Positions 1 through 42,418 of a DNA stretch of 42,418 bases are shown one piece after another; the first letter of the stretch is position 1; every line of letters begins with the position of its first letter. The position numbers and the translations under genes are program-made. Below the pieces are notes generated by a model. That model saw only the letters and a program-made list of their open reading frames with translations, was not told the DNA's origin and ran no database searches. This DNA comes from a virus: positions 1-42,418 of the IMG/VR virus record IMGVR_UViG_3300046018_000178; one strand, written 5' to 3'.

Positions 1-77
1 GCCGTTTTATGACGTTTGGTAATTCAAATAAGCGTGCGTTAGTTGTTTGGACGCCCAAAACGTGATCGGGGAAATAG

Positions 78-2165
78 ATGGCCGTGGCGGAACGGGAGGA
101 AATCAAGAAAAAAGCGCGGGAGAAGGCCCGCGTCTACCAGGCCGCGTGGAACGAGGGCGAGCAGAGGTCGATCCGCGAGATCGGCCCGCTGCCCGAGATC
201 GTCAACCCGAAGCGCCGGGAAGAGTGCCGCGACGATTTAGAGCGGTTCCTGGTGACGTACTTCCCGGAACAGTTCTACATGGGCCTATCGGCGGATCACC
301 GGCGGGTTATCCAGGCGCTGGAGGATGCCATCCGAACGGGCGGGTTGTTCGCGGTGGCGATGCCGCGCGGGGCCGGCAAGACGACGATATGCGAGGGCGG
401 CTGCATCTACGCCGTGAACTACGGGTTCCGCCGGTTCCCGGTGATGGTCGGGGCCACGGCCGGGCACGCGGAGCAGCTTCTCGACAGCGTGAAATCGGAG
501 TATGAGAACAGCGAGTTGATGCTCGAAGACTTCCCCGAGATCTGCTACCCGATTCAGAAATTGGACGGCATAGCGCGGCGGGCGGATGGGCAGTTGCTCA
601 ACGGCAAGCGGACGATGATTGATTGGAAGAACAAGGTGGCCATCATGCCCACCGTCGATGGCTCGCTGGCATCCGGGACAATCATCGGGGTAAAGGGGAT
701 CGACGGCGCGATTCGCGGGATGAAATTCAAGCGGGCGGACGGGTCGACGGCCAGGCCGGACTTGTGCATCATCGACGATCCGCAAACGAAAGAGTCGGCG
801 CGGAGCATGAGCCAGAGCGTGTACCGGGAGTCGGTCATCTCTGGGGACATTATCGGCCTCGCTGGGCCGGGGAAGAAAATCGCGGCGGTCATGCCGTGCA
901 CGGTGATTGCACCGGGCGATATGGCCGACCGGATGTTGAATCGGAAAACGCATCCGGAGTGGCACGGGGTCAAAACCCGCATGATGGACGCGATGCCAAA
1001 CCGCTTGGACCTGTGGGAAACCTATTCGGAAATGCGGAAGGAAGGCCTTCGCGGAGACGACAAGGGAGCGGCGGCAACGGAATACTACGCGGCGAACCGG
1101 GCGGCGATGGACGAAGGCGCGAAGCCCGCGTGGGAGGATCGTTTCGAGCCGGGCGAAATCAGCGCCGTGCAATCGGCGATGAACATCTACTTCCGAGATC
1201 CCGCCGTGTTCGCGGCCGAGTACCAGAACGACCCGCTGGAGGAATCGAAGGGCCAGCGGGATTTGACGGCCGAACAGATATGCACGAAACTAAATATGCT
1301 GAAGCGTGGAATTGTCCCGCTGGCCGCCACTCACCTCACGATGTTCGTCGATATTCAGGCGAAAATCCTCTACTACACCGTCTGCGCATGGCAGGACAAT
1401 TTCACCGGCTACGTCGTGGAATATGGGGCGTGGCCGGACCAGCGGAGGTTGTCGTTCACGGCGAACGACCCGCCGGTGACGCTGGCGAAGGCGACGGGGG
1501 CCGGGGCCGTTGAGGCGTGCATTCACGCGGGCTTGATTGCGATTCACGCGGAACTCGTTTCGCGCGATTGGAAACGCGAAGACGGCACCGGAATGAAGAT
1601 CGAACGGTGCATGGTGGATGCGAACTGGGGGCAATCGACCGAGACCGTCTACGACATTTGTCGGCGAATCGGCGGCGTGATGATGCCAGCCCACGGCCGC
1701 TACGTCGGGGCATCCTCAAGCCCGCTGAATGCCTTGACGACGAAGCCCGGCGACCGTAAGGGCCTCGAATGGCGCATCCCGGCGAAGGACGGCAAGCGGG
1801 CCGTTCAACACGTCTTATTCGACGTGAATTTCTGGAAATCGTTCGTCGTTCAGCGGCTCGGTTTGGCCATCGGCAACCCCGGCGCGATGATGCTATTCCA
1901 GGCGAAACAGCAGCAGCACGAGCACTTCGCCGCCCACCTGCTGGCCGAAACGCGAACGGTGGTCGAGGCGAAGGGCCGCAAGGCCGATGAGTGGCGGCTG
2001 CCCTCGAACCGGCCCGACAATCACTGGTTTGACTGCCTCGTAGGGTGCGCGGTCGGGGCATCGACGCTCGGCGTGCGGAGCGTTGAAGCCGAAGCGAAGG
2101 CCGAGCCCCGCAATCGCCTAAAACTATCCGACATCCAACGGGAGAAGCGGTATGCCAGATCCTGA
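78..2165 (+). CDS. terL: phage terminase large subunit
   Basis: Packaging motor: ATPase plus nuclease that cuts concatemeric DNA and drives it into the prohead. Seen: 695 residues with a Walker A motif PRGAGKTT at about residues 96-103, a Walker B LCIIDDPQ at about 229-236, and a C-terminal nuclease region with Asp514 (MVDANWG) and a DNHWFD motif at 647-652. The C-terminal motifs resemble lambda GpA-type terminases, and the lambda-family portal downstream agrees with that. Start ATG 78 has GGGGA a few bases upstream. No small subunit gene precedes it in the window; the double-HTH protein at 41327-42088 is a candidate if the ends join. The next gene overlaps its 3' end by 14 nt. Confidence 0.92.
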   Translation: MAVAEREEIKKKAREKARVYQAAWNEGEQRSIREIGPLPEIVNPKRREECRDDLERFLVTYFPEQFYMGLSADHRRVIQALEDAIRTGGLFAVAMPRGAGKTTICEGGCIYAVNYGFRRFPVMVGATAGHAEQLLDSVKSEYENSELMLEDFPEICYPIQKLDGIARRADGQLLNGKRTMIDWKNKVAIMPTVDGSLASGTIIGVKGIDGAIRGMKFKRADGSTARPDLCIIDDPQTKESARSMSQSVYRESVISGDIIGLAGPGKKIAAVMPCTVIAPGDMADRMLNRKTHPEWHGVKTRMMDAMPNRLDLWETYSEMRKEGLRGDDKGAAATEYYAANRAAMDEGAKPAWEDRFEPGEISAVQSAMNIYFRDPAVFAAEYQNDPLEESKGQRDLTAEQICTKLNMLKRGIVPLAATHLTMFVDIQAKILYYTVCAWQDNFTGYVVEYGAWPDQRRLSFTANDPPVTLAKATGAGAVEACIHAGLIAIHAELVSRDWKREDGTGMKIERCMVDANWGQSTETVYDICRRIGGVMMPAHGRYVGASSSPLNALTTKPGDRKGLEWRIPAKDGKRAVQHVLFDVNFWKSFVVQRLGLAIGNPGAMMLFQAKQQQHEHFAAHLLAETRTVVEAKGRKADEWRLPSNRPDNHWFDCLVGCAVGASTLGVRSVEAEAKAEPRNRLKLSDIQREKRYARS

Positions 2166-2331
2166 AAGCCCCGCGCCAGCCGGTATCCCGTGCCCGAGGT
2201 GCGGGTGCTGTCATCACGCGACGATACGGACCCAGCGGGGCGAAGGAAAGATTCGCCGCCTGCGCCAGTGCCGCCACTGCGGCAAGCGGTTCAGTACGAC
2301 CGAAACCGTCCCCGGCATGGTCCGAAAATAA
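2152..2331 (+). CDS. small zinc-ribbon protein (NrdR/Ogr-like finger)
   Basis: A 59-residue protein starting inside the terminase stop region (14 nt overlap) behind a GGGAGAAG ribosome binding site. It carries two CxxC knuckles, CPRCGCC near residue 14 and CRHCGKRFSTTE near residue 45, the layout of the zinc ribbon of NrdR repressors and Ogr/Delta late activators. The whole protein is little more than this finger, so a DNA-binding or protein-contact role is likely. Its place between terminase and portal recalls small packaging/head accessory genes. Family-level similarity is clear; specific function is not. Confidence 0.7.
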   Translation: MPDPESPAPAGIPCPRCGCCHHATIRTQRGEGKIRRLRQCRHCGKRFSTTETVPGMVRK

Positions 2332-2406
2332 CACCGGTAGCACTTTCGCCCATCTTCTCACTTCAACGTATACCCATTCCCTGATGCGTTTGGCTATCGT
2401 GAACGC

Positions 2407-2622
2407 ATGGCCGCAACCGACCTCGAAACCGTGACAGCCGCCGTCGTGACGAACGTCTCCGGCGGCATCGCATCGGCAACCACCGATGGGACGACGGTCA
2501 CGGCCACGGATATTTCCAAGCAAATCGAAGCCGCCAAATTCATCGCCGGCGAGACCGCCAAGACGAACGGCGGACTCGGTATTCGGATGTTCAAAATCAA
2601 ACCGCCCGGGACAATTTACTGA
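2407..2622 (+). CDS. small protein in gpW-like position before the portal
   Basis: A 71-residue protein rich in Thr, Ala and Val, with a short charged stretch (DISKQIEAAKF) and a Lys/Pro-rich end. It ends in TGATG, so its stop overlaps the portal start. Phages of the lambda group carry a small head-joining protein (gpW) in this slot, with a similar arrangement of a short beta hairpin followed by helix, but I see no diagnostic motif. No good ribosome binding site precedes the ATG, although coupling downstream to the portal is evident. Treat as hypothetical head-associated protein. Confidence 0.6.
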   Translation: MAATDLETVTAAVVTNVSGGIASATTDGTTVTATDISKQIEAAKFIAGETAKTNGGLGIRMFKIKPPGTIY

Positions 2623-4136
2623 TGCGTTCGTGGTTGCTGCGCCAGTTCGGGGGAGTGCCGGAGTCATCGGCAAGAGCCGCCGCACGTTCCGAAGCATCCA
2701 AGGCCGTCCACGAAACCGAACGCCGAATTCGCGGCAAATACGACGCGGCCCAGACCACGACGGATAACGCCCGCCACTGGGCGATGGCCGACCACTTCTC
2801 CGCTTCAACCTCGAATTGGCTGGCCGTCCGCAAGAGACTCCGCGAACGTGCGCGGCTGGAATGTTCGAACAACGGCTACGCCCGCGGCATCGTCAACACG
2901 CTGGCCAACGACGCAATCGGCACCGGCCCCCGCCTTCAGATTCGCGGGCAGAACCGCGCGGCGGGGCAGAAGATCGAACAGCTATTCGCGGCGTGGTGCC
3001 GCCGAATTCGGCTACCGGAAAAGCTCCGGTTGATGCGCACGGCGAAGGCGCAGGACGGGGAGTCGTTCGCCAAGTTCTTCACCAATCCGCGCGTGCCCGG
3101 CGAGGTGTCGCTCGACATCGAGATCATCGAGGCTGACCGCGTCCAAGCGTGGGCCACGACAAGCAGTTTCCTGGACGATTCGATTGAGTACGACGACCAC
3201 GGAAACCCGCTACTCTACCGGATTCTCCGCTACCACCCCGGCGATTTGGGGGTGATGAAAGACCGCTCGAAACGCGACGAAATCGCGGCGGAATTCGTGA
3301 TTCACGTCTTCCGGATGGAGCGGCCGGGCCAGCTTCGCGGCATCCCGGAGATTACCCCGGCACTGCCGCTGTTCGCCAAGCTCCGCGCCTACACGCTCTC
3401 GGTCGTGGAAGCCGCCGCCACGGCCGCGAACTATACCGCCGTTCTGGCCACGACTCAATCTGCCGATGACGGCCCGACCGCCGAACCGATGGACACGGTT
3501 GAAATTGAACGCGGCATGTTGACGGTGCTGCCGGACGGCTACGATTTGAGGCCGTTCAAGGCGGAGCAGCCCACGACCAGTTACGCGCAGTTCAAGTCGG
3601 AAATCATCATGGAGATTGCCCGGTGCCTCAACATGCCGTTCAACGTCGCGGCGGGGAATTCGTCGGGCTACAACTATTCGTCGGGGCGGTTGGACGTTCA
3701 AATCTACGGCAAGGCGATCCTGATCGAGCGGGACTATTTCGAGAGCCAGGTGCTCGGCCGGATATTCTCCGCGTGGTACGACGAGGCCTCCCTGATTCCG
3801 AACTACCTGCCCCCGCTGGACAAGGCGGGCCTGCCCCTACGGCATATTTGGATCTGGGATGCGCTCCAATCCATCGACCCGGTTAAAGATGCCACCGCCG
3901 CAATTATGCTCTTGGAAACGGGCATGAAGACCGCGCAGGAATACGAAGCGGAACAGGGCGGGGACTGGGAAGAGATGATGGATCAGGTGGCCGTCGAAGA
4001 GGCGGCCCGCAAGGCGCGCGGCCTGCCTTCGATTCTGGTGACGGACAAGGTGTTGCCGAAGTCCGACCCGTCCGCGCAGCCGGCCGGCAACCCGAAGCGG
4101 AAGCCCGCCCCGGAGGAAACCGCCAATGCCGCGTAA
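2622..4136 (+). CDS. phage portal protein (lambda gpB family)
   Basis: Dodecameric ring at one capsid vertex through which DNA enters and leaves. 504 residues, normal length for the lambda-type family. Seen: the early segment with HWAMADHFSAST and the RLECSNNGYARGIVNTL region, the family's typical transition NDAIGTGPRLQ, and the late segment MEIARCLNMPFNVAAGNSSGYNYS. The C-terminus is Pro/Lys-rich and probably disordered. The start is coupled to the upstream stop (TGATG), and the 3' end overlaps the protease-capsid gene by 11 nt, so head genes are translated as one unit. Confidence 0.93.
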   Translation: MRSWLLRQFGGVPESSARAAARSEASKAVHETERRIRGKYDAAQTTTDNARHWAMADHFSASTSNWLAVRKRLRERARLECSNNGYARGIVNTLANDAIGTGPRLQIRGQNRAAGQKIEQLFAAWCRRIRLPEKLRLMRTAKAQDGESFAKFFTNPRVPGEVSLDIEIIEADRVQAWATTSSFLDDSIEYDDHGNPLLYRILRYHPGDLGVMKDRSKRDEIAAEFVIHVFRMERPGQLRGIPEITPALPLFAKLRAYTLSVVEAAATAANYTAVLATTQSADDGPTAEPMDTVEIERGMLTVLPDGYDLRPFKAEQPTTSYAQFKSEIIMEIARCLNMPFNVAAGNSSGYNYSSGRLDVQIYGKAILIERDYFESQVLGRIFSAWYDEASLIPNYLPPLDKAGLPLRHIWIWDALQSIDPVKDATAAIMLLETGMKTAQEYEAEQGGDWEEMMDQVAVEEAARKARGLPSILVTDKVLPKSDPSAQPAGNPKRKPAPEETANAA

Positions 4137-6096
4137 CGAGTACCTGAAATTCGCGGCGAAGCGTCACGCTCCGATCCTGCTGTCGGAGTCCGAGCCGGCG
4201 ATTATCGCACAAGCGGGCGCTGATGCGACTGACGGGCCGAAAATGGCCACGTTCACCATGACGGCCTACACCGGCGGGGCCATGAAGGTCGGTTGGGGGC
4301 TGCCCGTGGTGGTCGATCTGGCCGGCATGAAGCAGCGGAATTCGACCCAGCCGATTTTCCTCAACCACGACCCGAGCAAGGTCATCGGGCACGCCGACGT
4401 AGTCCAGGTATCGGCCCAGCGGGTCAAGGTTTCCGGGACGATTTCGGGCACCGGGCCGGACGCTCAAGAAGTCGTGGCGAACGCGAAAAACGGCTTCCCG
4501 TACCAGGCCAGCATCGGGGCCGATGTGACCCGCATGGAATACGTCGATGACGGCGAAACGGTGAACGTGAACGGCAAAAATTGGGACGGGCCGATCTACA
4601 TCGCCCGCGCCACGGACCATTTCGAAACCAGCTTTGTACCACTCGGGGCCGACTCCGCGACTTCCGCGAAAATCGTCGCCCGCTTTCAGGAGATGACGAC
4701 GATGGAACCGACGATAATTGCCCCGGTGGTAACGGCTACCGCTACCGTGGCGACTCCGGTTGCTGCCCCCGACCCGATTGCCGAACTCCGCGCCAGCATG
4801 GCGGCGGAAATGGCCCGCGCCTCACGGATCACGACCATCGTCGGCGGTTCGGCCGTTTCGGTGGACGGCGTACCGCTGGCCGCTCACGCGGTCAGCAACG
4901 GGTGGACCCCGGACGCGACCGAACTCTACCTGCTCAAGGCCAGCCGACCCCAGACCGGGACGCCCATCACGGGACGGCGGCAACTGCCGATCGGCCGCGT
5001 CATCGAAGCGGCATTGTGCCAGTCGGGCACGCTCAATGGCTACGAAAAGCTCTACAAGGAAGAGGAATTGCAGGCCGCACACACGGCCTACAAGGGCCGG
5101 CTCGGCTTGCAAGAAGCCATCATGGAAGCGGCCCACGAAGGCGGCTACGCGGGGCATTCGCCTTCGGCCATTCGGAGCGATTTGGCCGGCGTCCTCAAGG
5201 CCGCGTTTTCGACCGCCAGCCTCCCCGGCATCCTGTCGAACGTGGCCAATAAATTCCTGCTCCAGGGCTTCATGGCCGTGGAAAACGTCTGGCAGAAAAT
5301 CGCCAGCAAGAGGACGGTTCAGGACTTCAAGCAGGCCACGTCCTACCGCCTTTCGGGCGGCATGGAATACGAAGAAGTCGGGCCGTCCGGCGAAATCAAA
5401 CACGGGACCGTTGGCGAGACGCAATACACCAACCAGGCCAAAACCTACGGCAAGATGCTGACGCTCACGCGGCAGATGATCATCAACGACGATCTGGGCG
5501 CTCTCACGCAAGTTCCGCAGCGGCTCGGGCGCGGCGCGGCGCTGAAGATCAACAAGGTTTTCTGGACTGAATTCCTCGATAATTCGTCGTTCTTCACGAC
5601 CGGCAACATCAACTACCTGAGCGGCACGAATACCGTTCTCGGCATCGACTCGCTGACGCTGGCCGTGACGCTGTTCCTGAACCAGATCGACCCGGACAGC
5701 AACCCGGTGGCCGTCGCGCCGAAGATGCTGCTGACGCCGCCGGCGCTTTCCGTCAATGCCCAGACGCTCTACCGGGGAACGGAACTCCGCGACACCACGG
5801 CCAGCACGAAGATCCCGACGATCAACGTCCACGCCGGGCAGTACGAGCCGGTCGTTTCGACCTACCTGAGCAACGCCAACCTGACCGGTTACTCCGCGAA
5901 TGCGTGGTATCTGCTCGGGGATCCGTCCGACCTGTCGGTTATCGAAATCGCATTCTTGGATGGCCAGGAAGCCCCGACCGTTCAGGAGGCCGAGGCCGAC
6001 TTCAACACGCTCGGGATTCAGATGCGCGGCTATCACGACTTCGGCGTGAAGAAGCAGGAATATCGCGGCGGCGTGAAGATGAAGGGCGCGGCCTAA
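4126..6096 (+). CDS. prohead protease - major capsid protein fusion
   Basis: One 656-residue polypeptide carries two head functions. Residues about 40-190 look like an HK97-type prohead protease, with the likely catalytic His81 in PIFLNHD and Ser129 in QASIGAD. A linker at about 190-215 is Thr/Ala/Val/Pro-rich, and the following helix (IAELRASMAAEMA) may be a scaffold-like delta domain. From about 330 on comes the coat protein, with a Mu gpT/HK97-like stretch including LSGGMEYEEVG and LTRQMIINDDLGAL. The capsid half is presumably released by self-cleavage in the linker. Such fusions are known in annotated phages. No separate scaffold gene is seen. Confidence 0.9.
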   Translation: MPRNEYLKFAAKRHAPILLSESEPAIIAQAGADATDGPKMATFTMTAYTGGAMKVGWGLPVVVDLAGMKQRNSTQPIFLNHDPSKVIGHADVVQVSAQRVKVSGTISGTGPDAQEVVANAKNGFPYQASIGADVTRMEYVDDGETVNVNGKNWDGPIYIARATDHFETSFVPLGADSATSAKIVARFQEMTTMEPTIIAPVVTATATVATPVAAPDPIAELRASMAAEMARASRITTIVGGSAVSVDGVPLAAHAVSNGWTPDATELYLLKASRPQTGTPITGRRQLPIGRVIEAALCQSGTLNGYEKLYKEEELQAAHTAYKGRLGLQEAIMEAAHEGGYAGHSPSAIRSDLAGVLKAAFSTASLPGILSNVANKFLLQGFMAVENVWQKIASKRTVQDFKQATSYRLSGGMEYEEVGPSGEIKHGTVGETQYTNQAKTYGKMLTLTRQMIINDDLGALTQVPQRLGRGAALKINKVFWTEFLDNSSFFTTGNINYLSGTNTVLGIDSLTLAVTLFLNQIDPDSNPVAVAPKMLLTPPALSVNAQTLYRGTELRDTTASTKIPTINVHAGQYEPVVSTYLSNANLTGYSANAWYLLGDPSDLSVIEIAFLDGQEAPTVQEAEADFNTLGIQMRGYHDFGVKKQEYRGGVKMKGAA

Positions 6097-6164
6097 ACCG
6101 TTCCGGACCAGCAAACAACCAGCCCATTTACCGACCGATAAACGCATAAGCGGGAGTGATTACG

Positions 6165-7130
6165 ATGGCAGCCGAAGCTCAGTATTTGCAGGAAGGCGAC
6201 AGCCTCGACTACACCCCCGTCATTGCGGTGACGGGCGGCCAAGTAGCGCAGCTTTCCGACGGCCGGTGCGGGATTTCGCCGGTCGATATTGCCGCCGCCG
6301 CCAAGGGCGCGGTGGAAACCGAAGGCGTTTTCCTAGTCCAGAAAACCGCGTCCGTGGCGATCCTCGCCGGCGGCCGGGTCTACTGGGATTACAGCGCGAA
6401 TACCGCGACGTACCAGAAGGTCAACGACCAAGACTTCTACATGGGCCGGGCCACGGCGGACGCCGCCGGCACGGACACCACGGTCTACGTTGAAATCAAC
6501 GTCGATCCACAGTACGACATCACGCTTACCCGCGACGCCTTCGCCTCGGTTCCGACCGGGACTCAGGCCGTGGGCGCGTTCGGCTACCCGAAGACTCTGG
6601 GCGGCGCGCGGCTGATCGAACTGACGGCCACCAGCGAGGCCCAGTGCATCGACCTGCTGTCGGTGGACAAGTTCGCCATCGCGGCCAACGCCATCGTTGA
6701 GGCCATTATCCGCGTGCCGGTCAACGGCTCGGGCGCGGCCGTTGACTTCAATATCGGTGTCGGCAACGGCACCAGCACGACCGACGCGGACGCGATCACG
6801 GAACACGTTTTGTTCCACGTTGACGGCGCTTCGCTGGCCATCAACGCTCAGTCGAAAGACGGCACCACGACCGTTGCTGCGACCGACACTACCAAGGTGT
6901 TCGTTGCCGGTTCGGCCGTGGCGAACCGCGTGGAATTCTGGCTTGATACCCGAGATCCGACCGACGTGCAGCTCTACGTCAACGGGGTCAACGTGCTGCC
7001 CTCGAGTGTATTCACCCTGGCCGCCGCTACTGGGCCGCTGAGCTTGATCGCTCACCTCGAAAAGACCACTGGCACCACGACCGGGCAGTTTATCATCGAC
7101 GCCCTTCGCTGCCGGCTGATGGACCAGTAA
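6165..7130 (+). CDS. DUF2190 capsid decoration-like protein with C-terminal beta domain
   Basis: The N-terminal 115 residues match the DUF2190 pattern: AEAQYLQEGD start, a GISPVDIAAAAKGAV segment, and the YWDYSANT and GRATADAA turns, a family found next to capsid genes and thought to decorate the shell. The remaining 200 residues are a beta-rich, Thr/Ala-rich jelly-roll or LamG-like domain (RVEFWLDTRDP, QLYVNGVNVLP), which would project from the capsid. I choose ATG 6165, with CGGGAG 8 nt upstream, over GTG 6156, which overlaps that site. The extra domain makes it about three times the usual family length. Confidence 0.75.
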   Translation: MAAEAQYLQEGDSLDYTPVIAVTGGQVAQLSDGRCGISPVDIAAAAKGAVETEGVFLVQKTASVAILAGGRVYWDYSANTATYQKVNDQDFYMGRATADAAGTDTTVYVEINVDPQYDITLTRDAFASVPTGTQAVGAFGYPKTLGGARLIELTATSEAQCIDLLSVDKFAIAANAIVEAIIRVPVNGSGAAVDFNIGVGNGTSTTDADAITEHVLFHVDGASLAINAQSKDGTTTVAATDTTKVFVAGSAVANRVEFWLDTRDPTDVQLYVNGVNVLPSSVFTLAAATGPLSLIAHLEKTTGTTTGQFIIDALRCRLMDQ

Positions 7131-7131
7131 C

Positions 7132-7521
7132 ATGGCGAATTTGCTCCAACGGGGTACGTCTTGGCTCACGGCTAAGACGTTCGACGCGGCCGGCGAAACG
7201 GCGGTCTACACTCGCGGCGCGAACTCTACGACGCTGGCTGTGGCAACGGGCGGCGCTTATGCGTTCCGGATTGACCAGGGGGACGGAACGACGGCCGTAG
7301 CGTGGTCCGATCAGGATTTCATCGTGAAGCGGTCGGACCTGAAGATCAACGGCGTGAACGTCCTCCCCGCGAAGGGCGACAAAATCACCCGGACGGTAGA
7401 CGGTCGGGCGCAGGTCTACGCAATGATGCCGATTCAGGGCGAGCAGAGCTGGCGCTGGCATGACCCGAATCAAGAGACGATGCGGATTCACTGCAAGTTG
7501 ATAACGGAGTTGACGGCGTGA
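7132..7521 (+). CDS. probable head-tail joining (head completion) protein
   Basis: 129 residues, beginning one base after the decoration gene stop and overlapping the next gene by 4 nt (GTGA). It contains a short beta-rich core with FIVKRSDLKINGV and RTVDGRAQVYAMMPI, and a final segment QSWRWHDPNQETMRIHCK. Size and position between capsid/decoration and tail terminator fit lambda FII-type head closure proteins that contact both portal and tail. The assignment rests on position and general fold expectation rather than on a motif. Confidence 0.65.
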   Translation: MANLLQRGTSWLTAKTFDAAGETAVYTRGANSTTLAVATGGAYAFRIDQGDGTTAVAWSDQDFIVKRSDLKINGVNVLPAKGDKITRTVDGRAQVYAMMPIQGEQSWRWHDPNQETMRIHCKLITELTA

Positions 7522-8249
7522 CCTACGCGGACGAAATAGCGGACGCGGTTGTAGACCTGATTAACGCGGGCGTTTTCACGTCGGCCGTGTCGGCGTCCAC
7601 GATCTATGTCCCGCTGGTTCCGATGGGAGAATTGCCGGCGTCGGGAACGTCCGAATGCGTGGTGCTGTGGACGAACCGCACGCGGACGAAGGCGAATCGG
7701 GACAGCGATCAAAAGGATTTCGTCTTCGAAATCGGCATCCGGCGACGGGTCGATTCGGGCTACACGAACGCCGACGTTAAGCCGCTGGTTCGGGCGGCGG
7801 AAGACGTGGAAACGTGGCTGGCGATTGCCGCGAATCGGACGCTGGCCCTGCCGGGCGGACGGTATGCGAACTACGTCCAGTCGGATCTGAATTTGGTCTA
7901 TTCGATGGACCGTCTGCAAAATCAGTCGGTACTTATGAGTAGTTTCCAGGCGACGTACCGCGTGGTCGAATCGGAGGGGCCGCTCCTACTCGCAGGATTC
8001 ACGGCCGCGCCTTCGATCGACCACGCGGTCAAGTTCACGGAGACGACGCTGTTGAGGCCGGGCGGTTCGATTGCCTCGAGGGAGTGGGCCGTTGCGGGAA
8101 TCGGCGTGATGAGTACGGTGCAGAATCCGACGATTGATTTCACCGGCCATTACACGCTACTGCCGGCGGATTTCGAGACGACGTTCACGGTGACGGATGA
8201 CCTCGGGCGGACTTCATCGGTCACTCAAACGGTCACGGTATCGGGGTGA
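7518..8249 (+). CDS. tail terminator-like protein with C-terminal PKD/Ig-like domain
   Basis: 243 residues. The first 150 (DEIADAVVDLINAG start, beta strands around FEIGIRRRVD and FQATYRVVE) resemble minor tail/tail-terminator proteins that cap the tail tube. The last 85 or so form an Ig/PKD-like beta sandwich (FTGHYTLLPADFETTFTV, DDLGRTSSVTQTVTV), a common surface adhesive module of tailed phages. The GTG start overlaps the previous stop, so it is translationally coupled. Attaching a PKD module to a neck protein would put an adhesion domain at the head-tail junction; that is inference. Confidence 0.62.
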   Translation: MTYADEIADAVVDLINAGVFTSAVSASTIYVPLVPMGELPASGTSECVVLWTNRTRTKANRDSDQKDFVFEIGIRRRVDSGYTNADVKPLVRAAEDVETWLAIAANRTLALPGGRYANYVQSDLNLVYSMDRLQNQSVLMSSFQATYRVVESEGPLLLAGFTAAPSIDHAVKFTETTLLRPGGSIASREWAVAGIGVMSTVQNPTIDFTGHYTLLPADFETTFTVTDDLGRTSSVTQTVTVSG

Positions 8250-8253
8250 TGCG

Positions 8254-8676
8254 ATGGAAGTCCACCTGACCGTCAAGGAATTCAAAGAGGGATTTTTCGA
8301 CCGGATAACGGTCTATGACCGATCCCTCGAATACACGATGAAAAAGCTCTCCCGTCAGGGCGCTATCGTGATGACGATCGCCCGCCGATCGATGCGGCGA
8401 AAGCTCGGGCCATCGTTGCCGGGCAACCCGCCGAACGCCCACCTTGGATTGATGCGGGATCTGCTGTTCTTCGCGTTCGACCGGAGCAGCTTTTCGGTGG
8501 TCGTGGGGCCGGCGGTGATAGCGGGCGGCGGCGTGGCGCCGGGCCTGCACGAAGAGGGCGGCGTGGTTCAGAACAAGCGGCCGTTCGGTCCGCGCGTTTT
8601 CGTCTATCCGCCCCGCGCGTACATGAAGCCGGCCCTCACGGCGGCGAACGATATTTTCACCGATATTTGGGGGTAA
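8254..8676 (+). CDS. HK97 gp10-like neck/tail completion protein
   Basis: 140 residues starting at ATG 8254, four bases after the previous stop. It has an N-terminal helix region (LEYTMKKLSRQGAIVM), a basic MRRKLG stretch, and a C-terminal RAYMKPALTAAND that is the usual end of HK97 gp10-type head-tail/tail completion proteins. Longer upstream starts in this frame overlap the previous gene and lack support. Gene order (closure, terminator, gp10-like, tail tube) is that of siphophages. Confidence 0.7.
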   Translation: MEVHLTVKEFKEGFFDRITVYDRSLEYTMKKLSRQGAIVMTIARRSMRRKLGPSLPGNPPNAHLGLMRDLLFFAFDRSSFSVVVGPAVIAGGGVAPGLHEEGGVVQNKRPFGPRVFVYPPRAYMKPALTAANDIFTDIWG

Positions 8677-8682
8677 CGAGCG

Positions 8683-9126
8683 ATGGCGATCACCGACTAC
8701 AAACCGGGCTACAAGGCCAAGCTCTACCGGATGGTCAGCTCCGCGTGGACGGAAGTATCCAATATCAAAGACCTCCAAATGCCGATGGCATCGGCAGAAA
8801 TCGACTTCTCCAACCGGGGCGGCGCGCCGTTCAAGCAGACCGGGGCCGGACTGATCGACCTGTCGCTGTCTTTCTCTATGGTGTGGAGTCCAGCCGACAC
8901 GCATATGGTCGCGTTCCGCGATGCGCAGCTTGCCGGGACGACGGTCGAAATGGCCGTCCTGAGCGGCCCGATTCCGGACGCTGACGCGCTGGGGTTCCGC
9001 GCGAAGTGGACCGTCCTCGGCTTCAACAAAGACGAACCGCTAGAGGGCGGGCAGTCGGTGGCCCTGACGTTCAAGCCGGCCCCCGATATGACTCCGGTTT
9101 CTTGCACCGGCCTGTCCCTCGATTAA
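8683..9126 (+). CDS. phage tail tube (major tail) protein
   Basis: 147 residues, the building block of the tail tube. Seen: an N-terminal strand MAITDYKPGYKAKLYR, the LQMPMASAEIDFSNRGG segment typical of gpV/TP901-1-type tube subunits in which a specific loop follows the first sheet, and a C-terminal beta strand FKPAPDMTPV. Absence of a sheath gene next to it supports a siphovirus. It follows the completion protein by 6 nt and precedes the chaperone gene by 12 nt. Confidence 0.8.
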   Translation: MAITDYKPGYKAKLYRMVSSAWTEVSNIKDLQMPMASAEIDFSNRGGAPFKQTGAGLIDLSLSFSMVWSPADTHMVAFRDAQLAGTTVEMAVLSGPIPDADALGFRAKWTVLGFNKDEPLEGGQSVALTFKPAPDMTPVSCTGLSLD

Positions 9127-9138
9127 AAATAGGAACAT

Positions 9139-9633
9139 ATGAGCCAAACCGCATTCGTTGACACCGCCGGGCGGGAGTGGGTGGTAAACATCACCGTGAA
9201 CACGGCGCGCGAAGTCAAGCGCCGCATCGGCGTGGATCTGGTCAAGTTGCTTGACAAGGGCGGAGCGGGCCTGGCCGAACTCACGGGCAACGTATTGGAT
9301 TTCGTCGATACGTTGTTCGTCGTCGTCTCACCCTGTCATCCCGAAATCACGGACGTTCAATTTGGCGAATCGCTGGCGGGCGACTGCATCGAAACGGCGG
9401 CCGGCGCGTTCGTTCAGGGCCTGCTGGATTTTTCCCCGAACCCGAAAGCGCGAGCGGGCCTGCGGAGGATATTCGCGCTGACGGAAGCGGCGATGAACGA
9501 GATCCAGGCGGAGACGGCAGCGGAAATCGAAGCGCCGGAAATGCCGGGCAAGGTAAAGGCGGTCTTGAAGGACTATTTGAAATCGCAGGTGCCATCGGCA
9601 TCGACCCCGGCCCCTACACCTACCGGGAATTAG
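9139..9633 (+). CDS. tail assembly chaperone (G-like)
   Basis: 164 residues with an AGGA ribosome binding site 6 nt before ATG. In the slot between tail tube and tape measure, siphophages carry a G protein and its frameshifted G-T product that coat the tape measure during assembly. This protein is small, acidic and helical (ALTEAAMNEIQAETAAEIEAPEM) and ends in a low-complexity Ser/Thr/Pro tail. That tail appears only in the unshifted product: the -1 frame continues with conserved-looking sequence (see the next entry). Confidence 0.78.
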   Translation: MSQTAFVDTAGREWVVNITVNTAREVKRRIGVDLVKLLDKGGAGLAELTGNVLDFVDTLFVVVSPCHPEITDVQFGESLAGDCIETAAGAFVQGLLDFSPNPKARAGLRRIFALTEAAMNEIQAETAAEIEAPEMPGKVKAVLKDYLKSQVPSASTPAPTPTGN

Positions 9634-9836
9634 CCTGGATGTTGCAGGGAAAGCGGCAGCACGAATGGCTGGCGCAGGGATTCCTGATGATGCTCATGCA
9701 CAATAGCGCGATGGGCTGCAAAAAGGCCGTGAACATGCACCATTACAACATCATGTACAAGGCCCCGCCGGCGGACCCGGAAGCGGCCCGGCAGTCGATC
9801 ATCGCAGTTCACCACATGCTCGCAAAGGGGGCCTGA
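9558..9836 (+). CDS. tail assembly chaperone T-like segment, reached by -1 frameshift
   Basis: This frame is -1 relative to the G-like gene. The only ATG (9639) lies inside the conserved region, and the sequence upstream of it (LFEIAGAIGIDPGPYTYRELAWM, read in two parts: LFEIAGAIGIDP and GPYTYRELAWM) is typical of T-type chaperones and has no ATG, GTG or TTG before it. So ribosomes must arrive from the G frame. The best visible slip site is A AAG at 9555-9558, where Lys-tRNA can move from AAG to AAA; T TTG AAA at 9576-9582 is weaker. The exact site is inferred. The segment ends one base before the tape measure ATG. Confidence 0.75.
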   Translation, partial: GGLEGLFEIAGAIGIDPGPYTYRELAWMLQGKRQHEWLAQGFLMMLMHNSAMGCKKAVNMHHYNIMYKAPPADPEAARQSIIAVHHMLAKGA

Positions 9837-9837
9837 A

Positions 9838-11586
9838 ATGGCGGGCGGCGCAAGAGACGTTCGTGCAGGCGGCGCGTTCGTGGAAATCTACGCGAACGAT
9901 AACGCCCTGAAGCGGGCCTTGGACGCAGCCGCGAACAAGGTCAAGGCGTTCGCGCGGGCGATTGCGGCCGTCGGCGTCGGCGTCAGCGCGGCCGGTTCGG
10001 CGATTACGGCTCCCCTGATTTTTGCGGCGAAGACATTTTCGGAGATGGGTTCCAAGATGCTGGAATCGTCCCAGAGGACCGGCGTCGGCGTGGAGGCTCT
10101 ATCGGAACTGGCGTTCGCGGCGAAGCAGTCCGGCGTCGAAATGGAGTCCCTCGAAGGAGCCTTCAAGGGAATGTCGAAATTCGTTTCGCAGGCCGCTGAC
10201 GGTTCCGCCGAAGCGACTTCCGTTCTCCGCGATTTGGGTCTCACCCTCGAGGACATCAACGGTCTGTCGCCCGACAAGATGCTGATGAAATTCGCGGACG
10301 GACTGGCCACGGTCGGGCATCCCGCGCAGCAGGCGGCGGCGGCGATGAAGGTATTCGGCAAGGCGGGCTTCGGCATTCAGGTCCTGCTGCAAGAGGGGTC
10401 TTCCGGTATCGAGAAGATGCGGAAGGAAGCCCGGTCGCTCGGCCTCACAATGAGTACCGAATCGGCCACGGCGGCGGACGCGTTCGGCGATGCCCTTGAT
10501 GCTCTCTGGGCACAAATCAAGATGGTCACGTTCACGGTCGGCGAAGCCGTCGCGGGGCCGTTCATGCTTATCTCGGGGACGTTGAAAGAAGTCGCGAAGG
10601 GGACGATAGATTTCGCGAAAGCCAACGCCCCACTCATCAGCACGCTGACCGTTCTCGGTACGGCGATGATGGCCACAGGCGCGGCCCTTGTCGGCCTGGC
10701 AACGGCGGTCGGTCTGGTCGGATTCACCATCGGAAATCTCGCGATGGTGGCCGGCCTGCTGACAAGCCCGCTGGTGATAATCGGGACGGCGGTCGCGGCC
10801 GGCATCATCCTGTTTACCGACCTCAATAAGGTCGTCGATTCGTCCCGCGTGCTGTTCGCGGGACTGGGCGAAACCTTCTCGGCCACGCTCTCCGGAATGG
10901 TCGATTCGATGAAATCCGGCGACCTGGAAGGGACCGTGAAGATCGTCGGCCTGGGGATCAACGTCGCGTGGTTGCAGGTCTGCGCAGCCCTGAATTCGGT
11001 GTGGGGCCAAACATGGGCGGACATGAAAACCGGGATGTTGGATTTCGGAATTTGGATGCGGACGAAGCTCGCCGAACTGGTCTACGCCTTCCGCTCCGCG
11101 CGGGACACGATGGCCGAATTTGCGCCGAAAGTCGCGAGCGTACTCACGGGCGGCGCATCGGATTTGGTCCTCGGCGGCGCGGGCGATGCTGACAAGGCGA
11201 AGAAAGACAGGGACTACGAATTTAACCGCGAACTCCGGAAGATCGCCGAACAGAAAAAGCAGTCCGACCGCGACATTGCCAACGATTTGATCGGCAACCG
11301 GAACGCCCCGGAAATCGCGGCAGCTAAGGCCGAATTGGATGCCGCCGTGGCCGAAGCTCGGGCCAAGGTCGTGAACAAAGTCACGCCCCCCGCGAAAGAC
11401 AAGCCCGGCGAAATGCTCGACATCGGAAAGGTCGATGTTCGCGGGGGTTACGACGCTTCGCTGATCGCCCGAATGGCCCCGGCCGGGGGCACGCCCGCCG
11501 AAAGGAAGATCATCGAAAACCTGAAGGAAATCAGCCTCAACACCAAGGCTATGATCGACCGCTTGCAGGGGGCGCAGTTTACCTGA
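9838..11586 (+). CDS. tail tape measure protein
   Basis: 582 residues, short for the family. It measures tail length and is ejected ahead of the DNA. Seen: an Ala/Gly/Val-rich N-terminus, the TMP-like block MLESSQRTGVGVEALSELAF, hydrophobic stretches around residues 270-325 (for example GTAMMATGAALVGLATAVGL), and a charged coiled C-terminal region rich in Lys, Asp and Ala. At about 1.5 angstrom per residue the length would predict a tail near 90 nm. It follows the T-like frame by one base and overlaps the next start (TGATG). Confidence 0.85.
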   Translation: MAGGARDVRAGGAFVEIYANDNALKRALDAAANKVKAFARAIAAVGVGVSAAGSAITAPLIFAAKTFSEMGSKMLESSQRTGVGVEALSELAFAAKQSGVEMESLEGAFKGMSKFVSQAADGSAEATSVLRDLGLTLEDINGLSPDKMLMKFADGLATVGHPAQQAAAAMKVFGKAGFGIQVLLQEGSSGIEKMRKEARSLGLTMSTESATAADAFGDALDALWAQIKMVTFTVGEAVAGPFMLISGTLKEVAKGTIDFAKANAPLISTLTVLGTAMMATGAALVGLATAVGLVGFTIGNLAMVAGLLTSPLVIIGTAVAAGIILFTDLNKVVDSSRVLFAGLGETFSATLSGMVDSMKSGDLEGTVKIVGLGINVAWLQVCAALNSVWGQTWADMKTGMLDFGIWMRTKLAELVYAFRSARDTMAEFAPKVASVLTGGASDLVLGGAGDADKAKKDRDYEFNRELRKIAEQKKQSDRDIANDLIGNRNAPEIAAAKAELDAAVAEARAKVVNKVTPPAKDKPGEMLDIGKVDVRGGYDASLIARMAPAGGTPAERKIIENLKEISLNTKAMIDRLQGAQFT

Positions 11587-12470
11587 TGGCAATCGTGATG
11601 CTGGAATCGTTCGACTCTCCCAGCGGGATGGTGGGGAGCTTCGACAATACGCGGATCACCGTGCTTTTCAAGCTCCGGGGTTCCGACGTAGCGGCAGATA
11701 TTTATGCGTACCTTGTTGCCAATGTTCCCGTGGCCTACACAACGATTCCCGATATTACCCTCTATCGGCAGGACTACAACCTATCCTCTCTTGGCGGCGG
11801 GTACTGGACTGCCGCCGTAACCTACGCTGTCCCGAAGTACGAACAGCGAACGAAAACGGACCCGACCGCGCCGACCGACCCGACCGACCCCGGCAATCCG
11901 ATCATGAACTTTTCGACGATGGCCAGCACGGTCCACGTCCAGAAATCTCTGCGCACGGTTAGCTCGCAAGTTCCGACCGGCGGGCGGCTCTTGGATTTCG
12001 GGGGATTCGTCGGCGTTCAATCAACGGACCAGATCGACGGCGTGGATGTTTACGTCCCGGAATTCATGTTGGAGTTTGACAATTTCATTCCCGCTTCCGC
12101 CGTGACGATGACGTTTATAAAGAACCTGCAATTCGCAACCGGATGCGTGAATCTCGACACATGGAAGACGTTCAACGCCGGCGAAGTCCTCTATCTGGGG
12201 ACGTCGGGAGGGCTTCGGGCTGACGGCATGTACGCTGTAAAATCCAAGTTCAAAATCAACTTGAATGTGGCCGACATACGCTCCGAATACGCGGACCTCA
12301 CGGCGCAGGGCTACACGGCTGCGATTCCGAAAGAAGGGCACCAATACGCATGGTTCCGCTACGAAAACGGCGTCGTGGGCGCTGGGCTAACGAAACGCGC
12401 AACCCAGTGTAATATCGAAAATGTTTACTTCGGCGTGGTGTTCGCAACCTACCTCGCGAGGCTCGGCTAA
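11586..12470 (+). CDS. tail-associated protein of unknown function
   Basis: 294 residues, start coupled to the tape measure stop and stop coupled to the next start (TAATG). It is beta-rich throughout, with an Asp/Pro/Thr repeat (TDPTAPTDPTDPGN) near residue 95 that looks like a flexible linker, separating an N-terminal domain of about 90 residues from a C-terminal domain of about 185. Position directly after the tape measure is that of distal tail proteins. I recognise no family; virion tail location is inferred from context. Confidence 0.55.
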   Translation: MAIVMLESFDSPSGMVGSFDNTRITVLFKLRGSDVAADIYAYLVANVPVAYTTIPDITLYRQDYNLSSLGGGYWTAAVTYAVPKYEQRTKTDPTAPTDPTDPGNPIMNFSTMASTVHVQKSLRTVSSQVPTGGRLLDFGGFVGVQSTDQIDGVDVYVPEFMLEFDNFIPASAVTMTFIKNLQFATGCVNLDTWKTFNAGEVLYLGTSGGLRADGMYAVKSKFKINLNVADIRSEYADLTAQGYTAAIPKEGHQYAWFRYENGVVGAGLTKRATQCNIENVYFGVVFATYLARLG

Positions 12471-13462
12471 TGGACACCGAAAGAGCTATTACCGGCCAGC
12501 CGCTCCGCATTCCCGCCGACGTTTGGAACAACCTCCAGGACCTCGCGGGAGAGTACGAAGCGGGCCGCTTCAACCTGTCTCCCGTGCAATCGCGGGCCAA
12601 CCGGCAAGGCGTCCGCGTCGTCGCGCAGAACGTGACCAGCGCCGCGTTCGGAATTTACACGCCGGTCAAGTTGGAGGGGCTTGTCGTCCAACCCATCGCC
12701 ACGGGAAGCGGGGCCACGAAGTTTTTCGCGGGCAACAACTGCTACCGCGCCGTCAACCCGAAGGCCGATTGCCTCACGGAATCGACCGGCGTTTTGAATG
12801 CCCGCGACATCTACGGGATCTGCCTCCAAACGATTGGGGCCGGCGAAGTCGGCGACGTTCTCATCCAGGGGGTTGCCCCGCTGTGGCTTCCGGAGAAGGG
12901 CAGCGAATTCGCCGACTACCTTTTGAAAATCGGCGGCTACCAGCAGATCCTCACGCGCACGGGAAGCCTCACGATTCTCTGGCTGTCCGGGGCCTTGACC
13001 GATGAAACTCTGGGGGCCGGTCAATGGGCTATCGCATCAGTCGATCCTCATATGACGGATGGCTTCTGGGCGTCCGTGACGATGGCCGCGCCGAGCGACG
13101 GCAACGGCGGCTTCCTGTCGGCGTACGATTGGGTGGAACTAGCCCCGCAGGCGGCGGGCGGGGCGCTGACGACTCTGAGCGGGGGCCGGAGCGGGCTGGC
13201 CTACGCGGGACAACCGGCGTACATCGCGGGCGGGCTGACGGTAGTTGATGGGACGGTGGGGTGGTTGCGGCCGGGGAAATTCTGGTTCCGCTCAAGCGGC
13301 GGGAGTGGGAATTCGACGCCGTCCTGCCCTTCCATCGGCAGCAGCGGGTATTATCCGACCGTTGTGCGGGAGTGGATTTTGCACGCCTGCGCGGGCGGCA
13401 CGTTTCCGATCTATGACATTGATTGCACCGATGGTGTCGGCACTCTCACCCCGAGGTCCTGA
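12470..13462 (+). CDS. putative virion protein, unknown
   Basis: 330 residues in the tail-tip region. The N-terminus (ITGQPLRIPADVWNNLQDLAGEYEAG) looks helical, followed by beta-rich sequence with many Gly and Ser. Several Cys residues (NNCYRAVNPKADC, CPSIGSS, DIDC) may form disulphides or bind metal. It starts on the previous stop and is followed 3 nt later by a Cys-rich gene. I recognise no family; a structural or ligand-binding role at the tail tip is inferred from the neighbours. Confidence 0.5.
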   Translation: MDTERAITGQPLRIPADVWNNLQDLAGEYEAGRFNLSPVQSRANRQGVRVVAQNVTSAAFGIYTPVKLEGLVVQPIATGSGATKFFAGNNCYRAVNPKADCLTESTGVLNARDIYGICLQTIGAGEVGDVLIQGVAPLWLPEKGSEFADYLLKIGGYQQILTRTGSLTILWLSGALTDETLGAGQWAIASVDPHMTDGFWASVTMAAPSDGNGGFLSAYDWVELAPQAAGGALTTLSGGRSGLAYAGQPAYIAGGLTVVDGTVGWLRPGKFWFRSSGGSGNSTPSCPSIGSSGYYPTVVREWILHACAGGTFPIYDIDCTDGVGTLTPRS

Positions 13463-13465
13463 CCG

Positions 13466-13960
13466 GTGGCGACTCCGTTCGACGATTTGATCCCGGACAT
13501 CGCCGCATGTTGCGGATGCGTCGGCTGCGCGTCCTGCAATCCGGGGCTGACGTGCAAGGTGACGATAACGGCTGACACCGGGTCTACCTGTACATCGCTC
13601 TACGGAACCTCCCTTGCGTTGGCGTTGCCGGTGACGTTCACGCTGGACGCGGTCGATGGAATCGCCGGCTCCTACGAGGGCGATTTCTCGATCAACTTCG
13701 GAGGCGATTCGCCCAACCACTACTACCACATTTTGATCCAATGCACCGACGTTCCGCTTGCGTGGACGGTCAGAATTACCGGCGGCGGACTGATTGCCCC
13801 GGACGGTGCGGACGGTGGCCAGTCAGCGGATTACGTCACGAATTTTTTGACCTGCTCCCCGTTCGTCTGCATCCTCTGGTGGAACGGCCGCTACCCCGGC
13901 GGCGACGGCCCGACCGACGATTTCGACGAGTGTTTCTTCATCACCCTGAGCGTCCCGTAA
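13466..13960 (+). CDS. cysteine-rich hypothetical protein of the tail locus
   Basis: 164 residues from a GTG start. The first 30 residues hold a dense Cys cluster (CCGCVGCASCN, then C at the end of GLTC), and further Cys lie at CTS, IQC, LTC, CILWW and DEC. The remainder is beta-rich and ends in ITLSVP. The cluster could bind zinc or form disulphides. No signal peptide is visible, so it is probably an internal virion or assembly protein. The stop overlaps the glycosyltransferase start (TAATG). Function unknown. Confidence 0.5.
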   Translation: MATPFDDLIPDIAACCGCVGCASCNPGLTCKVTITADTGSTCTSLYGTSLALALPVTFTLDAVDGIAGSYEGDFSINFGGDSPNHYYHILIQCTDVPLAWTVRITGGGLIAPDGADGGQSADYVTNFLTCSPFVCILWWNGRYPGGDGPTDDFDECFFITLSVP

Positions 13961-15276
13961 TGCGTCCGTGCGCGTGCAAGAAATTCGATCCGAGTAGCGA
14001 CTGGAAATCCCAGCGGGCGGGATCGTGCGCCCTCTGTTGGACCTACCACAACCGCGAAACAGCAAGGACCTTGTGGGGCGGCGAGCGGCCCGCGAAAACT
14101 GCCGATGAATCCTTTCCCGATTGCGAACATCGGGGCGAGCAGCACGCCAGGCCGCCGGCCGGCAAGTCGCCGCTGAGAGTCTGGTATCCGTGCGCGTTGG
14201 GCCACGGGGGCGGGGACGTTTGCCAGTGCCACTGTGCGAAATGCCCAGACCGCCCAGACGTGGCTGCTCGCCCGATTCGACCGCTGGCAGCAACCGGACC
14301 CCGACCGGAAGGCGAGCCGGAAACCATCGAGGACTACCAGCAAGCCCTCGAATGGCACGCCCACAACCAACCCCCTGTCCCGCAATTCGACGGCGACGGC
14401 ATCGTGATAATCGGGGCCGGGAAATACTGGCTCGGGGCCTGCCTGGCGGCGAAGATGGCCCGCGAACTCGGATGGGCCGGCGGTATCGAAATCTGGCACC
14501 GCGAAACCGAAGCGGTCACGCATCCGGAGTGGATCGACGGCCTCGGCGTCCGCGTGGTCAACGCCAACGCATTCGCGGCGGCTAATGCGATTCCGCTGCG
14601 GATCCCGTTCACCGATGACAAGTTGCCGCCGCGCCAGCCTGGCGCGTGGATTCTCAAGAGTTTCGCCGTTCGCCACTCGACCTTCCGCCGCGTGCTGTTC
14701 CTTGACGCCGATGCTTACCCGGTGGCGAACCCATCAACGATCTTCGATGCGTTACGGGGGCCGGTTGGCTACTGGCCGAACATGGGCGGCGACTTCGGCG
14801 GGTTGAATTTCGAGGTTCACCCGTCCGCCGAACTCCGGGACCGCATGGGCCAGATGCAGGGCGGTCAATTCCTGATCGACAAGGGGAATCCGGCCGGCTG
14901 GCAATTCCTGACGGCGTGGGACTGGATTCAGCAGCACGCGGACCACTACTACCGCTTCGGCTACGGGGATCAGGACGCCTTCCGGCTGGCAGCGGCCGTG
15001 TGCGGTACGCAGGCCCAGAAAATGGGAGAGGCCTGCTATCCGATTATCCCGGTCAACATCGCCCTGTGCAACATCGGCGGGCACGTCGGCGGAACGCGGG
15101 CAATCATCCACCGAATATACCCGAAAATCGGCCTCGAACGGGATGGGATGGGCGGCGTCGATATTGTCGAGTGGTTTCCGGGAGAGGCCAAATTATGGGC
15201 CTTCGCGGAGGCGATGCGGCAATCCGTGACACCGGTAGCACAATCTCCGGGAATCGCGGAACTCGGCACGGTCTAA
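13960..15276 (+). CDS. GT71-like glycosyltransferase with N-terminal Cys-rich region
   Basis: 438 residues from ATG 13960. It likely transfers a sugar from a nucleotide-sugar donor. Seen: GIVIIGAGKYWLGACL (about 148-161) and IEIWH (176-180), then VLFLDADAYPV with the metal-binding D249-A-D251 motif, and the late GYGDQDAFRLA, the same block order as alpha-mannosyltransferases of the Mnn1/GT71 family. The first 100 residues are Cys/His-rich and may bind zinc. An alternative longer start at 13741 would overlap the previous gene fully and is rejected. In a tail locus the substrate may be tail protein or host glycan; that is inference. Confidence 0.75.
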   Translation: MRPCACKKFDPSSDWKSQRAGSCALCWTYHNRETARTLWGGERPAKTADESFPDCEHRGEQHARPPAGKSPLRVWYPCALGHGGGDVCQCHCAKCPDRPDVAARPIRPLAATGPRPEGEPETIEDYQQALEWHAHNQPPVPQFDGDGIVIIGAGKYWLGACLAAKMARELGWAGGIEIWHRETEAVTHPEWIDGLGVRVVNANAFAAANAIPLRIPFTDDKLPPRQPGAWILKSFAVRHSTFRRVLFLDADAYPVANPSTIFDALRGPVGYWPNMGGDFGGLNFEVHPSAELRDRMGQMQGGQFLIDKGNPAGWQFLTAWDWIQQHADHYYRFGYGDQDAFRLAAAVCGTQAQKMGEACYPIIPVNIALCNIGGHVGGTRAIIHRIYPKIGLERDGMGGVDIVEWFPGEAKLWAFAEAMRQSVTPVAQSPGIAELGTV

Positions 15277-15334
15277 CGGCACGCCGACGCATTATCATAT
15301 CGCCATATCTCGATACGTTCAAAGGTGCAAATCT

Positions 15335-15637
15335 ATGGCCGCCAGCATCAAATCCCAGACGGTTACGGGCGGCGCGGCCGTCAAGCAGTTCTCTTCGGTC
15401 AGCGTTCCGGTATCCGGGGTCACGGTCTACGTCAGCGGCCTTGCGGGCCAGCTCGCCTGGCTCGGCTTTTCTTCCGGCATGACGATGGGGACCGTGGCCG
15501 CAACGGACGGCATCCCGTGCCCCGTGGGCGAATCGCGGTTTTTCCCGGCCGCCGATTTGGCGGACCTCAACGCACTCTACGTCGGCACCACGGCCCCGGC
15601 CGGCGTTATCCTCTCCCTCACGGCGCAGGGCAGCTAA
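15335..15637 (+). CDS. small hypothetical structural protein
   Basis: 100 residues, Val/Gly/Ser/Ala-rich and beta-dominated, with an AAAGG site before ATG 15335. It ends on the base before the 752-residue tail protein. The composition (FSSVSVPVSGVTVYV and similar) resembles small decoration or beta-sandwich proteins. The preceding 58 bases (15277-15334) are AT-richer and may hold a promoter, but no clear -35/-10 pair stands out. Function unknown. Confidence 0.5.
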   Translation: MAASIKSQTVTGGAAVKQFSSVSVPVSGVTVYVSGLAGQLAWLGFSSGMTMGTVAATDGIPCPVGESRFFPAADLADLNALYVGTTAPAGVILSLTAQGS

Positions 15638-17896
15638 ATGGATCGGACCCTCCGGCCTACGGCCCACTCCGGCCCGAACCTGCACGGGAACCGGCACCGG
15701 CACGGCGCGGGCGCGTCGTATGCCGCGCTGGCTGTCCCCAACATCACGATGGCCCTCTCAATCCCCGACCCATCGGGCGCGCCGTTGCTGGCCCGCGCGA
15801 CGTTCGCCAATTCCGGCGGCGCGACGACCACCACAACGATTGAATGGGGCGAGGTTCCCGGCGGAAACCCAATCGTCTATATCGCCGGCGACGATTACGT
15901 TGACGGGCCGACCTACCACATCGACTACGGCTATTCGTCCAACAACGTCTACAGCGTGTCCGCGACAGCCCACAACGCGGCCGGTGACAGCAACACGGCG
16001 ACGGGTACCGTCAACATTCTGACGCCCTCCGCCGATTTCGCGGCCCACACCACGAGCGGCAACTGCCTGTCGGCGGTCGATACCGGCCTGCCGGCGACGA
16101 ATCAGCCGATGTGGATGAGTATTTGGTTCAAGTCGGCCACGACGAACACTTGCGGCGTGATGGGCATGGCCGGGAATGCCTTCCGGTTGCAGGCTGTTGG
16201 TGGCGGGATCACCCTTTCGGGCGGCGGCGGCGCGCAGGATATTGAGGGTCCGCAGTACAGTAAGTCGGCGTGGAATCACGTCCTCATCAGTCGCGATTCC
16301 GCGAACACGTCCGTCATGTATTTCGACGGAAACTACATTCAGCAGGCCACGACCAACTCTTCGGCCTCCCTCGACGGCACGCTCTACGTCGGCAGTCTGG
16401 GCACGGCGTTCGGCGATCCGTATATGTTCCCCGGTTTGCTGGCCAACGCGCAGATCGGAACCGGCACGCTGACGCCCGACCAGGCGTTCCACAAATACTC
16501 GCTGGGCGTGGAATACGACACCTACGCGAACCAGGAATCGGCAGTCAAATCGACGATCCTCCGCGCCTACGACCTCAACGCGGACCCGTTCGTTGACGCG
16601 GCGGCCAGCGGCTACGACCTCACGAAAACCGGCTCGCCCACGCTGTCGGCCCGCGCGATTGCCCCGACAGTCAGCGAGACGGTTATATCGTCCCGCGTCT
16701 CCGGTATGAGATCGACATTGTGGCTGCGCAACGTCGGCGGCGCGGTAGCAACCCTCTCGGTTGATTGGGGCGACGGGCACACGGACAGCTTGACGCCTGG
16801 CCTTTACGGCTCTGTCGTCTCCCGGCTCTACGCGACTCCCGGCGTGCGGACTGTATCGGCGACGGCGACGAACGCGGGCGGGAGTCAGACGATTACCCAG
16901 AGCGTCGGCGTCAGCAATCTCGTCATCGCGGACAACGATTTCGGGAGCGACTGCGAAAACCCCCTGCAACTTGCGGAGCAGTGGGCGCTCCAATCGGCGG
17001 GCGAGGTCAACATCCTCGTCGTAGCCAACGACGAAAACGACGCATCGGCGCTGCAAACGAGCCAGAGCCGCGACTTCTACGGGCACTCGTCTGTCCCCGT
17101 GGGCCGGTACATCGGCACGCTATTCGCGCCGACGAATCCCGGCGGATTCACGCCGTTCCCGAACACCTTCCCCGGCCCGTACCCGGACTCGTTCGGCGGC
17201 GACGGGGCGAACATTCCCGACGCCGTGGCGTTGATGCGGACGGCCCTGAACGCGGCGGCGGCTAAGAGCGTGACCATCTACTGTGCGGGGCCATTGAGCA
17301 ACATCTCTGCCCTGCTAGACTCGGCCGCGAACTACGGCGGCGACGGGCTGGGCACGGGGCTTTCGCTCGCCACGGCGAAGTGCCTCAAGATGGTCGTCAT
17401 GGGCGGCAACATCCCGTCCGGGTCGGGCGAGTATAATTTCGTTACGGACAAGGCATCGACCTACAACGCGATCACGAACTGGCCGCGACCTATCGTCTTC
17501 CTCGACTTCTATTTCGGCACCCTCATTCAGGTCGGCGCGTCCCTCTGGGGCGGTTCGATTCCGGCGGACGATCTGTCCCTGTACTGCCTGTTCACGGAGC
17601 AGGGCACGAACGGAAGCCGCGAAGCGTGGGACACGATGGCGTTTCTCTACGCGGTGCGGGGCGACACCGACCCGGCGGCCGGCACGAACTACTACAAGGT
17701 CCACGGGCCGGGGTTGAACACGATCACGCTGGCCACGGGGGCGAATTCTTACGCCCTGTCCGGGACTGACACCGGGATCATCGACTACGCGGACGGCACC
17801 GGCAATCACTACTATTTGCAGCGGGGGCAGGCCACGCTGAACCAGATCCGCGACGACATCAACGCCCTGATTGCAGCGGCGGCAATTGCGGCCTGA
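15638..17896 (+). CDS. multi-domain tail protein: PKD - LamG - PKD - nucleoside-hydrolase-like
   Basis: 752 residues. The first 32 are His/Arg-rich. Residues about 33-127 form a PKD-like domain; 133-320 a LamG-like sandwich (WNHVLISRD at 212-220, MYFDGNYIQQ at 227-236); 345-425 a second PKD (DWGDGHTD at 376-383). From 427 the inosine-uridine nucleoside hydrolase pattern appears: IADNDFGSD at 430-438, VPVGRY at 486-491, GPLSNISALL at 551-560, VVMGG at 586-590, EYNFVTD at 598-604 and AWDTMAFLYAVRG at 663-675. In enzymes of this fold, four Asp bind calcium; here the DD pair is D438-C439, so one ligand is lost and activity is uncertain. Likely a fibre or tip protein. Confidence 0.8.
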   Translation: MDRTLRPTAHSGPNLHGNRHRHGAGASYAALAVPNITMALSIPDPSGAPLLARATFANSGGATTTTTIEWGEVPGGNPIVYIAGDDYVDGPTYHIDYGYSSNNVYSVSATAHNAAGDSNTATGTVNILTPSADFAAHTTSGNCLSAVDTGLPATNQPMWMSIWFKSATTNTCGVMGMAGNAFRLQAVGGGITLSGGGGAQDIEGPQYSKSAWNHVLISRDSANTSVMYFDGNYIQQATTNSSASLDGTLYVGSLGTAFGDPYMFPGLLANAQIGTGTLTPDQAFHKYSLGVEYDTYANQESAVKSTILRAYDLNADPFVDAAASGYDLTKTGSPTLSARAIAPTVSETVISSRVSGMRSTLWLRNVGGAVATLSVDWGDGHTDSLTPGLYGSVVSRLYATPGVRTVSATATNAGGSQTITQSVGVSNLVIADNDFGSDCENPLQLAEQWALQSAGEVNILVVANDENDASALQTSQSRDFYGHSSVPVGRYIGTLFAPTNPGGFTPFPNTFPGPYPDSFGGDGANIPDAVALMRTALNAAAAKSVTIYCAGPLSNISALLDSAANYGGDGLGTGLSLATAKCLKMVVMGGNIPSGSGEYNFVTDKASTYNAITNWPRPIVFLDFYFGTLIQVGASLWGGSIPADDLSLYCLFTEQGTNGSREAWDTMAFLYAVRGDTDPAAGTNYYKVHGPGLNTITLATGANSYALSGTDTGIIDYADGTGNHYYLQRGQATLNQIRDDINALIAAAAIAA

Positions 17897-17911
17897 TATG
17901 GGAGTTGGCTT

Positions 17912-18787
17912 ATGCGTTTGAGATCCATATTCGGGATTCTGCTCACGGCTTCGGTAGCGTGGACGGCGGTCCTCGTCTCCGCGCAGGCCCCGCCGCTTGC
18001 CAAGGTGTCGGCCCCGGTTGCGGCCATCGTCAGCAACGCGAAACTTGTCTCCATCTCGGCCCCGCCAACGGTTGCGGCCGGCGCGGCGTTCTCCGCGACT
18101 GTCACGGTCCAAAACACCGGCCCCGAGACGTGGACCGTGGGGCCGACCGGGTACAAGCTCGGCTCGTTCAACGACGTGGCGACGTGGGGTATCGGCCGGG
18201 TCGAACTGGCCGCGAACGTGCCGCCCGGTGGGCAGGCGACGTTCGCGATCAACGCGACGGCACCGGGAACGGGCGGGGCTTTTCAATTCCAGTGGCGCAT
18301 GGTCCATGAGGGGGTGGCGTGGTTCGGGGACACCGCGACGGCGAACATTACCGTCACGGGCGGGACGCCAGTTCCTCCGACTCCCGGCCCGGTTGGCGGC
18401 ATACCGATACCGAAGGTCGGCTGCTGCGAATCGGTCCTGATTGCGGCCCTTCCCCGCGCCCCGGAAGTGCCGTTGCCCGGCCGTGTGACGGTGTGGACTA
18501 ACACCAGCGGGCAGACGCTCTACATCTTCCAGACGTACCTCTGGACGGGCGTAGACGTGGGCGGCGTGTGCGACACCACGGTGCATATCCGCAAGACCAG
18601 CACCGGGTCGATCATCGGCCTATTCCCGTGGGACCATTACGCCTCGGCTACCGGGGCGCACGGCGTATTGACCCAGTTGCAGTACCCGTGTGAATTGCCG
18701 CCGGGCGAGACGCTGACCGTGACACAGTTCGGAGCGCCTTCAGTCCAGACCCAGCACACAGCCCAGATTTATTACACGGTGAAGTAA
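17912..18787 (+). CDS. exported protein with NBR1-type Ig-like domain
   Basis: 291 residues with a signal peptide (basic MRLRS, hydrophobic core, likely cut after VLVSAQA). Residues about 50-150 match the NBR1/FW Ig-like pattern: NTGPETW, VPPGGQATF, FQWRM and FGDTATANITV. A Pro/Thr linker near 155-165 leads to a second beta-rich domain with Cys residues (CCESV, VCDTT, PCELPPGE). GGAG lies 11 nt upstream of the ATG. An exported Ig-fold protein could sit on the host surface or in the virion; host-surface modification or exclusion is inference. Confidence 0.7.
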   Translation: MRLRSIFGILLTASVAWTAVLVSAQAPPLAKVSAPVAAIVSNAKLVSISAPPTVAAGAAFSATVTVQNTGPETWTVGPTGYKLGSFNDVATWGIGRVELAANVPPGGQATFAINATAPGTGGAFQFQWRMVHEGVAWFGDTATANITVTGGTPVPPTPGPVGGIPIPKVGCCESVLIAALPRAPEVPLPGRVTVWTNTSGQTLYIFQTYLWTGVDVGGVCDTTVHIRKTSTGSIIGLFPWDHYASATGAHGVLTQLQYPCELPPGETLTVTQFGAPSVQTQHTAQIYYTVK

Positions 18788-18821
18788 CCGAATCCGTTTA
18801 TGCGATTGGAAGGGGCAGCGG

Positions 18822-19253
18822 ATGAACGATGAGATTTTGTTGACGGCGACGGGGCAGGTTGCGGCCGGCGCGGCGGGCGGCGCGGGGGCAATCTTCCTAT
18901 CGCCCCCGATGACGCGACGCGAGGCCGGTTGCCGCCTGTTCGTGTCCGTGGTCGGTCCGTTCTTCGCTACGCCGTTCGTCGTGACGCAGATCGGCATGGA
19001 CATGGACAACCCGCAACCTGGGCAGCTTCGAAAGGCCCTCGGCATCAACGCGGGCCTCGGATTCCTGTCGTGGGCATCGTTCGGGGTGTTGATGGCGTGG
19101 ACCGAGACCATGAGCATCGGGGCGAAAGCCAAGGGGCCGCTCTGGTTCGCGTCCACGGTATTGCAGGTGGTTCGCGGCGGCCAACCGGTGACGACGCTGA
19201 CAACGACGACGATTTCTAACATCCCGCCCGATACGACCAAGGGGGCACCGTGA
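18822..19253 (+). CDS. membrane protein, possible holin
   Basis: 143 residues with a GGGG site before ATG 18822. Three hydrophobic stretches are visible: near residues 5-28 (TGQVAAGAAGGAGAIFL), 38-58 (RLFVSVVGPFFATPFVVTQI) and 74-92 (INAGLGFLSWASFGVLMAW), then a polar Thr-rich tail. It is followed by two more small membrane proteins, overlapping by 4 nt and 4 nt. A set of small overlapping membrane genes at the end of a late operon is the usual place for holin/antiholin or spanin genes. No motif proves it. Confidence 0.5.
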   Translation: MNDEILLTATGQVAAGAAGGAGAIFLSPPMTRREAGCRLFVSVVGPFFATPFVVTQIGMDMDNPQPGQLRKALGINAGLGFLSWASFGVLMAWTETMSIGAKAKGPLWFASTVLQVVRGGQPVTTLTTTTISNIPPDTTKGAP

Positions 19254-19480
19254 GAGGCAACGACTTCAAGCATTTACTGGCATTCTCCGCGCTGGCATCC
19301 GGCCTGCTCTGGAAACTGGCGGGCATCGGTTGCGGCGAAATGCCGAGCGGGTTTTCCGTCCCGCTAATCGCGGTGGCGTGCATCCTCACGGGCTACTACG
19401 GCGGGCGGATCTTCGGCGGCACTTGCGGGTGCGCGGCGAAGGCCCCGGTAGAGGCCGACCATTTCGAGATCCGCCCGTGA
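19250..19480 (+). CDS. small membrane protein
   Basis: 76 residues from a GTG that overlaps the previous stop (GTGA). Two hydrophobic stretches: LLAFSALASGLLWKLAGI near residues 9-26 and VPLIAVACILTGYYGG near 37-52, separated by a short Cys-containing turn, and a short polar C-terminus with three Cys. Could be part of a holin or lysis-timing set with its neighbours. No family recognised. Confidence 0.5.
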   Translation: MRGNDFKHLLAFSALASGLLWKLAGIGCGEMPSGFSVPLIAVACILTGYYGGRIFGGTCGCAAKAPVEADHFEIRP

Positions 19481-19581
19481 GCCGGGACGATGCGAGACTG
19501 ATCGCCGCAGGCACTGTCGGCGGCATGGCAATCGCGCTCGCGTGCTGGGTAATCGGTCATATGATCGCCCGGAATTTCTAA
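19477..19581 (+). CDS. 34-residue single-span membrane protein
   Basis: A small gene whose GTG start overlaps the previous stop (GTGA at 19477-19480). The product has a charged start (SRDDAR), one hydrophobic segment (AGTVGGMAIALACWVIGHMIA) and a short RNF end. Its stop overlaps the stop region of the leftward gene that follows (19578-19922). Tight coupling with the two upstream membrane genes supports it as real. Confidence 0.55.
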   Translation: MSRDDARLIAAGTVGGMAIALACWVIGHMIARNF

Positions 19582-19922
19582 TCGCCCTTCGGCCCATCCC
19601 GGAACTGATACCGCGCCTCCCGCGTTTCGACCGGGACAATCCGGCCCAACATCGGGGTTGCCTTTTTCAGGACGTACCGCATTCCGACAAGGGCGTTTTC
19701 GTCCCGCGTGCCGTGGCGAGTCAAGCATTCATCGACCGCCAGATACCCCTGCAAAAACACCTCGGTCGTCTTCCCGTTGCCGGCGACGATTCGCAGGAAC
19801 AGTTCGGGCTCTTTCGTGGCCGATTCGCGGGCCGTCGTGAGGCGCGCGTACCGAATGACCCCGCGCGGTTGCACGCGGTTCTTCCCGTGGCCCCGCATAT
19901 CCTGATACCGTGGATCTGACAT
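19578..19922 (-). CDS. leftward hypothetical protein
   Basis: 114 residues, one of only two leftward genes I support. Codon use is strongly GC at third positions on the minus strand. The product is basic in its first third (DMRGHGKNRVQPRGVIRYAR) and has no recognisable HTH, Cys motif or membrane segment. It is converged on by the small membrane gene, overlapping by 4 nt at the stops. A good sigma70-like promoter ends only about 7 bases before the ATG, so its mRNA would be almost leaderless. Being opposed to everything around it, a regulator or early function is possible, but not shown. Confidence 0.65.
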   Translation of the reverse strand: MSDPRYQDMRGHGKNRVQPRGVIRYARLTTARESATKEPELFLRIVAGNGKTTEVFLQGYLAVDECLTRHGTRDENALVGMRYVLKKATPMLGRIVPVETREARYQFRDGPKGD

Positions 19923-19929
19923 TCAGAGG

Positions 19930-19958
19930 ATTCTATTGACCGGCGAAATGACCATCAA
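19930..19958 (-). promoter_or_regulatory. sigma70-like promoter of the leftward gene
   Basis: On the minus strand: TTGATG (complement of 19953-19958), exactly 17 bases, then TAGAAT (complement of 19930-19935), 4/6 and 5/6 matches to consensus. Predicted start lies at about 19922-19923, at or next to the ATG at 19922, giving a leaderless or near-leaderless message. No ribosome binding site is present between them, which agrees. Confidence 0.6.
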
Positions 19959-19964
19959 ATGACC
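19946..19964. repeat. direct repeat AAATGACC at the leftward promoter
   Basis: AAATGACC occurs at 19946-19953 and again at 19957-19964, start to start 11 bases, so about one helical turn apart. The copies flank and overlap the -35 of the leftward promoter, as expected for a two-site operator. The binding protein is unknown. Confidence 0.45.
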
Positions 19965-20342
19965 GGACGGCGGGGAGCGGTCTTTAGATACGAACCGAGC
20001 CGCCGGGGCACACCGGCGGCCCGAGGACGTGCCGTCATATCGGAGCGGCGCGTTTCATCAATTCGGCCACGGCCGCGAGCGCCGTGGAGATTTGTCCGTC
20101 TCTCCGGACCGTCAAGCCTAGTTAAGGTCGGCTTTCGCCCCGTCATCCTATCCGCCCGCCCCGGTTCGCGTCAAGGGATCATTTCGCAAATCGCCCTTGA
20201 TTTTCGATTCAAGAATGAGAAAATGAATCTGTCGGACAACCCGTCTGTTAGCGGGCCGACGAAATGCACAACGAACTTCCCGGCGGCGGCAACCGATACG
20301 TCTAACAGCGATACCGGAACGCCGCCGGGCGGACATTCCGCG
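19965..20342. other. gap with GC-rich hairpins before endonuclease copy 1
   Basis: About 380 bases with no gene I can support; in-frame upward extension of the endonuclease exists but the homologous copy 2 starts at the position equivalent to 20343. It holds three stem-loops: GCCGCCGG/CCGGCGGC at 19999-20020 with a 6-base loop; a nested one around 20232-20260 (GTCGG/CCGAC enclosing CCCG/CGGG); and CCCGGCGGC at 20279-20287 pairing with GCCGCCGGG at 20321-20329, just before the start. CGATAC is repeated inside the last loop. Confidence 0.5.
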
Positions 20343-20945
20343 ATGCCAATTCAGAGAACGTGCGAAGAGTGCGGAAAGGCGTTTGAGTGCAATCCCGGCG
20401 ACGTCGCTCGCGGGTGGGGTAAAACTTGCAGCCGTATCTGTAAGAGCGCAGCCCAGGCCACGCACGGGAACCGCAAAACCCGTCTCTATGGGGTGTGGGA
20501 CAGTATGCGACAGCGGTGCTCCAACCCGAAAGCCGCTGGCTATGCGGATTACGGCGGACGGGGCATCACGGTTTGCCCGGAGTGGCAAGCCTCGTTCGTG
20601 TCCTTCCGCGATTGGGCAAACGCCAACGGCCTCCGCGACGACCTGGAAATTGACCGCATCGACACTGACGGAAATTACGAACCTTCGAACTGCCGCTGGG
20701 TGACGCGACAGCAGAATTGCATGAACCGCCGCAAGTACCGCAACAACAAGTCGGGATTCAAGGGCGTCAGCGTCAGTGGCCGCAAGTGGGAAGCCCAGAT
20801 TATGGCTAGAGGAATTGCCGAATATCTGGGTGCGTTCGCCACGCCCGAAGACGCCGCAAGAGCCTATGACAAGGCGAGCCTGCGATTGCACGGCGAATTC
20901 GGCATACGCAACTTTCCAGAAACCAAAACGGAGGAATCCCGATGA
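20343..20945 (+). CDS. HNH-AP2 homing-type endonuclease, copy 1
   Basis: 200 residues from ATG 20343. Residues 7-33 hold a zinc finger (CEEC at 7-10, C29, C33). Residues about 66-130 form the HNH-type nuclease (DYGGRGITVCPEW, then LEIDRIDTDGNYEPSNCRWVT at 101-121 read as LEIDRIDTDG and NYEPSNCRWVT), and 137-190 an AP2 DNA-binding domain (SGFKGVSVSG, AARAYDKASLRLHGEFG). Such free-standing nucleases spread by cutting alleles that lack them. Start chosen because copy 2, with the same 200-residue length, begins with the same MPI-RTC. The 3' end overlaps the next ATG (ATGA). Confidence 0.85.
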   Translation: MPIQRTCEECGKAFECNPGDVARGWGKTCSRICKSAAQATHGNRKTRLYGVWDSMRQRCSNPKAAGYADYGGRGITVCPEWQASFVSFRDWANANGLRDDLEIDRIDTDGNYEPSNCRWVTRQQNCMNRRKYRNNKSGFKGVSVSGRKWEAQIMARGIAEYLGAFATPEDAARAYDKASLRLHGEFGIRNFPETKTEESR

Positions 20946-21577
20946 GCGAGCAATACCAGATAGTCAGGGCGTGGAAGGATAACGGCGAACTTGACACCGA
21001 GCCGGCATTCTGCCGACTGTCTATCAGGGTCAATGAATTGATGGCAGACGGGTGGAATCCGTCTGGCGGAATCGCCGTCATTCCGGAAACCAAAACCAAG
21101 CTGTTCAGCATTCAGCAGGCCATGATCCGCCTCCCCCTCGCAACCACGGCCGAACCGCCGAAGCCCGACCTGAACCCCGTCCGCGACCCGTGGCCGCGCG
21201 ACATTTGGATCAGTTCGGCGAAAGAGTACATCTACCGGAACCCGCCCGTTCCCGTGGCGTGGGACAAGTTCTACCACTACCGGCGGGTTGACGCCACGGT
21301 GAAGCCCGAACCCCTACCGACGCCGGAAGAACTGCAGGCGGCGCTCGCCAAGATCGAGAAGGTCGAACCGCCCCCGGTGAAATGCGTCGGATGCGGCGGC
21401 CACTGCTATTCGGGCGTCGGCCCCGACGGCTACTGCGGCGATCACTGCCGGGCGATCAATCCGGGGATGGAAAAGCCCGAACCGTGCGCCCGGTGCAAGG
21501 GAACCAAGAAAGCCCCCTACCAAGGCCAGGCCTTCCCGTGCGTGGACTGCTGCCCGGGAGAATGGGCGTATTGCTGA
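20942..21577 (+). CDS. DUF1737-like protein with C-terminal zinc-finger pairs
   Basis: 211 residues. Residues 1-50 (YQIVRAWKDN, VNELMADGWNPSGGIAVI) match the short DUF1737 pattern in which a GW-P-GG turn is diagnostic. The middle is Pro-rich. The C-terminal third has two Cys clusters: CVGCGGHC with CGDHC, then CARCKG with CVDCC, suggesting two zinc sites of the DnaJ type. The start overlaps the endonuclease stop by 4 nt. Function unknown; nucleic-acid or protein binding would fit. Confidence 0.6.
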   Translation: MSEQYQIVRAWKDNGELDTEPAFCRLSIRVNELMADGWNPSGGIAVIPETKTKLFSIQQAMIRLPLATTAEPPKPDLNPVRDPWPRDIWISSAKEYIYRNPPVPVAWDKFYHYRRVDATVKPEPLPTPEELQAALAKIEKVEPPPVKCVGCGGHCYSGVGPDGYCGDHCRAINPGMEKPEPCARCKGTKKAPYQGQAFPCVDCCPGEWAYC

Positions 21578-21639
21578 TTCCGGGATTCCGGTTGAAAGCG
21601 GGCGATTCCGTTGGTACGATGGGGGATAGGAAAAAGAAA

Positions 21640-21668
21640 GCACCCGCCGGTTATCAGCCGACGGGTGC
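21640..21668 (-). terminator. minus-strand intrinsic terminator-like hairpin
   Basis: GCACCCG-C-CGG pairs with CCG-A-CGGGTGC (11 positions, one mismatch) around a 7-base loop TTATCAG. On the minus strand the stem is followed by TTTCTTTTT (complement of 21631-21639). On the plus strand there is no U-run. No leftward gene is visible directly upstream of it on the minus strand, so it may block antisense transcription. Confidence 0.5.
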
Positions 21669-22190
21669 CAAGATGTTCGGCTCTTGCGGAAGCCATACAT
21701 CAATTCCAATGTCATCATACGGTTTTCGGGCCGGATGGTTCAAGTGGGATTTCTAATTCATTTCGCGGCCGGGGTTCCGGCTCAACAAAACCACCGTTGA
21801 CGCTGGAAATCGACCGGGACAAATACCGGCCGTCGCGGGAATCGGAGATCCAATCGCAGGGCCGATTCATCCCGGATACAAATTCCGGGGGCGCGCGAAC
21901 ATTGCGATGCGCGGGAAGGCACTTTCGGGACGGCAGTGTCCCGACTGGTTGGAAGTGGGGCTACGGCCTCCGAGGGGAAGGTTCTCCCCGCGCGTTCACC
22001 ATGAGTATCCTATACTCCGACCGACCGACACCGATAACTCGCGGGACATCACAGACCGGCTGACTTTTCTGACGACTTCGGCGATTTTGCAGAATACCCA
22101 TACGGCCGGAAGATTCCGGACGGCGGGGCTAGGGCAAGAGCAACGGGGGAGACGGGGAACCACGCGGGGAAGGCGATCCTAAGAGGAGGA
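21669..22190. other. gap without a convincing gene
   Basis: Between the gene ending at 21577 and the HAD gene at 22294 there is about 700 bases. Open frames exist on the plus strand (to 22063 and to 22182) but their composition is Arg/Pro/Gly-rich and third-position GC bias is weak. No family match is seen on either strand. A 13-base palindrome AGTATCCTATACT lies at about 22004-22016. Possibly decayed coding DNA. Confidence 0.4.
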
Positions 22191-22211
22191 GGGGAGGGAG
22201 GGAAGAATGGG
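22191..22211 (+). other. G-quadruplex motif in a polypurine tract
   Basis: GGGG-A-GGG-A-GGG-AAGAAT-GGG: four G-runs with loops of 1, 1 and 6 bases, inside a purine-only stretch from about 22181. It could fold on the coding strand or its transcript, 80 bases upstream of the HAD gene start. Folding is not shown. Confidence 0.45.
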
Positions 22212-22293
22212 ACAGGGGTCGTTCTTGGACTTTGATCTACTCTGGAAGGCCAGATTCCGCCCTACCGAAATTCGCCCGCGAACTGGAGGATGC

Positions 22294-22794
22294 GTGAAAC
22301 TGATTTTCCTCGACATCGACGGCGTATTAAACGGCCACGAATTCAACGCGGATGCCATGAGCAGCACGTTCGACCGCGACAAGGTGCACGTCCTCAACCG
22401 CATCCTGAAAGAGACGGACGCGAAGATCGTCCTGACTTCCGCATGGAGGTATTTGGTCCACCGGGGCGAGATGAATTTGGAGGGCCTGAATTGGCTCCTA
22501 AAATCGCACGGCATCATGGATGGCCGGCTGGCTGGAATCACTCGAATGGATACGATGGAGCGGCCGGTCTACAGGGGCGATTTGAATTCGTGGCCGGCGA
22601 CTAACGAACGTGGTCGGCAGATAACCGATTGGATTGCCGAAAACCTCCCCGACCACAATGGCATCGCCTATATTGCCGTGGACGACTTGGATCTTGGAAT
22701 TATCGAAGAGGGTCACGCCTTCATTCAGACCGATCCGAAGGTCGGTTTGACGCATTCGCACGCGGACAAAATAATTCGATTTCTGAACGGATGA
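22294..22794 (+). CDS. HAD-family phosphatase (polynucleotide-repair type)
   Basis: 166 residues from GTG 22294, with GGAGG about 6 nt upstream. Motif I is LDIDGVLN with nucleophile and acid/base Asp7 and Asp9. Motif II is LTSAWRY at about 47-53. A late AVDDLDLG gives the metal-binding acidic motif. This layout is that of small HAD proteins (SAK-type, kinase-phosphatase-related) found in phages and linked to nucleic-acid end repair. Substrate not visible. An in-frame ATG at 22207 would add a non-homologous leader and is rejected. Confidence 0.75.
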   Translation: MKLIFLDIDGVLNGHEFNADAMSSTFDRDKVHVLNRILKETDAKIVLTSAWRYLVHRGEMNLEGLNWLLKSHGIMDGRLAGITRMDTMERPVYRGDLNSWPATNERGRQITDWIAENLPDHNGIAYIAVDDLDLGIIEEGHAFIQTDPKVGLTHSHADKIIRFLNG

Positions 22795-22816
22795 AACCCG
22801 AACTGGAGGATTGACG

Positions 22817-23188
22817 ATGAGCGAGACTGACGATGACGACCGCCTTGACGCGATAGATTACGCATTCATGGCGATGCTGACGGACAAGCCGGAGACGCGG
22901 CTGAAATGCCTTGCGAAGGTGCAAGAGTTGAAGCCGCTCTACCGAACCCCGCCCGCGATCCTGGAAGCCGTGGAAACGGCGACGGGGACCGGGGCGTTCG
23001 CGGCGAAGGTCTGCCGCGATACATGGGGCCACCTCGACAGCGAAGAGCCGCCCCCGTGGACCCCGCGAACCGCCGCCGAGGTGCGGACGCTGGTGGGGAT
23101 GGTGGGGGTCCATATCGCGGAGAGCGATTCGGCGATTGGAGAGGCGGACCCGGTGCCGGTGCCGGTCGTTGTGGAGATCGTCGAATGA
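22817..23188 (+). CDS. hypothetical acidic protein
   Basis: 123 residues from ATG 22817 with GGAGG 8 nt before it. It begins with an acidic run (ETDDDD) and has a helical middle (MAMLTDKPETRLKCLAKVQELK) and a Val/Pro-rich end. It overlaps the next start by 4 nt (ATGA). I recognise no family. Could be an accessory of the HAD/small gene cassette. Confidence 0.5.
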   Translation: MSETDDDDRLDAIDYAFMAMLTDKPETRLKCLAKVQELKPLYRTPPAILEAVETATGTGAFAAKVCRDTWGHLDSEEPPPWTPRTAAEVRTLVGMVGVHIAESDSAIGEADPVPVPVVVEIVE

Positions 23189-23466
23189 AGACCGCCGAAC
23201 ACGTCAGCGAAATCCGGGTGACGGATGCGTCCGTCGCCAAGGTGAAATTGCATCTCAAGAAAGCCGAAGAGAAGGCCTTGGAGTTCCAAATGAAGAGCGA
23301 TGCCGATATTGCTTTCGACCAGGATTTCGCGGCCATGAGCCGGCTGTACATCCGCGATTTGATAACCGGAGCGGAGAAGGAATCCATCCGTAAGCGGATC
23401 GTTTCGAAGTCGCTGGAAGATGCCGAACGCAAGGCAAAGGTTGAAGCCGGCCCCGAAACCCGCTAG
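23185..23466 (+). CDS. small charged helical protein, unknown
   Basis: 93 residues, start coupled to the preceding stop (ATGA). Highly charged and predicted helical (KVKLHLKKAEEKALEFQMKSD, read as KVKLHLKKAEE and KALEFQMKSD), possibly a coiled coil. Ends two bases before an ATG that belongs to the following region. Unknown function. Confidence 0.5.
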   Translation: MKTAEHVSEIRVTDASVAKVKLHLKKAEEKALEFQMKSDADIAFDQDFAAMSRLYIRDLITGAEKESIRKRIVSKSLEDAERKAKVEAGPETR

Positions 23467-23521
23467 AATGCGGGCAGCGGTTCCGCCCTACGTCGCTCCC
23501 CGTTCCTGTCTGGAGACTCCC

Positions 23522-24310
23522 TTGAGATTCTTTCTTCTCGCATATCTGGCGGTGGCTGTCGCGCACACGGCGCGGGCCGATGACCCCGGCAAGCCCGAAA
23601 TCTATTCCCTATCGCCGGAGGCTCAAGCGGCACCTGCGCCTGCGCCGCCGAAGGACACGGCGAAGATCGTCCCGAAGGAATCGAAATACTTTTCGGTGAA
23701 GAACTACGCGGGGCGCGTCGGATGGGAGTGTGACGGTGACGCGGTCGTGTCCGGCAAGTCAGTCAAGGGCGCCGTGGTGCCGATGCTGTCAGCGGACGGG
23801 AAGCTGCTGCAAAGCGAAGTGCCGGTGGGTTCGTTGATCGTCATCGGCGTGAAGGCCGGCAGCGTGAAGATCAAGGCTCTGGGCATCAACTCGGAAGGGG
23901 ACCCGGTAACTTTAGCTTCAATCCTTTTGACCGTGGACGACGGAACGAAGCCCAACCCCCCGCCCATCCCGCCGAAGCCCGAACCGGAACCGACGCCGCA
24001 ACCCGTGGCCAGCAAGCTCTATTTCGTCGTCGTGGAAGACGTTCAAGCCCGAACGGTTGAGACGGCCAAAGTCCTCAACAATCAACTCTGGTGGCAAAAC
24101 CTGAAAGCGGCCGGGCACTCCTACAAGTGGTACGACAAATCGTCTGCCGAGGCGGCCGGCGTCGCCTACGCCAAATACGTCGCCGACAAGTCGATCCCGC
24201 TCCCGGCCCTGGTCGTGGCCGACGCGGCATCGGGCAAAGTGCTGGACACGCTGCCCCTGCCCACGACCGCCGCAATGGATACCCTCATCAAGAAATTCAC
24301 GGGGAAATAA
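23522..24310 (+). CDS. exported protein with C-terminal thioredoxin-like region
   Basis: 262 residues from TTG 23522, chosen because it gives a clean signal peptide (MRFFLLAYLAVAVAHTARA, then DDPGKPE) with GGAG 9 nt upstream. An in-frame ATG at 23468 would precede it with 18 non-signal residues. After a Pro/Ala-rich stretch comes a beta-rich domain, a second Pro linker near residue 145-155, then about 100 residues (KLYFVVVEDVQ, ALVVADAASGKVLDTLPLP) that look thioredoxin-like, without a CxxC. It overlaps nothing; the next gene starts at its stop. Role unknown. Confidence 0.6.
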   Translation: MRFFLLAYLAVAVAHTARADDPGKPEIYSLSPEAQAAPAPAPPKDTAKIVPKESKYFSVKNYAGRVGWECDGDAVVSGKSVKGAVVPMLSADGKLLQSEVPVGSLIVIGVKAGSVKIKALGINSEGDPVTLASILLTVDDGTKPNPPPIPPKPEPEPTPQPVASKLYFVVVEDVQARTVETAKVLNNQLWWQNLKAAGHSYKWYDKSSAEAAGVAYAKYVADKSIPLPALVVADAASGKVLDTLPLPTTAAMDTLIKKFTGK

Positions 24311-25144
24311 ATGGACCCTATCGAAATCGAAGACGCCAGCGGCCAGCTTCGCCGGCTCGGTACCATCCCACAGAACCCCGGATTCGTCTCCGCGTTCCCG
24401 GCGTTCGAGGACAGTTTCGCCGTCCTGGAAGACTCCCAAATCCGCGACCTGATTACCGACCCGAACCGCCACGCGGGGCGGGAAATCTTCGGGCCGAATT
24501 GGACCCTTGACCAGAAGTCCAAGGGCAGTTGCAACGGCCACGCCGGGGCCGAGGCTGTCATGCGGGTGAACTACCTTCGCGGCTACGAATGCCAACTGCT
24601 TTCCGGGGCCTACGTCTATTCGTGGATCAACGGCGGGCGGGACAACGGTTCGGCCCTCGAAGACGGCATGGGCGCGATTCAGGAACACGGATCGTGCCCC
24701 CTGAATATGTGCCCGTGGGACCATATCTACCGATCCCAAATATCGGCGACGGCGGACGCCGAAGCGATCAAGCGGCGGGGAGCAAAGGCCTACGCAGCCA
24801 AGACGCCGAGGGGATTCCGCTCCGGCATCGCCAAGGGATTCATGGGGGTTATCGCGGTCCACGTCGGCGACAACTATATGGACCTCGACAAGAACGACGT
24901 GCCCCGCGTAGACAACGGGCCGGGGAATCACGCCCGGTCGGTCGATGACCTGCGGATTATCGACGGCGTGGAGATGTTCGACTCTATCGGTTCGTGGGGA
25001 ACCAGCGTCGGCAACAAAGGCCGGTGGCGGTACACTTGGGACAACTTCGCCCAGACGTTCCCCAATCACACGTTTTACCTGCTGCCGACCTCGAATGACC
25101 TTGCGGACGGCGGATCCCCGCCCGTCCCCGTGGCAATGATTTAG
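24311..25144 (+). CDS. papain-like cysteine protease (C1 family-like)
   Basis: 277 residues directly after the exported protein. The active-site Gln-Cys is visible as DQKSKGSCNGHAGA with Gln68 and Cys74, the catalytic His as GPGNHARSVDD with His207, and the downstream SWG block as IGSWGTSVGNKGRW at 226-239. In papains the residue before SWG is Asn; here it is Gly227, so the oxyanion/His-orienting Asn is missing or supplied elsewhere. No signal peptide seen. Candidate roles: lysis (peptidoglycan peptide cleavage), virion maturation, or attack on host proteins. The next gene is a small membrane-like protein. Confidence 0.75.
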   Translation: MDPIEIEDASGQLRRLGTIPQNPGFVSAFPAFEDSFAVLEDSQIRDLITDPNRHAGREIFGPNWTLDQKSKGSCNGHAGAEAVMRVNYLRGYECQLLSGAYVYSWINGGRDNGSALEDGMGAIQEHGSCPLNMCPWDHIYRSQISATADAEAIKRRGAKAYAAKTPRGFRSGIAKGFMGVIAVHVGDNYMDLDKNDVPRVDNGPGNHARSVDDLRIIDGVEMFDSIGSWGTSVGNKGRWRYTWDNFAQTFPNHTFYLLPTSNDLADGGSPPVPVAMI

Positions 25145-25153
25145 ACCCTTACT

Positions 25154-25161
25154 TTCGCCCG
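25154..25161 (+). repeat. TTCGCCCG leader motif (recurrent)
   Basis: This octamer, usually preceded by T/C and followed by GT or CG, lies in the gap before the gene at 25181. The same word, or 7 of 8 bases of it, appears in the gaps before several neighbouring genes: 22271, 26439, 26705, 26957 (ATCGCCCG), 28188 (TTCGCCCT), 28318 and 29152. Role unknown; it sits 20-40 bases upstream of start codons, between the previous stop and the ribosome binding site. Confidence 0.45.
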
Positions 25162-25180
25162 TGACCGTTAGGAGATTGTT

Positions 25181-25618
25181 ATGATTGCTGTCTTGTTACC
25201 CCTGATTCTCGCGGCCGCCGAGAAGATCCTCGCCGGCTCGCTGCTTCGGTTCTTGCTGCCGTGGTTCGCGGAGAAGTTCGGCAGCTTCCTCAAGGCCCAG
25301 CCCGAAGGCATGGTGTCGAACGTGGGCGCGGCCCCCGAAGACCTGAAGGCCTGGCTCGCCGCGAAGCTCGATGCGTTCGCCGACTCGATTCCCCACGCGA
25401 TTCTGCGGAGCATCGCGCGGCTGCTCATCAACCGAATCGAAGGCCCTTTGCTTGACACGATATGGGACGGACTATTCGCGGCTTCCATCGTGCCGGCCCC
25501 GAGCGGCGACTTCCCGAAGCCCGAAATCGTCGTCATGGCGAAGGTGGCGATGCCGCTGCCGTCGATGGCCGAAGTGGAAGATATGTGCCGTGCGGAAACG
25601 GCGTCACTCTGCGCCTAA
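25181..25618 (+). CDS. small membrane-associated protein, possible lysis partner
   Basis: 145 residues with GGAG 9 nt before ATG 25181. The N-terminus is hydrophobic (IAVLLPLILAAAEKILAGSLLRFLLPWF), a likely membrane anchor. Further amphipathic helices follow, one being WLAAKLDAFADSIPHAIL, and the C-terminus has Cys and acidic residues. It follows the protease gene by 36 bases. A holin or protease partner is possible from position only. Confidence 0.5.
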   Translation: MIAVLLPLILAAAEKILAGSLLRFLLPWFAEKFGSFLKAQPEGMVSNVGAAPEDLKAWLAAKLDAFADSIPHAILRSIARLLINRIEGPLLDTIWDGLFAASIVPAPSGDFPKPEIVVMAKVAMPLPSMAEVEDMCRAETASLCA

Positions 25619-25651
25619 AGCAGAGTCCATGAAATCAAAGAATGTTTATGC

Positions 25652-25745
25652 GTTTTAGTGAAACTAAAACCGCAGAAAAGCGTCAAAAATAATGGCCGGC
25701 CGTGGTTGCAACCACGCCGGCCCGGCCGACGCGGAGTTCGTCGGC
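25652..25745 (+). other. tandem stem-loops before endonuclease copy 2
   Basis: Three hairpins in 94 bases: GTTTTAGT-GAA-ACTAAAAC at 25652-25670; GGCCGG at 25694-25699 pairing with CCGGCC at 25717-25722 and enclosing the perfect 16-base palindrome CGTGGTTGCAACCACG at 25701-25716; and GCCGACG/CGTCGGC at 25725-25745. On the minus strand the second stem is followed by ATTATTTTT, a leftward terminator-like layout. Copy 1 of the endonuclease is also preceded by GC-rich hairpins. Confidence 0.5.
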
Positions 25746-25801
25746 AACGCCATTCTACCGGATTCCGGCAGAGGCGTCTATCAAGCTCCCGGAGGCCTGG
25801 T

Positions 25802-26404
25802 ATGCCGATTTCAAGAACATGCGTAGTTTGCGGGGCGGGGTTTGAGACCAAGCCTTATCTCATTGCCCGAGGGTGGGGGAAGTTTTGCAGCAAGCCGTGC
25901 ATGGGCCTCGCGCAGGCCACGCACGGCGCGCACAAAACCCGCCTATACAACACTTGGGCAGCCATGCGACAGCGGTGCAGTAACTCGAAAGATGCCCGCT
26001 ATTCCAACTACGGAGAACGCGGCATTACCGTCTGTGCGGAGTGGCGGGAATCCTTCCCGACCTTTCGGGATTGGGCCTTGACCAATGGTTACGGGGAAGG
26101 CCTGGAAATCGACCGGCGTGACAACAATGGGGATTATTCCCCAGAGAACTGCCGGTGGGTTACGCGGTCTGAAAACTTGATGAACCGCCGGATGAACAGC
26201 AATAACACCTCGGGCTTCAAGGGCGTCAGCGCTAGCGGTGACAAATGGGAGGCCCGAATCGGGGCTAACGGTTCCAGCGAATACCTCGGCAGGTTCGCAA
26301 CTCCCGAAGCCGCCGCCCACGCCTACGATGAGGCGAGCATGAGGCTTCACGGCGAATTCGGCAAAAGGAACTTTGCCGATACGCTGGCCTGCTGCGCGGT
26401 TTGA
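25802..26404 (+). CDS. HNH-AP2 homing-type endonuclease, copy 2
   Basis: 200 residues from ATG 25802 with GGAGG upstream, identical in length and domain order to copy 1. Zinc finger CVVC at about 7-10 with Cys later; HNH region LEIDRRDNNG DYSPENCRWVT at about 101-121; AP2 domain SGFKGVSASG to RLHGEFG near the end. Copies 1 and 2 differ at many positions, so the duplication is old or they arrived separately. Followed 5 bases later by a perfect 25-base palindrome. Confidence 0.85.
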   Translation: MPISRTCVVCGAGFETKPYLIARGWGKFCSKPCMGLAQATHGAHKTRLYNTWAAMRQRCSNSKDARYSNYGERGITVCAEWRESFPTFRDWALTNGYGEGLEIDRRDNNGDYSPENCRWVTRSENLMNRRMNSNNTSGFKGVSASGDKWEARIGANGSSEYLGRFATPEAAAHAYDEASMRLHGEFGKRNFADTLACCAV

Positions 26405-26408
26405 CCCC

Positions 26409-26433
26409 AACTGTTAAGCGATGCTTAACAGTT
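26409..26433 (+). terminator. perfect palindrome, possible terminator or operator
   Basis: AACTGTTAAGC-GAT-GCTTAACAGTT: 11 perfect pairs around three bases, right after the endonuclease stop and followed by CGATTTTCGCCCG with four T. The stem is AT-rich for a terminator, so an operator is an alternative. Just downstream TTTACCC is repeated at about 26451 and 26461. Confidence 0.45.
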
Positions 26434-26483
26434 CGATTTTCGCCCGTTACTTTACCCGAGTTTACCCACTATAGAGGTAGAGG

Positions 26484-26698
26484 ATGCTGAAGACGTTTGC
26501 CTATCACAAGCCATCCGACGACGGACTTGCCAAGATCACCGAGTTGCGTGAAGGCTTTCTGTCCTCGCGGCTCTGATCGAAAATAACTGCCCCGGTTCCC
26601 GCGAAAAGTCGGTTGCCATCACCAACCTTGAAACGGCCGCAATGTGGGCAATCAAGGCCACGGTTTGCAACGATCCGAAGTCGGAAGTGACGACCTAA
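26484..26698 (+). pseudogene. frameshifted Acb2/Tad1-type cyclic-nucleotide sponge
   Basis: The family (anti-CBASS, anti-Thoeris sponge that sequesters cyclic nucleotide signals) is recognisable in two frames. From ATG 26484 (AGAGG 8 nt upstream): MLKTFAYHKPSDDGL then KITELREGF, ending at Phe25 (26556-26558). After one missing base the match continues in the other frame from 26564: LAALIENNCPGSREKSVAI then TNLETAAMWAIKATVCN, to the stop at 26696-26698. In the original frame a TGA follows at 26574-26576 after 30 residues. One base appears deleted between 26559 and 26563. No slippery heptamer is seen, so mutation or sequencing error is likelier than programmed shifting. Confidence 0.8.
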
Positions 26699-26730
26699 AA
26701 ACAATTCGCCCGAATTCAACCAGAGGATTT

Positions 26731-26946
26731 ATGCGAGAAAACGAATACAAATGCGACCCGCGCGAAGGGGCTTGCGATATGCAACCGTGCCGCGAATCGG
26801 CCCTGAATTACATCCGCCAGAAAGCGAAGCGGAAGCGGGACGAATCGTATCGCCTCGAAAAGTTGGCGGACGAATTGGAGCGGCTGAACCTGTCGCCGGA
26901 AGCCGATGCCGCGCTGTACGATTTGGCCATGAAGGCCGGTCACTAA
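26731..26946 (+). CDS. small hypothetical protein
   Basis: 71 residues with AGAGGA before ATG 26731. The first third is Cys-containing (KCDPREGACDMQPC), the rest is charged and helical (YRLEKLADELERLNLSPEAD). An upstream in-frame ATG at 26644 lies in the broken Acb2 gene and is rejected. Unknown function. The gap before it contains TTCGCCCG at 26705. Confidence 0.5.
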   Translation: MRENEYKCDPREGACDMQPCRESALNYIRQKAKRKRDESYRLEKLADELERLNLSPEADAALYDLAMKAGH

Positions 26947-26983
26947 GGCCACAAATATCGCCCGTTCACAGAGAGGACGATCT

Positions 26984-27454
26984 ATGTTCATGCGATGTTT
27001 CTACCTGCTGGCCCTGGTGCTGGCTTTGGCGTTCGCGGGGGCCGCTCATGCTGGTACGGGAGAGGTGTTTTTGCCCGTGCCTTCCGAGGCTGTCTACCTC
27101 CCGGTTCCGACCGCCGACGAACTGCCTCCCCCCCCGCCCGGCCCCGTCTGCGCGAACGGGAGTTGCTCATTGCAGGCCCCGTCGTTTCAGGTGCCCGTGG
27201 GCTTCTCCGCGCCGGCGGTGAGCTACCCGACCACGACGGCCGCCGGTTATTCCTGCAATTGCCCCGGTTGCCCGTGCGCCAACGCCCAGGCCGTCAGCTA
27301 CGCCCCGACCGTGACCTATTCGCAGGCCGCGCCCGTGGCGTATGCGGCGTTCGAACGTCCCAGAGGCCCGTTCGCCCGGCTGGCCGATTCGGTCCGCGCC
27401 AACCGCGAATTGCGGGCCACGGGCGGAGGGAGGGGGTGCGCGGCGTGCCGATGA
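26984..27454 (+). CDS. exported Pro/Cys-rich protein
   Basis: 156 residues with GAGGA 8 nt before ATG 26984. The signal peptide is clear (MFMRCFYLLALVLALAFAGAAHA, read as MFMRCFYLLALV and LALAFAGAAHA, cut after AHA). The mature part is Pro/Val/Ala-rich with repeated short motifs VFLPVPS and VYLPVPT, and CPGCPCAN. The end (CAAC) is Cys-rich. Likely periplasmic or surface; function unknown. Its stop overlaps the next ATG (ATGA). Confidence 0.55.
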   Translation: MFMRCFYLLALVLALAFAGAAHAGTGEVFLPVPSEAVYLPVPTADELPPPPPGPVCANGSCSLQAPSFQVPVGFSAPAVSYPTTTAAGYSCNCPGCPCANAQAVSYAPTVTYSQAAPVAYAAFERPRGPFARLADSVRANRELRATGGGRGCAACR

Positions 27455-27675
27455 CCTTTCAGGAAAAACGGACGCTCGCCAACGAAATTGAGTCCGTGAA
27501 AAAGGCCCACGCTGACGCGGCGGCGAAATTCGCGGAACGGATTGCCGCCCTGTCCGCGAAGTGCGACCACTCGGAACGGATTCCCCGGCCGCGCCAAATC
27601 GCGGAGGATGACGCCAGTTGGGAGTGTGCCGTGTGCGGGAAGGACGTGTCGGACAAGCCCCATCGGCGTTCGTAG
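27451..27675 (+). CDS. small helical protein with C-terminal zinc ribbon
   Basis: 74 residues from ATG 27451, coupled to the previous stop. A helical N-terminus (EKRTLANEIESVKKAHADAAA) leads to KCDHSERIPRPRQ and CAVCGKDV, a C/H plus CxxC zinc site. The same C-H ... CxxCG layout recurs in the proteins at 35773 and 37106, so these may be one family of phage zinc-ribbon proteins. Followed by two hairpins and a terminator. Confidence 0.55.
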   Translation: MTFQEKRTLANEIESVKKAHADAAAKFAERIAALSAKCDHSERIPRPRQIAEDDASWECAVCGKDVSDKPHRRS

Positions 27676-27698
27676 AAAGGAGAATCCACTATCTCCGC

Positions 27699-27777
27699 TG
27701 CCGGGGCGGTTATCCCGGCAAACCGACCTGCTACCTTGGGAAGAAGCCGGCGTAGGGGAAACCCTTGCCGGCTTTTT
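27699..27777 (+). terminator. hairpin and strong rho-independent terminator
   Basis: A first stem TGCCGGG/CCCGGCA lies at 27699-27720. The second, at 27744-27774, is AAGCCGGC/GCCGGCTT with an inner GTAGGG/CCCTT and GAAA loop, followed by T5 (27773-27777). The second is the clearest terminator in the window, ending the block that runs to 27675 and insulating the next promoter. Confidence 0.8.
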
Positions 27778-27847
27778 CGTTCCCCGGCCGCCCGATTCCG
27801 ACCCCCGAACTATTTCCGCAATTCCGGATAAATTCCGCTTCTCCCTA

Positions 27848-27876
27848 TTGCAACTGTATAGACAGTGGAGTATAGT
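27848..27876 (+). promoter_or_regulatory. promoter P1 with palindromic operator
   Basis: TTGCAA at 27848-27853, 17 bases, TATAGT at 27871-27876. The spacer carries ACTGTATAGACAGT at 27853-27866, a perfect 5-base inverted repeat with 4-base centre. The core TGTATAGACA is the exact reverse complement of the core in P2. It lies about 95 bases after the terminator and drives the genes from 27920. Confidence 0.7.
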
Positions 27877-27919
27877 ATGAGTGTAGAGAAGGAAACGAAC
27901 TCGAAACGGGGAAACGAAA

Positions 27920-28153
27920 ATGGTCATCATCAGCGACGACGTTAAGAACACCTTCAGCATCCTGAACCAGATGGGGGTATTCGAGAATCTGAAGTCGGTG
28001 GGAAGCGACTTCAACCGATTCAAGGAAATGTACGAGATCAACGGGCTATACCACGGCGAAGACGGATACAAAAACAAGATGATTGCCCGATGGGACGACG
28101 CCGCCGACTGCGTTGACTTCGAGAACCTGGTCAGGGATTTGATCGCCAAGTAG
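27920..28153 (+). CDS. small hypothetical protein, first gene after P1
   Basis: 77 residues, helical, acidic (NQMGVFENLKSVGSDFNRFKEM). First gene after P1, so probably an early accessory protein. No motif recognised. A 22-residue open frame beginning on ATG 27877 next to the -10 is too short and poorly supported to call. Confidence 0.5.
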   Translation: MVIISDDVKNTFSILNQMGVFENLKSVGSDFNRFKEMYEINGLYHGEDGYKNKMIARWDDAADCVDFENLVRDLIAK

Positions 28154-28206
28154 GATAGAAAGCCCGCCCGCCCGCTTCGCCCCACCCTTCGCCCTTGGAG
28201 TCAACG

Positions 28207-28308
28207 ATGAAATCGAACCTGCAACTCGCCTTGGAATCGCTCTACAGCGGCACGCTGGCGTTCCTCGCGTTCGCGGCGGCTGTCTGCGTGGTCAAGATGT
28301 TTGTGTAA
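28207..28308 (+). CDS. 33-residue membrane protein
   Basis: ATG 28207 with GGAG 10 nt upstream; the product has one membrane span (LAFLAFAAAVCVVKMFV at its C-terminal half) after a short polar start. No room for anything else. In the same operon as 27920 and 28340. Function unknown. Confidence 0.45.
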   Translation: MKSNLQLALESLYSGTLAFLAFAAAVCVVKMFV

Positions 28309-28339
28309 CCCCAACCTTTCGCCCGTGAGGATGACGACG

Positions 28340-28621
28340 ATGATCGAGAAGATTATGAATAGGCCCACTCAGCCGGGCTATTATTGGGCCAAAATGACCA
28401 GCTTGGCCGAGGGGGCCGCCGAAGACAATTTGGACCCCTCTGGAAATTGGGAAGTGGTCGAAGTCTGGGAAAATTTCATCGGCCCCACTTGCGAGGCGGA
28501 TGAAGACGAAAAATTCGGCGTCAGCGTGCCGGGGATGCGTGAGACTCAATGGCTGGAGAATTTCCAGTGGGGACAAGGGCCGCTGGTCAATCCCGGTACA
28601 ATCCTAGTGGACCCCAAATGA
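28340..28621 (+). CDS. small hypothetical protein
   Basis: 93 residues from ATG 28340 with GAGG 9 nt before it; the alternative ATG 28331 is too close to that site. Sequence is acidic with Trp-rich patches (YYWAKM, WEVVEVWENF, WLENFQWGQG). Its stop overlaps the ribbon-helix-helix gene start. The gap before it has TTCGCCCG at 28318. No family recognised. Confidence 0.5.
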   Translation: MIEKIMNRPTQPGYYWAKMTSLAEGAAEDNLDPSGNWEVVEVWENFIGPTCEADEDEKFGVSVPGMRETQWLENFQWGQGPLVNPGTILVDPK

Positions 28622-28848
28622 ACACAAACCTAATCAACTTCCGCCTGACCCCCGACGACCTTGCGGCCCTCGACGCGGCCTGCACCCGCCTGGGGGCATC
28701 CCGCGCCGCCGTGGTGCGGGCGCTGATCGCGAAGCACGCCGCGAAGCTGAAGGCGGTGGAGTCGTCGCCCAACGACCCGACGCGGCCGGGGCGGCGGGCG
28801 AAAAAGAAAGTGAAAAATAATTTCGGAATTGTGCCCGGTTGGACTTGA
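28618..28848 (+). CDS. ribbon-helix-helix DNA-binding regulator
   Basis: 76 residues, coupled to the previous stop (ATGA). The RHH core is the strand INFRLTPDD followed by LAALDAACTRLGASRAAVVRALIAKH (read as LAALDAACTRLG and ASRAAVVRALIAKH), the pattern of CopG/Arc-like dimers. A basic tail (GRRAKKKVK) follows. Its gene is flanked by P1 upstream and P2, whose -35 overlaps its stop codon. The inverted-repeat cores in P1 and P2 suit a dimeric RHH protein, so it may autoregulate its own operon; that is inference. Confidence 0.75.
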   Translation: MNTNLINFRLTPDDLAALDAACTRLGASRAAVVRALIAKHAAKLKAVESSPNDPTRPGRRAKKKVKNNFGIVPGWT

Positions 28849-28873
28849 CCGGTGTCTATACACTGGATATAGT
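28845..28873 (+). promoter_or_regulatory. promoter P2 with palindromic operator
   Basis: TTGACC at 28845-28850 (5/6), 17 bases, TATAGT at 28868-28873 (5/6). The spacer has GTGTCTATACAC at 28852-28863, a perfect 4-base inverted repeat with CTAT centre; TGTCTATACA is the reverse complement of TGTATAGACA in P1. The -35 overlaps the RHH gene stop. It drives the genes from 28947. Confidence 0.75.
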
Positions 28874-28946
28874 ATTAGTAACAACCTGTCGCACTTCGCA
28901 GCGGGTTGAAGCGTCCTAGCGACATCTAGGGATAGGGGAAACGACC

Positions 28947-29147
28947 ATGAGCAGTATAACGTCGGAAATCAAGATCGGTCAAATTGGCTTCGGGTCCATC
29001 GCGGGAAGCCCGCCCGCGAAGTGGAAACTCGAAGGCAAGCGGAACGGCGTGTGGGTGTTGGTCCACGTCAAGCCGGCCAGCATGTCGGTAGCCTATCGGG
29101 ATCAATTCGTGACGTGGGAAGAAGTCGAGCGGATCATGGCCGGCTGA
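28947..29147 (+). CDS. small hypothetical protein, first gene after P2
   Basis: 66 residues with AGGGGAAA before ATG 28947. Beta-rich first half (IKIGQIGFGSIAGS), then VWVLVHVKPASM and an acidic end. First gene behind promoter P2, so expected to be regulated with the P1 operon. No motif recognised. The gap after it contains TTCGCCCG at 29152. Confidence 0.5.
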   Translation: MSSITSEIKIGQIGFGSIAGSPPAKWKLEGKRNGVWVLVHVKPASMSVAYRDQFVTWEEVERIMAG

Positions 29148-29235
29148 GCCTTTCGCCCGCGACTAATCGCCCGGCAACTCATTCGCCCCTTACCGATTAC
29201 AGCGTCCCGGCGGCATCCGGGTATAGAGATTTAAG

Positions 29236-29673
29236 ATGAACATCCTCAACACCAAAATCATGACTGGCACCGAACTCCGCAAGGTGTTCTCGGAAAACAA
29301 GCTGACCATTCGGGAGGTGGCCGAGCGGGGGAACCTTTCGATGGATCATGTTCGCCGGGCCATGACGCAGCCGCACGTTGAACCGCCGACCGATCCGGAC
29401 TTCGAACGGCTCAAGCGGCTGTTCTGGGCTATCCCGTCGGGCGAAGAACGGTTCGTCATCCTGGACAGTGTGACGCATCTTGCGGGGGCATTCGGGGCGC
29501 TGACGGAGATTCCGCGCGGTACTGAAAATCTGCGCCTCGGCCTTGTCGAGCATCTCGGCCTACAGGACGAACTCTGGCAGGCCGTGATGGCACGCCTACC
29601 CGAAAGCCAGCGGGAGGCCAACCCGTTCATTCGGATCGCTTACGTTACGCCAACGCTTAGGAGCCACCAATGA
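29236..29673 (+). CDS. putative HTH regulator
   Basis: 145 residues. Residues about 10-45 carry LRKVFSENKLTIREVAERGNLSMDHVRRAM (read as LRKVFSENKLTIRE and VAERGNLSMDHVRRAM), an HTH in which the second helix is VAERGNLS. The rest is helical and acidic. It overlaps the next gene by 4 nt (ATGA); that gene is also HTH-like. Together they may form a control pair for this region. Function inferred. Confidence 0.55.
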   Translation: MNILNTKIMTGTELRKVFSENKLTIREVAERGNLSMDHVRRAMTQPHVEPPTDPDFERLKRLFWAIPSGEERFVILDSVTHLAGAFGALTEIPRGTENLRLGLVEHLGLQDELWQAVMARLPESQREANPFIRIAYVTPTLRSHQ

Positions 29674-29891
29674 CCCCCGACCTAATCAAGCCCCTCATCC
29701 GCGCGGCCGTCGAGCGCTCCGGCCTGACGCCCTACGCGATTGCGAAACTCACGGACGGGGCAATCTCTCAGCAGCACCTGCGGCGCTACCTCGACAACGA
29801 GGCGGACCAGATGACCGCCGATAAATTGGGCGCGGTGATGACCGTGCTGGGCCTGGAAATTCGACCCGCGCGGCGGAAGGGGACGACATGA
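29670..29891 (+). CDS. small HTH (Cro/C1-type) DNA-binding protein
   Basis: 73 residues. LTPYAIAKLTDGAISQQHLRRYL resembles an XRE HTH; read as LTPYAIAKLTDG and AISQQHLRRYL. The end (LGLEIRPARRKG) is basic. Coupled to the HTH gene upstream and to a 30-residue open frame downstream. Likely a transcription regulator of the early/accessory region. Confidence 0.7.
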   Translation: MTPDLIKPLIRAAVERSGLTPYAIAKLTDGAISQQHLRRYLDNEADQMTADKLGAVMTVLGLEIRPARRKGTT

Positions 29892-29980
29892 CCGACCGAG
29901 ACGCGGAATTGCAGGAGTCCGCGCCGCGCATCCACGGGAAAGGTGGAAGCGGAATCGGTGGTCGCCCCGTGGCCGACTGA
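29888..29980 (+). CDS. possible 30-residue protein
   Basis: ATG 29888 overlaps the previous stop (ATGA), which favours translation by coupling. The product is short and Gly/charged (TDRDAELQESAPRIHG). No motif. It is followed by a 147-base structured gap. Confidence 0.35.
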   Translation: MTDRDAELQESAPRIHGKGGSGIGGRPVAD

Positions 29981-30000
29981 CCAAAGTTTTCCGCTAATAG

Positions 30001-30114
30001 CGAATCCTCCATCCCTGATGGATTCGCCGGGAAGACCAACGAAACACGAAACGCCGGTAATCCGGGTTGCACAACGGGGATGGTGTGCGACCAGGTGCCG
30101 GCGTTTCTGTTTTT
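30001..30114 (+). other. structured non-coding gap with nested hairpins
   Basis: First stem CGAATC/GATTCG with inner CATC/GATG at about 30001-30026. Second: AAACGCCGG (30049-30057) with CCGGCGTTT (30098-30106) enclosing GCACA (30069-30073) with TGTGC (30084-30088), followed by CTGTTTTT. The T-run suggests a large-loop terminator or attenuator; a small structured RNA is the alternative. Confidence 0.5.
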
Positions 30115-30127
30115 CTGGGGGGTTGGC

Positions 30128-30358
30128 ATGGTGAGTTTTTACATGGCTGACAACAACGGCGTGTCCATTCGGATTCCGGAAGAGGCCTTTGACGAGAGCG
30201 GGGACGATCAAGTCCCCAACATCTTCATCAGCAGCGGCGAAGACGGCGGCGAAACGGTCGAATTCGAGGCGGAAGGAAACGACCTCCGCGCCCTCTGCGC
30301 TTTCCTCATCCGCATCGGCTACGGGCCGGACGCCAAGGCGGAAGGGGCGAAGTCGTGA
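30128..30358 (+). CDS. small acidic hypothetical protein
   Basis: 76 residues from ATG 30128 with a GGGGGG site; ATG 30143 is an alternative. Very acidic (EEAFDESGDDQ, SSGEDGGETVEFEAEGND) with a helical end. Follows the structured gap. No motif. Stop overlaps the next GTG. Confidence 0.5.
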   Translation: MVSFYMADNNGVSIRIPEEAFDESGDDQVPNIFISSGEDGGETVEFEAEGNDLRALCAFLIRIGYGPDAKAEGAKS

Positions 30359-30528
30359 TCGACGCTCTCTACTATTCCGGCCTTGCCGTACTCACGACGA
30401 TCATCGTGACCCAAGCCGTCATCAGCCACAACCAGCGCCTGCTGATCGACGCCTTGCAGGAAGCTCTGGCCGACGGGCGGAAGGCCCGGACCCCGGTGAA
30501 GCGGCGGGAGATCAACCTTGGGGACTAA
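30355..30528 (+). CDS. 57-residue membrane protein
   Basis: GTG 30355 overlaps the previous stop. One membrane span near the N-terminus (YYSGLAVLTTIIVTQAV), then a charged amphipathic helix and basic tail (TPVKRREI). Its last codons overlap the start of the next small membrane gene. Spanin or inner-membrane accessory are possible; not shown. Confidence 0.45.
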   Translation: MIDALYYSGLAVLTTIIVTQAVISHNQRLLIDALQEALADGRKARTPVKRREINLGD

Positions 30529-30652
30529 CGACACGGCAACGGTAACGCTCGCCCTCAACGCGGCAAGATTCCTCGCCCTGTTCGCCCTGCTTTGGATCGC
30601 GGCAATCGTGCTGCGGATTGTTAACCGGGAACCGATTGGAGTCCACGAATGA
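30518..30652 (+). CDS. 44-residue membrane protein
   Basis: TTG 30518 with GGGAG about 8 nt upstream. The product has one membrane span (FLALFALLWIAAIVLRIV) near its C-terminal end. Its stop overlaps the next ATG. Together with 30355 it forms a pair of single-span proteins. Confidence 0.45.
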   Translation: MGTNDTATVTLALNAARFLALFALLWIAAIVLRIVNREPIGVHE

Positions 30653-30969
30653 CCACGATGCAACGCGCTCAGGCGGAATACGACGCGATGGAAGACCCGC
30701 GATTCGACGACCGCAGCTACCCGGTCGAACCGCAGACGCGGGAATACTCGATCCACGGCTGCACCTACCGCGTCAGCGGCTACAAGGATTGCGACGGCGA
30801 CTCGGTCTACAAGGTCGAACACTGGGCGCTGTCGCCCTACACGCCGGGCAAGCCGTCGAAACGGTTCTGGTCTTTGATTCAGAAAGACATCGTCGGATGG
30901 GACGACTGCGCCAAGCTGCTCCGCGAGATTTTCGAGGACGATCTGGGGCGTGGATTCTTCGAGGACTAG
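30649..30969 (+). CDS. hypothetical protein
   Basis: 106 residues, coupled to the previous stop. Sequence has no recognised family; it contains a Cys-containing beta segment (YSIHGCTYRVSGYKDCDGD) and a helical end. Its stop at 30967-30969 is immediately followed by the truncated endonuclease fragment, so its original downstream neighbour may have been lost. Confidence 0.5.
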   Translation: MTTMQRAQAEYDAMEDPRFDDRSYPVEPQTREYSIHGCTYRVSGYKDCDGDSVYKVEHWALSPYTPGKPSKRFWSLIQKDIVGWDDCAKLLREIFEDDLGRGFFED

Positions 30970-30973
30970 CAGA

Positions 30974-31374
30974 CCGCCGACTACGGCGGGCGCGGAATTA
31001 CGGTGTGCGCCGAATGGCGGGAATCCTTTGTCGCCTTTCGGGACTGGTCATTGGCCAACGGCTACAAAGAAGGTCTAGAAATCGACCGTAAAAAGAACGA
31101 TCAGGGATACTGCCCCTCGAATTGCCGGTGGGTTACAAGCTCTCAGAATAGCATGAACCGCCGGAAACAGCGAAACAACACCTCTGGGTTTAAGGGGGTT
31201 CGCGCTAAGGGCCGACGATGGATGGCTGAGATCCAGGCCGGTGGGGTTTATGAATATCTCGGCAGGTTCGACACGCCAAAAGAAGCGGCCGAAGCCTACG
31301 ACGCCGCGAGCGTTCGGTTGCACGGCGAGTACGGAATTCGGAATTTTTCAACATCAGGAGGAACGACATGTTAG
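30974..31374 (+). pseudogene. truncated HNH-AP2 endonuclease, copy 3
   Basis: Homology to copies 1 and 2 begins at ADYGGRGITV, the position equivalent to residue 68 of copy 1, so the zinc finger and the start of the HNH are missing. What remains is CAEWRESF, LEIDRKKNDQ, YCPSNCRWVT and the complete AP2 domain (SGFKGVRAKG to RLHGEYG). An in-frame GTG at 31003 could start a 123-residue remnant, but no good ribosome binding site precedes it. The stop lies inside csrA, which starts at 31368. Confidence 0.75.
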
Positions 31375-31559
31375 TCATCAGCAGGCGGCAATCCGAGAAG
31401 ACCACAATCGTCGTGGGCGATAAAAAGATTGTGATTATGATCGTGGAGGTGGATAGGGGGAAGGTGAGATTGGGAATTCAGGCGGATCGGGACGTGGCCA
31501 TTTACCGCGACGAAATTTTACCTCCCGAACTCGCCGCAATGAACGGGGAGGGCATCTAA
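31368..31559 (+). CDS. csrA: CsrA translational regulator
   Basis: 63 residues. Matches the carbon storage regulator pattern: MLVISRR at 1-7, KIVIMIVEVDRGKVRLGIQAD in the central strands (read as KIVIMIVEV and DRGKVRLGIQAD), and VAIYRDEIL with Arg47, the key RNA-contact residue. CsrA binds GGA-bearing leaders and blocks or aids ribosome binding. Downstream genes often have GGA in their ribosome binding sites. It overlaps the endonuclease fragment by 7 nt, and its stop overlaps the RecE-like start (TAATG). Host mimicry is inferred. Confidence 0.85.
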   Translation: MLVISRRQSEKTTIVVGDKKIVIMIVEVDRGKVRLGIQADRDVAIYRDEILPPELAAMNGEGI

Positions 31560-32530
31560 TGTTCGCACGAATCGAAAAAAAGATGCCGATGCAGGACTAC
31601 CTCGACCATCCGGGCCTATCATCGTCCGGGATGCAGGACCTGCTCGTTTCACCCCTGCAATACTGGGCGAATTCGCCGACGAACCCGGACTACGAACGGC
31701 GAACGTCCGAAGCGAAGGCCACGGGCACGGCTTACCACACGCGCATCCTGGAAGGCCGCGAAGAATTCGAGCGGCAGTACGCCACGGCGTTCGACGCATC
31801 GCGGTTTCCCGATGCGTTGCGGGGCGGCGAACAGCTTCGGAACGCTTGCAGAATCAACGGCCTGAAGGTTTCGGGGTCGATAGCCGAACTTGAGGCCAGA
31901 CTCCGAGACGTTCCCGGAATCCGACTACTGACCGACATCGAAAAGGAATTCGTGGACGTTGGCGAGAAGAAGGAATTCCTCCCCGCGAAACTCATGCGGC
32001 AAATCGAGATTGCCGCGCAGTCGATCTTCGGCGGGCCGTTCGGCGAAGAGCTGACCGGCGGCGAAGCGGAACTGTCGATATTCTGGCAGGACGAGGCAAC
32101 CGGCGTCGATATGAAGTGCCGCCTGGATTACCTCAAGGGGCGGTCGATCATCGACCTGAAAACCTTTGCGAATCAAATGGATCGGCCTGTCGGTAAGGCC
32201 GTGGCGGCGGCAGTCCAGAACTACGGCTACGGCCTCAAGGCTGTCACTTATATCGAGGGATTGCGGGCCGCTGGCATCGAACCGGAATCGTTTACGTTCC
32301 TGTTCGTGCAGACCGGATGCGTGCCGAACGTCGTGGCCAAACGCTGGCACGCAGCCTCACCGCTCGGGCCGAACATGTACGCCGAGAAGTGCAAGTTGCA
32401 ATACCGCCGGGCCATCGACACCTACGCCGATTGCCTTGCCCGGTTTGGGTCTTCGCCGTGGGCGGAACCGATTGAGGCCACGGATTTTTTCGACCCCGAT
32501 TTTTCACAGTATTACCTTTTGGAGGATTGA
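31559..32530 (+). CDS. RecE-like PDDEXK exonuclease
   Basis: 323 residues. 5'-3' exonuclease that would resect ends for annealing. Catalytic core: Glu169 in GEAELSIFW, Asp190 in CRLDYL and Asp199-Leu-Lys201 in IIDLKT, the spacing of PDDEXK exonuclease VIII-type proteins. A short SAP-like insertion (RNACRINGLKVSGSIAELEARL) sits near residues 97-120 and could aid DNA binding. It is followed 3 nt later by the Sak4-like ATPase, a known pairing for recombination modules. Confidence 0.8.
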   Translation: MFARIEKKMPMQDYLDHPGLSSSGMQDLLVSPLQYWANSPTNPDYERRTSEAKATGTAYHTRILEGREEFERQYATAFDASRFPDALRGGEQLRNACRINGLKVSGSIAELEARLRDVPGIRLLTDIEKEFVDVGEKKEFLPAKLMRQIEIAAQSIFGGPFGEELTGGEAELSIFWQDEATGVDMKCRLDYLKGRSIIDLKTFANQMDRPVGKAVAAAVQNYGYGLKAVTYIEGLRAAGIEPESFTFLFVQTGCVPNVVAKRWHAASPLGPNMYAEKCKLQYRRAIDTYADCLARFGSSPWAEPIEATDFFDPDFSQYYLLED

Positions 32531-32533
32531 TTC

Positions 32534-33511
32534 ATGGCTTTCGAAAAGGCCACGCGAAAGCGGGTCAAGGCGCTGATTGGATTGATGGGCCACTCGGGGA
32601 GCGGCAAGACGTTCTCGGCCCTGGAACTGTCCACCGGCCTTGCGGGGCCGGGCGGCAAGATCGGCTTCATCGACACCGAGTCGGGGCGCGGGTCGATGTA
32701 CGCGGGCACGTTCGAATACGACGTGAAGGAAATCCATCCGGCATTCACGCCGGAGAAGTACATCGAAGCGATCAACGCGAGCGCCGAAGCTCGGCACGAC
32801 GTGCTGATAATCGACTCGTTCACGCACTGCTATTCGGGGCAGGGTGGAATCCTGGACGCGGCCGAAGCGGGCGGAAAGAAGGGTCTGGCGAAGTGGCTCG
32901 AACCGAAGCTCCGATGGAAGCGGCTCGTTAACACCCTCCTGCAAAATCACAGCGGACACGTCATCGTCTGTACCCGCGTGAAAGACATCATGGAGGAAAT
33001 CGAAGTCGGCGGAAAGAAGGTCTACAAGGCCACGGGTGCGAAGCCGGACGTGGAGAAGAATTTCATCTTCGAGATGACCGCGAACATCCTCCTGAATCAA
33101 GACAACTCGTTTGCGATGGTCAAATGCCCGGATGGATTGCGGCCGGCATTCGCCACGGGAAAGTTGCTGAATCGGAGTATGGGAACCGGAATCTTGAATT
33201 GGATCAACGGCGGCGCCCCCCCGAAGCCGTCCGAAGAATTGGACGCCCTCAAGCGTGCCGCCGAAGAGTCGGTATCGTTCGGAGTCCAGACCTACCAGGC
33301 GTTCTGGGCATCGCTGACGCCGGCCAAAAAGACCATGCTGAAAGACCTGCACGCGGGATACAAGGCCGACGCGGCGAAGGCCGACGAACGGGCCAAACTG
33401 GCGGAACAGGATCAAGAGGACAACCAGTCCGGTGCCTACAACGAAACGCCCGTCGGCGGCGAAGGCACAATGGCCGCGTGGAACACGACTCAGGACGCAT
33501 CGAAGCTCTAA
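32534..33511 (+). CDS. Sak4-like RecA-family ATPase (recombination)
   Basis: 325 residues with GGAGG before ATG 32534. Walker A GHSGSGKT at 19-26 and Walker B VLIIDSF at 90-96, with FIDTESGRGS following the first strand, as in the AAA_24/Sak4 group that acts in phage single-strand annealing. The last 110 residues are helical and charged with a disordered Gly/Ser end. Together with the RecE-like gene this forms a recombination module. Confidence 0.8.
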   Translation: MAFEKATRKRVKALIGLMGHSGSGKTFSALELSTGLAGPGGKIGFIDTESGRGSMYAGTFEYDVKEIHPAFTPEKYIEAINASAEARHDVLIIDSFTHCYSGQGGILDAAEAGGKKGLAKWLEPKLRWKRLVNTLLQNHSGHVIVCTRVKDIMEEIEVGGKKVYKATGAKPDVEKNFIFEMTANILLNQDNSFAMVKCPDGLRPAFATGKLLNRSMGTGILNWINGGAPPKPSEELDALKRAAEESVSFGVQTYQAFWASLTPAKKTMLKDLHAGYKADAAKADERAKLAEQDQEDNQSGAYNETPVGGEGTMAAWNTTQDASKL

Positions 33512-33528
33512 CCCGAAAGGACTCGCAA

Positions 33529-33810
33529 ATGACCCGCATTGAAAGATACCGCCGGGCGAACCAGGGGCCGGCCCCAACGCCAACCGCACCCACACCGGCC
33601 AAGCCAGGGACCGCCGCAAAATTGGCCGCAATGGCCGCGAGAGTAGAGGCCGGGGAAGGACTCTTCCATCCCCACGACGCCGGCCACGACGGAACCAGCG
33701 CGGCGGCGTTCGTGTCCCGGAAGGGCGCTTACCGGCGCGGCGTGCCGTCATCGCCCCGCGTGTTCGCGGTGCTGCTGACGGGGGACTATTCATCGGAGGG
33801 GGAATTGTGA
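33529..33810 (+). CDS. hypothetical protein
   Basis: 93 residues with AAAGGA before ATG 33529. Basic N-terminus (MTRIERYRRANQ), a Pro/Thr/Ala-rich linker, then a His/Gly patch (FHPHDAGHDGTS). The end overlaps the following GTG by 4 nt. No family recognised. Confidence 0.45.
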   Translation: MTRIERYRRANQGPAPTPTAPTPAKPGTAAKLAAMAARVEAGEGLFHPHDAGHDGTSAAAFVSRKGAYRRGVPSSPRVFAVLLTGDYSSEGEL

Positions 33811-34160
33811 GGGGGCTAGTCGCTTGCGAATTCCCTGGCACCGTCCGTGATGCGTTTGCCGCTCATGGGCACGACGCCTGGAGTTGCGACCTTTTACCGA
33901 CCGAACGGCCGGGGAAGCACATCACGGGCGACGTGCTGGCGGTCCTCAATGGGGGATGGGACTTGATGATTGCCCACCCACCATGCACTCACCTCGCGGT
34001 CAGCGGATCGCGTTGGTTCAACGAAAATTTGCCCACGGTTACAAGCAACCTCGCCAGCCTTAACGGCGTGTCGGGGCGGTTCAGCGAACTGAAAGCGGCC
34101 GGCCTTATCCGGCAGTTGAGCGAAGAGCGGGATAAGTGTGGGGTGTGGGTTTTGAACTGA
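33807..34160 (+). CDS. truncated cytosine methyltransferase fused to winged-helix end
   Basis: 117 residues. Residues 2-72 match the start of a phage DNA cytosine methyltransferase: LVACEFPGTVRDAF, GHDAWSCDLLPTE, GDVL, then the catalytic PPC at 58-60 (HPPCTHLAVSGSRWF). After residue about 72 the match stops; the last 35 residues (SGRFSELKAAGLIRQLSEE, GVWVLN) look like the end of a small winged-helix protein. This implies a deletion fusing two genes near 34020-34040. As a methylase it should be inactive. Unknown whether the fusion is expressed for its DNA-binding half. Confidence 0.65.
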   Translation: MRGLVACEFPGTVRDAFAAHGHDAWSCDLLPTERPGKHITGDVLAVLNGGWDLMIAHPPCTHLAVSGSRWFNENLPTVTSNLASLNGVSGRFSELKAAGLIRQLSEERDKCGVWVLN

Positions 34161-34179
34161 CACATAACGAAAGGCTGAT

Positions 34180-34584
34180 ATGACCATCGACGAACAGATT
34201 GCGGTGATGACGGCGTTCCGGGACGGGAAGGCGGTCGAGTTTCGGTGTACAACAACGAACAACAGGTGGATGACAACGGATAAGCCGGTCTGGAATTTCC
34301 ACGAAATCGAATACCGCGTCAAGCCCGAACCGCCGAAGCCCCGCGAATTCTGGCTCAAGGGAGTGCCGCCCGGATTTATTATGGCCCGCAACAATGGCGG
34401 CGGCATCGAATTAAGGGTCAAGAATAAGGAAGACGACTTGGTTGAGTACGCGAGAGCGGGTTTTGTCTTGTTCCAAGAAGCCCTCCCCGAATCGCCCTGC
34501 CCCGCCTGCTCCGGCACGGGCCGCACGATGACGAAGGATGGCGAATGGGAACTGTGCTACCTGTGCAACGGAGGGGCGAAATGA
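34180..34584 (+). CDS. hypothetical protein with DnaJ-like zinc finger
   Basis: 134 residues with AAAGG before ATG 34180. The first part (TIDEQIAVMTAFRDGKAVEFR, WNFHEIEYRVKPEPPKPREFW) is a layout common in small phage proteins. The C-terminus has CPACSGTG and CYLCNGG, a DnaJ-type CxxC pair. Coupled to the next gene (ATGA). Function unknown. Confidence 0.55.
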   Translation: MTIDEQIAVMTAFRDGKAVEFRCTTTNNRWMTTDKPVWNFHEIEYRVKPEPPKPREFWLKGVPPGFIMARNNGGGIELRVKNKEDDLVEYARAGFVLFQEALPESPCPACSGTGRTMTKDGEWELCYLCNGGAK

Positions 34585-34772
34585 CCCCGATTGAACAGGC
34601 CGCAACCCGCCGCCGCGCCCTGATTGCCGGGACGCTGGAATTGTCGGACGACCCGGAAGAAGCCCGCCGATTGGCCTGCTTCGATTCGGCCCTGCTTGCG
34701 AATGAATTTTTGCGGCGATTTCCGGAGATCGGACGGGCCGCGACGGTGCCGATGTTCGAGGATGCCGCGTGA
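34581..34772 (+). CDS. small hypothetical protein
   Basis: 63 residues, coupled to both neighbours (ATGA at the start and GTGA at the end). Helical throughout, with Arg/Ala-rich start and an acidic middle (LSDDPEEARRLA). No motif recognised. Confidence 0.45.
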   Translation: MTPIEQAATRRRALIAGTLELSDDPEEARRLACFDSALLANEFLRRFPEIGRAATVPMFEDAA

Positions 34773-35209
34773 AGATCGACGCCGCCAACATCGACGCCCA
34801 GCTTGCCGCTTGGAAGGCCAAGGGGCTTTCGTTCACCGTGACGCGGCACAAATCGCCCTTGGAAGGCGAAGCCCTCGAAAGGGCCACGGCGAACGAGGCC
34901 ACGGTATCAAAATACCGCAACCTCAAGACGGAACTTGACGGCCTGAAATTCGACAGCCGCAAAGAAGCCCGCCGGTACGTCGAACTTCGGATGATGGAAC
35001 GGGCCGGGGCAATCGAGGGCCTGGAATTGCAGGTGCGGTTTCCGCTTGTCGTGGGCGGCGTGAAGGTGTGCGAGTACGTCGCCGACTTCGTTTATCGGGT
35101 CGGCGGCGTGCGGATTGTCGAAGATTGCAAGGGAATAAAAACGCCCGTGTACAAGCTGAAAAAGCGGCTCATGCTGGCTGTTCATGGCATCGAAATCTTG
35201 GAGACGTGA
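34769..35209 (+). CDS. DUF1064 family nuclease
   Basis: 146 residues from GTG 34769. Family signature visible: KYRNLKTELDGLKFDSRKEARRYVEL (read as KYRNLKTELDG and LKFDSRKEARRYVEL), CEYVADFVYRV and VEDCKGIKTPVYKLKKRLM (VEDCKGIKTP and VYKLKKRLM). This family has a PDDEXK-like fold and is common in phage replication/recombination operons, likely a Holliday-type or structure-specific nuclease. Sits after small genes and before a gene of unknown function. Confidence 0.75.
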   Translation: MKIDAANIDAQLAAWKAKGLSFTVTRHKSPLEGEALERATANEATVSKYRNLKTELDGLKFDSRKEARRYVELRMMERAGAIEGLELQVRFPLVVGGVKVCEYVADFVYRVGGVRIVEDCKGIKTPVYKLKKRLMLAVHGIEILET

Positions 35210-35631
35210 TGACCGTAGAAATCTGGTTCGAACGCTACCACGCCACTCGGCACGGCGACCCGATCCGCGCCCGAAAAATGGTTGACGAAGCGGCCGAGAT
35301 CATCGCCGGCCTCATGGCGAAGAACGCGGAATCGGCAACGAGAGCCGCGGCACAAGCCGCCATCATCACCGCCCTGGAACGCGAGTGCCCCGGCCGCGTA
35401 AACGTCGATGGCCGGGACGACGTGGCGGACCTGCGGAAGCTGGTAGAGGCCCAGCGGGAACTGATCCAAAAGCAGGGCGACAAGATGCTCTGCATGAGCG
35501 GCATCCTGTCCAGACTCGCGGAGAAGGAATCGGTTCGCCGGCTCTTGGAATCGCAGGGGTTCGAAATCCCTACCGCTCAACCTTCGCCGACTGGGCCAGC
35601 GCCTTCAACCGCTGATCGTCAGACGGGCTGA
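35209..35631 (+). CDS. hypothetical protein
   Basis: 140 residues starting on the previous stop (TGATG). N-terminal EIWFERYHATRHG, then a helical region, and a Pro/Ser/Thr-rich tail. The last 62 bases are overlapped in antisense by the small leftward gene 35570-35746. No family recognised. Confidence 0.5.
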   Translation: MTVEIWFERYHATRHGDPIRARKMVDEAAEIIAGLMAKNAESATRAAAQAAIITALERECPGRVNVDGRDDVADLRKLVEAQRELIQKQGDKMLCMSGILSRLAEKESVRRLLESQGFEIPTAQPSPTGPAPSTADRQTG

Positions 35632-35746
35632 GTGCCGCGATGCGGTTGGGGGAGACGCCAACCAGGCGGGCCAAAGCGAAGCGGTCCACGGCGGGCCGCT
35701 GAGGCAGGTAGCTCTTGCGAGGGGCGCGGATTCTATCGGTTATCAT
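35570..35746 (-). CDS. small leftward HTH-like protein
   Basis: 58 residues read leftward. GGAGGAACCACCG sits directly before the start, a GGAGG with 8-base spacing, unusually good. The product is basic (RIRAPRKSYLPQRP) and then FALARLVGVSPNRIAAL, which has the helix-turn-helix pattern. Translation on the minus strand overlaps the end of the plus-strand gene by 62 bases. Too short to show up in ordinary length-limited gene finding. A small regulator is plausible. Confidence 0.55.
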   Translation of the reverse strand: MITDRIRAPRKSYLPQRPAVDRFALARLVGVSPNRIAALSPSDDQRLKALAQSAKVER

Positions 35747-35772
35747 CGGTGGTTCCTCCGGGCGACGGGGCC

Positions 35773-35883
35773 ATGAGACAAATTCAGGCCCTGTGCCCGC
35801 ATGAGCGGCGGGCTACCTCGTTCGCGCCTTACCGGCGGCCGGAGACGACGTGCTGCGATTGCGGGGCGGTTGTAAAATCATGA
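35773..35883 (+). CDS. 36-residue zinc-ribbon protein
   Basis: ATG 35773 after a weak GGGG site. Product has LCPHERR and CCDCGAVV, the C-H plus CxxCG layout seen in the proteins at 27451 and 37106. Its stop overlaps the adenine methylase start (ATGA), so it is translationally coupled to it. Small but consistent. Confidence 0.5.
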   Translation: MRQIQALCPHERRATSFAPYRRPETTCCDCGAVVKS

Positions 35884-37109
35884 ATGATAAAACGAAACTG
35901 AAAGCCTGTTTCCCGGCATTCGGAGGGAAGAGCAAGCCCGCGCCGTACATCTGGGAACGCTTCGGCGAAGTCGATAATTTCATCGAACCGTTTGCCAATT
36001 CGCTGGCGGTCCTTCTCGCCAACCCATCGCGGCCATCCAAGGAAACCGTCAGCGACATCAACGGCTACATCGTGAATTTCTGGCGGGCCGTCTCCAAAGA
36101 CCCCGAAGCGGTGGCCGTCCACGCCGATCATCCGGTCCACGAAATGGACCTGCACGCCCGGCACCGGTGGCTGGTGTTTTCTCCCGAGGCGGTCGAATCC
36201 CTCGAGCGCGTCAAAGCGGACCCGGAATACTTCTGCCCCAAAATCGCGGGCTGGTGGTGCTGGGGATTGTGCTGTTGGATCGGGTCGGGGTGGTGCGAAA
36301 CGAAAAGCGCAGTCCAACGGCCGATGTTGGAGCCGGGGCAGGGAATCCTTTCCGGGCAAGAGGCGAACCGGCTTTCGCAACAAGTGCCCAACATGGACCC
36401 CGGCCGAGGTCAGACCTCGGCCGGGGTCCATCCGCTCACTTCCGGCCGTCCTCAACTGACGGACCAATTCAGCATCGGGCGGGGTGTCAACGGGGGCGGG
36501 TTGTCAACGCAGGTGCCGAAGCTGAGCAGCATCGACGGCGTCAACGGTGAAGCCGGTGAAGCCGGTGAAGCCCACCCGTGGCCGCTCTACGCTGGCCTCA
36601 CGCAAGCCCGCCGGAAGTTCGTCACCGATTGGCTCGTCGCGCTCGGGGACCGCTTGCGATTGGTGCGGACGTGCTGCGGACACTGGAGCCGGATATGCGA
36701 TTCCGATTCCACGCTGACGCGGCTCGGCACGACCGCCGTTTTCTTGGACCCGCCTTATCCGACGCATCGGCCGGACGGCACCGTAAGCCGCGATGGCGGA
36801 CTGTACGGCAGCGCCGACGAAGACCGCGACGAATTGGACCTGCTCCGCGACGAGGTGCTTGCGTGGTGCCGCAAGTGGGGGCCGACGAAGGGAATTCGCA
36901 TTGCGGTCTGCGGCTACGACGGGGACGGCTACGAGGCACTGGTGGCCGATGGGTGGGACGAATGGGCGTGGCGTGCGAACGGCGGGTACGCGAACCGCAA
37001 GGGCGGCAACGTGAACGCGGGGAGAGAGCGAATATGGTTTTCGCCATTTTGCCTCAAGCCCGAAACCGCCGCCGGCCTGTTCGCCGGATTCGAGGGGGAC
37101 GACCGATGA
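35880..37109 (+). CDS. Dam-like adenine DNA methylase
   Basis: 409 residues. SAM motif FGGKSKPAPYIW at 14-25 (F14, G15-G16-K17), DINGYIVNFW near 59-68, and the catalytic motif DPPY at 290-293 (VFLDPPYPTH). These are the D12-class adenine methylase motifs; the protein would methylate adenine for protection from restriction. It is longer than usual because of a Cys/Trp and Gly/Pro-rich insertion at about 130-235 that contains an 18-base perfect inverted repeat and a 9-base triplicate repeat. Overlaps small genes on both sides (ATGA). Confidence 0.8.
   Translation: MNDKTKLKACFPAFGGKSKPAPYIWERFGEVDNFIEPFANSLAVLLANPSRPSKETVSDINGYIVNFWRAVSKDPEAVAVHADHPVHEMDLHARHRWLVFSPEAVESLERVKADPEYFCPKIAGWWCWGLCCWIGSGWCETKSAVQRPMLEPGQGILSGQEANRLSQQVPNMDPGRGQTSAGVHPLTSGRPQLTDQFSIGRGVNGGGLSTQVPKLSSIDGVNGEAGEAGEAHPWPLYAGLTQARRKFVTDWLVALGDRLRLVRTCCGHWSRICDSDSTLTRLGTTAVFLDPPYPTHRPDGTVSRDGGLYGSADEDRDELDLLRDEVLAWCRKWGPTKGIRIAVCGYDGDGYEALVADGWDEWAWRANGGYANRKGGNVNAGRERIWFSPFCLKPETAAGLFAGFEGDDR
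36393..36431 (+). repeat. 18-bp perfect inverted repeat inside the methylase
   Basis: ATGGACCCCGGCCGAGGT at 36393-36410 and its exact reverse complement at 36414-36431, separated by CAG. In frame it encodes MDPGRGQTSAGVHP without a stop. Such a GC-rich hairpin inside a coding region would strongly impede ribosomes or polymerase. It lies in the non-conserved insertion of the methylase. Confidence 0.8.
36546..36572 (+). repeat. 9-base tandem repeat GGTGAAGCC x3
   Basis: Three exact copies of GGTGAAGCC in tandem in the methylase insertion, encoding a GEAGEAGEA stretch. A likely slippage-prone spot giving length variation in multiples of three residues. Confidence 0.75.
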
Positions 37110-37336
37110 CCGACCTAGAACTGGCCATCCGCAAACACCAGAACAAGTGCTACGAATTGGAGCGCCACTACAAGCGGAGCGGCGAGATGGAAAAATTCCT
37201 GAAAGACGAAGTGAAGGTCTTGCTCGCCGATATAGCGAAGCTCTGCCCGCACAGAGAGGTAGAGCCGTCGAAGTCGCGGCCCCGCAACTACGGCAACTGC
37301 AAGCTCTGCGGGAAATTCGTCCGGCTTTCCGGTTGA
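37106..37336 (+). CDS. small coiled-coil protein with C-terminal zinc ribbon
   Basis: 76 residues, coupled to the methylase stop (ATGA). Helical charged start (LAIRKHQNKCYELERHYKRS), then LCPHREVEPS and CKLCGKFV, the same C-H plus CxxCG layout as at 27451 and 35773. Likely a small nucleic-acid or protein-binding factor. Confidence 0.55.
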   Translation: MTDLELAIRKHQNKCYELERHYKRSGEMEKFLKDEVKVLLADIAKLCPHREVEPSKSRPRNYGNCKLCGKFVRLSG

Positions 37337-37413
37337 CTCGGCGGCGCGGAGTTTGATAGGATAGGAGAGTCGAACCCGTGACAGCGGACGACGGAACCCC
37401 GAAATTCAGGCTT

Positions 37414-37475
37414 TATCCCGGTAGGTCAAAGCGGCTCTGGGCTGTCACTCATCCGCCCCTACCGGGATACTTTTT
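37414..37475 (+). terminator. hairpin with T-run before the replication genes (attenuator-like)
   Basis: TATCCCGGTAGG (37414-37425) pairs perfectly with CCTACCGGGATA (37458-37469) around a 32-base loop and is followed by C and T5 at 37471-37475. The next gene starts 15 bases after the T-run. It can stop transcription before the replication genes unless an alternative fold forms. A GTG frame at 37378 runs through the stem and might act as a leader, but it is not well supported. Confidence 0.55.
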
Positions 37476-37489
37476 CGAGGGTGACGCGC

Positions 37490-38533
37490 GTGTCGAACGA
37501 GTGGATCAAATTCCGGGTGAAGCTCGCCACCGACGGCCGCGTCCGTTCCGCCGCCCGCGCGACGAAGCAGAAGCCCGCCACCATTTTGGGCGGACTCATC
37601 ATCCTCTGGTCACTGGCCGACTCGCACGCCGACGATGCCGGAATGCTGCGCGGCTACAACACCGACGACATCGACGAACTCACCGGGATTAAGGGGTTCT
37701 GCGCGGCGCTACCCGTTGACTGGATTGAAGTTGCGGCCGATGGCGTCCTACTCCCGAACTACCACGAACACAACGGAACCACGGCCAAAAGGCGGGCCGA
37801 CAGTAACGCCCGTGTAGCGAAATTCCGGCAAAACGGTAACGCGGATGTAACGCATGGAGCGTTACAAATCGGTTGCAAACCCGTTACCAAAAGCGTTACC
37901 AGAACAAGAACAAGAAAAGAACAAGAGAAGAAGGAAGAAAATACAGAAGAAACCCCCAAACCCCCGGAAGCCGGGGGCTTACCCGATTTCGGAACGGACG
38001 TGGCCCGCGTTGCGGCCGAGCCGGCCGAGCCGCCGGAAATGGAACTCGTCGTCGTGGGCCTGGACGACCGCGACCTGCCGATTGTCGAAAGCCGGCCGAA
38101 GGTGAAGCCGGCCGTTATCGCACCGGCCGCGCCGAAGCCGGCCACGGGCCGCGAACCCGATTTGATTTTCGAGGCCATCGCCAGAGCGTGCCGGCTGGAC
38201 TACACTATGCCCGCCGTCGCCAAGCGGATCGGATCGGTCAAAAGGGAAATCGTCCAAGCGAAGCCGCCGTACACGCCGGCAGACATCGACGCGGCGGCGA
38301 AGCTGCACCTGAAGCAGGGCGAATTCAAGAAAGCCGGATACCATCCGCCGAAGCCGCACGAACTCGCGGCGCTGTTATCCCAGATTCGGCTCGGCATCCC
38401 GAAGCCCACCGTCCGCGACGAGTTCTTCGAAGCGTTCGGCGACATGACCGGCGAGTGGGCCGACTGGTATGACGCCGGCAACAAGGGCCTGCCGCGCGGC
38501 CCCGAACCCCGCAAGTACCACCCAAAGGATTGA
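37490..38533 (+). CDS. replication initiator / replisome organizer-like protein
   Basis: 347 residues from GTG 37490 with GAGGG about 10 nt upstream (GTG 37481 is the alternative). N-terminal domain SNEWIKFRVKLATDG with YNTDDIDELTGIKGFC and NYHEHNGTTAKRRADSNARVAKFR (read as NYHEHNGTTAK and RRADSNARVAKFR) is typical of phage replication initiators with a winged-helix start. The middle is acidic and Pro-rich; the C-terminal 120 residues may load the helicase. Next gene is the primase-helicase, 3 nt on. It sits behind the hairpin at 37414. Confidence 0.7.
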   Translation: MSNEWIKFRVKLATDGRVRSAARATKQKPATILGGLIILWSLADSHADDAGMLRGYNTDDIDELTGIKGFCAALPVDWIEVAADGVLLPNYHEHNGTTAKRRADSNARVAKFRQNGNADVTHGALQIGCKPVTKSVTRTRTRKEQEKKEENTEETPKPPEAGGLPDFGTDVARVAAEPAEPPEMELVVVGLDDRDLPIVESRPKVKPAVIAPAAPKPATGREPDLIFEAIARACRLDYTMPAVAKRIGSVKREIVQAKPPYTPADIDAAAKLHLKQGEFKKAGYHPPKPHELAALLSQIRLGIPKPTVRDEFFEAFGDMTGEWADWYDAGNKGLPRGPEPRKYHPKD

Positions 38534-38536
38534 CCG

Positions 38537-40342
38537 ATGTTCGACCAGCAGCTACAGAACGAACGGCGGGACAAGTCCGCGATCCTTCAGGCCCTGGAAG
38601 AGGCCGGGGCGAAGATCGTCAACCCGTCGAAAATATCCTGCCCCTTCCACGACGATACATCCCCTTCCGCCGGGATCTTCGACGACGGTTCGGGAACGTG
38701 GAAGTTCAAGTGCCACGGGGCCGCGTGCGGGTGGCACGGGGACGTTTTCGACATCCGCGCCAAAGCGGCCGGCAAGGAACTCCGCGACGTGCTGCCCCGT
38801 TCGGAGCAACCCGTCAACCGCGTGGCCCGACACATGGAACCGGTCAACGAATCGAAGCCCGTTGAAGTCTTCCCGACGAAGGAAGCGATAATTTCATCCG
38901 CTCGCGGATGCACCGAACATTACACATACACGAATCCGGCCGATAACAAAATCGACCTTTTGATATTGCGGATTGAAAGGCCGGGAGAGAAAAAACAATT
39001 CCGCCAGTGCCACTTCAGCAACGTCCACAATGGATGGGTATACGGCAAGCCGGCCGGCAAGATGCCGGTATACAATCGCGGCCGTATCGCTAACAGCAAA
39101 ATTGTAATCGTCGTGGAAGGGGAAAAGTGCGTTCACGCCCTGCGCGCCCACGGGTTCACGGCCACGACTTCGCCGGGCGGGGCCGCAACCGGTAACGCCG
39201 AGCGGGCCGATTGGACGCCGCTCGCCGGCAAGACGGTCTACCTGTGGCCGGACAACGACGAGCCGGACGCGAAGGGACTCAGCGGCGGCGCGGCGCACAT
39301 GCTGGCCGTCAAGGGCATCCTCGAAACGCTCTCGCCGCGGCCGATGATCTACTGGATTGACCCGGCAATAACCGAAGTGCCGCCCAAAGGGGATTGCGTC
39401 GAATTCATCGCCCAGACCCCGGAAGGCATGGACGCCAAGACTTCGATTTCGTGCCTGCTCTCGATAGCAAAGCCGATGGGGCCGTCTTCCCCGCTGGCCC
39501 AGATGATCGACGATTCAATCAGCGGCAAGCGGGCGAACGTGCCTTTCCCGTTCCCGATTATCACCACCGCATCGCAGGCCCTCTTGCCCGGAAGCGTAAC
39601 CGCGTTCTGCGGAGAAGCGGGGGCCGGCAAGAGCTTTTTTCTCGTTCAGTCGGCGTGGCACCTTTGCGAACGGGACATACCCTGCGCGGTATTCATGCTG
39701 GAGGACGGCCCGGAGTTTCACCTTTCCAGATTGTTGGCCCAACTGGAAAACAACATTATGATTTTGAATGCGGAGTGGATACGATTCAACGGCGACGAAG
39801 CGAAGGACTCGTACAACCGGCACCGGGAGGCCCTCGATAAGTTTTCGCTGTGCCTCACGACCGAACCGAAAGAAATTCCGACATATAAAATCATCGTCGA
39901 ATGGGTGGACAAGAAATTGGCGGAAGGTTGCCGCGTGCTGTTCATCGACCCGGTTACGGCCGCAACCCCGACCGAGAAGCCCTGGATTGAAGACCATAAA
40001 TTCATCATGCAGATGAAGCAGAAGGCGAAGGACTTCGGCGCTTCGATCCTGCTTTCGATTCACCCGAAGAAGAACGGCAAGACCGGGAACGGCCTGGACG
40101 ATATGGCCGGCGGTTCGGCGATACCCCGCCTCTCCCACGCCGTCATCTGGCTGAAGCGTTCGGAGAATCCGGAAGACGTTCTTATCCGCCACGACGACGG
40201 AAGCCGCAGTTCCGTGACGATCAACCGCCGAATTGAAATCTTCAAGGCCCGCGCCGGAAGTGGCGTCGGCACCAAAATCGGCATGAGCTTCGAATCCCGA
40301 ACCGCATCGTTCCACGAATGCGGCATCATAATGAAGGATTGA
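38537..40342 (+). CDS. primase-helicase (T7 gp4-like)
   Basis: 601 residues. N-terminal CHC2-type zinc site: Cys35, His38, Cys59 and Cys64. TOPRIM core: VEGEK at 193-197 and the acidic pair DND at 239-241. RecA/DnaB-like helicase: Walker A GEAGAGKS at 359-366, Walker B VLFIDP at 467-472, then LLSIHPKKNG. This gives both primer synthesis and unwinding in one protein. It follows the initiator by 3 nt. No DNA polymerase is seen, so host polymerase is presumably used. Confidence 0.88.
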   Translation: MFDQQLQNERRDKSAILQALEEAGAKIVNPSKISCPFHDDTSPSAGIFDDGSGTWKFKCHGAACGWHGDVFDIRAKAAGKELRDVLPRSEQPVNRVARHMEPVNESKPVEVFPTKEAIISSARGCTEHYTYTNPADNKIDLLILRIERPGEKKQFRQCHFSNVHNGWVYGKPAGKMPVYNRGRIANSKIVIVVEGEKCVHALRAHGFTATTSPGGAATGNAERADWTPLAGKTVYLWPDNDEPDAKGLSGGAAHMLAVKGILETLSPRPMIYWIDPAITEVPPKGDCVEFIAQTPEGMDAKTSISCLLSIAKPMGPSSPLAQMIDDSISGKRANVPFPFPIITTASQALLPGSVTAFCGEAGAGKSFFLVQSAWHLCERDIPCAVFMLEDGPEFHLSRLLAQLENNIMILNAEWIRFNGDEAKDSYNRHREALDKFSLCLTTEPKEIPTYKIIVEWVDKKLAEGCRVLFIDPVTAATPTEKPWIEDHKFIMQMKQKAKDFGASILLSIHPKKNGKTGNGLDDMAGGSAIPRLSHAVIWLKRSENPEDVLIRHDDGSRSSVTINRRIEIFKARAGSGVGTKIGMSFESRTASFHECGIIMKD

Positions 40343-40345
40343 AAA

Positions 40346-40552
40346 ATGACGAACCGACCGACCGAATTTGACCCCATGCCGTTCTGCCGCCGCGCGGCCG
40401 AATCGGCCCTGTTATCCGCGCCGCACGAAGGGTGGGACATCCTGACCGATGCCGGCCCAATCGAGGCGATGGACCGGATGATCGAACGCTTTCAGCAGGC
40501 GAAGTCCGTGATGCTGGACGCCCTGAAAGCGGCCGGGAGGGCGGAGCGATGA
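40346..40552 (+). CDS. small hypothetical protein
   Basis: 68 residues, 3 bases after the helicase stop, weak ribosome binding site. Helical and acidic-basic mixed, with a Cys near the start (DPMPFCRRAAES). Coupled to the following small frame (ATGA). No family recognised. Confidence 0.45.
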   Translation: MTNRPTEFDPMPFCRRAAESALLSAPHEGWDILTDAGPIEAMDRMIERFQQAKSVMLDALKAAGRAER

Positions 40553-40641
40553 CACCCGCAGAATTGTCGTTCGCCTTCGCTGAACACCGGGAGGAATATG
40601 GCCGCATCGTGCAGGGGCGGAATGGGGGGATCGAATCGTGA
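40549..40641 (+). CDS. 30-residue protein
   Basis: ATG 40549 overlaps the previous stop; a GGAG lies upstream. Product FAFAEHREEYGRIVQGRNGG is short and charged. Stop overlaps the next GTG (GTGA), so coupling supports it. No motif. Confidence 0.4.
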   Translation: MTPAELSFAFAEHREEYGRIVQGRNGGIES

Positions 40642-41330
40642 AAGAGCGGCCGATTATTTTTAGCGGACCGATGGTCAAGGCCCTGCTTGCCGGGGCGAAA
40701 ACGCAGACGCGGCGGGTTGTCAAACCGCAACCCTACTGGCAGAAAGGCAAGGGTCTTGTTTCCCCAGGATGGGCGTGGAACATCGAGCCGAAGTGCAAAT
40801 TGCAAGCGTGGCCCGAAGATGGAATCGGTTCCCAGATGGCCAAATTTTGCCCCTACGGCATCGTCGGCGACCGGCTCTGGGTGCGGGAGGCGTGGAGCCA
40901 CGGAACGGCCCCAAACAACCCAAATGGAATCGCCGTATACTTGGTTTCTGGAAGCAGGGAGCAATTTGAGAAGGAATACGCAAAGCTCCATCCGGACGCG
41001 CCAAAAGAGTCCGCCGATTGGTGTCATGAGTGGGTCAACAAATCGCCGCTGTTCATGCCCCGATGGGCCAGCCGCATCACCCTCGAATTGACGGGCGTGC
41101 GGGTCGAGCGGCTTCAGAGCATCAGCATGGAAGACGCCAAGGCGGAAGGCGTTCTGTTCGACCCCCTGGAAAGCACCTATTCCGATGACAACCCACCCCG
41201 AAAGCGGATCGGCGGGCTACAGCGGCTGGTGGAATACAAAAAGTTGTGGGACAAGATCAACGGCAAGAAGCACCCGTGGGAATCGAACCCGTTCGTATGG
41301 GTCTTGGAATTCCGGAGGATCGAATCGTGA
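40638..41330 (+). CDS. ASCH/PUA-like phage protein
   Basis: 230 residues from GTG 40638. The N-terminal pattern ERPIIFSGPMVKALLAGAKTQTRRVVKPQ (read as ERPIIFSGPMVKALLAG and AKTQTRRVVKPQ), then GDRLWVREAW and LFMPRWASRITLELTGVRVERLQ (as LFMPRWASRI and TLELTGVRVERLQ), belong to a widespread phage family with a PUA-like fold, thought to bind RNA or modified nucleic acid. Exact role unknown. Overlaps the next gene by 4 nt. Confidence 0.7.
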   Translation: MKERPIIFSGPMVKALLAGAKTQTRRVVKPQPYWQKGKGLVSPGWAWNIEPKCKLQAWPEDGIGSQMAKFCPYGIVGDRLWVREAWSHGTAPNNPNGIAVYLVSGSREQFEKEYAKLHPDAPKESADWCHEWVNKSPLFMPRWASRITLELTGVRVERLQSISMEDAKAEGVLFDPLESTYSDDNPPRKRIGGLQRLVEYKKLWDKINGKKHPWESNPFVWVLEFRRIES

Positions 41331-42088
41331 CCGCAACCCAAACCCGCACGCTGACGCTCGAAGAAATTGCCGTCCGCGCCGAACTCTGCGAACGCGCCAT
41401 CCGCAACGCCGTCAATGCCAGCCGATTCCCGACCCGCCTGGAATCCCGCGTGGCTCGGGACGGAAAACGGATGCTGATGCGCGTGGCCGACGCCGACGCG
41501 GTCGAAAAGTACCTCGCCGAACTGGACGCCCACCGGAGCCGGCAACCGAAGGCCAAGAGGGGCCGCACCGGTTACGCTTCGGAGGTCCCGCCGCCGACCC
41601 CCGGCTATCCCCTCACGCTGCGGCAAATGGCCCGCGAATTCAAGTTGTCCTACGGCACGATTCGCCAGGCGTGCTACGAGGGGCGACTGGCCCACCGGAC
41701 GATGAGCGGAGTGCCGGGGTACAGCCCCAAAAAAGTGCTGCGGGTGGTCGAACGCGCCGACGCCGAACGGTATGCCGACCAGTACGACCCGAGTGATTGC
41801 CGGCCCCGCGTCAGGTACGCGGAGAACCAGGGGCCGGGACGGCGTTCCGTCAAGGCTCTGGACCGCAAGCCGGGCGAACTGCTGGTCTTCGACGTGTGCC
41901 GGTATAAGTCGCCCGAAGGCATCGTGCTGGTCCGGGTGAACGCCATTCGCGGCAGCGTGGCCGACGTGTCCTGGTTCACCGAAAACGACCGCACGAAAAA
42001 GGCGGTCCTATCGGTTCGGGAGCTTGCCGAGAATCTGTTTCACGGGGCGGAATCGTTCGGGGAAGATGACGGGGAGGAAGACGAATGA
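41327..42088 (+). CDS. double-HTH DNA-binding protein, possible small terminase
   Basis: 253 residues from GTG 41327, coupled to the previous stop. Two HTH regions: residues about 8-35 (LTLEEIAVRAELCERAIRNAV) and 97-125 (YPLTLRQMAREFKLSYGTIRQAC), both MerR/excisionase-like. C-terminal part is beta-rich with an acidic tail. Lambda-type small terminases (Nu1) have a similar winged HTH, and none is found next to the large terminase. If the ends of this window join, this gene lies two genes upstream of it. Otherwise an ordinary regulator. Confidence 0.6.
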   Translation: MTATQTRTLTLEEIAVRAELCERAIRNAVNASRFPTRLESRVARDGKRMLMRVADADAVEKYLAELDAHRSRQPKAKRGRTGYASEVPPPTPGYPLTLRQMAREFKLSYGTIRQACYEGRLAHRTMSGVPGYSPKKVLRVVERADAERYADQYDPSDCRPRVRYAENQGPGRRSVKALDRKPGELLVFDVCRYKSPEGIVLVRVNAIRGSVADVSWFTENDRTKKAVLSVRELAENLFHGAESFGEDDGEEDE

Positions 42089-42291
42089 CGTTTCAAGCCG
42101 TTGCATACATGGTTTCAGGCCTGTTCCTTTTGAGGGCAGGCCGTCAATCATTGGACCTCGCGGGGTACGCAAAGACGGATCGGGGGTGGGCTAGGGAGAT
42201 TGCGATAGCAACCGTCTGCCTGATTGCCGGGGTGGGGATGATACTCGCTTCGCTGTATTCGGCCGGGGTTGTTGTGCCGACGGGGAGGTGA
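42085..42291 (+). CDS. small two-span membrane protein
   Basis: 68 residues, coupled to the previous stop (ATGA). Two hydrophobic segments: FQAVAYMVSGLFLLRAG at 3-19 and IAIATVCLIAGVGMILASLYSAGVVV at 39-64 (read as IAIATVCLIAGVG and MILASLYSAGVVV), with a charged turn between them. No family recognised. Confidence 0.5.
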   Translation: MTFQAVAYMVSGLFLLRAGRQSLDLAGYAKTDRGWAREIAIATVCLIAGVGMILASLYSAGVVVPTGR

Positions 42292-42309
42292 ACGCATCAA
42301 CGCAATGAC

Positions 42310-42329
42310 ATATGTTAATGCAAACATAT
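42310..42329 (+). repeat. inverted repeat in the terminal AT-rich gap
   Basis: ATATGTT (42310-42316) and AACATAT (42323-42329) form a perfect 7-base inverted repeat around 6 bases, in the AT-rich stretch 42292-42418 that has no gene. Could be an operator or part of an end/origin region. Confidence 0.4.
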
Positions 42330-42380
42330 AGCTATTCGTTAGAGCGTTCGACGTGTAGCTAATGATCATAGCGTCAGAAT

Positions 42381-42409
42381 TTGACGGGTCCTTCCTTCTT
42401 CTTTTTATT
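42381..42409 (+). promoter_or_regulatory. weak sigma70-like promoter near the window end
   Basis: TTGACG at 42381-42386, 17 bases, TTTATT at 42404-42409 (4/6). The spacer and following bases are a pyrimidine run. It points out of the window; if the molecule is circular it would drive the packaging genes at 78. Low confidence. Confidence 0.35.
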
Positions 42410-42418
42410 TCTTTTGGC

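Follow-up and report, generated by a model that had tools for sequence, protein, structure and literature searches.

The window analysed here is the whole of a 42,418-base uncultivated virus record with the gene order of a tailed phage: terminase, portal, capsid/protease, decoration protein and tape measure are followed by an accessory region and then by replication and recombination genes (exonuclease, Sak4/UvsX-like ATPase, Holliday-junction resolvase, replication initiator and primase-helicase). In the accessory region, an HNH/AP2 endonuclease gene precedes a broken acb2-like gene (Table 1). The interval between these two genes contains a perfect inverted repeat, AACTGTTAAGC-GAT-GCTTAACAGTT, with 11-bp arms and a 3-base loop; it occurs once in the window and is not followed by a T-run.

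Table 1. Features of the broken gene and of other loci discussed in the text
Feature	Positions	Strand	Description and basis
Purine-rich ribosome-binding region GAGGTAGAG	26475-26483	+	Directly 5' of the start codon; read from sequence
Acb2/Tad1-family gene, 5' half, frame 0	26484-26576	+	30 codons, then TGA; translation
Acb2/Tad1-family gene, 3' half, -1 frame	26552-26698	+	48 codons, then TAA; PF24729 match
Damaged codon (one-base frameshift site)	26559-26560	+	Two bases against a full codon in relatives; alignment and codon listing
Inverted repeat	26409-26433		Between the HNH/AP2 gene and the broken gene
HNH/AP2 endonuclease gene preceding the broken gene	25658-26404		Longer paralogue of the HNH/AP2 remnant
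Second longer HNH/AP2 paralogue	19959-20945		
HNH/AP2 endonuclease remnant	31003-31374		5'-truncated; phrog_374 positions 301-416
DNA methyltransferase fragment	33807-34160		phrog_757 positions 18-100 of 247
Protein matching phrog_874	40638-41330		Match from profile position 65 onward only

Several other genes of the window are also incomplete. The HNH/AP2 remnant retains the C-terminal part only, with a stop just upstream, and the N-terminal part is absent in every frame, whereas both paralogues are longer. The methyltransferase fragment comprises the N-terminal ~90 aa, followed by a tail of unrelated sequence; a deletion could have produced such a fusion. The missing start of the phrog_874-like protein was not found in the two small ORFs upstream of it.

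Read from its ATG, which is preceded by a good ribosome-binding site, frame 0 of the broken gene encodes MLKTFAYHKPSDDGLAKITELREGFLSSRL, 30 residues in all, before the TGA at 26574-26576. Reading in the -1 frame continues to the TAA at 26696-26698 and gives RLSVLAALIENNCPGSREKSVAITNLETAAMWAIKATVCNDPKSEVTT, with an overlap of the two frames at 26552-26573. Residues 1-25 of the frame 0 product align with relatives, the last five (LSSRL) being out-of-frame readings. When the gene is aligned with 117 distinct relatives, the damaged codon occupies a single, otherwise unremarkable column (S in 61%, K in 28%), and exactly one base is therefore missing. The first-pass annotation had described two halves in different frames with one base lost between 26559 and 26563; translation of both frames confirms the halves, and the alignment places the loss of a single base near the position it gave. 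The invariant residues R22, R40, T47, E50, M54, W55 and A56, as defined by the same 117 relatives, are all retained across the two halves, and there are no further stops beyond the frameshift. The full hairpin of a functional Acb2 is nevertheless not encoded by any single open reading frame, since its second helix is read in the -1 frame. A stretch of 48 open codons in that frame is unremarkable alone, being found at 51% of random positions and frames in the GC-rich DNA of the window; the evidence for a broken gene is the profile match.

This match was obtained with PF24729 (the Acb2/Tad1 hairpin of Pfam; cut-off 27 bits, profile length 58), and it bears out the family named by the first-pass annotation, which had also proposed searching both frames. 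The -1 frame half scores above the cut-off on its own (E 6.1e-11, 42.8 bits, profile positions 23-55 of 58), and the halves joined with an X at the damaged codon give 59.8 bits (E 3.1e-16, positions 1-55 of 58). The frame 0 half, too short to score, has no match alone; it adds 17 bits to the joined score and includes F-Y-H-P and R22, positions at which the relatives are conserved. Likewise, PHROG phrog_1454 matches the second half alone at 47.1 bits and the joined halves at 63.3 bits. The family profile is related to the solved 'Acb2 homolog 43' (E 2.6e-7, profile comparison), and a PF24729 search of the whole record matched at the broken gene only. On these sequence grounds, the broken gene belongs to the Acb2/Tad1 hairpin family, of which it represents a short, 71-aa form. 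A PPE identity for the second half was also considered and rejected (E 0.018, below the cut-off), the similarity being taken as a chance one between helical proteins.

Structure prediction for L007, the closest intact relative, rather than for the window copy itself, gave a helical hairpin model of two long antiparallel helices (residues 12-35 and 40-62; mean pLDDT 91.9). In a fold search of the PDB with this model, T4 Vs.4 with cGAMP ranked first (E 0.099) and Acb2 (8h2x) fourth (E 1.2), neither value being significant for so simple a fold. Other members of the Acb2 family form hexamers and bind cyclic di- and trinucleotides (PMC12043709). The window gene resembles Acb2 (anti-CBASS 2; T4 Vs.4, gp24 of PaMx33 and PaMx41) in its PF24729 match, in the hairpin predicted for its closest intact relative, in the aromatic and histidine residues near its N terminus and in the MWA motif of helix 2; it differs in being a 71-aa form rather than one of about 90 aa and in its interruption by a frameshift. 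With Tad1 (Thoeris anti-defence 1) it has in common the C-terminal hairpin motif SRE...LT..E.A.MW, but not the additional N-terminal beta domain of Tad1: the window gene begins 5 residues before the hairpin profile, and the L007 model has no such domain. The short Acb2-like proteins of Paenibacillus larvae phages (e.g. HEATH_54 of phage Heath) are of similar length and ~51% identical over residues 4-64; unlike the window copy, their genes are intact, and they belong to another phage and host. The Heath gene (positions 1980-2195 of that genome) is labelled 'putative phosphomannomutase', as are its counterparts in several other P. larvae phages, and this label is most likely a misannotation.

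Among IMG/VR phages, Acb2-like proteins of the short form are common and occur on unrelated backbones. A wider search of this collection yielded 157 relatives, of which the best 80 were kept; the two closest (62% and 57% identical) share with the window copy an MLK start and an end near NDP-S. The search for intact copies in related phages, another check suggested by the first-pass annotation, gave a uniform answer: all 80 of these best tblastn loci are intact. As such a list might favour intact copies, IMG/VR was also scanned with the C-terminal AMWAIKA DNA motif alone, and the gene proved intact upstream in 71 of the 71 family loci not cut by a contig end (62 distinct sequences). Within the collections searched, the break thus appears to be confined to this record. 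No near-identical contig with the same gene was found in IMG/VR with exact patterns of both halves or with the neighbouring genes, and no near-identical DNA in phage records; a search of plasmids for the gene returned two distant matches only. No match to the terminase of this phage was found in the records that bear 14 of the closest homologues and, reciprocally, the relatives of that terminase (L197-L201, several of which are fragments) had no match to the Acb2/Tad1 family. The acb2-like gene therefore probably moves between phage backbones, and a syntenic intact allele did not emerge.

The best explanation, to which we assign a probability of roughly 0.6, is that a short Acb2/Tad1-family gene was recently inactivated in this phage by a real one-base deletion; the weighting of such an event against a sequence error is a judgement and not a measurement. 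We infer a loss of function, a recent date and a deletion that is real rather than introduced in the consensus. By analogy with the known systems, an intact sponge would hold cyclic di- and trinucleotides and thereby keep CBASS effectors (for Tad1, also Thoeris) switched off. Translation from the normal start would end within the first long helix, and the resulting stub, which would have neither the second helix nor its invariant residues (R, T, E and MWA), should bind nothing. In T4 Vs.4 the residues Y8 and F82 are important (PMC12657218); here the break separates the N-terminal and C-terminal ends, and a stub of 30 residues is accordingly expected to be inactive. The retention of all seven invariant residues without a further stop fits a recent event, and the HNH/AP2 and methyltransferase remnants of the same accessory region, which arose by changes larger than one base and cannot be explained by a one-base error, favour real decay. 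There are also precedents for such losses. Wild-type PaMx41 carries a natural stop at codon 37 of acb2 (PMC10419184; PMC12043709), which its CBASS-resistant mutants read through (PMC10419184); this gene is likewise truncated in its first half, with the sponge restored by reversion (X37Q), but by a nonsense codon rather than a frameshift and in a cultured phage with tested function. In T4, acb2 was lost through frameshifts and other mutations in phages escaping Panoptes (PMC12657218). The window copy would be an ordinary broken copy of a well-known family, its cause being either mutation or a sequence error.

Against a real inactivation, breakage is rare in this family (seen in none of the 71 relatives), and in a single record a one-base consensus error would look identical. 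A serious, if less probable, alternative is an error of the metagenome consensus, in which case the natural gene would have all its bases and be unbroken. It would agree with the intactness of all the relatives found and with the undamaged state of the seven invariant residues and of the frame on either side, in a record that is one uncultivated virus contig. However, long homopolymers are absent (the longest run is 4 in the gene and 3 at the junction), and the long conserved genes of the contig (terminase, portal, capsid/protease, primase-helicase and exonuclease) showed no further one-base break, each aligning with its family over nearly its full length.

The first-pass annotation had proposed a third cause beside gene decay and sequence error, namely that the shift is programmed. 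A programmed -1 ribosomal frameshift joining the halves would provide a low-level working sponge, and both the direction of the shift and the overlap of the frames are as expected. We nonetheless regard it as very improbable: neither an X XXY YYZ heptamer nor a long homopolymer is present in the whole gene, folding of the RNA that follows the site is no stronger than that of shuffled sequences (z 0.15), and the relatives are all in one frame, with none of the 71 using such a shift. Decay and sequence error are thus the two causes that stand. A restart inside the gene was rejected as well, for the -1 frame has no ATG, GTG or TTG before 26642 and hence none ahead of the conserved SREKS...LETAA motif.

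If the deletion is real, it does not follow, as had been suggested, that the host population no longer uses such defences. The natural stop in PaMx41 acb2 and the T4 losses under Panoptes make this inference too strong: loss of acb2 can also be selected by Panoptes, which guards against sponges (PMC12657218), and a weak hint of Gemmataceae is all that points to the host. From a broken sponge alone, no reliable conclusion can be drawn on which defences the host population uses, and the locus is at most one more wild example of a phage losing a cyclic-nucleotide sponge. Within the preferred reading of a real inactivation, the loss may have been selected by a Panoptes-like guard system of the host that a functional sponge would set off; we consider this improbable. 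T4 escapes Panoptes by loss-of-function mutations in acb2, including frameshifts, and a comparable pressure in the wild has been proposed by the authors of that work (PMC12657218). One case cannot demonstrate selection, and the tie to a host is a terminase 40% identical to that of one Gemmataceae MAG. SMODS-type CD-NTase genes are a mark of CBASS. They occur in only 7 of the 95 genomes of the family of this MAG; this is suggestive only, but sponge loss may cost little there. A PADLOC scan of nine proteins gave methyltransferase-like matches only and no other defence-related proteins. The MAG contig with the related terminase is the only cellular relative found, and it is possibly a prophage.
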